From Erysipelothrix sp. (GTDB lineage Bacteria > Bacillota_I > Bacilli_A > Erysipelotrichales > Erysipelotrichaceae), in NCBI GenBank assembly GCA_012512595.1, contig JAAZDW010000007.1:1-47826 (forward strand): a stretch of DNA of 47,826 bases. The letters run 5' to 3'. Position 1 is the stretch's first letter. The number at the start of each line of letters is the position of its first letter. The notes beneath the pieces were generated by a model. The model saw nothing but the letters and a program-made list of their open reading frames with translations. It did no database searches and was not told the origin of the DNA. Positions 1 through 47,826 of this stretch are shown in pieces. Made by a program: the position numbers and the translations under genes.

Positions 1-473
1 ATTTCTTTAGGATCTTTTATATCCTTACCTTGAAGTTCACTACCAACTTCAATTAGTTTGTTGGACATTTCCTTTAAGCCGCCACTTATTGTTAAAACTT
101 GCTCTTTAATCATTGTAGTTTGACGGTCTGTCATTTGATGCACAATACTAGCTGTGCTCATAAAGGAGAAAATGTCTTCTTCATATTTAAATTGGTTTTC
201 AACTTCCCACATTTTTTCAATGTTCTCTATTGAAAGTAGTTCATCTTGGTCACCTTCAAATAAAATTAAAATTGAATCTCCACCAAAATTGTCTTCCATT
301 ACTTTATTAGATATATAGGCAGATGAATTAACATCGACTAAGGTTTCACTTCCTGTTGCCATTTTAACATTGATTGCGCCAACTATTAATAGGGCAAACG
401 TTAAAATTGTTAAGAGTAAAACCTTAAATGGAGATTTTTGAATACGACCTCCAAGTTTATTAAATAAATTCAT
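1..473 (-). CDS. MMPL/RND-family transporter, N-terminal part (runs off left edge)
   Basis: Open minus-strand frame from ATG at 473 to window start, absent from ORF track because no stop in window; translation MNLFNKLGGRIQKSPFKVLLLTILTLLIVGAINVKM...DVNSSAYISNKVMEDNFGGDSILILFEGD is typical of MMPL transporters; directly downstream of a TetR gene. Confidence 0.8.
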   Translation of the reverse strand, partial: MNLFNKLGGRIQKSPFKVLLLTILTFALLIVGAINVKMATGSETLVDVNSSAYISNKVMEDNFGGDSILILFEGDQDELLSIENIEKMWEVENQFKYEEDIFSFMSTASIVHQMTDRQTTMIKEQVLTISGGLKEMSNKLIEVGSELQGKDIKDPKE

Positions 474-491
474 TCTAAATCAACCTCTCTG

Positions 492-1049
492 TTAGTCTTT
501 TATAATTAAGTTTATTGTTTCTTGAATAAAGCTGTTTATTCTTTCTTCGTCTTGTTCTGGTAAATATAAAAAGGATAGAATTCCGCCAATTAAGACTCGC
601 ATTACAAATTGCTCATCATCAATAGATAAACCAATGTTTTTAATTGTTTCTTTTAAGATTAAAGATATTTTTTCAATATAGTTAATACCTTCCAAATCAG
701 TATTAATTTGACTTTCCATTAATAACAACTTAATAACTTCTCGGTTTTTGGATACTAATTTTATTCTTTCAAATAAGATATATTCTAATTGTTGTTTTTT
801 GGTTAAGTTTTTAGATGCTGTGATTGATTCTTTTAAAGTTGTAAAAACGATTGGTTCAACACTTAATCTAAAGATATCTTTTTTAGAATCAAAGTGTCTA
901 AATAAAGTAACTTCGGATATGTTAGCTGCTTTTGCAATCTCTAAAGTAGTGGCACCGTTGTAACCTTTTTCAACAAAGACATTTATAGCTGCCGATAAGA
1001 TCTGTTTTTGTCGGTCTTCTTTTGTCATTCTGGTAGTTTGTTTTTCCAT
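492..1049 (-). CDS. TetR/AcrR family transcriptional regulator
   Basis: N-terminal HTH RQKQILSAAINVFVEKGYNGATTLEIAKAANISEVTLFRHFDSKKDIF; SD AAGGAG before ATG. Confidence 0.93.
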   Translation of the reverse strand: MEKQTTRMTKEDRQKQILSAAINVFVEKGYNGATTLEIAKAANISEVTLFRHFDSKKDIFRLSVEPIVFTTLKESITASKNLTKKQQLEYILFERIKLVSKNREVIKLLLMESQINTDLEGINYIEKISLILKETIKNIGLSIDDEQFVMRVLIGGILSFLYLPEQDEERINSFIQETINLIIKD

Positions 1050-1064
1050 ATTCTCGTCTCCTTA

Positions 1065-1112
1065 TGTAAGTACATACTTACACATGATACATCAAAGGTA
1101 TTTTTGTGTCAA
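1065..1112 (-). promoter_or_regulatory. Sigma-A promoter with perfect TetR-type operator for the TetR-MMPL operon
   Basis: Minus strand TTGACA (1112-1107), 17 bp, TATCAT (1089-1084), then perfect dyad TGTAAGTA-CA-TACTTACA at 1065-1082 covering the predicted +1. Confidence 0.75.
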
Positions 1113-1208
1113 CAAGAAGTTTAAATACATATAAATAATCTAAAAAAATAATCCAATTAGCGAGTATCAGAGACTAGGTATAGTATAATATGAATAGGAA
1201 GTGATTTT

Positions 1209-1796
1209 ATGAAGAGATTAATTATGATTTTATTAAGCTTAACAATGGTGTTTAGCCTTGTTGCTTGTAGAGATAAGCAAGAAACAGCGGAACAAGCAGT
1301 TAATAATGCCTTAACTGCCGTCCAAAAATTGGATATAATAACAATGGCAAAATATATTGACTTAGATAAAATAAAAGATCAACAATTACCAGGAGACTTT
1401 GATATTGACATTAGTGATATCGATAAGGAAGACATTGAAAAAGTTAAACTATTGGTAAAAAACTTTGACTTTGAAATCATCGAGTCTAATGAAAAAGAAA
1501 ATAGTGCAATCGTAAAAGTAAAGATAACAAATTTAGATATGCGTGAAATCTTTAAGGAATATTTTATGTATGCCTTAGGCTTAGTATTTACCGAAAGTGA
1601 TGAAAATATAATTGAAGAAAAACTAGAAGCTAAATTTGTGGAACTCCTTGATACAACTGACTTGAAACTTGCCAGTCAAGAGGTTGACATTGCCTTAAAT
1701 AAAATTGAAGGTAATTGGAAACTTGATCTTAACCAAACTGCATTAGATGCAATCTTGGGTGGCCTTATGGATATCGCTAATAAATTTGACTATTAA
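1209..1796 (+). CDS. Putative lipoprotein (hypothetical)
   Basis: Signal peptide with lipobox LVAC (MKRLIMILLSLTMVFSLVAC); SD AGGAAGTGATTTT-ATG. Confidence 0.8.
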   Translation: MKRLIMILLSLTMVFSLVACRDKQETAEQAVNNALTAVQKLDIITMAKYIDLDKIKDQQLPGDFDIDISDIDKEDIEKVKLLVKNFDFEIIESNEKENSAIVKVKITNLDMREIFKEYFMYALGLVFTESDENIIEEKLEAKFVELLDTTDLKLASQEVDIALNKIEGNWKLDLNQTALDAILGGLMDIANKFDY

Positions 1797-1843
1797 AAAA
1801 GAAGACTCTCTAGTTTATTGTAAACTATGGGGTCTTCTTTTTA
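1796..1843. terminator. Bidirectional intrinsic terminator
   Basis: AAAAAGAAGAC...TAGTTTA-ttg-TAAACTA...GTCTTCTTTTT between convergent genes. Confidence 0.8.
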
Positions 1844-1866
1844 TCTGACTTTTATTAAATTATAAA

Positions 1867-2784
1867 CTAGTTACTTAATACTTCGTCTTCATAAGGAAGG
1901 GCTTCAATAGCTCCATGTTTTGTACATACAATCGCCCCAACTTTATTAGCAAAATAGACAGCTTTTTCTAGCTCATAGTCATCTTTTACAATCTTGCTTA
2001 ATAAGGCACCTACAAAGGCATCACCAGCACCGGTAGAATCAACTTGTTTAATTTTTACAGTGTCAATATAATAAAAATTTTTATTTTCTAAGACTATGGT
2101 ACCTTTTGGGCCTAGGGTTACAAAAAAGGTCGCCTTGGAATTCTTGCTAAGGTTTATAAGACTTTCTTCAAGTTCTTGGTTATTTTGAATATTTTTTGAG
2201 GTAATTAGGGCAACTTCTTCTAAGCTAAGTTTGACAAAGTTGGCTCTTTTTATAAAGTAGAGAGAATCTTTAATAAATTGATCGATATCTTTAACCAAGT
2301 CCTCGCGAAAGTTTGGGTCAAAACTTACTAGATTATTGTTAGTTGTTGCATTATCTAAAAGCTTAAAGTAACTTTTTTTTAGATTTCCGCCTAAAAAGGC
2401 CGTAGCCGATCCAAAGTGGATAATGCTATTAATTAACTTTAAATCCTTAATCTTATAATCGCCATCTGAACCGCGATTAAATGAAAAATATCTTTCACCT
2501 TCTTCATCTAAGCCGACCCAGGCAATTGTAGTCTTCCCTGAGTAATTGGTATGATTTAGATTAACATTGTTTTCTAGTAAAGTATTTTTTAAGTAATCAC
2601 CAAAGTAGTCAGTGCCAATAGTCCCTAAAAAACTAACATTTGCCCCAAGTCTGGCGGCAGCGATTGCAACGTTTGCCGAGGCGCCTCCAAATTTTTTCTC
2701 AAATTTAGTTGCATAGACAAGACCTTTGTGTTCAACATCAATTAAATCTACAAGTACTTCACCAATAACATAGATATCTTTCAT
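1867..2784 (-). CDS. PfkB-family carbohydrate kinase (fructokinase-like)
   Basis: GGASANVAIAAARLG and DSTGAGDAFVGALL signature motifs. Confidence 0.93.
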   Translation of the reverse strand: MKDIYVIGEVLVDLIDVEHKGLVYATKFEKKFGGASANVAIAAARLGANVSFLGTIGTDYFGDYLKNTLLENNVNLNHTNYSGKTTIAWVGLDEEGERYFSFNRGSDGDYKIKDLKLINSIIHFGSATAFLGGNLKKSYFKLLDNATTNNNLVSFDPNFREDLVKDIDQFIKDSLYFIKRANFVKLSLEEVALITSKNIQNNQELEESLINLSKNSKATFFVTLGPKGTIVLENKNFYYIDTVKIKQVDSTGAGDAFVGALLSKIVKDDYELEKAVYFANKVGAIVCTKHGAIEALPYEDEVLSN

Positions 2785-2961
2785 AGTGTCCTCCTAAAAT
2801 CTAACAGTAGCAAAATTTATAACTTATTGCAATATAAGCGGCTCACATTATTAATCATGGTCAGATATTGCTAAATTTATTATATAAAAGATTGTTAAAC
2901 TTTTAAAGATTCTCAAGTTTATTATAATATATGTATAAATCAACCTGAAAGGAGGGATTAC

Positions 2962-3156
2962 ATGAATAAAGATACATTGGAAGGTAAATGGGAACAACTA
3001 AAAGGTAATGTCCAAAAACAATGGGGCAAATTAACTAATGATGACTTAGATGTTATCAAAGGCGATGCTAAAATTTTAGCTGGTAAAGTCCAAGAAAGAT
3101 ATGGCATTACTAAAGAAGAAGCAGAAAAACAAGTAGAAGATTTCGATTGGAAGTAA
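2962..3156 (+). CDS. CsbD family protein
   Basis: MNKDTLEGKWEQLKGNVQKQWGKLTNDDLDVIKGDAKILAGKVQERYGITKEEAEKQVEDF. Confidence 0.93.
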   Translation: MNKDTLEGKWEQLKGNVQKQWGKLTNDDLDVIKGDAKILAGKVQERYGITKEEAEKQVEDFDWK

Positions 3157-3200
3157 ACTGTTAAAATAATTAAACAGTGATTAACAAGTAAAATCTAAAT

Positions 3201-3244
3201 AAACCACAGTTATAGATTATCTAATCTAATTAGCTGTGGTTTTT
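3201..3244 (+). terminator. Intrinsic terminator
   Basis: AAACCACAG...CTGTGGTTTTT. Confidence 0.75.
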
Positions 3245-3271
3245 CAATTTATAACATTGTTCGCTTCTCTA

Positions 3272-3321
3272 TTGACCAGTCAGGTCAAATAAGATATAAT
3301 TAATTTGACCTGACTGGTCGA
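3272..3321 (+). promoter_or_regulatory. Sigma-A promoter embedded in a double TetR-type operator
   Basis: TTGACC (3272-3277), 17 bp, TATAAT (3295-3300); 17-bp perfect inverted repeat GACCAGTCAGGTCAAAT (3274-3290) / ATTTGACCTGACTGGTC (3303-3319). Confidence 0.85.
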
Positions 3322-3341
3322 TAAATTTAAAGACAAAGGAA

Positions 3342-3965
3342 GTGATTAAAATTGAAAATTTATTAACTAACGTAAATGAAGATAAAAGAGAAAGAATAAT
3401 CAACAGTGCGCTTAAAGAATTTAGTTTAAATACTTTTGATAAGGCTTCAACAAATGTTATCGTAAAAGATGCTGCTGTCTCTAAAGGGACTCTTTTTCAC
3501 TACTTTGGCAGCAAAGAAAAACTCTATAAATATTTGGAGTATTTCTCAGTTAATGTAATTAGTGAGGCAATATTAAAAGATCTTAATTGGGATGAAAAGG
3601 ATATCTTTTTAAGATTAAAAAGAATAATAATGACAAAACTTAAAGTTTTTATAAAGTATCCATATTTAGCGGATTTTTCAGTAGTAGTTTTTAAAGATAA
3701 GAGTCCAAAAGATATCATGCTTATTGATCCTACTTTGCCACAAGACTTATATAGTCAAATCTACACATATAATATTGACATGACATTATTTAAAGAAGAC
3801 ATAGATATTAGTAGAGCTATCAATATTGTTATGTGGACAATGGAGAAATATACAGATAACCTAAGAATCGAGTTAGATACTTCTGATTCGCAGATAGATT
3901 TTAAGCAAATAGAAAAAGAGTTATATGTCTATATGGATATATTAAAAGGATGTTTTTATAAATAA
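3342..3965 (+). CDS. TetR family transcriptional regulator of the adjacent ABC cluster; true start may be ATT at 3351
   Basis: KRERIINSALKEFSLNTFDKASTNVIVKDAAVSKGTLFHYFGSKEKLYKYL; the GTG at 3342 lies inside the SD AAGGAAGTGAT. Confidence 0.92.
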   Translation: MIKIENLLTNVNEDKRERIINSALKEFSLNTFDKASTNVIVKDAAVSKGTLFHYFGSKEKLYKYLEYFSVNVISEAILKDLNWDEKDIFLRLKRIIMTKLKVFIKYPYLADFSVVVFKDKSPKDIMLIDPTLPQDLYSQIYTYNIDMTLFKEDIDISRAINIVMWTMEKYTDNLRIELDTSDSQIDFKQIEKELYVYMDILKGCFYK

Positions 3966-3994
3966 GATAATTATTAGGGAAAGGGAGTTTACAG

Positions 3995-4849
3995 ATGATT
4001 AGTGTTAAAAACTTATCACATTCATACAATAATGATGGCAAACATCAACTAAAAGATATTAGCTTTGAAGTAAAAAAAGGGGAAGTCTTTGGTTTTTTAG
4101 GCCCATCAGGAGCTGGTAAGTCAACAACTCAAAATATATTAACAGGATTACTACAACCACAAAGTGGACAAGTAACTGTTGCGGGCTATAGTTTAAAGAA
4201 TCTTTCTAAAGATTTATTTAATGAAATTGGAATGAGCTTTGAGCAATCCAATGTTTATAGTAAATTAACCGCAAAGGAAAATTTAGATTTTTATGCAAAA
4301 CTTTTTGATGTTGAAACAGTTGATTCATTAGAATTATTAAAGATGGTTGGTCTCAAGGATAAAAAAGATGACAGAGCCGGCGAGTTTTCAAAAGGGATGA
4401 AGCATCGACTAACTTTTGCCAGATCAATGATTAATAATCCAAAGCTTTGGTTTTTAGATGAACCAACCACGGGCCTTGACCCATCCATTGCAGCCGATAT
4501 TAAGGATATTATTAAACAAAAAAATGATGAGGGTGTAACTATCTTTTTAACAACGCACAATATGTTTATAGCCGACGAATTATGTGACCGTGTTGCCTTT
4601 ATAGTTGATGGGGAAATAAAGTTAATTGACTCACCTGATAATCTAAAATTAGAGTATGGGGACAAGTTAGTTGAAGTAGAATACGTCGATAAAGATAACG
4701 TAGTTAAAAAAACATTTTCGACAGTTTTAAAAGCGGACAAAACAAGCTTACAAGATATTATTGAAAACTATGAAATTATAACAATGCACACAAAAGAAGC
4801 AACCCTTGAAGAAATATTTATAAAAGTAACGGGAAGGGAATTAGTCTAG
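3995..4849 (+). CDS. ABC transporter ATP-binding protein
   Basis: Walker A GPSGAGKST, signature EFSKGMKHRL, Walker B LWFLDEPTTGLDP. Confidence 0.95.
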   Translation: MISVKNLSHSYNNDGKHQLKDISFEVKKGEVFGFLGPSGAGKSTTQNILTGLLQPQSGQVTVAGYSLKNLSKDLFNEIGMSFEQSNVYSKLTAKENLDFYAKLFDVETVDSLELLKMVGLKDKKDDRAGEFSKGMKHRLTFARSMINNPKLWFLDEPTTGLDPSIAADIKDIIKQKNDEGVTIFLTTHNMFIADELCDRVAFIVDGEIKLIDSPDNLKLEYGDKLVEVEYVDKDNVVKKTFSTVLKADKTSLQDIIENYEIITMHTKEATLEEIFIKVTGRELV

Positions 4850-5959
4850 ATGAAGCTGTTTTCAAGTTTTGTAAAAGAGTTAAAATTAGCTTCTCGAGGC
4901 TTTTACTTTTACATTGAAATTTTTATGGCGGTCTTAATTTTAGTCGTGTTTTTATTTGTGGTTCCAGATAATTTTGAAAATAAACAAAGTGAATATATTT
5001 ATCTCGATATGCCAAGTGAGGTTAGTACTGTATATAAAGAATCAATCTTAGCTTTTACAATTAATAACAAAGCCGAAACAATTGATATAAAAATCAATAA
5101 ACAAGATAAAAAAGCAACTTTGTATAATTTAGAAGATAAAGACATATATATTATGAATAGTCGAAGTGATGCAATTTATTTGGCTGATGTAGAAAGTAAA
5201 ATTGTCGCAGTTGTAAGTAGTGATAGTGAGTATAATTTTAATTATACATACTATCTCCAAGGTTATGAGTCAACTAAATATAAAAACTTACTAAAAATTA
5301 TCCATGTTGAAGCTGATGACACTCTTGAAATGACGATGAAAAACCAAGATGTCAGACCTTTAATAAGCAATGTACTAACACTTTCAGATCGTGAGAATAT
5401 GATTCCAGCCGTTTTAGTCTTTAATGGATCTTTAATGGGATTATTCATTATTGCAGCCTATGTCTTTTTGGATAAACAAGAAGGCGTCATTAAGGCATTT
5501 GCGATTACACCAACTCCTGTTTGGCAGTATTTAATGAGCAAGGTTTTTGTTATTATGGTCACTTCAATTGTATCAAGCTTGATTGTCATAGTACCAATTA
5601 TGGGAATACAGCCAAATTATTTACAGCTTTTGATCACCTTAATCGCAACCGCATTTTTCTCATCATCACTTGGGCTTTTATTGGCTAGTTTCTATGACAA
5701 CATTATGAAGGCTTTTGGAGCCATCTACATCTTAATGATGGCGATGTTACTTCCAAGTATTGCATATTTTTTACCAACTTGGAGTCCAGATTTTTTAAAG
5801 TTTATCCCTACTTATTCAATGTTGGAAAGCTTTAAATCAATAATTATTGGCAATGGCGATTGGTTATATGTCTTATCTGTAGCTGGTGGTTTTATGTTTA
5901 TAGGCGTAGTTTTATTTGTAATATCAAATACTCGTTATAAAAAAACAATGATAGGGTAA
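4850..5959 (+). CDS. ABC-2 type transporter permease
   Basis: N-terminal TM, large extracytoplasmic loop, 5-6 C-terminal TMs; ATG directly after upstream stop codon. Confidence 0.85.
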   Translation: MKLFSSFVKELKLASRGFYFYIEIFMAVLILVVFLFVVPDNFENKQSEYIYLDMPSEVSTVYKESILAFTINNKAETIDIKINKQDKKATLYNLEDKDIYIMNSRSDAIYLADVESKIVAVVSSDSEYNFNYTYYLQGYESTKYKNLLKIIHVEADDTLEMTMKNQDVRPLISNVLTLSDRENMIPAVLVFNGSLMGLFIIAAYVFLDKQEGVIKAFAITPTPVWQYLMSKVFVIMVTSIVSSLIVIVPIMGIQPNYLQLLITLIATAFFSSSLGLLLASFYDNIMKAFGAIYILMMAMLLPSIAYFLPTWSPDFLKFIPTYSMLESFKSIIIGNGDWLYVLSVAGGFMFIGVVLFVISNTRYKKTMIG

Positions 5960-5970
5960 GGGGATGACTT

Positions 5971-6972
5971 ATGTTAAAAAGAATATGGACAATATTTAAA
6001 AGAGATTTAAAAGTAAACTCAAAAGATTTTATATCCTTGTATATATTAGCAGCGCCAATAATTTTTGCGCTAGCGATTAACATCTTTACACCCGGAATCA
6101 ATGATACAACTGTTAATCTTGCAATGATCAAAAATGACAACCCAAAGCAGGTAGAATATTTTCAACAATTTGCGAATGTAGAAGTATTTGATAATTTTGA
6201 ACAGATACAAGCCAGGGTTAAAGAAAGAGATGCAATGGTAGGTATTATCCCCAAAGATGATAAGTACTACATTATGACCCAAGGTAATGAGCCGGAGGCA
6301 ATAATTGAGTATGCTAAACTTTTAAACAGTTTTTATGAATTGGATGTTAAGATTGAAGATTCAAATGCACAACTTATAGAATTAAACCGCACTGTACCAC
6401 CACTTAAAAAAACCTTGGTTAATGTCATGATTCTTATGATATCAGTCCTTGGTGGAATGCTAATTGCTTTAAATATTGTTGAAGAGAAGGTTGATAATAC
6501 CTTAAGCGCTATAAATCTAACGCCCACATCAAGAACTACCTTTATTTTAGGTAAAAGTGTGATTGGAGTTATTTTATCAGTCTTTGGATCAATCGCCTTA
6601 ATTTTAATTACCGGTTTTACAAGTATTAATATCTTTCAGTTGATTTTAGTTGTTTTAGTTAGTAGTTTACTATCAATCTTAGTTGGCTTTATTCAAGGCT
6701 TAACTAATGAAGATATTATGTCAGCAGCCGGTAGTATAAAATTATTATTCTTACCATTAATTGTTGCTGTTGTCGCAATTGAAATGTTAGCTGATAAGTG
6801 GCAAAAATTCTTTTACTGGAATCCATTTTATTGGGCTTACAAGGCAAATGATTTAATATTATCACAAAGTAAAAGTTGGAGTTTAATACTTATGTATTGT
6901 AGTATCGTACTAGTTTTGAGTAGTTTAGTATTTTTACTACTAGCACCAAAAATTAGAAAAGGATTAGAATAG
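5971..6972 (+). CDS. ABC-2 type transporter permease
   Basis: Similar topology (NVMILMISVLGGMLIALNIVEEKVDNTLSAINLTPTSRTTFILGKS); same operon. Confidence 0.87.
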   Translation: MLKRIWTIFKRDLKVNSKDFISLYILAAPIIFALAINIFTPGINDTTVNLAMIKNDNPKQVEYFQQFANVEVFDNFEQIQARVKERDAMVGIIPKDDKYYIMTQGNEPEAIIEYAKLLNSFYELDVKIEDSNAQLIELNRTVPPLKKTLVNVMILMISVLGGMLIALNIVEEKVDNTLSAINLTPTSRTTFILGKSVIGVILSVFGSIALILITGFTSINIFQLILVVLVSSLLSILVGFIQGLTNEDIMSAAGSIKLLFLPLIVAVVAIEMLADKWQKFFYWNPFYWAYKANDLILSQSKSWSLILMYCSIVLVLSSLVFLLLAPKIRKGLE

Positions 6973-6982
6973 GAGAAAAATT

Positions 6983-7189
6983 ATGAATACAAATGCACTG
7001 TTTGGAATACTTGCTTTAGTTTACGCGGGATTGGTATTTTTTATAACTTATAAAAAGCCAAAAAATATCTGGGGTATAGCTAAAATTAGAGGCTTTGAAA
7101 AAGTTCTAGGAGAGAAAGGTACAGAAATATTTTTCTACGCTTTTGGTACTTTAGCCGTAGCTCTTGGAATATGGTTAATGACTAAGTAA
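6983..7189 (+). CDS. Small two-TM hypothetical protein
   Basis: 68 aa, 10 bp after upstream stop with SD AGGAGAAAAATT-ATG. Confidence 0.65.
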   Translation: MNTNALFGILALVYAGLVFFITYKKPKNIWGIAKIRGFEKVLGEKGTEIFFYAFGTLAVALGIWLMTK

Positions 7190-7275
7190 AAAATGATTTT
7201 AATTTAGCTTTGGTATTTAATTAAACTAATGCTAATTTCTAATCAAGCAAAAAAAATGCAAAAAGGAGGTTATGT

Positions 7276-8148
7276 ATGGATATAATTGAAATCAATAACT
7301 TAACAAAATACTATGGAAGTAATCTAGGGATAAAAGATGTCAACTTAAGAGTAAAAAAAGGCGAGATTTTTGGCTTTATTGGACCAAATGGAGCTGGTAA
7401 ATCAACAACAATTAGACTTTTAATGGGACTTATTTATCCAACCTCAGGAGAGGCAAAGCTATTTAATAAAGATACGATAAAATTTGGTGCAAAACTCAGA
7501 AAAGATGTTGGCTATCTTCCGGCTGAAATATTTTACTATGACAAGATGAAGGTTAGAGATTTATTAAATTATTCAGCAAGTTTTTATGATAAAGACTGTA
7601 GTAAAAGAATCAAGGAATTGTCAGAGATTATGGAATTGGACTTAGATAGAAGGATTGAAGACTTATCTTATGGTAATAAGAAAAAAGTAGGGATTGTCCA
7701 AGGTCTGCTGCATGAGCCAAAACTAATTATCTTAGATGAGCCAACGGGCGGTTTAGATCCTTTGATGCAACAAAAGTTTTTTGAAATAATTAGAGAAGAA
7801 AATAGAAAAGGCGCGACAGTCTTTTTTTCATCACACATTTTAGGTGAGGTTCAGCAATTATGTGACCGTGTCGCAATAATTAAAGATGGCTCAATTATTG
7901 AGGTTGCGGATGTAAAAATGTTAAGAGAAAACAACTATAAAAAAATCGCTGTTTATGGTTTAAATCTTGATAAAAGTATTTTTAACATAACAGGGGTTAC
8001 TAACCTTGTTTCAAAACACAATAAAATAAGTTTCTTTTATAAGGGTGATGTAAACGTTATTACTCAAGTTATTAGTAAAATTGTGGTAAGTGATGTAAAT
8101 ATGGAAGAGCCAACCTTAGAAGAAATATTTATGCACTATTATGAATAG
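7276..8148 (+). CDS. ABC transporter ATP-binding protein
   Basis: GPNGAGKST, DLSYGNKKKVGIVQ, LIILDEPTGGLDP; SD AAAAGGAGGT. Confidence 0.95.
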   Translation: MDIIEINNLTKYYGSNLGIKDVNLRVKKGEIFGFIGPNGAGKSTTIRLLMGLIYPTSGEAKLFNKDTIKFGAKLRKDVGYLPAEIFYYDKMKVRDLLNYSASFYDKDCSKRIKELSEIMELDLDRRIEDLSYGNKKKVGIVQGLLHEPKLIILDEPTGGLDPLMQQKFFEIIREENRKGATVFFSSHILGEVQQLCDRVAIIKDGSIIEVADVKMLRENNYKKIAVYGLNLDKSIFNITGVTNLVSKHNKISFFYKGDVNVITQVISKIVVSDVNMEEPTLEEIFMHYYE

Positions 8149-8194
8149 ACGATAACTTCAGAAATAAACCAATTTAGAAAAAGGTGGTAAAAAG

Positions 8195-8998
8195 ATGAAT
8201 ATATTTAAACATGAGTTTAATAAAAATAAAAAATCAGTAATTATATGGTCGCTCTCATTAGCAGCTTTTATGATTTTCTATATGGCTTTTTTTCCGATTA
8301 TGGCGCAAGACACTAAAACCTTTGACTCGGTGATGAATAGTTTTCCCAAAGAAATGTTACAAGCACTTGGTTTAAGAGCTGGTTTATCATTAGCGAGTTT
8401 ATTAGGCTTTTTTACACTAACATTTTCAATGTTACAGCTAGCGATTGCGATTCAAAGTGCGACCTATGGCTTTGCAATTCTATCTGAAGAAGAGCGCGAA
8501 CTTACGGCTGACTTTCTCTTAAGCAAACCTGTCTCTAGAAATAAAATATATTTTAGCAAGTTTTTTGCAGCTTATTTAGGTTTAATAATTACTGCTTTTA
8601 TTGTATCCCTTAGTGTCTTTTTAGCCTTGAGATTATTTAATGGAGGTAGTCCTTATGAGAAAAACAATGTATTAATGTTAGTTTTAACCATTCCAATCTT
8701 TCAACTCTTATTTTTAAGTGTTGGGATGTTAGCATCCTTATTTTTTAAAAGAGTAAGATCTGTAATAAGTCTTTCAATGGGGCTTGCGATTGGGCTTTAT
8801 GTTATAAACTCAGTTAGAGGCATAGTTGATAGTAATATTATAGGCTATCTGAGCCCTTACTATTATTTTGAACCAGGCTCAATAGTGATAGATGGTCAAT
8901 ATGATTTAAAATTACTCATCCTTGCATTTTCAATTATAGTTATTTCTTTATTTTTTAGTTATACACTATATAATAAAAGGGATATCCATTCACTGTAG
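8195..8998 (+). CDS. ABC-2 type transporter permease
   Basis: 6-TM protein with EEERELTADFLLSKPVSRNKIYFSKF motif. Confidence 0.88.
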   Translation: MNIFKHEFNKNKKSVIIWSLSLAAFMIFYMAFFPIMAQDTKTFDSVMNSFPKEMLQALGLRAGLSLASLLGFFTLTFSMLQLAIAIQSATYGFAILSEEERELTADFLLSKPVSRNKIYFSKFFAAYLGLIITAFIVSLSVFLALRLFNGGSPYEKNNVLMLVLTIPIFQLLFLSVGMLASLFFKRVRSVISLSMGLAIGLYVINSVRGIVDSNIIGYLSPYYYFEPGSIVIDGQYDLKLLILAFSIIVISLFFSYTLYNKRDIHSL

Positions 8999-9008
8999 GA
9001 GGTAGAAG

Positions 9009-9803
9009 ATGAATATTGTTAAAAGAGAATTAAGAGCAAACTTAAAGCCAATGCTTATCTGGGCACTATCGATCGCATTTTTAGTAATAGTGTGGATGGT
9101 TGAATATAAATCATTTGCAGATAACCCAGCTATAAATGAATTTATGGATGCTTTACCACAAACTCTATTGAGTGTTCTTGGGATGCAAGACTTTACACTT
9201 ACTAACTTAAATGGTTTTATTGGCTCAATATCACTCTATCTTTACTTACTCCTTGGGGTCCAGGCTGTTTTATTAGGTAGTTTCATTATTTCAAAAGAAG
9301 AAAGTGATAAAACCGGCGAGTATTTATTTTCACTTCCAATAACAAGAGAAAGAGTCATTGTGGCTAAAATAATCGCAGCAACCATTAACCTGCTCTTTAT
9401 AAATATAATTGCCTTATTCGCAATGCTTACGGTTACTATGAACTATGATAAAGCTGCTAATTTTTACAGTTTTATTAGCTTAACATTTTTAGCGTTATTT
9501 ATAGTTCAAATGATATTTTTAAGTGTTGGGATGTTTGTGGCATCAGTAAATAAAAGACATAAAAAATCAGGAAATATATCAGTTTCAATTTTAATGGCGA
9601 CATTTTTAATTGCGTCTTTAATAAACATGGTTGATAAGCTAGATTTCCTAAAATGTTTTACTCCATTTAAATATTTTGAGACTGCGTATATTCAAAAGCA
9701 TATGAGCCTTGAACCAGTTTTTATTATAATATCAATAGTGATAATTATTATAGGCATTAGTAGCACACTTATTTATTACCCAAAGCGTGATCTTTATATT
9801 TAG
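9009..9803 (+). CDS. ABC-2 type transporter permease
   Basis: 6-TM protein with KEESDKTGEYLFSLPITRERVIVAK motif; paralog of 8195-8998. Confidence 0.88.
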   Translation: MNIVKRELRANLKPMLIWALSIAFLVIVWMVEYKSFADNPAINEFMDALPQTLLSVLGMQDFTLTNLNGFIGSISLYLYLLLGVQAVLLGSFIISKEESDKTGEYLFSLPITRERVIVAKIIAATINLLFINIIALFAMLTVTMNYDKAANFYSFISLTFLALFIVQMIFLSVGMFVASVNKRHKKSGNISVSILMATFLIASLINMVDKLDFLKCFTPFKYFETAYIQKHMSLEPVFIIISIVIIIIGISSTLIYYPKRDLYI

Positions 9804-9942
9804 ATTATTCGACAGTTAAAAATTAATCTTCAATTTTTTAATCAATATGGCATCATTACAGTTTTAAATAAAGTTGTAGCGATGTTTTTTTGCTTTATCT
9901 TATATAGTTTCAATCTAATTCAATTTTTAGATATTATAAAAC

Positions 9943-10007
9943 TTGAAATTTTTATAATGTTTTATATAATATAAGTAGAGTTAGCACTCCTTCTAGTAGA
10001 CTGCTAA
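9943..10007 (+). promoter_or_regulatory. Promoter plus CIRCE (HrcA) element upstream of Hsp20
   Basis: TTGAAA-16-TATAAT (9943-9970) followed by TTAGCACTC-N9-GACTGCTAA (9981-10007), one mismatch from CIRCE consensus. Confidence 0.88.
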
Positions 10008-10033
10008 TGAATTATAAATAAAGGAGAGATAAA

Positions 10034-10477
10034 GTGAAATTAGTACCATTTAACAGAAAAGATTTGATTAAAAGAACAAGTGCTTTTGATAGTTTCTATG
10101 ATGTTTTGGACGACTTTTTTAGCGATACTCCTAATGTCAGAAGAAACTTGACCCATGACACCTTTAAAATGGATATTGAAGAAAAGGATAATGAGTATGT
10201 AGTTGAAGCAGAACTTCCTGGAATTAATAAAGAAGAAGTAGATATCCAACTTGATGATGGAAGATTAACAATTTCAATTAAACGTGAAGAAAGCAAAGAC
10301 ATTGAAGAAAAGAACTACATTCATAAAGAAAGAAGATACTCTTCAATGAGCCGTGGCGTTTACCTAGAAAACATTGTTAATAATGATATTAAAGCTACGT
10401 TAGAAGATGGAGTTTTATGCATCACCATTCCTAAACAAGAAAAAACAGAAGAAGTTAAAAAAATTTCAATTGAATAA
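10034..10477 (+). CDS. Hsp20/alpha-crystallin family small heat shock protein
   Basis: FKMDIEEKDNEYVVEAELPGINKEEVDIQLDDGRLTISIKRE... ATLEDGVLCITIPK. Confidence 0.96.
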   Translation: MKLVPFNRKDLIKRTSAFDSFYDVLDDFFSDTPNVRRNLTHDTFKMDIEEKDNEYVVEAELPGINKEEVDIQLDDGRLTISIKREESKDIEEKNYIHKERRYSSMSRGVYLENIVNNDIKATLEDGVLCITIPKQEKTEEVKKISIE

Positions 10478-10509
10478 TATGAATATGAGGGAGTAGCTAT
10501 CTATATATA

Positions 10510-10555
10510 AAAAGGGTAGCAATCAGATTAAATAATATCTGATTGCTACCTTTTA
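10510..10555 (+). terminator. Intrinsic terminator
   Basis: GGTAGCAATCAGAT-taaataat-ATCTGATTGCTACC-TTTT. Confidence 0.88.
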
Positions 10556-10663
10556 TAATTTAATCATCATCGTTGTGCTACAATATAGCAAGAATATCAG
10601 AAAGAATAATAGTGAAAAATAAGGGGAAACACCTTATAAAACTATTGTAAATGGGGGGAAATA

Positions 10664-11725
10664 ATGACTAGAAACTATCGTGATATAAAATTTATTGATG
10701 AAAAAGAATTTTTAGAATCTATTATAAAAAAGCAACTGCCAATTGTAGAAGAGGTCTTTGGATCAGTTTTTCAATTTGGCGAAGAAATTTATCTAAACTT
10801 TAGAGACCCAACAATAGTCTTAAGCCCAAGACTCAAGACATTTAAACGAAGATTTATTGCGATTCCAAAAGTAGATATTGATAATATTGACTTTAAAACC
10901 TTACCCGTTGTATTTGATGAATTAAAAGAAACAAAGATCGCTAGTAAGATGGATCTAGAAGATGAAGATATAGTCTACAAAGATAGACTTCATTCCGGCT
11001 TATTAACTTTAAAATATAAAAAGAATAATATTAGTTTAGCCTTAACGATTAATGCTGAATATGAAACAGTCTATGATCAGGGTTTAGTTGAAATTAGTGC
11101 TGTAGAAACATATTATCATCCACTCTACAATCAAAACTTCTATCTTATTACCTTAGAATTAAATTTTAAAAAAGTAAGGCTTGCTAATAAAATCTTTAAA
11201 CATGAAACTCTTCCACAAAATCAAGCCTTAGATTCAATGTTTTCAGCTCTTCACCATAATGATGAAGACTTTATTCCACTAATTTGCGAATCAATGGACG
11301 CTTATCGCTTATTAGATCGACCAATAGAGTCTATAGATAATCATTCACTTTTAACTTATTCAGTCTTATCTAAAAGAAATATTTATACTTTTTGGTATCT
11401 ACTAAGAATGGGGGCCAATCTTGATGTTGTAATAGATAGTGAAGTAAATGGTGTTAAAAATAAATTTTCACTGATCCAATATATGGTTCAAGAAGATATG
11501 CATAAACATTTAATTCTAAGTTATTTTTCAAAACCTAACTATGAAGTGGTAGATACAATTGGCCAATATCCAGCTTTAGTTGCAGTATCTAAATTTGAAC
11601 ACCAAGAAATTTCCTCAACAACCTTTATAGCTTTGTTTAGAATTCTATGTGGTCCAAATGAAGTAGCCATTCAAGAAAAGATTGATAAAGTAAATATTGA
11701 TGTGAGAAGTGACTTGCTTAAGTAA
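10664..11725 (+). CDS. Hypothetical protein with ankyrin-like C-terminal segment
   Basis: 353-aa ORF; DNHSLLTYSVLSKRNIYTFWYLLRMGANLD resembles an ankyrin repeat. Confidence 0.7.
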   Translation: MTRNYRDIKFIDEKEFLESIIKKQLPIVEEVFGSVFQFGEEIYLNFRDPTIVLSPRLKTFKRRFIAIPKVDIDNIDFKTLPVVFDELKETKIASKMDLEDEDIVYKDRLHSGLLTLKYKKNNISLALTINAEYETVYDQGLVEISAVETYYHPLYNQNFYLITLELNFKKVRLANKIFKHETLPQNQALDSMFSALHHNDEDFIPLICESMDAYRLLDRPIESIDNHSLLTYSVLSKRNIYTFWYLLRMGANLDVVIDSEVNGVKNKFSLIQYMVQEDMHKHLILSYFSKPNYEVVDTIGQYPALVAVSKFEHQEISSTTFIALFRILCGPNEVAIQEKIDKVNIDVRSDLLK

Positions 11726-11969
11726 TTTAAGAATATTCTTTCAAACATTTAAATTTATTAAATTTTAGTGGTCCTATATCTATTACAGTTATGGGGCTTT
11801 TATTTTACACTTCTAATCCGCGGAGTTTTATAAGTCAAATGTTATTAAATGAGCAGTCAAATATGTCCACTATTTTATTTTAACTTAGATTTGCTCAGCT
11901 AGCTATAAAACAACTATTGTTGTAAAATAATAGACAAGAAGAGTTACCTTTATAGAAATGAGTGATTAA

Positions 11970-12365
11970 GTGGCTGTTGAAGTTGTAGGAGCTGTAATTG
12001 TAAAAGATAATAAGATTTTGGCGGCTAGACGTCCGCTTCATAAGACATTAGGCGGGTTATGGGAGTTTCCTGGGGGCAAAATCGACGTGGGAGAAACGCA
12101 GGCCTTAGCCTTAAAACGTGAAATAAAAGAAGAATTAAAATGTGAAGTAGAAGTCAATGATTTTATTGTAAAAGAAGTATACACTTATGATTTTGGTGAT
12201 ATTGCACTTTCGACATTTTTTTGTACTCTAAAAAATGGAGAACCTATAGCTACTGAACATATTGAACTTAGATGGCTGGCAGTAAATGAGTTAAATGATG
12301 TAGAATGGGCTCCAGCTGATTATCCAACCTTGGATATTTTAAAATCAGGTAAATTGAAAGGATAA
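11970..12365 (+). CDS. NUDIX hydrolase (MutT-like, 8-oxo-dGTP diphosphatase family)
   Basis: Nudix box GGKIDVGETQALALKREIKEEL; GTG start. Confidence 0.94.
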   Translation: MAVEVVGAVIVKDNKILAARRPLHKTLGGLWEFPGGKIDVGETQALALKREIKEELKCEVEVNDFIVKEVYTYDFGDIALSTFFCTLKNGEPIATEHIELRWLAVNELNDVEWAPADYPTLDILKSGKLKG

Positions 12366-12368
12366 CCC

Positions 12369-15239
12369 ATGAATATAATAGAAAACAAAATATTGTTATC
12401 TTTAAAAAAGGGTTTTTTGAATCAAAGCCATGAAGTAGATGAACATGTGCGCACTCGCTTTTTGACCAATGATACATTAAATAATGTTACCGTTTTAGAG
12501 ACAATTAAGAACGAATTAAATAGCTGTAAAAGCTTTATTTTTTCTGTTGCATTTATAACAGAGAGTGGATTAAATGAGTTAAAGAGTTTATTTGTGGATC
12601 TAGAAGAAAAAGGCGTTAAAGGAAGACTTATAACATCTCATTACCTATCTTTTAACAGCCCAAAAATATTTAGAGAACTGTTAAAGATCGGATGTTTAGA
12701 AGTCAGAATTACTGAGTTTGTGGGTTATCATCCAAAAGGCTACTTGTTTGAACATAATAATTATCAGACACTAATAATGGGTAGTTCTAATTTGACATCA
12801 CAAGCACTTAAGATAAACCATGAGTGGAATTTAAAGGTTTCTTCACTAGCTGAAGGCGAAGTTTTAAATTCAGTAGTAAACTCAATTGAAAACACTTGGA
12901 ATAATGCTAACGTGTTAACAGCTGAATGGATTGACAGGTATGAACTTAACTATAAAGAGCCAGTATTTTTTGTTGATAAGACAGCGACTACTAAAGAAGT
13001 CTTTTATGAAACGATAATACCTAACAAAATGCAAAGACAAGCACTTTTAGGAATAAAAGCTGTCAGGGAAAGTAATGAGAAACGTGGACTTGTTGTTTCA
13101 GCTACAGGTACCGGCAAAACTTATTTGGCTGCTTTTGATGTGCAAGCAGTTAAACCAAAAAAACTTTTGTTTCTTGCTCATCGCGAACAAATATTAAACC
13201 AAGCTATTATAAATTTTCAAAGAATCTTAAATAATAAAATGTCAGATTTTGGAATGTATAGTGGAAATAGAAGAGATAAAGACAAGCAATACCTTTTTGC
13301 GACAATTCAAACTTTAAGTAGAGATGAACATTTAAACAAATTTGAAGTAGATGAATTTGATTACATTATTATTGATGAGGTCCATAAAGCAGGAGCAGCG
13401 TCATACAATAAAGTAATAGATTACTTTAAACCAAAATTTTTGTTAGGGATGACGGCTACTCCTGAGAGAACAGATGATATAAATGTTTTTGAAATATTTC
13501 ATTTCAATACTGCTTATGAGATTCGTTTGCAGGAAGCAATAGAAGCTGAAATGTTAAGTAACTTTCACTACTATGGTGTCGTTGACTATGAACATGATGG
13601 AGAGCTTATTGACGAGACTACTAATCTTTCAAAACTAATTTCTAACGAAAGAATTGATCACCTTTTAAAAAAGATTAACTATTATGGTCATAATGGTGAC
13701 GTAGTTAAAGGGTTAATCTTCACTAGCCGTGTTGAAGAGGCAAAAGAGTTATCTGAAACACTTAATGATAGGGGATATAAAACTACTTGGCTGGCAGGAA
13801 TTCATAGCATTGATGAGCGTGAACAGGCTATTGAAAAGCTTGAAAATGAAGAATTGGAGTATATTATTACAGTTGACATCTTTAACGAGGGCATAGATAT
13901 ACCAGCTATAAATCAAGTTGTAATGATGCGTGAAACTCAATCTAGTATTATTTTTACTCAACAATTAGGCCGTGGTCTGCGAAAACACGCAGACAAAGAC
14001 TTTGTTACTATTATAGATTTTATAGGAAATTATAAAAATAATTATTTAATCCCTATCGCGCTATCAGGCGATGTAAGTTTAAATAAAGATGAAGTAAGAA
14101 GAAGAGTTATAGATGTAAATTATATTTCTGGTGTTTCGAGTGTCAATTTCGAGAGAATTGCCAAGGAAAGGATATTCCAATCTATTGGTGATACCAAACT
14201 TGATAGTCTAAAAAACCTTAGACAAGAGTATTTTCAATTAAAAAATCGCTTAGGTAGAATCCCGATGCTATATGACTTTTATCATGCTGAGTCAGTAGAT
14301 CCAGGTGTCATTGCGGAAAACAAAGGGAATTATTATAATTTCGTTTCTACTTACGATAAAGAGTTCAGTGAACAATATCCTTTAATAGAAAACAAAGAAT
14401 CGATAAAACTACTTAGACTTTTGACCAGAGAATTAATTAATTCAAAAAGAGCCCATGAAGTTTTATTGTTAGAATACCTTATCACTAACGATCACATTAC
14501 ATTTGAAGAGCTAGAAAAATTATACATCGAAGACAACATGTATTTTTCAAAAAATACGATTAAATCAGTTCTATCCATGTTTGATTTAAGCTTTTATCAT
14601 AAAGGGACTAAAAATACATACCAAAACTTTAAAATTGTGAAAGTAGATAAAGAATCTATATCACTTTCAACAGAGATGTTAGCAGCTTTAGAGGATGACA
14701 TTGTATTAAAATTTATCCAAGATATCATTAAAACAGTTAAAACAAAAAATAGTGACAAATATGAAAAAGACAAACGATTTAAGATAAGAGAAATTTATAC
14801 AAAAAAAGATACAAGTAGACTTCTTGAATGGCCAGCTGATAGATCGGCAACTTTATTTGGTTATGCGATTCAAGATAATCAGTGCCCAATTTATGTAACA
14901 TATAATAAACATGATGTAGAGAGTAGTGTTGATTACAAAGACGCCTTTATAAATACGAACACTTTTAGATGGTATACCAAAAGTAATCGTACTACAGAAT
15001 CCAAAAATGTAGTTAAAATTCTAAATGCACAAAAAAATGGATTAACCTTACACTTATTTGTTAAGAAAGATGACGCAACTTATACAAGCAATTTCTATTA
15101 TTTAGGGGAAATAACTCCTATAGAAAATCAACATAAACAAGAGGTTATGGATGATGGTAAACCAGTAGTAAGAATTGATATGAAAATGAAAACGCCTATT
15201 AGTGAAAGTTTTTATAATTATCTGGAAGATAATGTTTAG
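12369..15239 (+). CDS. DEAD/DEAH-type helicase with N-terminal PLD-like nuclease domain and DUF3427-like C-terminus
   Basis: PLD motif YHPKGYLF...MGSSNLTSQAL; Walker A SATGTGKTYL; DEVH box; motif VI QQLGRGLRKHADK; C-terminus GYAIQDNQCPIYVTYNK...SFYYLGEITP; 3 bp after NUDIX stop. Confidence 0.92.
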   Translation: MNIIENKILLSLKKGFLNQSHEVDEHVRTRFLTNDTLNNVTVLETIKNELNSCKSFIFSVAFITESGLNELKSLFVDLEEKGVKGRLITSHYLSFNSPKIFRELLKIGCLEVRITEFVGYHPKGYLFEHNNYQTLIMGSSNLTSQALKINHEWNLKVSSLAEGEVLNSVVNSIENTWNNANVLTAEWIDRYELNYKEPVFFVDKTATTKEVFYETIIPNKMQRQALLGIKAVRESNEKRGLVVSATGTGKTYLAAFDVQAVKPKKLLFLAHREQILNQAIINFQRILNNKMSDFGMYSGNRRDKDKQYLFATIQTLSRDEHLNKFEVDEFDYIIIDEVHKAGAASYNKVIDYFKPKFLLGMTATPERTDDINVFEIFHFNTAYEIRLQEAIEAEMLSNFHYYGVVDYEHDGELIDETTNLSKLISNERIDHLLKKINYYGHNGDVVKGLIFTSRVEEAKELSETLNDRGYKTTWLAGIHSIDEREQAIEKLENEELEYIITVDIFNEGIDIPAINQVVMMRETQSSIIFTQQLGRGLRKHADKDFVTIIDFIGNYKNNYLIPIALSGDVSLNKDEVRRRVIDVNYISGVSSVNFERIAKERIFQSIGDTKLDSLKNLRQEYFQLKNRLGRIPMLYDFYHAESVDPGVIAENKGNYYNFVSTYDKEFSEQYPLIENKESIKLLRLLTRELINSKRAHEVLLLEYLITNDHITFEELEKLYIEDNMYFSKNTIKSVLSMFDLSFYHKGTKNTYQNFKIVKVDKESISLSTEMLAALEDDIVLKFIQDIIKTVKTKNSDKYEKDKRFKIREIYTKKDTSRLLEWPADRSATLFGYAIQDNQCPIYVTYNKHDVESSVDYKDAFINTNTFRWYTKSNRTTESKNVVKILNAQKNGLTLHLFVKKDDATYTSNFYYLGEITPIENQHKQEVMDDGKPVVRIDMKMKTPISESFYNYLEDNV

Positions 15240-15366
15240 ATAATTAAAATATTAAATAATCAATATTTTCCTTTTCAATTACCAGGATTCACTTTACATG
15301 CTCATGCAAGATCCGATCTTTACATTTATTTGATAATATGGTCCAATGAATTAAAGGGGTGACTAT

Positions 15367-16849
15367 ATGAAAAAAGTGGGAAAATAAAGAATTTATAGCA
15401 AAAGATCTGGTATCTAAAATTAAAAATAAAGAAATTCTTGTGGCTCAGTATCAAAGAGGACAGGTGTGGAAAGCTGAAGCACAAAAAAATAATAGATTCA
15501 ATAAAAAAGGGTTTCCCCCTTTTGAACGATATTGCTTTATTATGATAAAGATGACCATAAATATAGACTTATAGATGGACTGCAAAGATGTATGACTATA
15601 ACTAAGTATATTAATAATTCGTCATTAATCTTTGACAAATACAATGATGTAGACACAGAGACTATAGAAAAAACAATTTCATTAGTACCTAATATGCAAG
15701 GTAATAAAGAGAAAATGAGAATAAGAATCTCAGATATCATTGAAAACTGGGTACTAGATTTTCATAATGATATAACAGATATTCAGGGAATGCAATACGT
15801 AGGTTGTGTTAGGAAAATTGTAGAAGTATTTCCAGCATATTTAGAATTTTCAGAAAAAATTGAGAGTTTATTAGAACCTATGTTAAAGCAATTCAAGACG
15901 ATTTGCGAGGAGTTATCCTCCGCTAATATTCCGGCTATAGTATATAAAGGAGAACAGAATGACTTGCCAGAAATATTCATTAGAAAAAATGCGCAAGGAA
16001 CAAAATTATCCAAGCAATCAATTTAACAGCTACTTGGCGTCATATTGACTACAGAATAGAGTCTGGAGAATTGGTAGACATCCATCAACACGTTAAAGAT
16101 TATTTTGGTAATCTATTTTCTGATGATTTTTCTTTCACATTAGAGGAAAAAGAACAAGACGAAAAAACACATTATCATACAGAGCTTCAAATGTGTTCTA
16201 TAATAGCTAACGCATTTATAGCTAAGCAAGCGAATTATTTTGAAGAATAAAGCTTAAAGGTTTATACTATAGACCTGCGGAGAAAAAACAAAAATTGGAA
16301 AGATCACGATAAAAACCTGTCTATGAATCTAATGAAAAGGTATCTTGTCGACATCCTTGATAATTCCTGGAGAGGTTCAGGAGATAGTAAGTTAAATGAT
16401 GCAATTACTGAACCAGATTATTATAGTAGAGAGATAGAAAGAGAACAATTATGTAAATCATTAGACAAATGGTATGTAGAATATCGAAATAGCACCAGGA
16501 ACTCATGAAAAATCATTTAACAAAATATGATAAACAGAATGTAGAGTATCGATTACCTATTAGCTCAATAGGTAACATGTGTTTACTTCCTAAGTTTGCA
16601 AACAGAAGGAAAGGTCACGGGACATTATATCAAGATAGATTTTACAAAGAAGCTATTGAAAAAGAAGGGTTAACTTTAAGAATTGTTGAGGATAAATATT
16701 CATTTACAACTGAGGAAAATTTATCTTGGATAGAATCAGACTATCCAGATTTTAATGATCTCAAATCTGAATACATTAAGTTTATAGATAAAATATTTGA
16801 AATAATCTCTAAAAAAGTGGTAGAGAATTTATACGGAAACCCTTATTAA
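15367..16849 (+). pseudogene. Frameshifted DUF262 (ParB-like/GmrS-type) + HNH-family protein
   Basis: Joined frames give MKK-WENKEFIAKDLVSKIKNKEILVAQYQRGQVWKAEAQKK-IIDSIKKGFPLLNDIALL-YYDKDDHKYRLIDGLQRCMTI...IFIRKNAQGTKLSK-INLTATWRHIDYRI...SWRGSGDSKL...LPISSIGNMCLLPKFANRRKGHGTLY; several frame changes. Confidence 0.85.
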
Positions 16850-17007
16850 AATAGGGTATATGATAGTAACTTGATGCTGGCACTAAAATTGGATAGTTTA
16901 AACATAGAGTGCTCCAATATGGCAAAATGAAAGAATTAGTATAGAAGTTTTAACTGATACAGACATTGTCAAGATTATCTAATTTACAAAATAATTATGA
17001 CGAAACT

Positions 17008-17047
17008 ATAAAAGAGTGTAAGACCTGTTAGGTTTTACACTCTTTTT
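17008..17047. terminator. Intrinsic terminator (bidirectional)
   Basis: AAAGAGTGTAA-gacctgttaggt-TTTACACTCTTTTT. Confidence 0.82.
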
Positions 17048-17069
17048 AGTTAACTACTTTATTTCATCG

Positions 17070-17612
17070 TTATTTGATAGGTAATACAAACTCTTGATAA
17101 ACACCCACATCTGAAAAGATAAATATTATCTCATCACTTTCAACATCTAAGGCATAAGCTTCTTCATTAATAGACTCAAAACCCTTTTTTGGACTACCAT
17201 CATAGAGAAGGGTTTCTTTAGCTGGATAAGAAACAGCTTTGTTTCCATCTTTATCTAAAACCTCGAAATTATGAGTTGTGATATATAAAATGTTATTAGA
17301 ATAAGTGTCTTTGTAGTCAATGTTTTTATATGTATAGTTTATAATAACAACTTGGGCTGGATCTGTATCAGAATAGTCATTTCTGGCCTTTGTATTGACG
17401 ATTGAATTTATCGTAAATGAGTAGACAAGATTATTGTCGCTATCGATAATATTTAATGGATTATTGATTGTCATCGGACCTTCTTGTTTTTCTTGAATAC
17501 TTAGTGCCACTTTTTCTGCCTGTGGTTTTAACTCTTCAAAAACTTCAGGCTGTCCGCTAAAACACCCAGTCAAGATTATACTTGTAATCATTAAGCTTAT
17601 TATTTTTTTCAT
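17070..17612 (-). CDS. Putative lipoprotein (DUF5067/DUF4352-like)
   Basis: Lipobox ILTGC; beta-rich sequence; SD upstream. Confidence 0.75.
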   Translation of the reverse strand: MKKIISLMITSIILTGCFSGQPEVFEELKPQAEKVALSIQEKQEGPMTINNPLNIIDSDNNLVYSFTINSIVNTKARNDYSDTDPAQVVIINYTYKNIDYKDTYSNNILYITTHNFEVLDKDGNKAVSYPAKETLLYDGSPKKGFESINEEAYALDVESDEIIFIFSDVGVYQEFVLPIK

Positions 17613-17930
17613 AGTGGCTTCACTCCCTTAGGTAATATACAATTATACCCAAGATAAATCAAAACAAATGGCGTAGAATGTATTATCAATGTTATTTATA
17701 ATTATTTGTGATACTCTTTATATAATTAATTTACAAACGATTTTCACATACTTTAATATTTGTTTAAAGTTATAATGCTTTAATTAATTTAACTTAGGTA
17801 AAGTAATTGGGTTACTTTTAAGTATTATTTATGTCAGGAATACGACATATCTTTTTGTCTACATAATTGTATTTTATTTAATTGTGTAATTTATATATGT
17901 GTATAGATCATAATGAGGGAGGAAATAATT

Positions 17931-19400
17931 ATGAAACCAAAAACACAAAAGTTTACAATACTACATTCTAATGACATGCATGGTGATTTTTTGGCTGAAG
18001 TAAAAGAAGGTAGTGGTGAGCTAATAGGAGGCCTAGGGCTTCTTTCAGGATATATTAGTAAAGTAAGAGAAGAAGAAGAAAATGTTATCTATGCGATTGC
18101 GGGTGATATGGTTCAAGGGTCTTTAATTGACGCTGAATATAAAGGGGCATCGACAATTGAATTAATGAATTTTTTATCTCCAGATGTTGTGACACTTGGA
18201 AATCATGAACTAGACTATGGGCTTCCACATCTATTATTTTTAGAAAAAGTCGCTAACTTTCCGATTGTTAATGCAAATTTATATATGAAGAAATATGGAA
18301 AGCGGTTAATGACACCATATGTAATTTTAAATGTTGGTGGTTTTGAAGTTATGTTTATTGGTATTATTACGGAAACAACAATGGATTCAATCGCTCTTGA
18401 CCAATTAATAGAGACCTTTGTTTCAATTGAAGATGCAGCTGAAGAGATAGGCAAGATTTGTAATGCTTATCGAAATCATGACATAGATTTAACAGTTGCC
18501 CTAACCCATATTGGGTTTGAATCTGATTTAGAGCTTGCGAGTCTTCTAAAGCCCGAATGGGGTGTTGATCTTATTATTGGCGGACATACTCATACAGTTT
18601 TAGAACAACCGGCTAGAGTAAATGATATTTTAGTAGCTCAAGCTGGTGACGGTACCAATCAAATCGGAAGATTTGATATGATAGTTGATGAAAAAACAAA
18701 TGCTATTACTGACTGGACCTGGGAATTGGTTCCAATAAATAGTAATACGGCAACTATTGACACTGCTTTAGAAGAGTTTTTGGATGGTTTCCAAAGCAAG
18801 GTCGATGAAAAGTACAATCAAATTATTACTCGTTTTAGCGTTAAGTTAACCCACCCATCCCGTGAACAAGAAACAACTCTCGGGAATATGGTTACTGATG
18901 CTTTAGCTGGAAGTATTGAAACAGATGTCATCTTAATTGGATCAGGTGCCATCAGGTCTAAAGAATTAGGCCCAGTTGTAACTTTAGGGACCTTAAAAGC
19001 TTGTTTCCCATATGATGATAGTTTATCAAGATTTACAATAACCGGAAAACAATTAAAAGATATATTCACGCATATAATGCATCCAGATAACCGCGATGGT
19101 GAAGGCGAATTTTTCCAAGTAAATGATAAAGTCGAAGCCATTTACTCTGATAGTGAAACAAAACTATTATCATTGTCAGTTAATAATTTGCCTGTCGATG
19201 ACAGTCAGCACTATGCAATAACTTTACAAGGTTATCATGTAGTCAATTCAAAAGGCAATCTAGGAATAGCTTTAGATGATCTTAAGAGTATTGATAATGG
19301 AAAAGTTGTAACAACTTCAGCTTACCAAGTATTGGAAGAATGGTTAAGAGTTCACCCTAATATAAGAGAAGTAATCGATGGCAGATTAGTTTTTGTTTAA
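17931..19400 (+). CDS. Bifunctional metallophosphatase/5'-nucleotidase (UshA/YfkN-like)
   Basis: ILHSNDMHGDF, GDMVQGS, LGNHELDYG, GGHTHT; start moved from 17913 to 17931 because GAGGGAGGAAATAATT-ATG is the SD and start, matching the 489-aa paralog. Confidence 0.93.
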   Translation: MKPKTQKFTILHSNDMHGDFLAEVKEGSGELIGGLGLLSGYISKVREEEENVIYAIAGDMVQGSLIDAEYKGASTIELMNFLSPDVVTLGNHELDYGLPHLLFLEKVANFPIVNANLYMKKYGKRLMTPYVILNVGGFEVMFIGIITETTMDSIALDQLIETFVSIEDAAEEIGKICNAYRNHDIDLTVALTHIGFESDLELASLLKPEWGVDLIIGGHTHTVLEQPARVNDILVAQAGDGTNQIGRFDMIVDEKTNAITDWTWELVPINSNTATIDTALEEFLDGFQSKVDEKYNQIITRFSVKLTHPSREQETTLGNMVTDALAGSIETDVILIGSGAIRSKELGPVVTLGTLKACFPYDDSLSRFTITGKQLKDIFTHIMHPDNRDGEGEFFQVNDKVEAIYSDSETKLLSLSVNNLPVDDSQHYAITLQGYHVVNSKGNLGIALDDLKSIDNGKVVTTSAYQVLEEWLRVHPNIREVIDGRLVFV

Positions 19401-19426
19401 TTAAAATTTTTATTGACTTAATACTT

Positions 19427-19465
19427 CCCCTTAAAGCTCTATTTAGAGAATTAAGGGGATTTTTA
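19427..19465 (+). terminator. Intrinsic terminator
   Basis: CCCCTTAA-agctctatttagagaa-TTAAGGGG-attttt. Confidence 0.75.
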
Positions 19466-19566
19466 ATTTTTAATTGACACCTATATATTCTAAGTCAATT
19501 TAAAAGGTCTAGTATCAAAGTAATCGCTATGGTATTATTGTAATATTGTAAAGGGGATTAGATATA

Positions 19567-20847
19567 GTGAATATAGAAGATAATAAGGCAACAAAGGCCT
19601 TAATTCAAATCGAAAATGATTTTAGGGGAAATGAATTTGTAAATGTAACAAAAGCTGAAACCGCACAAGAAGATATATTTAGAGTTCAATATAATCTTGA
19701 TGGTATATATCTTACAAGTGAAGATATAGTTGATAAAATGGTTTATCACCAACTTGAAGTGACAATACCAAAAGACTATCCAAATACAGAACCTAAGTTA
19801 AAGATGTTAACACCAATTTTTCACCCAAATATTGAAAATGGTGTGATATCACTAACTGGAATTTGGGATAAAAATCAATCACTTAGCGAACTTATTATAA
19901 CTATAGGAAAAATGATTCAATATCAATTATATGATCTTGAAAATGTTGCATCAGAAAAGGCCCTAAAGTGGCTAAATGAAAACAAGATTTTTTTGCCTAT
20001 TGGAAAAACTGAAATAACAATAAACTCAAAGAATAAAAAATCAAGCACTAACTATGACCAAGCTTTAAGTGAGCTTAAAGCGATGGCAGGTGATAGTACA
20101 ACTAGCAAAAACAACGTAACAGCGAGTATCAATATTGGACATGAACTTAATCATAATTATTTGTTAAGTGTAATTGGATTGGCCTTCTTAAGTGTTGTCT
20201 TAATCTATATACTTAGGTTGCCAAGTCAGTTTTTCATTGACACTATCAGAACTTTTGAGGATTGGGTTTTTTCTTTCACCCATTCACTTATTCTTTTGGG
20301 TTTTATATCACCACTGTTTAGAATGGTCTATGGAATGCCGATAGTTGTTATACTTAGCCTTATCTTTGGATATAGAAATATGTTTGTCATTAATAAAAAA
20401 GCGAAAACAGTAAAAGATATATTGAGTTTACTCTTAATTTCCGTACTATCAGCCTTTGTCATAATATTTATTATTAACTTCTTAGATTTTTTAATAATTA
20501 ATTATACACCAATCACTGGACCAACAAGATATGGTATTTATGCATTCATCTATTTTGCCCTAACTGACTCGGCGATAGGAATGGCGGTTGGAGTTACTTT
20601 GGCAGCGATTAAAAGTGGTAAAAAGGATTTAATTAAAGGGTTTGTGGGCGGAGCTGTTGGTGGCTTTATTGGATCAATTCTAAGATCAATATTCTTTGAA
20701 TTTCCAATCCTTAACAGTCTAGCAAGCATTACTATTTTTGGAAATTTAACTTTAGGTTATATTATTGGAACCATGATATTTTCAGTATCAATTATTTTAG
20801 CAATTGATGTAGTTTTAAATTATAATAAACCAAAAAAATTAGTTTAA
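19567..20847 (+). CDS. E2 ubiquitin-conjugating-like (UBC fold, Cys-to-Ser) protein with C-terminal multi-TM domain
   Basis: MVYHQLEVTIPKDYPNTEPKLKMLTPIFHPNIENGVISLTGIWDKNQSLSELIITIGKMI...ASEKALKWLNEN matches the UBC pattern (DYP..PK...TPI(Y/F)HPN...ICL...W...L); about six hydrophobic TM segments from ~residue 196. Confidence 0.8.
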   Translation: MNIEDNKATKALIQIENDFRGNEFVNVTKAETAQEDIFRVQYNLDGIYLTSEDIVDKMVYHQLEVTIPKDYPNTEPKLKMLTPIFHPNIENGVISLTGIWDKNQSLSELIITIGKMIQYQLYDLENVASEKALKWLNENKIFLPIGKTEITINSKNKKSSTNYDQALSELKAMAGDSTTSKNNVTASINIGHELNHNYLLSVIGLAFLSVVLIYILRLPSQFFIDTIRTFEDWVFSFTHSLILLGFISPLFRMVYGMPIVVILSLIFGYRNMFVINKKAKTVKDILSLLLISVLSAFVIIFIINFLDFLIINYTPITGPTRYGIYAFIYFALTDSAIGMAVGVTLAAIKSGKKDLIKGFVGGAVGGFIGSILRSIFFEFPILNSLASITIFGNLTLGYIIGTMIFSVSIILAIDVVLNYNKPKKLV

Positions 20848-20897
20848 TTAATTTTTTTGAGTGACGGTTATTAAAAGTAATATTTCAAATTTATTAA

Positions 20898-20938
20898 TAA
20901 AACCTATACCAAGGATATTTGAATGGTATAGGTTTTTC
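20898..20938 (+). terminator. Intrinsic terminator
   Basis: AAAACCTATACC...GGTATAGGTTTTT. Confidence 0.82.
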
Positions 20939-20941
20939 GAT

Positions 20942-20976
20942 AAAAAAGCGTCAGAAATTTTCTAACGCTTTTTTGA
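20942..20976. terminator. Intrinsic terminator (bidirectional)
   Basis: AAAAAAGCGTCAGAAA-tt-TTCTAACGCTTTTTT. Confidence 0.8.
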
Positions 20977-21384
20977 TTAGTAGGCTTCATAATTTACAGA
21001 AACAAATTCGTTTGCTTCAATTAATTTTGAGATAGGGCATAGTCGATGCGCCATCTTCGCAAGTTTAATTGTGTCATCTTCACTATAACCATCAATCGCA
21101 ACATAGGCCTTCAAAATATAGTGAAGTCCATGTTCCTTGTTACGTTTTGACTCGGCTTCAACTGTAACACGGCTTTTGTGATCTTTTTTGTTTGCTTCTA
21201 GAATCGATTGAACAGTTGCATTAAGGCATAAGCTCCAAGCCATCGCAATTAAATTCTTTGGTGTTAAGTCATTATCAGTTTCATTTAAAAGTGGTTTAAA
21301 TTCAGACAAGTCTTTATCTGGTTTTTTGCTCATCCAAGTTTGTCCGCCTGAATTGACAATCTTAATAATATCTTGATTTAAAAT
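20977..21384 (-). CDS. OsmC/Ohr family protein; probable ATT start at 21384 (track ORF begins at internal ATG 21333)
   Basis: LTPKNLIAMAWSLCLNATVQ...YSEDDTIKLAKMAHRLCPISKLI; SD AGGAGTGAT lies 51+ nt upstream of ATG and just before ATT; frame open with upstream ILNQDIIKIVNSGGQTW. Confidence 0.75.
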   Translation of the reverse strand: MLNQDIIKIVNSGGQTWMSKKPDKDLSEFKPLLNETDNDLTPKNLIAMAWSLCLNATVQSILEANKKDHKSRVTVEAESKRNKEHGLHYILKAYVAIDGYSEDDTIKLAKMAHRLCPISKLIEANEFVSVNYEAY

Positions 21385-21587
21385 AGTATCACTCCTCGCT
21401 ATATTTATTATAACTCACACAGGGATTATTAAAAGAAAAGTGACTGTATAACAGTTGTTATAATAAAGACTTAAGTAATATTGAAATACTAGCCGTTTGG
21501 ACTAGGTCATTTTATTTGATAAAATGGTATATTTTAATTAGATATATATACAAAATTGAATAACAATTTAATAAAAAGGAGGAAATC

Positions 21588-23057
21588 ATGGAAAATGTAA
21601 GACGTAAATTTACTATTCTCCATTCAAATGACATGCATGGAGATTTTTTAGCCGAAGTAAAGGAGGGTAGTGGTCATTTGATTGGTGGCTTAGCGCTTTT
21701 GTCAGGCTATCTTAATCAAGTAAGAGCAGAAGAAGAAAATGTAATTTTTGCGATTGCGGGAGATATGGTTCAAGGGTCTTTAATTGATTCTGAGTATAAG
21801 GGTGTTTCAACTATAGAAATCATGAATTACTTATCACCAGATGTTGTGACCTTAGGTAATCATGAATTAGACTATGGGCTGCCTCATCTTTTGTTTTTAG
21901 AAAAGGTCGCAAACTTTCCAATTGTTAATGCTAATCTTTATATTAAACAATATGGAAAAAGATTAATGACACCATATTTGATTATCAATATGGATGGCTT
22001 TGATATTCTTTTTATTGGCATTATTACTGAAAAGGTAATGGATTCCTTAGCCCTTGATCAGCTAATTGGAACCTTTGTTTCAATTGAAGCTGCAGCTGCC
22101 GAAGTTGGGAAAATTTGTAATGCTTATAAAGATGATGATATTGATCTAACAATTGCTTTAACTCATATAGGCTTTGAATCTGATCTTGAGTTAGCTAAAC
22201 TTTTAAAGCCTGAATGGGGCGTCGATATGATTTTAGGTGGTCATTCCCATACAGTCTTAGAACAGCCAGCGGTGGTTAATGACATTTTGATTGCCCAAGC
22301 TGGGGTTGGAACTGATCAAATTGGTCGTTTTGACATTGTAGTTGATGATGATACTAATTCAATTGTTGAATGGAAGTGGCAACTAGTGCCGATAACAACA
22401 AAAACAGCTCAAGCCGATTTAGAATTAGAAACCTTTATTAACCAATATCGCGACAAAGTAAATCATAAGTATAATGGAATTATCACGCGTTTTTCTAGAA
22501 AATTGACTCACCCCAAACGTGAAGTAGAAACAACTTTAGGTAATTTAATCGCCGATGCCATGATTGACCACGCTAATACTGATGTTCTTTTACTAGGGTC
22601 CGGTGGTATTAGAGGTACAGCCTTAGGTCCGGTTGTAACCCTAGGGGATTTAAAGGCTTGTTATCCATATGATGATAGCTTAACTAGATTTACAATCACC
22701 GGCAAACAATTAAAAGCTATTTTTAATCATATAATGCGGAGTGAAAACCGTAATGGAGAAGGAGAGTGCTTCCAAGTAAATCATGGAGTAAAAGCTGTTT
22801 ATTCAGAAACAGAAGCCCAACTTTTATCTCTTTCAATTGATAATAAACCGGTCGACTTAGACCAAACTTATACGATAACCCTCCAAAATTACCATATCGC
22901 AAACTCACTAGCAAATCTTAACATTTCTAATGAGGATTTAAACGCAATAAAAAGTGGAAAGATAGTCTCTACTTCAGGTTATCAAGTCATCGAAGAGTGG
23001 CTAAGAGATCACCCAAATGAAAAAAGAGAAATTGAAGGTCGATTAGTATACGTATAA
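21588..23057 (+). CDS. Bifunctional metallophosphatase/5'-nucleotidase (paralog of 17931-19400)
   Basis: Same motifs and near-collinear sequence; SD AAAAGGAGGAAATC-ATG. Confidence 0.95.
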   Translation: MENVRRKFTILHSNDMHGDFLAEVKEGSGHLIGGLALLSGYLNQVRAEEENVIFAIAGDMVQGSLIDSEYKGVSTIEIMNYLSPDVVTLGNHELDYGLPHLLFLEKVANFPIVNANLYIKQYGKRLMTPYLIINMDGFDILFIGIITEKVMDSLALDQLIGTFVSIEAAAAEVGKICNAYKDDDIDLTIALTHIGFESDLELAKLLKPEWGVDMILGGHSHTVLEQPAVVNDILIAQAGVGTDQIGRFDIVVDDDTNSIVEWKWQLVPITTKTAQADLELETFINQYRDKVNHKYNGIITRFSRKLTHPKREVETTLGNLIADAMIDHANTDVLLLGSGGIRGTALGPVVTLGDLKACYPYDDSLTRFTITGKQLKAIFNHIMRSENRNGEGECFQVNHGVKAVYSETEAQLLSLSIDNKPVDLDQTYTITLQNYHIANSLANLNISNEDLNAIKSGKIVSTSGYQVIEEWLRDHPNEKREIEGRLVYV

Positions 23058-23073
23058 AGTCATTTCAATATAA

Positions 23074-23110
23074 TGAAAAAGGAGACACTTTTTATTACTG
23101 TCTCCTTTTG
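23074..23110. terminator. Bidirectional intrinsic terminator
   Basis: AAAAAGGAGACA...TGTCTCCTTTT. Confidence 0.83.
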
Positions 23111-23128
23111 ATAATAACTTTGAATTAA

Positions 23129-23842
23129 TCAATCTTTAAATCTAATACCTGAACCAACCCCAAAAACTGTTTGCCAATCATTTTTAAATGTTTCTATTGC
23201 GACATCAATATGTGGGTTTTTAAAAACTTGTAACAAAAGATCATATGAGGCAGTGATTGCAACAGAGCCTGCACTGATGGCTTTGATTATTTGCTCAGTG
23301 TTTTTAAAACTAGCTGCCAAAACTTTTGTTTTATAGTTATCTCGTTTAACAAGTGCGACACTGTCACTAATAAGTTTATAAGGGTCATTATTTAAGCTTT
23401 CAATCCGATTAACATAAGGCACGATATAATCAACATTTAAAGTTATAGCATAAAATGCTTGAAAGGTAGTATATATTGCAGTTGCGGTAATTCTGAAATC
23501 TCTATCAGCCGCTTTTAATAGTTTTATCGCCTTAAGTCCTTCTTTTGTGGCCGGTATTTTAACATAAGCATACTTTGATATATGCTTTTTTATCAAATAT
23601 GCTTCTTCAATAATATCTTCAGCTTTTAAGGCCACTGTTTGAATATGTAAGGAAGCGTTGGGTCCGATAAGACTTTCTATTGTTTGCATGTGAGAGTAAA
23701 AGTTTTGTTGCCTCAAAAAGTCGTTATTAAGACTTAATTCTTTTGCTATTATACTAGGATTTGAAGTGACACCCTGCATTTGTAGGTAGTCAAAAACTTC
23801 TCTAATTTCATCTAGATTAACACTGTCAATGATAAACTCCAT
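23129..23842 (-). CDS. Transaldolase family / fructose-6-phosphate aldolase-like
   Basis: MEFIIDSVNLDEIREVFDYLQMQGVTSNPSIIAKE; YVKIPATKEGLKAIKLL. Confidence 0.93.
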   Translation of the reverse strand: MEFIIDSVNLDEIREVFDYLQMQGVTSNPSIIAKELSLNNDFLRQQNFYSHMQTIESLIGPNASLHIQTVALKAEDIIEEAYLIKKHISKYAYVKIPATKEGLKAIKLLKAADRDFRITATAIYTTFQAFYAITLNVDYIVPYVNRIESLNNDPYKLISDSVALVKRDNYKTKVLAASFKNTEQIIKAISAGSVAITASYDLLLQVFKNPHIDVAIETFKNDWQTVFGVGSGIRFKD

Positions 23843-24062
23843 TTAACCACACCCTCTCAAGTAAAGATTACCAATAATTATTATAAAATTCAATAGTTCA
23901 ATAGAGATATTATTAAAAAATTTTAGGTTTTTTATCACTTATAAACATTTAGTACCATATTTAACAAATATGATGCTATTGGTACATGTAGTCATTAATT
24001 CATGTTAATATAAGATTATGAATCAGCAAATAGACTTAAAAACTATTTAAAGGGGAGTAAAG

Positions 24063-24224
24063 ATGAAGATTTCAGCGTTTAATGAAATTATAGATCTTTT
24101 AGTAGCTACTGGTTTAAGTGAACTTGATGCAATCTACTTAGTTGCTCGCTTACTTGAAGAAAAAAAAGTAGAACTAAAAGAAGACGTAATTAATGAATTA
24201 GGACTTAAGGCTAAATTAAATTAG
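24063..24224 (+). CDS. Small conserved-looking ORF (53 aa), hypothetical
   Basis: Not in track (too short); SD AAAGGGGAG then ATG; MKISAFNEIIDLLVATGLSELDAIYLVARLLEEKKVELKEDVINELGLKAKLN; followed by strong terminator. Confidence 0.65.
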   Translation: MKISAFNEIIDLLVATGLSELDAIYLVARLLEEKKVELKEDVINELGLKAKLN

Positions 24225-24234
24225 TGTATATATG

Positions 24235-24267
24235 TAAAAAAGGGTGCAGTTGGTCTGCACCCTTTTA
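24235..24267. terminator. Bidirectional intrinsic terminator
   Basis: AAAAAAGGGTGCAG-ttggt-CTGCACCCTTTT. Confidence 0.88.
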
Positions 24268-24284
24268 TCTAGTTTTACAATTAA

Positions 24285-25304
24285 TTATTCTTGGTAATTT
24301 CTAACAAAGTCATCAATTTGCTCTAAGTAACCTTGTTTTTCTTGATCACTCATCCAGGCAATTTCAAATGAGTTTTTAGCTAATTGAATAATGTCTTCTT
24401 TTGTAAGATTTTCATGTTTTGCCAAAGCATACATATCATCGGCAATGTAACTTAGAAAATAAGCTGGGTCATCTGAATTAACCGTTACCTTAACTCCATG
24501 TCGTAAAAGATATTTAATTTCTTTACCCTTCATATCATCAGTTACAAAGCTATTTGAAACTGGACAACAAGTAAAGCCAATTTTATGCTTTTTTGCATAT
24601 TCAACGAGTTCTTGGTCTTCGACAATATTTGTACCATGCTCAATTCTTGAGACACCAATTGTATAAAGGGCGTCTTTAATATGTTTGATTGAATCAACTT
24701 GATCAATGTCACAGTGCATAGTGATGTTAAAGCCATCGTCTTTTGCCATTTTAAAGACTTCTCTAAACTTTAATGGGGGATTATCTCGCTCATCAGAATC
24801 CAAGCCAATTCCTAAAATTTTATCTTTATAAGGTTTTGCCATATGATAATGTTCGATCGCTGACTCTTGGCTCATATCTCTTAGAAAACACATAATTAGT
24901 TTTGCGCTAATACCTAAGTCTTTTGCATCTTGACATGCTTGATAGTAACCTTCAAAGATTTCTTCAAAAGCTACACCTCTAGTTGTATGGGCTTGGGGGT
25001 CAAAAAACAGTTCACAATATTTAACATTTTGAGTTTTTACTTTGTGGAAGTAGGCCATCGCTAAATCATAAAAGTCTTGACGCTCTAAAAGGACATTCAT
25101 CCCTTGATAGTAGACTGCTAAAAATGAAGGCAGGTCATTGAATTTATAAGTTTCTGTAATTTCTTCTACAGTTGTCATCCCTAAATCAATATTATGTTTG
25201 TTTGCTAACTGTAGCTTAAGTTCTGGTTCTAAAGAACCTTCTAAGTGCATATGTAATTCAGCCTTAGGAATTTGATAAATAAAATCTTTACTTACTTTTG
25301 TCAT
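24285..25304 (-). CDS. add: Adenosine deaminase
   Basis: IPKAELHMHLEGSLEP, ITMHCD, RIEHGTNI, VNSDDPAYF; start moved to ATG 25304 after SD AAAGGAGG. Confidence 0.94.
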   Translation of the reverse strand: MTKVSKDFIYQIPKAELHMHLEGSLEPELKLQLANKHNIDLGMTTVEEITETYKFNDLPSFLAVYYQGMNVLLERQDFYDLAMAYFHKVKTQNVKYCELFFDPQAHTTRGVAFEEIFEGYYQACQDAKDLGISAKLIMCFLRDMSQESAIEHYHMAKPYKDKILGIGLDSDERDNPPLKFREVFKMAKDDGFNITMHCDIDQVDSIKHIKDALYTIGVSRIEHGTNIVEDQELVEYAKKHKIGFTCCPVSNSFVTDDMKGKEIKYLLRHGVKVTVNSDDPAYFLSYIADDMYALAKHENLTKEDIIQLAKNSFEIAWMSDQEKQGYLEQIDDFVRNYQE

Positions 25305-25531
25305 ATTTCCTCCTTTTATTTGACAGAAATTAATCACTATTAACCAAGAAGAAAAAATATATACCTTGATTGTTAGTTTGTTTAAGGCAAACTAGTAGAA
25401 ACTGCTCAACCATATTATGAGCATTAAATTAGGTGACTAATCTACTTATAATCATAGCATATCTAAAAGCTTTAAAATAACTTTTTTTAAATTTATACAT
25501 TGTGATAAAATGAAGTTAATGAGGTGGTTTT

Positions 25532-25966
25532 ATGGATTTAGCAAAAAGAGTCTATTACTACATGCCAGATGATAAGGCAGTCAACCAAAAAAACCGGGGC
25601 ATGTTTAATTGTAGTGAGGCAATGTTAAGGGCAATTAATGATAAATATAATTTAAACATTAGTGAAGATGCCAAGGTTCAAATGGCAGCCTTTGGTGGTG
25701 GCTTTTTTATGGGCGATGCTTGTGGGCTTTTAGTTGGTGGCTATGCAGGGCTTGCGCATATGTATACACCTAAGACTTCACCAATGGCTAATGATAAGCT
25801 TAAGACAGTGTGTAGGGAGTGGTATCTTCGCTTTAATAATAACTTTGATACTGTTGCTTGTAATAAAATGAAGCCCCTCACAGGTGGTTGTAGTGGTCAT
25901 CCTATGCAGGCTGCAAAAATTTTCGAAAAGTTAGTTAATGATGTTGGATATCAAGTAGGGGATTAA
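25532..25966 (+). CDS. C-GCAxxG-C-C family (putative redox-active) protein
   Basis: NCSEAMLRA...FGGGFFMGDACGLLVGGYAGL...C..W...F....DTVAC...GCSGHPMQAAKI. Confidence 0.85.
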   Translation: MDLAKRVYYYMPDDKAVNQKNRGMFNCSEAMLRAINDKYNLNISEDAKVQMAAFGGGFFMGDACGLLVGGYAGLAHMYTPKTSPMANDKLKTVCREWYLRFNNNFDTVACNKMKPLTGGCSGHPMQAAKIFEKLVNDVGYQVGD

Positions 25967-25967
25967 G

Positions 25968-26381
25968 ATGGAAGAAAAATTAAAACACATATTCTATGAA
26001 ATGATAGTCTTTGCGATGATTTATTATCTGGGTATTAAGATGTTTAAAGATCAATATTTATTTGCGTGGCTTATATTTAACGTAAGGTTTTCTTTGATAA
26101 TGATTTCTATTCCACTACTTTTAGTGTTGTTAAATAAGAAAGTTGTATCGGTGTTTATGACTATAGGGATTACTCTAGGAATTTTTATCGGAAATTTCTT
26201 AGGTAATTATTTCAGAGAAATAAGCATTGCAAAAATAGATACAACAATGAATGCCCAAGAAATCGCCCAACTTCATTTGCACAAAGGATTTTATATAATG
26301 ATGGCCGTTATATTTACTAGTATAATCTTGGGAATAATTTTTCAAACAAGAGAAAATAAACTAAATATTAATAACAGTTAG
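25968..26381 (+). CDS. Hypothetical membrane protein
   Basis: 137 aa with about four TM segments; directly follows upstream gene. Confidence 0.75.
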   Translation: MEEKLKHIFYEMIVFAMIYYLGIKMFKDQYLFAWLIFNVRFSLIMISIPLLLVLLNKKVVSVFMTIGITLGIFIGNFLGNYFREISIAKIDTTMNAQEIAQLHLHKGFYIMMAVIFTSIILGIIFQTRENKLNINNS

Positions 26382-26395
26382 GCTGGCGAATAAAT

Positions 26396-26974
26396 ATGAA
26401 AAGAAAAATGCGATATGTCTTTGAGGTAAGTGAAAAAAATCTAGAGACAGAAAGAATGATTTTACGGCCTTGGAAAAATTCCGACCTACATGACCTATAT
26501 GCTTATGCCAGTGTTATTGGTGTTGGTGAGATGGCTGGTTGGAAACACCATAAAAAGTTAAAAGATTCACGGGCAGTGCTATTTAATTTTATGGTTAATA
26601 AAAATGTTTATGCGATCGAACTAAAATCTAGTCAAAAAGTGATAGGTTCCATTGGAGTTGAAAAGATCTACAATAATTATTTAGGTTATCAGTATAAAAA
26701 ATTAAGTGGACGTGAACTTGGATTTGTCTTAAACAAAGATTACTGGGGCCAGGGTTTAGTGGCCGAAGCAGTAGCTAAAGTTGTAGAACATTTATTTGAA
26801 TCTTTTAAGTTTGATTATCTACTTTGTGCCCATTTTAAAAATAATAATCAATCAAAACGGGTCATTGAAAAGCTAGGCTTTAATTATGTCAAAGAAATAA
26901 GTTTTCCGACATTATTTAACCTTCAAGAAAGAGCACTTATTTATGTTAAAGATAACCCTAATCTAGTTTATTAA
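26396..26974 (+). CDS. GNAT family acetyltransferase (RimJ/RimL-like)
   Basis: LETERMILRPWKNSDLHDLYAYAS...ELGFVLNKDYWGQGLVAEAVAKVV. Confidence 0.92.
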   Translation: MKRKMRYVFEVSEKNLETERMILRPWKNSDLHDLYAYASVIGVGEMAGWKHHKKLKDSRAVLFNFMVNKNVYAIELKSSQKVIGSIGVEKIYNNYLGYQYKKLSGRELGFVLNKDYWGQGLVAEAVAKVVEHLFESFKFDYLLCAHFKNNNQSKRVIEKLGFNYVKEISFPTLFNLQERALIYVKDNPNLVY

Positions 26975-26977
26975 TAG

Positions 26978-27035
26978 CCCCACCAAATGGACGACAAACA
27001 TTATTAAATTTGTCTGCTAAGTGAGGGTTTTTTTA
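26978..27035 (+). terminator. Likely intrinsic terminator (imperfect stem)
   Basis: GCCCCAC...GACAAA...TTTGTC...GTGAGGGTTTTTTT. Confidence 0.5.
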
Positions 27036-27205
27036 ATACATTTAAACAATAAATAAACCAAGCACAATGACTTATAACTTTTAAATAATAATAAGTAAAG
27101 ATAATGATTTTTAAAATAAAATTAAAAAAGATTGTTAAAGTTGTTGTATGCGCTTACAAGGGGTACAATGTAGCTATAAGAAATACATAGAAAAGGAGAA
27201 ATAGT

Positions 27206-27565
27206 ATGAATGATAATAAATTTGAAGAAGTAAAAGATATGGTTGTCGGTGAAGTAAAAGAAACAACTGGCAAAATTATGGATGATGAAGAAATGGAATT
27301 AAAAGGCAAGTTTCAAAAAGGAATGGGAAAAGCTAGAGAAGTTGTTGGCGATGTCGTCCACGAAATGGAAGATGTCAAAGATACAGTAGTTGGCGGCGTT
27401 AAAGAATATGCCGGAAAACTTACTGATGACAATAGTTTACAGTTAAAAGGTAAACTTCAAAAAGATAAAGCAGACAGCGAATACACAAACAAAATCCTTG
27501 GTGGTCTTGGAGTATTAGCTGGTTTGTATGCAGTAAAAAGAATGTTTAGAAGAAATAAAGACTAA
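27206..27565 (+). CDS. Tandem CsbD-like protein with C-terminal TM anchor
   Basis: Two repeats (VVGEVKETTGKIMDDEEMELKGKFQK / VVGGVKEYAGKLTDDNSLQLKGKLQK) then ILGGLGVLAGLYAVKRMF. Confidence 0.88.
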   Translation: MNDNKFEEVKDMVVGEVKETTGKIMDDEEMELKGKFQKGMGKAREVVGDVVHEMEDVKDTVVGGVKEYAGKLTDDNSLQLKGKLQKDKADSEYTNKILGGLGVLAGLYAVKRMFRRNKD

Positions 27566-27629
27566 AAGTATTTATAAAAAAAAGAGAGGAGAGAATTTGT
27601 ATTAAACATTAGTTTAATATAGAGAAATT

Positions 27630-27878
27630 ATGGATTTAATTTGGACGTTATTAATAGGTGCAATTATTGGTGCCGTAGCAGGAGCTTTAACTAGCCGATC
27701 TTTACCAATGGGATGGATTGGAAATATCATCGCAGGTATCGTTGGTTCATGGCTTGGTGAAAGTTTACTAGGTGGATGGGGACCAGAATTAGCAGGAATG
27801 GCAATAGTTCCTTCAATTATTGGGGCAGTCATCTTAGTTATTATAACTTCAGCCGTATTTTCCGGCATGAACAAATAA
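27630..27878 (+). CDS. GlsB/YeaQ/YmgE family stress-response membrane protein
   Basis: LIGAIIGAVAGALTSRSLPMGWIGNIIAGIVGSWLGESLLGGWGPELAGMAIVPSIIGAVILV. Confidence 0.92.
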   Translation: MDLIWTLLIGAIIGAVAGALTSRSLPMGWIGNIIAGIVGSWLGESLLGGWGPELAGMAIVPSIIGAVILVIITSAVFSGMNK

Positions 27879-28281
27879 AATTATAAAGTAAAAATTTAAA
27901 AAATTAAACATTTAGATGGACCATGGGTAAACCTTAGGTCCATCTATTTTTATTAATGGAGATATCTAAAATTGTTTTAGGGCTTTAAACTTTAAATAAC
28001 GACTTTAAGATTATTTATCATTACATCTATAAGATCAGTAACTAAATATTCACTTGATAATATATTTGCTTTATTCGTGTTGTTTTTATAAAAAGTTTAA
28101 AAAACAGGTTATTATAAACAGCGTTTTAAAAGGTCCTATAATCGCTTTAATGGAATGATTGGAGTTAGAAGGTTATAATAGAGATAGAAAGCACAAAAAA
28201 TATTGTGCAAAAGCTAAATATAATTTAAATTACATATATTAATTGTAATTATTTTTAGCTAAAACAAAGAAAGGTGATTTA

Positions 28282-28788
28282 ATGAAGAAAGTTGCAGTTT
28301 TAATTGAAAACGCATTTGATGAGAAAGAGCTTATTTATCCATACTACCGACTTTTAGAAGCAGGTTATGAGGTTGACTTAGTTGGAACGGATAAAGATAC
28401 AGTTTATACTTCAAAGTCAGGATTACAAGAAAAAAGTACGCATGCTTCAAGAGATGTTAAATCTGAAGACTATGATGCACTAGTTATTCCTGGCGGCTTT
28501 TCACCAGACTATATGCGTAGAAGTGAGAGTACTCGCAAATTAGTGTCTGAGATGGATTATGCAAATAAACCAATCGCAGCAATTTGTCATGGAGGATGGA
28601 TGTTGGCATCAGCCGCTGATATTAAAGGTAAGACTTTAACATCATATCCATCAATTAAAGATGACTTAATTAATGCCGGAGCTAAGTGGGTTGATAAAGG
28701 TGTTGTCGTTGATGGTAATATAATTACCTCAAGAACGCCAGCTGATTTACCAGCATTTCTAATGGCGCTTGTTGAAAAACTTGGCTAG
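28282..28788 (+). CDS. DJ-1/PfpI family protein
   Basis: YDALVIPGGFSPDYMR...KPIAAICHGGWMLASA...LTSYPSIKDDLINAGAKWVD. Confidence 0.94.
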   Translation: MKKVAVLIENAFDEKELIYPYYRLLEAGYEVDLVGTDKDTVYTSKSGLQEKSTHASRDVKSEDYDALVIPGGFSPDYMRRSESTRKLVSEMDYANKPIAAICHGGWMLASAADIKGKTLTSYPSIKDDLINAGAKWVDKGVVVDGNIITSRTPADLPAFLMALVEKLG

Positions 28789-28795
28789 ATCAAAC

Positions 28796-28826
28796 AAAAA
28801 GGGAAACGCAAGTTTCCTTTTTTTTA
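28796..28826 (+). terminator. Intrinsic terminator
   Basis: AAAAAGGGAAAC-gcaa-GTTTCCTTTTTTTT. Confidence 0.8.
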
Positions 28827-28844
28827 TACAATAAATGTTTTTTA

Positions 28845-28903
28845 TTGAACTTATTATTTATATAAGGTATACTATATCCAGTTGCGAATGATTCTCATTT
28901 GCA
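28845..28903 (+). promoter_or_regulatory. Promoter with Zur/Fur-type box for the znuACB-zur operon
   Basis: TTGAAC-17-TATACT (28845-28873); dyad TGCGAATGATTCTCATTTGCA at 28883-28903. Confidence 0.8.
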
Positions 28904-28915
28904 TTGGAGGTTTAA

Positions 28916-29881
28916 ATGCACAAACATAAAAGTATTTTAAAAATAATTATTCTAACGCTAACTTTACTCAGTCTTTTTGGGTGTAACAATAGTAATAAAC
29001 CGACACCAGATAAAGATAAAATTCAAATAATTACAACTCTATTTCCACAATATGATTTTACTAAAGAGATAGTCGGGGATAAAGGAGAGGTTTCTTTACT
29101 TTTGCCACCGGGTGTTGAGGCTCATTCTTATGAACCAACTCCAAGAGATATTGTATCGATCAGAAATGCCGATGTTTTTATCTATACAAGCAAGGCAATG
29201 GAGCCTTGGGCAATAAAAATGGTAAGTGAAATAAGTAGTGAAGATTTAAAAGTTATTGACTTAAGTGAAGGAATCCAGTTAATTGACATTGATGGACTTC
29301 ATGACCATGGTGACGAAGATCATGACCACGAAGATGACTTTGATGGCAAAGATCCTCATATCTGGCTTGATCCGGTTTATGCCCAAACAATGGTAGAAAA
29401 TATTACAAAAGGATTAATCGAAGTAGATAAAAATAATGAAACTTTTTATACTAATAATAGTGAAGCTTATATTGAAAAGTTAAAAGCACTAGATGCAAGT
29501 TTTACCGAAACTTTTTCAAAAACTAAAAGTGACACAATTCTTTATGGTGGCCACTTTGCCTTTGGATATTTTACTGAAAGATATGGTTTAAAACATATAT
29601 CACCATATATTGGTTTTTCTCCAAATGCGGAACCAACCCCAAATCGAATTGTTGAATTAATTAAGACTTTAGAAACAGCTGAATTTAAAGTTATTTACTA
29701 TGAAGAATTAGTTGACCCAAAAGTCGCGAAAACAATCTCAGATCAAACAGGAGCTAAAATGCTAATGTTACATGGAGCTCACAATATTTCTAAAGAAGAA
29801 ATAGAAGCAGGGGTTTCATACTTAGAAATTATGTATGAAAATCAAGAAAAGTTAAAGGAAGGTTTAGGTTATGGAAAATAA
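28916..29881 (+). CDS. znuA: Zinc ABC transporter substrate-binding lipoprotein
   Basis: Lipobox LFGC; His/Asp-rich loop HDHGDEDHDHEDD; DPHIWLDPVYAQTMV. Confidence 0.94.
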   Translation: MHKHKSILKIIILTLTLLSLFGCNNSNKPTPDKDKIQIITTLFPQYDFTKEIVGDKGEVSLLLPPGVEAHSYEPTPRDIVSIRNADVFIYTSKAMEPWAIKMVSEISSEDLKVIDLSEGIQLIDIDGLHDHGDEDHDHEDDFDGKDPHIWLDPVYAQTMVENITKGLIEVDKNNETFYTNNSEAYIEKLKALDASFTETFSKTKSDTILYGGHFAFGYFTERYGLKHISPYIGFSPNAEPTPNRIVELIKTLETAEFKVIYYEELVDPKVAKTISDQTGAKMLMLHGAHNISKEEIEAGVSYLEIMYENQEKLKEGLGYGK

Positions 29882-30584
29882 ACTACTTAGTGTTATTGAC
29901 TTAAGTTTTAAATATGGCAAATTACCAATCTTGAAAAACTTAAACTTTGAAATTGAAAGTGGTGACTATTTAGGGATTATTGGTCCTAATGGCTCAGGTA
30001 AGACTACCTTAATTAAAGTTTTACTAAGACTTTTAAGTCCACAAATTGGCGAAGTTATTTATCATCAAGATATTATCGAAGATAACGCTTTGGGTTATGT
30101 TCCACAAAAGACCTTTGAAAATCATCAAAACTTTCCAGCCACTGTAAAGGAAATAGTAAGAACAGGGCTTTTAGCTAATAAAGGCCACTTTAAGTTTTAT
30201 ACAAAAGCTGATGATAAAAAGGTTGTTGAAATCTTAGATAGATTAAAGATCTCAGACTTAAAAAACCGCAAGATTGGTGAATTGTCTGGTGGACAACAAC
30301 AACGAGTCTTACTTGCAAGATCACTTGTTTCAAACCCTAAGCTATTAATCTTAGATGAACCTACAAGTGCCTTAGACCCTGAAATCAGAGAAGATTTTTA
30401 TAATGTTTTAACTGAGATAAATAAGGATGGAGTTAGTATCATCCTTATATCACATGATTTATCCGCAATTGAAAGCTATGTAAATAAAATATTATACTTA
30501 GATCGTCAAATTATGTTTTTTGGAAATACTTGTGACTTTAGAGATTCTGATGCATATAGAAAGTATCATGGACATATCCATTGA
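29871..30584 (+). CDS. znuC: Zinc ABC transporter ATP-binding protein
   Basis: GPNGSGKTTL, LSGGQQQRVLLARSL, LLILDEPTSALDP. Confidence 0.95.
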   Translation: MENKLLSVIDLSFKYGKLPILKNLNFEIESGDYLGIIGPNGSGKTTLIKVLLRLLSPQIGEVIYHQDIIEDNALGYVPQKTFENHQNFPATVKEIVRTGLLANKGHFKFYTKADDKKVVEILDRLKISDLKNRKIGELSGGQQQRVLLARSLVSNPKLLILDEPTSALDPEIREDFYNVLTEINKDGVSIILISHDLSAIESYVNKILYLDRQIMFFGNTCDFRDSDAYRKYHGHIH

Positions 30585-30602
30585 TAAGGGGGACAGATTA
30601 AA

Positions 30603-31430
30603 ATGGTAGAAGGATTTAATTTATTAATTGAATCATTACAATATGACTTTATTATTAGAGCTATTTTAGTAGGTTCACTAATTGCCTTGTCTTCAGCATT
30701 TTTGGGCATCTTTTTAGTTTTACAAAGACAGTCAATGATTGGCGATGGACTAGCCCATGTTAGCTTTGCGACAATAGCGATTGCCTTATTTTTTAATCAA
30801 TCACCCTTAATTGTTTCCATCCCTTTAGTAATTTTAGCTTCATTTTTAATTATAAAATTAAATGATAAGGCCGGTATCAATGGTGATGCCGCAATTGGAC
30901 TAATTTCAGCCTTTGCAGTAGCCTTAGGGGTTTTGATTTCTAGTTTGTCCCAAGGGTTTAATATTGATCTATTTTCCTACTTATTTGGTAGTATTTTAGT
31001 TATTAGCCAACTTGACGTGATTTTATCGATAATTCTCTCCGTTATTGTGATAGTTTTAATTGTCTTTTATTACAACAGCTTATTTGCGATGACCTATGAC
31101 CAAGAGTTTGCTAAAGTAATTGGCTTAGATACTAATAAGATGAAGTATTTAATTTCAGTATTAACTTCAATCACAGTTGTCCTTGGAATTAGAGTTGTTG
31201 GGACAATGTTAATTTCAAGCATGATTATTTTTCCAACTGTAACCGCCTTACTAGTTACTAAGAGTTTTAAAGAAACAATTTTAATGTCTACAATTGTTTC
31301 AGTTCTTTCGGTAATATTAGGCATCTTTATTTCATATATATTTAATTTGCCAACTGGGGCAACTATTGTCATCATTAATGGGATAATATTTGTATTAGTT
31401 TTAACTATCGCAAGATTTTTCAAAGACTAA
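30603..31430 (+). CDS. znuB: Zinc ABC transporter permease
   Basis: FLGIFLVLQRQSMIGDGLAHVSFATIAIALF; multi-TM. Confidence 0.95.
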   Translation: MVEGFNLLIESLQYDFIIRAILVGSLIALSSAFLGIFLVLQRQSMIGDGLAHVSFATIAIALFFNQSPLIVSIPLVILASFLIIKLNDKAGINGDAAIGLISAFAVALGVLISSLSQGFNIDLFSYLFGSILVISQLDVILSIILSVIVIVLIVFYYNSLFAMTYDQEFAKVIGLDTNKMKYLISVLTSITVVLGIRVVGTMLISSMIIFPTVTALLVTKSFKETILMSTIVSVLSVILGIFISYIFNLPTGATIVIINGIIFVLVLTIARFFKD

Positions 31431-31440
31431 GAGGTGAACC

Positions 31441-31869
31441 ATGAAAAATATAAAGATTCACGAAACATTTTTTAAGGAATATAGCATTAAAAATACGAGA
31501 CAGCGAAGTATTGTTTTAGATATTTTAGATAATTCAAAAGAGGCAAAAACGGCCGAAGAAATTTTTCTATTGGCCAAAGACATTGATGAAACAATTAGCC
31601 TTTCAACTATTTATCGAACCTTAACCTTATTTGTTGAAAAGAAGTTTTTAATTAAAATGTCAGCGCTCGAAGAAAACCTTTCTAAGTATGCCTTAAATAA
31701 GGCTGACCATGCCCATTACTTACTTTGTCTTAAATGTGATAAACGAATTGAAGTTGGTTACTGTCCACTGTCTGTTTACGAAGAAAGTTTAAAAGAGACT
31801 TATAACTTTAATATTGTCGGACATAAACTTGAAATATTTGGTTATTGTCAGGATTGTCAAAATAGTTAG
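31441..31869 (+). CDS. Fur family regulator (Zur-like by context)
   Basis: TRQRSIVLDIL...SLSTIYRTLTLFVEKKFL...C-x2-C pairs CLKC, CQDC; last gene of zinc operon. Confidence 0.92.
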   Translation: MKNIKIHETFFKEYSIKNTRQRSIVLDILDNSKEAKTAEEIFLLAKDIDETISLSTIYRTLTLFVEKKFLIKMSALEENLSKYALNKADHAHYLLCLKCDKRIEVGYCPLSVYEESLKETYNFNIVGHKLEIFGYCQDCQNS

Positions 31870-31879
31870 GAAAATAAAG

Positions 31880-32479
31880 ATGAAACTATTAATTACTGGA
31901 TTTGATGCTTTTGGCATTGATAAAATTAACCCTTCTTTTCAGGCTGTACAACTATTACCGGATAAAATTGGAAACATTGAAATTATCAAGGCAGTATTGC
32001 CGACTAAGTTTATTGAAGTTAAAGAAGTTATTGATAAGCTGCTTAAAGAAGTTAAGCCAGACTACTTCATCGCAGTTGGCCAAGCTGAAGGACGAGATCA
32101 TATTGCCCTTGAAAAGGTAGCGATAAACTTAATGACTGCCAGAATCATTGACAATGCAGGCTATCAGCCAACTGACAAACCAATAGAAGCAGACGGTCAA
32201 ACGGCCTATTTTTCTAATTTACCCCTAAATAAATTATTGAAAGCACTTAAAGCTAAAGATATCCCTAGCAAAATATCCTATAGTGCTGGAGTTTTTGTGT
32301 GTAATACAAGTTTTTATCATTTAATGTATTTGATCAATGAAAAGAAACTTGATTTAAAAGCTGGCTTTATTCATATTCCACTAATACCAAAACAGTTAGA
32401 TATAAGAGATAAAATTGTATATACAATGGAGTTGGCTGAAATAGTAAAAGCCTTAAAGATAGTTATTAATAATTTATAG
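31880..32479 (+). CDS. pcp: Pyroglutamyl-peptidase I
   Basis: MKLLITGFDAFGIDKINPSFQAV...SAGVFVCNTSFYHLM; start moved from 31814 to 31880. Confidence 0.92.
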   Translation: MKLLITGFDAFGIDKINPSFQAVQLLPDKIGNIEIIKAVLPTKFIEVKEVIDKLLKEVKPDYFIAVGQAEGRDHIALEKVAINLMTARIIDNAGYQPTDKPIEADGQTAYFSNLPLNKLLKALKAKDIPSKISYSAGVFVCNTSFYHLMYLINEKKLDLKAGFIHIPLIPKQLDIRDKIVYTMELAEIVKALKIVINNL

Positions 32480-32529
32480 GAATAAAAGTGTTAAAATAGA
32501 TTTAGAATAATAATGAAAGTGGGGATACT

Positions 32530-33024
32530 ATGCGTGATATACTAAGGAAAACTGGAGTTGTTAGTAAGGTATATTTTGATCATGAAGATGTTAGTGTTGG
32601 GGTTCGTTTAGAAAACAATCAAGAAGAAATTTTGATTATAAATGAATTAACCCGGGTATACGATAATGAAAAATTTGAGGCAATTGAGATTACTGAAATC
32701 GAAGTTGGCCATAACGTTAATATTTACTACCGTGAAAACACACCAATGATGATGAGCTTGCCACCAAAGTATGTGCCTGAGCTTTTAATTGTCGATACAA
32801 ATGATGATTATATAGAACATAAATTTTCATACTTTGATGAAGACTTAGTCAGTGCTGATAACCAAATTCAAATAAGTGATGGATTTTTACGTTTGGTTGA
32901 AAGTTTAGAATATCGGCCATTGATTAAAGAACTGTTAGTAAACGAAGAACTCTTAGTCTTTTATAAACGAGCAACTAAATCAATACCGGCTCAAGTATAT
33001 CCGATAAAAGTTATAATATTATAG
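32530..33024 (+). CDS. Hypothetical protein
   Basis: 164-aa ORF with SD; beta-rich (TPMMMSLPPKYVPELLIVDT). Confidence 0.7.
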   Translation: MRDILRKTGVVSKVYFDHEDVSVGVRLENNQEEILIINELTRVYDNEKFEAIEITEIEVGHNVNIYYRENTPMMMSLPPKYVPELLIVDTNDDYIEHKFSYFDEDLVSADNQIQISDGFLRLVESLEYRPLIKELLVNEELLVFYKRATKSIPAQVYPIKVIIL

Positions 33025-33068
33025 ATTGTATAAGTGTAAAGGTAGGGTATATTTAGACAATAATTAAA

Positions 33069-33108
33069 TAAGGCACCTATAAAAGCTTATAAGGGTGCTT
33101 TTTTTGTC
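33069..33108 (+). terminator. Intrinsic terminator
   Basis: AAGGCACCTATAA-aagc-TTATAAGGGTGCTTTTTTT. Confidence 0.75.
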
Positions 33109-33131
33109 CAATAAGCAATGGAGGTTTTAGA

Positions 33132-33971
33132 ATGAGCGATTTAATTCAATTACAAAAAGAATCATTTAAAATACTAGAACGAACTGATAAATTTAGTAAA
33201 GAAAGAGATATAAATTATTTTTTGTACTCAGGAACATTAATCGGTGCGATTAGACATCAAGGCTTTATTCCATGGGATGATGATATTGATATCGCCATGT
33301 TAAGAGCTGATTTTAATAAGTTTGATGATCTTTTAGCTTCTGGCATTTTTGATGGTAAACCTTTTTATTATCAAAGCAATCGACTTCAACCCTTTTATTT
33401 ATCAGAAGTTGTTAAAGTTAGAACCGATACTGTTGAAGTATATGAAGATGTCTCAACAACGCAAACAGGCTTTAGTGGACCATGGGTCGATATTTTTCCT
33501 TTAGATAATGTTCCAGATGACATTAATTTAAGAAAAAAACAATTTAGAAAACTTAAAAGAATAAATAGAATAATTAACTTCTTTCTAAGAACAAATGAAA
33601 AACAAGCAACGGGTCTTAAAAAAATATTTAAAAAAACAGTTAGAAAAATCAATGAAAGATATTATAAAAATTATTTCTTTATACCTTATCTCTTTGATAA
33701 AAGATATAAACTTATTACAAAGTATAATAATCAAAACACAAGTGCAGTGGGCTCACTATCTTATATGAGTTTTAAAGGTTACAAGGCTTACGCAAACTGT
33801 ATAATCTTAAAAGAAAACTTATCTGAGTTTATAAAGAAACCTTACAAAGGCAAAGAATTTGTAGTGCCAAAAGACTATCATAAAATTTTAACAACACAGT
33901 ATGGTGACTATATGAAAATCCCAAAACTAGAAAACCGGGTAATACACCGCTTAGTCTTTAAAGATGAATAA
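33132..33971 (+). CDS. LicD family phosphotransferase
   Basis: YFLYSGTLIGAIRHQGFIPWDDDIDIAMLRADF. Confidence 0.94.
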   Translation: MSDLIQLQKESFKILERTDKFSKERDINYFLYSGTLIGAIRHQGFIPWDDDIDIAMLRADFNKFDDLLASGIFDGKPFYYQSNRLQPFYLSEVVKVRTDTVEVYEDVSTTQTGFSGPWVDIFPLDNVPDDINLRKKQFRKLKRINRIINFFLRTNEKQATGLKKIFKKTVRKINERYYKNYFFIPYLFDKRYKLITKYNNQNTSAVGSLSYMSFKGYKAYANCIILKENLSEFIKKPYKGKEFVVPKDYHKILTTQYGDYMKIPKLENRVIHRLVFKDE

Positions 33972-34097
33972 TCCAATAAAATAAGTTTATTTGCTTTTTG
34001 TTGCCAATAGGACTATACTTGTTAAGGTAGTAAATGGATTATACATCCGAATAATGATATGTAGCAAAAATTATTAACTTATCGACAGATAAAGATA

Positions 34098-34137
34098 AAA
34101 AAGCGAGATATTGATATTTATCATTACTCGCTTTTAT
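34098..34137 (+). terminator. Intrinsic terminator
   Basis: AAAAAAGCGAGatattgatatttatcattaCTCGCTTTTA. Confidence 0.65.
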
Positions 34138-34173
34138 TTTGTAATAAAACAATGGAAAAAGAAGAGGTAAAAT

Positions 34174-35439
34174 ATGAATTTTTTAGATTTAAACATAACA
34201 CAAAGAATTATCGATGCGCTAATTGCAAATGGCTATACAGAGCCAACTGAAATACAACAAAAAGCCATCCCAATCATTTTAGACAGAAAAGACTTGTTGG
34301 CATCAGCCCAAACAGGTACAGGTAAAACCGCAGCCTTTGCGATACCGATGTTACAGTTATTAACGCAAAAGAAAAAACCAAAAGGTCAAAGAAAAGTTAG
34401 AGGCTTAATTATTTCTCCAACTAGAGAATTAGCTCAACAAATTTATGAAAGTTATATAACTTATGGTAAATTTTTAAACTTAAAAGTAGGCGTTATTTAT
34501 GGTGGAGTCTCACAAAAACGTCAAGAGAAATTTTTACGTAGTGGAGTCGACATTATTATTTCAACACCAGGCAGGTTAATGGACTTAATGGAACAAGGCT
34601 TAGTCGATGTAAGTAATGTTGAAATGCTAGTTTTAGATGAAGCTGACCGTCTTTTAGATATGGGCTTTATTCATGATATTAAAGTAATTGTTAAACCAAT
34701 TAAAACTGAACGTCAAACCTTACTATTTTCGGCAACACTTCCAAAAAGTGTTTTGGACATAGCTAAAGAGTTAATGGACAATCCAGTAAGAATTGCGGCC
34801 GCCAAGGTTTCATCACCAGTTGAAGCAATTGAACAGTCACTATACTATGTTGATCCAGACAATAAAAAACGTTTATTGGTCGATTTAATTAAAACTGAAT
34901 TAAACGATACAATTTTAGTTTTTGCAAGAACAAAAAATAATACGGAACAAATCGTAACATACTTAGAGAAAAACGATATTACCGCGCGCGCGATTCATGG
35001 TGACAAGTCACAAAACAAACGAATTAAAGTTTTAAGAGACTTTAAAAACTATCAATTCCAAGTTTTGGTTGCCACAGATGTTGCCAGCCGGGGAATAGAT
35101 ATTGACAGTTTAGCTTGTGTTATTAATTACAATATCCCAGAAGAAGCTGAAACATATATTCATAGAATTGGAAGAACTGCCCGTGCTGGTTTAGAAGGAC
35201 GCGCAATTGCCTTTTGTGATTATGGAGAACGTGGCCTATTAAAAGACATTGAAAAACTAATGGAACTACAAATCCCAGTTATAGAAGAACACGAATATCC
35301 AATGATTGATGAAACTGTTACTCCACCAAGATCAGGTGGTGGCGGAAAACGTCGCAGCAGCAATAAGAAAAACACCGGTAAAAGAAATAATCGTTCACGT
35401 CGTGCAGGCGGCGGACGCGGTGGCAAAAGAAAAAGATAA
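34174..35439 (+). CDS. DEAD-box ATP-dependent RNA helicase
   Basis: AQTGTGKTAAFAIP, LDEADRLLDMGF, SATLP, HRIGRTARAG; basic RGG-like tail. Confidence 0.95.
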   Translation: MNFLDLNITQRIIDALIANGYTEPTEIQQKAIPIILDRKDLLASAQTGTGKTAAFAIPMLQLLTQKKKPKGQRKVRGLIISPTRELAQQIYESYITYGKFLNLKVGVIYGGVSQKRQEKFLRSGVDIIISTPGRLMDLMEQGLVDVSNVEMLVLDEADRLLDMGFIHDIKVIVKPIKTERQTLLFSATLPKSVLDIAKELMDNPVRIAAAKVSSPVEAIEQSLYYVDPDNKKRLLVDLIKTELNDTILVFARTKNNTEQIVTYLEKNDITARAIHGDKSQNKRIKVLRDFKNYQFQVLVATDVASRGIDIDSLACVINYNIPEEAETYIHRIGRTARAGLEGRAIAFCDYGERGLLKDIEKLMELQIPVIEEHEYPMIDETVTPPRSGGGGKRRSSNKKNTGKRNNRSRRAGGGRGGKRKR

Positions 35440-35450
35440 TTTAATATTAT

Positions 35451-35475
35451 AACTCTGCCAAAGGTGGAGTTTTTA
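35451..35475 (+). terminator. Intrinsic terminator
   Basis: AACTCTGCC-aaa-GGTGGAGTTTTT. Confidence 0.7.
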
Positions 35476-35620
35476 TTATATAAACGTCATATAATTTAGA
35501 TTTTAACTAGATACTTGAATAATTTATTAAAAAATAGTGAAAGTTGATGTATTTACTTAAGATTATTATTTATCTCAAAGTCAAGAGATTTGTTATAATT
35601 AATAAAAGGGGATTGATAAT

Positions 35621-35974
35621 ATGGAATATTTATTTATATGTTATAAAAGTTGTAGTACTTGTGCTAAGGCAAAAAAGTCTTTAGAAGCAAATAATATTAA
35701 TTATACTTACCGTGAAATATCCGATGCAAATCCAAGTGTTGAAGAATTAAAAGCTTGGATAAAACTTAGTGGCTTGCCAATTAAGAAGTTTTTTAATACA
35801 TCAGGAAAAATATATCGCGAACTTAAACTTAAAGAGAAACTTAAATATATGACTGATTTAGAAAAAATTCAACTACTAGCCACCGATGGAATGTTGGTAA
35901 AAAGACCACTTTTAGTTAGTCAAGAAAAAGTTTTAGTCGGTTTTGATGAAGAGAAGTATCAAAAATTGATATGA
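35621..35974 (+). CDS. Spx/ArsC family protein
   Basis: CYKSCSTCAKAKKSLEANNINYTYREIS...IKKFFNTSGKIYRELKLKEK. Confidence 0.92.
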   Translation: MEYLFICYKSCSTCAKAKKSLEANNINYTYREISDANPSVEELKAWIKLSGLPIKKFFNTSGKIYRELKLKEKLKYMTDLEKIQLLATDGMLVKRPLLVSQEKVLVGFDEEKYQKLI

Positions 35975-36663
35975 GAATAATTATTTCGCCTACAAAAACA
36001 ATGAAAAGAAAAAACTATACCGATCAACAAAGCGAGCTTCTCTTTAATGAGAAGGCTTTAAAGTTAAGAAGCATTTTAGAAAAATTTGATAAAGAAAAAA
36101 TAAAAAAAGATTTTAAAGTCTCAGATAAACTGACAGAAAAAGTTTTTGAGTACTACCAAAATCCAAAAGATCCAATTGCCGCGATTAACTTATATGAAGG
36201 ATTAGCTTTTAAGAATATGAATTTAGATAATTTATCTGCCACTGACTTTGAATATATGCAAGATCATTTATATATAATGTCAGCCATGTATGGCGCTTTA
36301 AGACCCTTTGATATGATAAGTGAGTATCGTTTGGACTATGTTATGAAGTTTGAAATTAATTTGTATGAATTTTGGAAAGATTATTTAGAAAAACTTTTAA
36401 AAGAGGAAGACTTTATTGTTAACTTGGCATCTAATGAATTTTTAAATAGTGTCAAACATCACAACATTATTAATATTCACTTACTTGATGAAAAAGGTCG
36501 AAACTTATCAACTCAGGCGAAAATGGGCCGAGGTGACATGGTTAGCTATATTGTTAAAAATAAAATAAAAGATCCGACAGAGTTAAAAAAGTACAATAAT
36601 ATGGACTATAAGTATGATAAAAAGAGATCAGATAAAAACAATTATTATTTTTCTAAACAATAA
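35971..36663 (+). CDS. yaaA: Peroxide stress protein YaaA family (UPF0246)
   Basis: MRIIISPTKTMKRKNY...LYIMSAMYGALRPFDMISEYRLDY; ATGA overlap with preceding gene. Confidence 0.93.
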   Translation: MRIIISPTKTMKRKNYTDQQSELLFNEKALKLRSILEKFDKEKIKKDFKVSDKLTEKVFEYYQNPKDPIAAINLYEGLAFKNMNLDNLSATDFEYMQDHLYIMSAMYGALRPFDMISEYRLDYVMKFEINLYEFWKDYLEKLLKEEDFIVNLASNEFLNSVKHHNIINIHLLDEKGRNLSTQAKMGRGDMVSYIVKNKIKDPTELKKYNNMDYKYDKKRSDKNNYYFSKQ

Positions 36664-36677
36664 GAAAGGGTAAGTCA

Positions 36678-37568
36678 ATGCATATAAAAAATAGACTCAA
36701 TAATTTTAAAAATAAGCATCAAGACAAATCCCTTTATATGTTTATAAAGGAGCTGTTTATTGGAATTAGAGATGATGATATTATGGCGGCTGGAGCAGCA
36801 CTTACATATTATTTTATTTTATCAATTTTTCCATTATTAATCTTTGTTTTGGGGGTTATCAGTTTTACCTCACTTGTAGGTGAAGATGTAATATCAGAAT
36901 TATTAAGAATTCTCCCAGTGGAAGCTAGAAGTGTTGTTTCAAGTATCGTTAACGAGTTAGTGTTTACTAAAAGTGAAGCCTTAGTTTCAACGAGTATTAT
37001 TTTGTCATTATGGACCGGGTCACTTGGAATCAGTGGTTTATTTAAGGCAATCAATAAAGCCTATAACACAAAAGAAAGTCGTTCATATTTTAAACGCAAA
37101 TTTTTATCGATTATTTTTACAATAGCTTTAGCGATACTTTTAATTGTAGTTTTAACAACCCTTGTCTTTGGTGAATTAATCGCAACCCAAATCTTTGATT
37201 TTTTTGGAGCAGAAGCCTTCTTTTATCGCTTTTGGCAGGGAGTCAGAATTTTAGTCCCAATGATTTCAATGATTATTATGTTTACAGGACTTTATATGCT
37301 TGCGCCATCAACTAAAAGATATGAGAGAATTAAACTTCGCTATGCAGTACCTGGTGCTGTTTTTACAACCCTTGGTTGGATTGCTACTTCAATGATCTTC
37401 TCTTATTATGTAAGAAACTTTGGCAGCTATACAACCACCTATGGAAGCTTAGGTGGGATTATCGTTTTACTCGTTTGGCTAAATTTAACTAATATCATTA
37501 TAGTCTTGGGAGCCGAAATCAACGGTGCCTATAGAATTGTTAATACAAAAAATGCCAAAAGTAATTAA
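36678..37568 (+). CDS. YihY/virulence factor BrkB family membrane protein
   Basis: DDIMAAGAALTYYFILSIFPLLIFVLGV...GSLGGIIVLLVWLNLTNIIIVLGAEINGA. Confidence 0.94.
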   Translation: MHIKNRLNNFKNKHQDKSLYMFIKELFIGIRDDDIMAAGAALTYYFILSIFPLLIFVLGVISFTSLVGEDVISELLRILPVEARSVVSSIVNELVFTKSEALVSTSIILSLWTGSLGISGLFKAINKAYNTKESRSYFKRKFLSIIFTIALAILLIVVLTTLVFGELIATQIFDFFGAEAFFYRFWQGVRILVPMISMIIMFTGLYMLAPSTKRYERIKLRYAVPGAVFTTLGWIATSMIFSYYVRNFGSYTTTYGSLGGIIVLLVWLNLTNIIIVLGAEINGAYRIVNTKNAKSN

Positions 37569-37593
37569 CTTGTTTGATTAATATGGTTTTACT

Positions 37594-37633
37594 TGGTCTA
37601 CAACGCGGTCCCCCCACGTTGTAGGCCTTTTTT
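37594..37633 (+). terminator. Intrinsic terminator
   Basis: GGTCTACAACGCGGTCCCCCCACGTTGTAGGCCTTTTTT. Confidence 0.78.
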
Positions 37634-37722
37634 CTCAAATACATAGGCTCAAGGTTGTGTTGAGCTATGCATATAATAAAGGACTTTAAATCATATGATA
37701 TAATTATATAGAGGTGAAAGAC

Positions 37723-38391
37723 ATGAAAACAAAAAACCAACATATAATTGACTTATTTAATCAACGCTTTACATGTAAAAAATATGATAAAGACAAGATT
37801 GTCTTAAAAGAAGATTTTGAAACAATTATTGAAGTAGCAAGACTATCACCAAGTTCCTTTGGCTATGAACCTTGGAAATTTATTTTACTTAATAATCAAA
37901 AGATCAAAGATCAAATTAGACCCTATAGTTGGGGTGGCCATGCAGCTTTAGATGGAGCGAGCCACTTTGTATTAATTTTAGCAAGAACGGCACCAGACAT
38001 GCAACCTGACTCAAAATATATAGAACACATTCATAATAATGTTCAAAATTATCCAAAAGATATGGTCGCAGGCCGTCAAAAACGTTATGGAGATTTTTTA
38101 GACAAAGACTTTAAAATCAATGAGTCAGCAAGAAGCGTTTTTGATTGGACTAGTAAACAAGCTTACATACCTTTAACAAGTATGATGTTAACAGCTGCAG
38201 CTTTGGGTATTGACTCAACTCCAATTGAAGGCTTTAACCAAGACGAGGTTCACAAGATTTTGGTTTCCAATGGTGTTTATGATCCAAACCACTTTAAAGT
38301 TGCCGTAATGGTGAGCTTTGGTTATGGGGAACCTGCAAAGCGGTTTAAAATGCGCCAAACTTTAAATGAAGTATTTACAGAAATAAACTAA
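37723..38391 (+). CDS. Nitroreductase family protein
   Basis: FNQRFTCKKYDKDK...ARLSPSSFGYEPWKFILL...YIPLTSMMLTAAALGIDSTPIEGF; start moved to ATG 37723 after SD GAGGTGA. Confidence 0.9.
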   Translation: MKTKNQHIIDLFNQRFTCKKYDKDKIVLKEDFETIIEVARLSPSSFGYEPWKFILLNNQKIKDQIRPYSWGGHAALDGASHFVLILARTAPDMQPDSKYIEHIHNNVQNYPKDMVAGRQKRYGDFLDKDFKINESARSVFDWTSKQAYIPLTSMMLTAAALGIDSTPIEGFNQDEVHKILVSNGVYDPNHFKVAVMVSFGYGEPAKRFKMRQTLNEVFTEIN

Positions 38392-38405
38392 TATAGACAA
38401 ATAAA

Positions 38406-38447
38406 AAAATACTCACTTGATCATTAATCAAATGAGTATTTTTATTT
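38406..38447. terminator. Bidirectional intrinsic terminator
   Basis: AAAAATACTCACTTGAT-catta-ATCAAATGAGTATTTTT. Confidence 0.82.
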
Positions 38448-38472
38448 CTTGTAGAGAAATGTAAGTCGTTTG

Positions 38473-38940
38473 TTACTTAATTTTAATTGCGCATGGCTTA
38501 TTCATCTCATAACGCGTAAAGAATAATCCAGCGATAATTAGCGCTAGTGAAATAAATTTATATGGAAGTCCTGCAAAAGGAAGAGCTACAACAGAGTATG
38601 AAATACCAACTGCGGCTAAAAAGCCAATTACACAAGAGGTACAACCGTAAGTCATAATTCCAAATAAGACTGAAATAAAACCAAGATTTTGACTCTTTGT
38701 TTCACTGCCTTTTATTTCAAAGCTAATAATACTAAGTGTTAACATTACTGATGTTAAAACACTCATTACGATATTGATAAATATATTTCCAACAACTAAA
38801 GCTATTCCATATTTAGCCGCCATCTCTGGATATGGCAAATTTAAATAATCAATCACAGTATTAATTGCGATAAAAGCTAGAAAGAATAAACCTAACTGGT
38901 TTTTCTTTGTTTTTAATCTTAAAAGTCCTATTTCAAACAT
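38473..38940 (-). CDS. Hypothetical membrane protein with CxxC-type motif
   Basis: 155 aa, about 4 TM, TYGCTSCVIGFLAAVGIS...C near C-terminus. Confidence 0.75.
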   Translation of the reverse strand: MFEIGLLRLKTKKNQLGLFFLAFIAINTVIDYLNLPYPEMAAKYGIALVVGNIFINIVMSVLTSVMLTLSIISFEIKGSETKSQNLGFISVLFGIMTYGCTSCVIGFLAAVGISYSVVALPFAGLPYKFISLALIIAGLFFTRYEMNKPCAIKIK

Positions 38941-39216
38941 ATTTTCACCAACCTAGTAATATTATAGCCAATAGAAATATTAAGTAAAGAATAGTGCCTT
39001 GGTTAATAATTTCTAAGATGATAGTTTCATGAAAGTTTATGTAAAAGGCTACTATTATCCCAAAAACTATTATACTATACCAATAGTATGTAAATAAGTG
39101 ATGACTTTTTCAAACAGAAACTTAGCCTTGTCTAAGTTTTCTTATGTAAGATGTTTACATGCTCAATGTAAAATATAAAAAAACGAAAGGAGTGAAGGTA
39201 GAAATTTACCGCACCC

Positions 39217-40071
39217 ATGAAAAAAATAGTAATAGTTACTGACTCATCTGTATCATTTACAGATGCACAGATAAAGCAATATGATGTTTATATTGTCCCC
39301 AACCTTATTATTCACAATGAAGAAACATACTTAGATCAAGAAACAATAACAAACGAGGATATTTATAAACTATTAGAAAACCATGAAACAGTTACGACAT
39401 CCCAGCCAAATATTGGGACAATGATTGAAACCTTTGAAGAAATTATCGCCAAAGGTTATGAACACATAATTATATTAACAATAGCGAGTAATTTATCAGG
39501 AGGCTTTAATGCCTTTCATCAAGCAGCTAGACAAATAAACTTAGAAAACTATACGATTGTTGATAGTCATTCAATTGGTGGAATTGCCCAGCAAGGAGTT
39601 CGTGCAATTAGAAAACTAAACGAAGAGGGTAAAAGTTTAGAAGAAATTTTAGCGTTTTTAGACACTTTGTTTAAAAATCAAACATCTTACTTATATCCTA
39701 AGACCTTAGACCAAATTATCGCAAGTGGACGTTTATCAAAAACGGCAGGCAGAATTGCATCTTTTTTGAAAATAAAAACAGTTGTTTATTTTGGTGAAAA
39801 GGATCAGGCAATAGAAAGACTTGGAGTTGCAAGAACTGACAACCGCATTTTTGACACGATTGTTAAACATTTCAAAGAAAATAATGTTAGTCCAAAGACC
39901 CATGATCTTTATTTATTAGAGAGTAGAGCATTAGAACAAGTTGAAAAATTTAAAGATTATTTATATAAAGAATTAGGTGAATTTAAATCCTATACGGTAA
40001 ACTTACCAGCAGCCCTTTGTGTCCATGCTGGGGTTGGGGCAATTACAGTACAATGGTGTCTTAAAATTTAA
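39217..40071 (+). CDS. DegV family protein
   Basis: MKKIVIVTDSSVSFTDAQIKQYDVYIVPNLI...TSQPNIGTMIETFEEI...LTIASNLSGGFNAF. Confidence 0.95.
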   Translation: MKKIVIVTDSSVSFTDAQIKQYDVYIVPNLIIHNEETYLDQETITNEDIYKLLENHETVTTSQPNIGTMIETFEEIIAKGYEHIIILTIASNLSGGFNAFHQAARQINLENYTIVDSHSIGGIAQQGVRAIRKLNEEGKSLEEILAFLDTLFKNQTSYLYPKTLDQIIASGRLSKTAGRIASFLKIKTVVYFGEKDQAIERLGVARTDNRIFDTIVKHFKENNVSPKTHDLYLLESRALEQVEKFKDYLYKELGEFKSYTVNLPAALCVHAGVGAITVQWCLKI

Positions 40072-40082
40072 CTTTACTAATT

Positions 40083-40112
40083 ACTCACTTGAGATAATCA
40101 AGTGAGTTTTTA
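40083..40112 (+). terminator. Intrinsic terminator
   Basis: ACTCACTTGA-gataa-TCAAGTGAGTTTTT. Confidence 0.85.
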
Positions 40113-40199
40113 TATGTTTAAAAAAATTAAATAAAGTATAAATTACCTTAAAAGTAAAAATTATTATATTATATCATTAGAGATTAAAGGAGGGGTTTT

Positions 40200-40562
40200 G
40201 TGGCAATTAAAAAATTTATAAATAAATATCGAAAACAATTACTAATCGCAAATATTAATCGCAAGGATTTTCCTGACTTTAAAAAGTCAGATAAGGTTAG
40301 AAAACGGCTACATTTTTCAGGGAGAGTTCAAGGTGTCGGCTTTCGGGTTGAAGCCCTTGGGGTTGCCAATCGGCTTGGTCTAACGGGTTATGTTAAAAAC
40401 AAAGCAAACGGCGATGTTGAAATAGAAGTTCAAGGTCCAATTGATAAAATTCAATATTTAATAAACTACTTAAGTTCGATTCGAAGGGCACCGATTAAAA
40501 ATCTAGACAGTGTTGATATTGAAATAATTGAAAAAGAGTCAGAATTTAAGATTACTTACTAA
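40200..40562 (+). CDS. Acylphosphatase
   Basis: RLHFSGRVQGVGFRVEALGVANRLGLTGYVKNKANGDVEIEVQG; GTG start with SD AAAGGAGGGG. Confidence 0.93.
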   Translation: MAIKKFINKYRKQLLIANINRKDFPDFKKSDKVRKRLHFSGRVQGVGFRVEALGVANRLGLTGYVKNKANGDVEIEVQGPIDKIQYLINYLSSIRRAPIKNLDSVDIEIIEKESEFKITY

Positions 40563-40693
40563 GTTATAAAAGCTATTTAATACTTCTTATTGAATAGTTT
40601 TTTTATAGAAATAAAAGTCAAACACCTAATATTAAGCGCTTTCATTTATTTTGTTATTTGTGTATAATGATTTTATGATATTAGGAGGTAATT

Positions 40694-43297
40694 ATGAATA
40701 AACAGTTTGTGTATTTATTTTCTGAGGGAAGTGCAAAGATGCGTAACACACTTGGAGGCAAGGGAGCTAACTTAGCAGAAATGACGAGGTTAAATCTTCC
40801 GGTACCACAAGGTTTTATTGTAAGTACAGACGCATGTAACGACTATTATGATAATGATGGAAAAATGTCTGACGATATAATTAGTCAGGTCAATAAAAAT
40901 ATGAAGTCATTAGAAAAGATTACAAGAAAGAATTTTAATTCCAATGATAATCCACTTTTGGTATCAGTAAGATCAGGGGCCAGAGCCTCAATGCCAGGAA
41001 TGATGGATACAGTCTTGAATTTAGGTTTAAATGATGAAGTCGCAGCTGCGATGGCAAAAACTAATGCTAGACTTGCTTATGACTCATATCGTCGCCTAAT
41101 TCAAATGTTTGCAGATGTTGCTCAAGGTGTTGATAAAAAACATTTTGATGTTGTAATCGATACGATAGTTGATGATCAAAAAGTTGAAACTGATCATGAT
41201 TTATCAGTTGAAGCACTACAAGAAGTAGTACTTAGATATAAAGAAGTATATCAACGTGAAGTCGGCGAACAATTTCCACAAGACCCACAAGTACAATTAC
41301 TTCAATCTATAGAAGCTGTCTTTAAGTCATGGGAAAACCCACGCGCTAAGTATTACCGTAAACTTAATAGTATTCCAGACTCATGGGGAACAGCAGTTAC
41401 CATTCAAGAAATGGTCTTTGGAAACATGGGCGAGGGTTGTGCAACTGGTGTTGCCTTTTCTAGAAACCCAGCAACTGGTACAAAAGAATTATATGGTGAG
41501 TTTTTATTTGATGCTCAAGGTGAAGACGTCGTTGCCGGTACACATACGCCACTGCCAATTTCCAAATTAAAAGAAGAAATGCCAGATCAATATAATGAAT
41601 TTTTAGAAATTGCAGAATTACTTGAAAAGCACTACCATGATATGCAAGATATGGAATTTACAATTGAAAATTACAAACTATATATACTACAAACAAGATC
41701 AGGCAAAAGAACTGCCCAAGCAGCTGTTAAAATCGCCAACGACTTATTTAAAGAAGGCGTAATTTCAAAACAAGAAGCGATTGATAGTCTAGACTTAGAT
41801 ATTATTGATGGCTTATTACACCCACAATTTCAACTTGAAGCTTTGGCTAAAGTAGAACCAATCGCAAGTGGTCTACCAGCATCACCTGGTGCTGCCAGTG
41901 GTTTAATTGTTTTTGATGCTAAAAAGGCGGTTGAGTATTCAGAAAAAGGTCGACCAATTATTTTAGTAAGAATGGAAACATCACCAGAAGACATTGAAGG
42001 AATGCATTTATCATCAGGAATCTTAACTGCTAGAGGTGGGATGACCTCACATGCGGCCGTTGTTGCCAGAGGTATGGGTAAGTCTTGTATTGTTGGAAGT
42101 ACTGACTTAAGAGTTTATGATGACTATGTTATGATCAAAGATCGCAAGTTTTTTGAAGGTGACCAAATCTCAATTGATGGCGGTACTGGTTTTGTTTATG
42201 AAGGCCAAATTGAAACTCAAAGTGTAGCGATTGGCGAAGACTTTGACAATATTTTACAGTGGTCAGATGAAATTGCCGATTTAAAAGTCTATACAAATGC
42301 CGATAGTTCAGCTGAAATTCAAATGGCCTTAGACTTTGGAGCCAAAGGTGTTGGTTTAGTTAGAACTGAACATATGTTTTTTGAGGCTGATCGGATCCGT
42401 GCGGTTAGAGAAATGATTTTAAGTACAAATCAAATGCAACGTGAAGTAGCCTTAAGTAAAATTCTACCAATTCAACGTGATGACTTTGAAAAGATTTTTA
42501 GAACGGTTAGAGAACTTCCAGTTACTATTAGATACTTGGACCCACCGCTACATGAATTTATGCCAACTACAACTCAAGACATTGAAGAACTTGCTGATGT
42601 TATGGGAATGAGTGTCCATGAGATTCGCGATACGATTAGATCATTACATGAATTTAATCCAATGATGGGCCACCGTGGCTGTCGTTTAGCGATTACCTAT
42701 CCAGAAATTGCCTTAATGCAAACACAGGCCATTATTGAAGCGGCGATTAATGTTACAAAAGAATTGGGTGGAGTTGTTTTACAACCAGAAATAATGATTC
42801 CTTTAGTTGGCGATGTTGAAGAGTTTAACTACTTGGCAAGACAAGTTAAAACTTTAGCTAACGAATTAATTGAAAAAGCCAATGTTGATGTTCACTATAC
42901 TGTAGGAACTATGATTGAACTTCCAAGAGCTTGTATCTTAGCTGATGAAATTGCAAAAGAAGCAGATTTCTTCTCCTTTGGTACCAATGACTTAACGCAA
43001 ATGACTTATGGCTTTAGCCGTGATGATGCTGGAGGCTTTTTAAAGAGTTACTATGATTTAAATATTTATGCAAAAGATCCATTTAGCACCTTAGATACTA
43101 AAGGCGTTGGCGAATTAATTAAAATCGCGATTAATAAAGCTCGTGCCATTAAGCCAGATTTAAAAATTGGTATTTGTGGTGAACATGGTGGTGACCCAGC
43201 TTCCATAGCTTTCTTTAAAGAAGTTGGAATGAACTATGTATCTTGTTCTCCATTTAGAGTTCCAATCGCAAGAATTAGTTTAGCAAGAGATAAATAA
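40694..43297 (+). CDS. ppdK: Pyruvate, phosphate dikinase
   Basis: GGKGANLAEMTRLNLPVPQGF; GGMTSHAAVVARGMGK; FSFGTNDLTQMTYGFSRDD; GICGEHGGDP. Confidence 0.97.
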   Translation: MNKQFVYLFSEGSAKMRNTLGGKGANLAEMTRLNLPVPQGFIVSTDACNDYYDNDGKMSDDIISQVNKNMKSLEKITRKNFNSNDNPLLVSVRSGARASMPGMMDTVLNLGLNDEVAAAMAKTNARLAYDSYRRLIQMFADVAQGVDKKHFDVVIDTIVDDQKVETDHDLSVEALQEVVLRYKEVYQREVGEQFPQDPQVQLLQSIEAVFKSWENPRAKYYRKLNSIPDSWGTAVTIQEMVFGNMGEGCATGVAFSRNPATGTKELYGEFLFDAQGEDVVAGTHTPLPISKLKEEMPDQYNEFLEIAELLEKHYHDMQDMEFTIENYKLYILQTRSGKRTAQAAVKIANDLFKEGVISKQEAIDSLDLDIIDGLLHPQFQLEALAKVEPIASGLPASPGAASGLIVFDAKKAVEYSEKGRPIILVRMETSPEDIEGMHLSSGILTARGGMTSHAAVVARGMGKSCIVGSTDLRVYDDYVMIKDRKFFEGDQISIDGGTGFVYEGQIETQSVAIGEDFDNILQWSDEIADLKVYTNADSSAEIQMALDFGAKGVGLVRTEHMFFEADRIRAVREMILSTNQMQREVALSKILPIQRDDFEKIFRTVRELPVTIRYLDPPLHEFMPTTTQDIEELADVMGMSVHEIRDTIRSLHEFNPMMGHRGCRLAITYPEIALMQTQAIIEAAINVTKELGGVVLQPEIMIPLVGDVEEFNYLARQVKTLANELIEKANVDVHYTVGTMIELPRACILADEIAKEADFFSFGTNDLTQMTYGFSRDDAGGFLKSYYDLNIYAKDPFSTLDTKGVGELIKIAINKARAIKPDLKIGICGEHGGDPASIAFFKEVGMNYVSCSPFRVPIARISLARDK

Positions 43298-43298
43298 A

Positions 43299-43325
43299 CA
43301 AAAAGACGGCTTGCCGTCTTTTTCA
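43299..43325 (+). terminator. Intrinsic terminator
   Basis: AAAAAGACGGC-tt-GCCGTCTTTTT. Confidence 0.88.
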
Positions 43326-43377
43326 TTAACACTTAATAAATACATAGTTATGTGTTAAAATTATAAAAGGTGATACG

Positions 43378-44211
43378 ATGATAGACTTACACATAAAGAC
43401 ATCTTTAAGCACAGGGCAAATGAGTGTTTATCGATTATTAAAAACAGTCGAAGAAGAAAATTTAGTTTATTTTTCAATTGTAGATAAAAATCATGCCCTT
43501 GCCTACAATTTAATTGAGATGGCAGAGCATAAAAATCTAATTACAGGAACCGCAATTAATACCCACTATAAAGGGATGCCAATAGACTTACTTGGTTATG
43601 ACATTGATGTCGATGTGATTAATGCTTGGTATGACCGAAACTATACGATGCAACAAGTCGAATGGATTGAACGTGATCGGTCTAAAAGAATTGTAGAGAT
43701 GTTAAAGTCTAAAGGTTTTGAATTACAAGTTAACTATACTCGCTATGATAAATTAGGGATAACGATTAAAGAAATCTTTGATGAACTTATCGAAAAGTAT
43801 CCTGATTTTGTTTTTTCTAATGTCCGTGATTTTAGACTCTATGGCTTAAATAATCCTAGTCATCAATACTATATTGATCAGACAATGTATCTGCCAGAAA
43901 TCGATGAGGCAATCGCAATCATTAAAAAGGCTAATGGTAAAGTGTTTTTAGCCCATCCTTTTGAGTATCGAGTTGATATAAGTGGCTTGTTGGAAATGGT
44001 TTTAGAAAAACACTTAGATGGAATTGAAGTTTTTCATGCTTCAATCTCAGTTTTAAATTCTTTAAAATTAATTGAGTTTTGTGAAACGGCAAAGATTATG
44101 GCATCAATAGGTAGTGGTTATGTTGGTCATGAAGAATTGATCCCTTTAGGTGTACATTTAGATGAAGAAATATTAAATAAAGATTGTTTTAATTGGATAT
44201 TCAATAGATAG
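43378..44211 (+). CDS. PHP-domain-like protein with degenerate metal ligands
   Basis: MIDLHIKTSLSTGQ (HxK for HxH), IVDKNHALAY, FLAHPFEY, GIEVFHAS. Confidence 0.85.
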   Translation: MIDLHIKTSLSTGQMSVYRLLKTVEEENLVYFSIVDKNHALAYNLIEMAEHKNLITGTAINTHYKGMPIDLLGYDIDVDVINAWYDRNYTMQQVEWIERDRSKRIVEMLKSKGFELQVNYTRYDKLGITIKEIFDELIEKYPDFVFSNVRDFRLYGLNNPSHQYYIDQTMYLPEIDEAIAIIKKANGKVFLAHPFEYRVDISGLLEMVLEKHLDGIEVFHASISVLNSLKLIEFCETAKIMASIGSGYVGHEELIPLGVHLDEEILNKDCFNWIFNR

Positions 44212-44222
44212 GAAATGATAAT

Positions 44223-44705
44223 ATGAAAAAAGTTAAAGTTTATTTCGCTAGTCCACTCTTTAGTGCGATGGAACAAGAATACAATGCAAATGTTGTAAAA
44301 AAATTAAGAGCGGCCAATCCCAATCTAGACATTTATTTACCGCAAGAAAATATGGCAATTAATGACAAAAGCTTATATGCCGACAGTCTGATGATTGCGC
44401 GCGGAGACAATGAACGTCTTGACGATTCAGACTTACTTATTGCAGTTTTAGATGGAGTGGCAATTGATGTTGGTGTGGCGACAGAAATTGGTTATGCTTA
44501 TGCACGTGGAGTTAAAACGATTGGTTTGTATACTGATGTACGTCAAGGTCTTGGGGCTACATCTGATAAAATTGATGCGCTCACAAGTCAAGTTGCTGAA
44601 AATCAATTTCACTACATTAATCTGTATACAATTGGTTGTATAAAAGACAATGGTAAAATTGTTGTAAGTCTTGATGAATTAATTAAAGAAGTAGAAAACT
44701 TATAA
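44223..44705 (+). CDS. Nucleoside 2-deoxyribosyltransferase
   Basis: KVYFASPLFSAMEQEYNANVV...LIAVLDGVAIDVGVATEIGYAYARGVKTIGLYTDVRQ. Confidence 0.94.
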   Translation: MKKVKVYFASPLFSAMEQEYNANVVKKLRAANPNLDIYLPQENMAINDKSLYADSLMIARGDNERLDDSDLLIAVLDGVAIDVGVATEIGYAYARGVKTIGLYTDVRQGLGATSDKIDALTSQVAENQFHYINLYTIGCIKDNGKIVVSLDELIKEVENL

Positions 44706-44731
44706 AATCTTTATATAATATTTAGTTAAAT

Positions 44732-44768
44732 AAAAATGAGAACAGAAATAAATGTTCTCATTTTTTTA
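44732..44768. terminator. Bidirectional intrinsic terminator
   Basis: AAAAATGAGAAC-agaaataaat-GTTCTCATTTTTTT. Confidence 0.87.
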
Positions 44769-44794
44769 TATTGGATAAAAATTATTGAAGCTGT

Positions 44795-45649
44795 TTAATC
44801 AGAAGTTGTTTGTCGATATTTATTTAACCAATCAAAGCACTTGGCTTTAAATAGTTTTGAGTGAACACTAATACCGATTGGAATCAGATAACGTGATTTT
44901 CTAAAATCACTACCACCACTAGCTCTAAGGTTGTTTTCCTTACATATATTTATAAGTTTTAAAGATTGGCGCATGGCGGCACTGGGGTGAAAGACTTCTA
45001 TCCCATCAATGCCTTCAATAATCAAGCGGTCGATTAAAGGTTCTACCTTAACATTATATTCATAAGGGTGGGCTAAAAAGACTAAGCCCCCAGCCTTTTT
45101 AATAACATCAAATATTTCTTTGTAACTAAGGTGCATACTTGCTTCATTTAAAAAGAAGGGACTAAAAGGATTGGATAAACCATTACGATAAAAGTCATTA
45201 TAGTCTAAAAACGGAAAATCTGGATTATTCTTTTCGGCATCATAGTAGACCAGTTTTTTACTAATGCCTTTTTCGACTAAGGATAATTGAATATTATCAG
45301 AAAGTTTTATATTATTGTCATTCATAATCTTAACGAGTTTGTCAAAGAATTGATACTCGCGTTTTTCAATATTTGCCTTACTATATTTCTCATAGTAAAA
45401 GCTATTGATAATAGATGGGTTGACTTCATAGCCAATGATATTAATCAAAAGTCCATCAATGGAAGTTGTAAAGATAACGCCTGAGATTAAATTTGGATAC
45501 TTTGCCATGTCAAAATTATTGTAGGCAAGGCAGTTGTCATTATCAGTAATTGAAAAGATGTCTAAGTCTTTCTCTTTTACTAAAGCTAATATTTCCTGAA
45601 CATTATACTCGCCAATACTTTGTTTTGTGTGGATGTGTAAGTCAATCAT
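44795..45649 (-). CDS. PHP-domain protein (paralog of 43378-44211)
   Basis: MIDLHIHTKQSIGEYNV, SITDNDNCLAY, FLAHPYEY, GIEVFHPS, GGSDFRKS. Confidence 0.9.
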   Translation of the reverse strand: MIDLHIHTKQSIGEYNVQEILALVKEKDLDIFSITDNDNCLAYNNFDMAKYPNLISGVIFTTSIDGLLINIIGYEVNPSIINSFYYEKYSKANIEKREYQFFDKLVKIMNDNNIKLSDNIQLSLVEKGISKKLVYYDAEKNNPDFPFLDYNDFYRNGLSNPFSPFFLNEASMHLSYKEIFDVIKKAGGLVFLAHPYEYNVKVEPLIDRLIIEGIDGIEVFHPSAAMRQSLKLINICKENNLRASGGSDFRKSRYLIPIGISVHSKLFKAKCFDWLNKYRQTTSD

Positions 45650-45831
45650 AAATACCTCCTACAGTAATTATCGTAAAAACACGCTAAGGTTATTATAACA
45701 ATTAAACCAAAAATTTACACCCGATTTATTAATGTGCTATACTTATCTAGTTGTTTAAATCGTTTGTTTACTAATTAAGTATAGATCAACAATTTCGATT
45801 AATAATGTTTATAAAAGGAGTATTATAAAAA

Positions 45832-46272
45832 ATGGTAAGAAAAATGTTAAAAAGTGATAAAGAATTATTTTTAAAGATGACAAGGTCATTTTATAATTCT
45901 GAAAGTGTTTTATTTGATATCCCTGAGCAATTTCATCTTAAAACTTTTAATGAAATGATGAAAAGTGACCAATATCTCACGGGTTACATCTTAATGAAAG
46001 ATAGACAGCCAGCTGGCTATGCCTTAACTTCTAAGTACTATTCCCATGAAGCAGGAGGCTTAACTTTATTTGTAGATGAATTATATGTCTTAAGGACTTA
46101 TCGCTCACTGGGCCTTGGTAAAGAGTTCTTTAATTATCTTAAAAATAATCTAGATGAACAAGTTGTTCGGTTGAGACTTGAAGTTGAATCGGAAAATACG
46201 GGGGCAATTAATTTATATAGTAAAGAAGGGTTTAGTTTTTTAAAGTATAAACAAATGATAATGGATATTTAA
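45832..46272 (+). CDS. GNAT family acetyltransferase
   Basis: LFVDELYVLRTYRSLGLGKEFFNYL...LRLEVESENTGAINLYSKEGF. Confidence 0.92.
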   Translation: MVRKMLKSDKELFLKMTRSFYNSESVLFDIPEQFHLKTFNEMMKSDQYLTGYILMKDRQPAGYALTSKYYSHEAGGLTLFVDELYVLRTYRSLGLGKEFFNYLKNNLDEQVVRLRLEVESENTGAINLYSKEGFSFLKYKQMIMDI

Positions 46273-46276
46273 GTAA

Positions 46277-46305
46277 TGAAAAAGGGAAGTTTAAACTTCC
46301 CTTTT
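46277..46305 (+). terminator. Intrinsic terminator
   Basis: AAAAAGGGAAGTTTAAACTTCCCTTTT, perfect palindrome. Confidence 0.83.
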
Positions 46306-46314
46306 GATTTGTTT

Positions 46315-46391
46315 TGGCGCGCCCGACAGGACTTGAACCTGCAGCCGCTTGGATCGGAACCAAGTGCGCTATCCAATTGCGCCACGAGCGC
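46315..46391 (-). tRNA. tRNA-Arg(CCG), CCA encoded
   Basis: GCGCTCG acceptor / CGGGCGC-G-CCA; anticodon stem-loop CTTGG-TTCCGAT-CCAAG; T-arm GCAGG-TTCAAGT-CCTGT. Confidence 0.95.
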
Positions 46392-47219
46392 CTATACGAA
46401 TATCAACTTTAAGCCAGCGACGGCTAGAATTAATATTCCTAAACCGATTCTATAATAGCCAAAGGCGGTAAAGTCATTTCTTCTAATATATTGAAGTAAG
46501 TGTTTAATCGCCACAATCGAGACTACAAAGGAAACAACTGTTGCCAAAATTAGAATAAAGAATTCATTGCCATTAAAAGTTAAGCCAGTACTTAAAATAA
46601 ATTTTAATAGTTTTAAGCCACTAGCTCCAAACATAGCTGGAATTGCAAGAAAGAATGAAAATTCAGTTGCAGCTAAACGCGAAACCCCAAGGATTAGTGC
46701 GCCAATAATTGTTGCTCCAGATCTTGATGTGCCAGGGATGACCGCTAATAGTTGAAATATTCCAATTAAAAAGGCCGTTTTCATATCGATTGCGCCAACT
46801 GAATTAATCTTTGGGGTTGTTGTTTTATTATGTTTTTCAACCACAATAAATAAGACCCCATAAATAATTAAGGTAGCGGCAATAACTAAAGGACTTTCTG
46901 ATATATAATCATCTAAAAGTGCGGCAATAATTAATGGTAGTGAGGCAATAAAAATCATAAACCATAAGCGATAAGAACTAGTCTTTTCATCAGCACTTTT
47001 ATTTTTAGCAAAAGGGTTTAACATATTAAAGTACAAAACTACAACAGCTAAAATTGAGCCTAACTGAATAACTACTAGAAATAATTTCCAAAACTCATCA
47101 CCAACATTTAATTTAATGATGTCATTTAGTAAGATTAAGTGAGCTGTACTACTAATTGGAAGCCATTCAGTAATACCTTGTAAAATCCCTAAGATAATTG
47201 CTTTAATAAATTCAATCAT
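46392..47219 (-). CDS. uppP: Undecaprenyl-diphosphatase
   Basis: IILGILQGITEWLPISSTAHLIL; PGTSRSGATI. Confidence 0.96.
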   Translation of the reverse strand: MIEFIKAIILGILQGITEWLPISSTAHLILLNDIIKLNVGDEFWKLFLVVIQLGSILAVVVLYFNMLNPFAKNKSADEKTSSYRLWFMIFIASLPLIIAALLDDYISESPLVIAATLIIYGVLFIVVEKHNKTTTPKINSVGAIDMKTAFLIGIFQLLAVIPGTSRSGATIIGALILGVSRLAATEFSFFLAIPAMFGASGLKLLKFILSTGLTFNGNEFFILILATVVSFVVSIVAIKHLLQYIRRNDFTAFGYYRIGLGILILAVAGLKLIFV

Positions 47220-47312
47220 ATTCTTTCTCCTAACAAAGTCTTTAAATAAAAAATAGAAAGAGTAAGATCTTCATCTCTTCATCCTTCTACAACTTCTAAT
47301 TTATTATATAAA

Positions 47313-47387
47313 TGGTGGTCGCTAAGGGATTTGAACCCCTGACCCCCTGCACGTCAAGCAGGTGCTCTCCCCCTGAGCTAAGCGACC
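47313..47387 (-). tRNA. tRNA-Val(GAC), CCA encoded
   Basis: GGTCGCT/AGCGACC-A-CCA acceptor; anticodon stem-loop CCTGC-TTGACGT-GCAGG; T-arm AGGGG-TTCAAAT-CCCTT. Confidence 0.96.
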
Positions 47388-47443
47388 ATCTTTAAAATTG
47401 TATCATAAACTTACAATTGATTCAATCAAAAAGTTTAATATTA

Positions 47444-47826
47444 TTAGAAAACAAAGTGAAAAACTCCATATACTCCAAGACTCATAATCACAGCTGCCAT
47501 TAAGATTCCACAAAAGATAGAAATCATCGCTTTTTTAAATTCAATATTAAGTAAACTTGCGATTAAGGCCCCAGTCCATGCCCCAGTTCCTGGAAGCGGA
47601 ATTCCAACATAAAACATTAAACCCCAAAATTCTAGTGTTTCAATACGATGACTTTTACCCATCGCTCTATTTTTAAGTTTTGAAATAACACTAGTCAAAA
47701 TATTATGCTTTTCCATAAATTTAAATATTTGTTTAATAAATAATAAAATAAAAGGAATTGGAACTAAGTTGGCAAAAATAGTAATAATTAAAGTTTTAGT
47801 TAAACTAAAGCCATAAAGGTATCCAG
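47444..47826 (-). CDS. COG2426-type small multidrug export/membrane protein, partial (runs off right edge)
   Basis: Frame is open upstream of the track ATG: GYLYGFSLTKTLIITIFANLVPIPFILLFIKQIFKFMEKHNIL...FYVGIPLPGTGAWTGALIASLLNIEFKKA. Confidence 0.88.
   Translation of the reverse strand, partial: GYLYGFSLTKTLIITIFANLVPIPFILLFIKQIFKFMEKHNILTSVISKLKNRAMGKSHRIETLEFWGLMFYVGIPLPGTGAWTGALIASLLNIEFKKAMISIFCGILMAAVIMSLGVYGVFHFVF

What the first reader, a model, noticed from the sequence alone, without database searches (positions are those of the whole stretch)
19567..20847. Bacterial membrane-tethered E2 ubiquitin-conjugating-like protein with catalytic Cys replaced by Ser
Seen directly: residues ~6-138 read YHQLEVTIPKDYPNTEPKLKMLTPIFHPNIENGVISLTGIWDKNQSLSELIITIGKMIQYQ...ASEKALKWLNEN. 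Canonical UBC domains read FxLxIxFPxDYPFxPPKVxFxTxIYHPNIxxxGxICLDIL...WSPALxIxxVLLSI. The DYP, PK, TPI-F-HPN and I-x-L motifs fall in order and spacing; H86-P87-N88 is intact, and the residue aligned with the active-site Cys is Ser95 (TCA, 19849-19851). UEV-type E2 variants (established) also lose this Cys. Inference: a non-catalytic or Ser-based E2-like domain fused to a polytopic membrane region, in a gene terminated on its own with no E1, Ub-like, JAB or CBASS/Bil partner in the window. This is the best candidate here for an undescribed system.
Basis: partly seen in the sequence, partly recalled or inferred. Interest (0 to 1): 0.87.

Follow-up and report, generated by a model that had tools for sequence, protein, structure and literature searches.

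The report
Membrane-anchored, Cys-less bacterial E2-like protein
A small-genome, low-GC bacterium carries a stand-alone gene for a ubiquitin-conjugating-enzyme (E2) domain that has lost its catalytic cysteine and is fused to a membrane anchor, most likely a repurposed binding module left over from a bacterial ubiquitin-like system of which no other part was found in the part of the genome available.

Summary
The ORF at 19567-20847 (426 aa) has an N-terminal UBC/E2 domain: Pfam UQ_con 33.1 bits against a cut-off of 27. An AlphaFold model built on 46 relatives has pLDDT 91.8, and its best PDB matches are all E2s. HPN is intact at 86-88, and the catalytic position is Ser95 (TCA). Among 46 relatives from Planctomycetota, Chloroflexota, Cyanobacteria and others, 45 have Cys there and one has Trp.

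Those relatives sit in operons with E1, a YukD-type Ubl, JAB, Prok-RING_1 and a six-TM/FHA membrane protein. The window's membrane half matches that TM module (E 8.8e-8; best of 2000 shuffles 7.9 bits), though the signal lies in one glycine-zipper hairpin.

So the gene looks like a fusion of two neighbours of a known bacterial Ubl-conjugation system, with catalysis and FHA lost. No YukD Ubl, JAB, RING or FHA was found in the 66%-complete genome; its only ThiF is TcdA-like. No relative was found in about 1000 related genomes.

Best reading: a UEV-like, non-catalytic, cytoplasm-facing binding platform; a new variant of a known kind.

The parts
19567..20847 (+). whole gene, 426 aa, E2-like domain plus membrane module
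   Evidence: intact ORF; single copy in the held genome; codon usage and GC typical of the window (z -0.25, GC 0.302)
19550..19556 (+). AAAGGGG ribosome-binding site upstream of the GTG start
   Evidence: seen directly
19567..20016 (+). UBC/E2-like domain, residues 1-150
   Evidence: Pfam PF00179 33.1 bits over cut-off 27; AF2 pLDDT 91.8; Foldseek best PDB hits all E2s, probability 1.00, TM about 0.6
19822..19830 (+). H86-P87-N88 motif, invariant in the family
   Evidence: invariant in 47 of 47 rows of A2
19849..19851 (+). Ser95 (TCA) at the catalytic cysteine position
   Evidence: 45 of 46 relatives have Cys, one (L084) has Trp
20017..20154 (+). linker, residues 151-196
   Evidence: low confidence in the single-sequence model, no hydrophobic segment
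20155..20814 (+). membrane module, about six TM segments (about 197-217, 238-270, 283-311, 322-348, 354-378, 388-416), N-in/C-in
   Evidence: hydropathy and positive-inside count: K/R 3, 3, 3 in the cytoplasmic loops and tail against 1, 1, 0 in the outer loops (segment limits set by hand); profile match to TM-FHA proteins E=8.8e-8
20578..20691 (+). glycine-zipper hairpin GMAVGVTLAAIKSGKKDLIKGFVGGAVGGFIGSIL (about residues 338-375), where the TM-FHA similarity is concentrated
   Evidence: masking 16 residues drops the score from 30.1 to 5.0 bits
19426..19470 (+). hairpin TCCCCTTAA...TTAAGGGGA plus T run, terminator-like, ends the upstream nucleotidase gene
   Evidence: seen directly; loop too long for the scanner
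20900..20937 (+). hairpin AAACCTATACC...GGTATAGGTTT plus T run downstream, terminator-like
   Evidence: seen directly; loop too long for the scanner

Best explanation
A membrane-tethered pseudo-E2 (UEV-like). Shown: a UBC fold at the N-terminus with HPN kept and the catalytic Cys replaced by Ser, followed by a roughly six-TM region. Well supported: the E2 domain descends from active E2s of bacterial YukD-Ubl/E1/E2/JAB/RING operons. Probable: the membrane half descends from the TM module of the FHA membrane protein of those operons, so the gene fuses two former neighbours and has lost both catalysis and FHA. Inferred: the domain faces the cytoplasm and works as a non-covalent binding platform. 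It would hold a Ubl-like, RING-like or other client protein at the membrane, as UEV domains hold ubiquitin, rather than transferring a modifier through a thioester.
For: UBC fold. Nearest relatives are bacterial E2s with a catalytic Cys. Their operons carry Ubl (YukD PF08817, E=2.8e-15), E1, JAB, Prok-RING_1 and TM-FHA. TM module match: 30.1 bits against 7.9 for the best of 2000 shuffles and 5.4 for the best of the other 67 membrane ORFs tested. Topology fits: three basic cytoplasmic stretches and a cytoplasmic C-terminus, where the relatives carry FHA. Loss of catalysis: Ser in place of a Cys kept by 45 of 46 relatives; long branch of 3.59 against a median of 0.27; no YukD, Prok-JAB, Prok-RING_1 or FHA in the genome, and its single ThiF (254 aa) scores best against TcdA and has counterparts of like size in both sister species. 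Parallels: L113, an Asgard UEV-Vps23 protein, has Ser at the same site, and UEV domains of Asgard Vps23 homologues bind ubiquitin without Cys (PMC9192718). L018 has RING plus a divergent E2-like domain with Ser in an operon that also has a Cys-bearing E2. Adapted codon usage and an intact reading frame argue against a fresh pseudogene.
Against: The genome is only 66% complete, so a Ubl or E1 elsewhere is not excluded. The TM-module similarity rests mainly on one glycine-zipper hairpin. No orthologue was found, so purifying selection could not be tested. No binding partner is known. Retained HPN, often lost in UEVs (own knowledge), leaves a Ser oxyester enzyme formally possible.
Confidence: 0.6

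Rival explanations
1. Ser95 is a working nucleophile: a membrane E2 that carries a Ubl as an oxyester, charged by an E1 and a Ubl in the missing third of the genome.
For: HPN (oxyanion-hole motif) and Trp100 are intact; high-confidence E2 fold; genome 66% complete.
Against: 45 of 46 relatives use Cys; no YukD, JAB, RING or FHA in the genome or in two sister species at 84% and 94% completeness; Ser at this site occurs in UEV-type proteins; long branch.
Confidence: 0.08
2. Decaying relic: an acquired E2/TM fusion on its way to loss, with no present function.
For: Single genome, absent from both sister species and from 273 family genomes; no partners; long branch.
Against: 426-aa frame intact; codon usage and GC fully adapted, which implies long residence; eight positions invariant in the family, HPN among them, all kept; high-confidence fold.
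Confidence: 0.17
3. E2-fold membrane receptor or scaffold that has left ubiquitin-like biology entirely (an RWD-like adaptor), for example for envelope or defence signalling.
For: No Ubl system in the held genome; a helicase-nuclease with DUF3427 and a broken GmrSD-type gene lie about 3-7 kb upstream; weak RWD hit below the cut-off.
Against: UQ_con clearly beats RWD; the neighbours are separated by independent genes; PADLOC E2 hit only E=0.05.
Confidence: 0.15

Closest known systems
Bacterial E2s of YukD-Ubl/E1/E2/JAB/Prok-RING_1/TM-FHA operons (Planctomycetota, Chloroflexota, Cyanobacteria); prokaryotic RING-E2 systems of Burroughs, Iyer and Aravind 2011 (not held; own knowledge, cited in PMC7159879)
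   Same: Same E2 subfamily by sequence and fold; TM half resembles the operon's TM-FHA protein
   Different: Ser instead of Cys; E2 and TM fused in one protein; no FHA; no E1, Ubl, JAB or RING nearby or found in the genome
UEV domains (TSG101/Vps23, Mms2), including Asgard Vps23
   Same: E2 fold without catalytic Cys; an Asgard member (L113) also has Ser there
   Different: HPN kept; no PF05743 match; no ESCRT partners; polytopic membrane anchor; ubiquitin binding untested
Inactive E2/RWD-like domains of poly-Ubl operons, type 6e (Iyer 2006, PMC1779556)
   Same: Bacterial E2 fold lacking Cys
   Different: Those sit beside or fused to poly-Ubl and JAB-E1; this one is membrane-fused and alone
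L084 Desulfobacteria protein (1031 aa)
   Same: Cys-less E2 of the same subfamily (Trp), same protein carries one strong hydrophobic segment, no partner genes within the 8 kb held
   Different: Has a cysteine-rich region, TPR repeats and an Lcl_C domain
Cap2 (CBASS) and BilB E2s
   Same: Bacterial E2 fold
   Different: Not the same subfamily; Cap2 is an E2-E1 fusion in a cyclase operon; PADLOC E2 model only E=0.05

Membership tests
E2/UBC superfamily (PF00179) | profile match over the curated cut-off | tested here: met
   33.1 bits against 27
E2/UBC superfamily (PF00179) | UBC fold: N-terminal helix, beta-meander, C-terminal helices | tested here: met
   AF2 pLDDT 91.8; Foldseek to E2s, probability 1.00, TM about 0.6
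E2/UBC superfamily (PF00179) | HPN motif | tested here: met
   H86-P87-N88
Active E2 conjugating enzyme | catalytic cysteine | tested here: not met
   Ser95, TCA
Active E2 conjugating enzyme | E1-dependent charging with a Ubl | not testable with these tools
   biochemical
UEV (functional class) | E2 fold without catalytic Cys | tested here: met
UEV (functional class) | binds ubiquitin or Ubl non-covalently | not testable with these tools
   no partner known
UEV (Pfam PF05743, TSG101 type) | profile match | tested here: not met
   not among hits up to E=10
YukD-Ubl/E1/E2/JAB/RING/FHA operon system | E2 of the same subfamily | tested here: met
   blastp to 4e-24; own-profile match E=7e-48 (the window is itself a row)
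YukD-Ubl/E1/E2/JAB/RING/FHA operon system | linked E1, Ubl, JAB or RING genes | tested here: not met
   none in the window
YukD-Ubl/E1/E2/JAB/RING/FHA operon system | dedicated E1 and Ubl anywhere in the genome | tested here: inconclusive
   none found, but the genome is 66% complete
TM-FHA membrane protein of that operon | six-TM glycine-zipper module | tested here: inconclusive
   E=8.8e-8, but carried mainly by one hairpin
TM-FHA membrane protein of that operon | C-terminal FHA domain | tested here: not met
   protein ends 10 residues after the last TM; no FHA hit
CBASS type II (Cap2) | E2-E1 fusion with cyclase, Cap3 and effector | tested here: not met
   no E1 domain in the protein and no E1 or JAB hit in the window
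Bil system | BilA-D operon; CEHH motif in the E2 | tested here: not met
   no E1, Ubl or JAB profile hit in the window; Ser at the Cys site

The most novel reading that the evidence does not exclude
A stand-alone, E1-free bacterial membrane receptor built from a Ubl-conjugating enzyme: the E2 and TM parts of a bacterial ubiquitin-like operon were fused, lost catalysis, and now act as a binding platform in a lineage without any Ubl. That would be a bacterial counterpart of the E2-to-UEV transition at a membrane.
Probability: 0.35. Interest if true: 0.7.

Novelty: new variant of a known kind. Interest (0 to 1): 0.52.

Why it matters
It suggests that bacterial ubiquitin-like operons can shed catalysis and leave a membrane-bound E2-fold adaptor behind, a parallel to eukaryotic UEVs. 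It points to a concrete partner for the E2 in the parent systems: the fusion hints that E2 and the six-TM FHA protein work in one membrane complex there, which can be tested in planctomycetes.

Tried and rejected
Single-sequence AF2 of the full protein: pLDDT 42, not used. Peptide-pattern scans with the window protein in genome contigs and viral contigs found no relative. tblastn in phages and plasmids: none. PF00179 in 295 order, 395 class and 392 phylum genomes: only the window over the cut-off; L003 is an E2-E1 (Cap2-like) protein beside a nucleotidyltransferase. CBASS and Bil membership rejected. Eukaryotic contamination rejected: codon usage normal, and a neighbour 4 kb away is 69% identical to a gene of a sister species. 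Recent HGT or pseudogene not supported by composition. Tree position within the planctomycete-type clade is unsure because of the long branch.

Full report
Observation. The ORF at 19567-20847 (+) is intact, 426 aa, starts with GTG behind an AAAGGGG site, and is single copy in the held genome. Pfam UQ_con scores 33.1 bits over a cut-off of 27, RWD is below its cut-off, and no UEV (PF05743) hit appears. phmmer finds PDB E2s at 4e-5. The DYP/P/T/HPN pattern occurs once in the window and in none of 100 shuffles.

Relatives. The window's best blastp matches are bacterial E2s of Planctomycetota, Chloroflexota, Armatimonadota and a Bacillota MAG (4e-24 and down). In an alignment of the window and 46 of these, Y71, P72, P76, T82, H86, P87, N88 and W135 are invariant. 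Position 95 is Cys in 45, Trp in L084 and Ser in the window. The profile of this set matches PDB E2s at 2e-15. AF2 with this alignment gives pLDDT 91.8 and pTM 0.87, and Foldseek's best PDB hits are all E2s with probability 1.00 and TM about 0.6.

Parent system. In the 46 relatives' loci, many of them cut short, E1 occurs in 30, JAB in 31, a small Ubl in 27, a RING-like gene in 22 and the TM module in 14. Pfam names the Ubl YukD (2.8e-15), the E1 ThiF, the peptidase JAB, the zinc protein Prok-RING_1 and the membrane protein FHA. This matches the prokaryotic RING/E2/YukD-like systems of Burroughs et al. 2011 (own knowledge; the paper is not held but is cited in PMC7159879).

Membrane half. From the operon context I expected the window's TM half to resemble the six-TM module of the TM-FHA proteins. 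A profile of that module, built without the window, scores the window at 30.1 bits (E 8.8e-8). The best of 2000 composition- or hydropathy-preserving shuffles scores 7.9, and the best of 67 other membrane ORFs (two related genomes and the window) scores 5.4. Caveat: masking 16 residues of the glycine-zipper hairpin lowers the score to 5.0 bits, so the similarity is concentrated there and convergence is not excluded. Topology agrees: K/R counts of 3, 3 and 3 in the predicted cytoplasmic loops and tail, against 1, 1 and 0 outside. The segment limits were set by hand, and a hydropathy scan alone counts seven segments.

Absence of partners. No E1, Ubl, JAB or RING profile hits the window. In the held genome (66% complete) and two sister species (84% and 94%) there is no FHA, YukD, Prok-JAB or Prok-RING_1. 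The only ThiF is a 254-aa protein whose best NCBIfam model is TcdA, below that model's cut-off, and both sister species have a ThiF of like size. The gene itself is missing from both sisters and from the 273 held family genomes. Codon usage and GC are typical of the window, so it is not a fresh arrival. An adenosine deaminase 4 kb away is 69% identical to one in a sister species, which argues that the contig belongs to this lineage.

Mechanism. Shown: fold, HPN, Ser95, membrane region, isolation. Well supported: descent of the E2 half from Cys-bearing operon E2s. Probable: descent of the TM half from the neighbouring TM-FHA gene. Inferred: a non-catalytic, cytoplasm-facing binding platform. 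Parallels for Ser at this site are an Asgard UEV-Vps23 protein (L113: UEV 8.6e-7, Vps23 core 3e-5) and a divergent RING plus E2-like protein in an operon with a Cys-bearing E2 (L018, weak similarity). UEV domains of other Asgard Vps23 homologues bind ubiquitin without a catalytic Cys (PMC9192718). The long branch (3.59 against a median of 0.27) fits relaxed or altered constraint, but also makes the exact placement unsure.

Known against new. Inactive bacterial E2/RWD-like domains were described in poly-Ubl operons in 2006 (PMC1779556), so a Cys-less bacterial E2 as such is not new. New here is the fusion to a polytopic membrane module and the isolation from any Ubl system. I rate it a new variant of a known kind.

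Limits.

Noticed in passing
17913-19400 and 21588-23057: Two UshA-like 5'-nucleotidase paralogues, 72% identical, flank the E2-TM gene and an OsmC-like gene; sister species have only distant (about 25%) matches.
   Followed up: partly
12369-16849: A DEAD/ResIII helicase with PLD and DUF3427 domains followed by what looks like a broken GmrSD-type gene (N-terminal fragment 15532-16026, further pieces at 16323 and 16505); possibly a decayed defence island.
   Followed up: partly
L084:440-3535: Desulfobacteria 1031-aa protein: Cys-less E2 (Trp at the site), cysteine-rich region, a hydrophobic segment, TPRs and an Lcl_C domain; no Ubl partners in the 8 kb held.
   Followed up: partly
L018:1097-3136: RING-like plus divergent E2-like domain (HPR, Ser at the Cys site) in one protein, beside E1, JAB and a Cys-bearing E2 in Candidatus Zipacnadia.
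   Followed up: partly
L113:1422-2234: Wukongarchaeum UEV-Vps23 protein with Ser at the E2 cysteine position.
   Followed up: partly
L035:1287-1793 and L098:3226-3726: Eukaryote-like E2 domains in two Pseudomonas species with Gly at the Cys position (SIGLDIL, EIGLDIL).
   Followed up: no
L046:962-1858: Bacillota MAG with a Cys-bearing E2 of this subfamily fused to a Cys/His-rich C-terminal region, next to what looks like a Lon-type protease end.
   Followed up: no
L003:198-2985: Relative G469 has an E2-E1 fusion next to a nucleotidyltransferase, CBASS type II-like.
   Followed up: no
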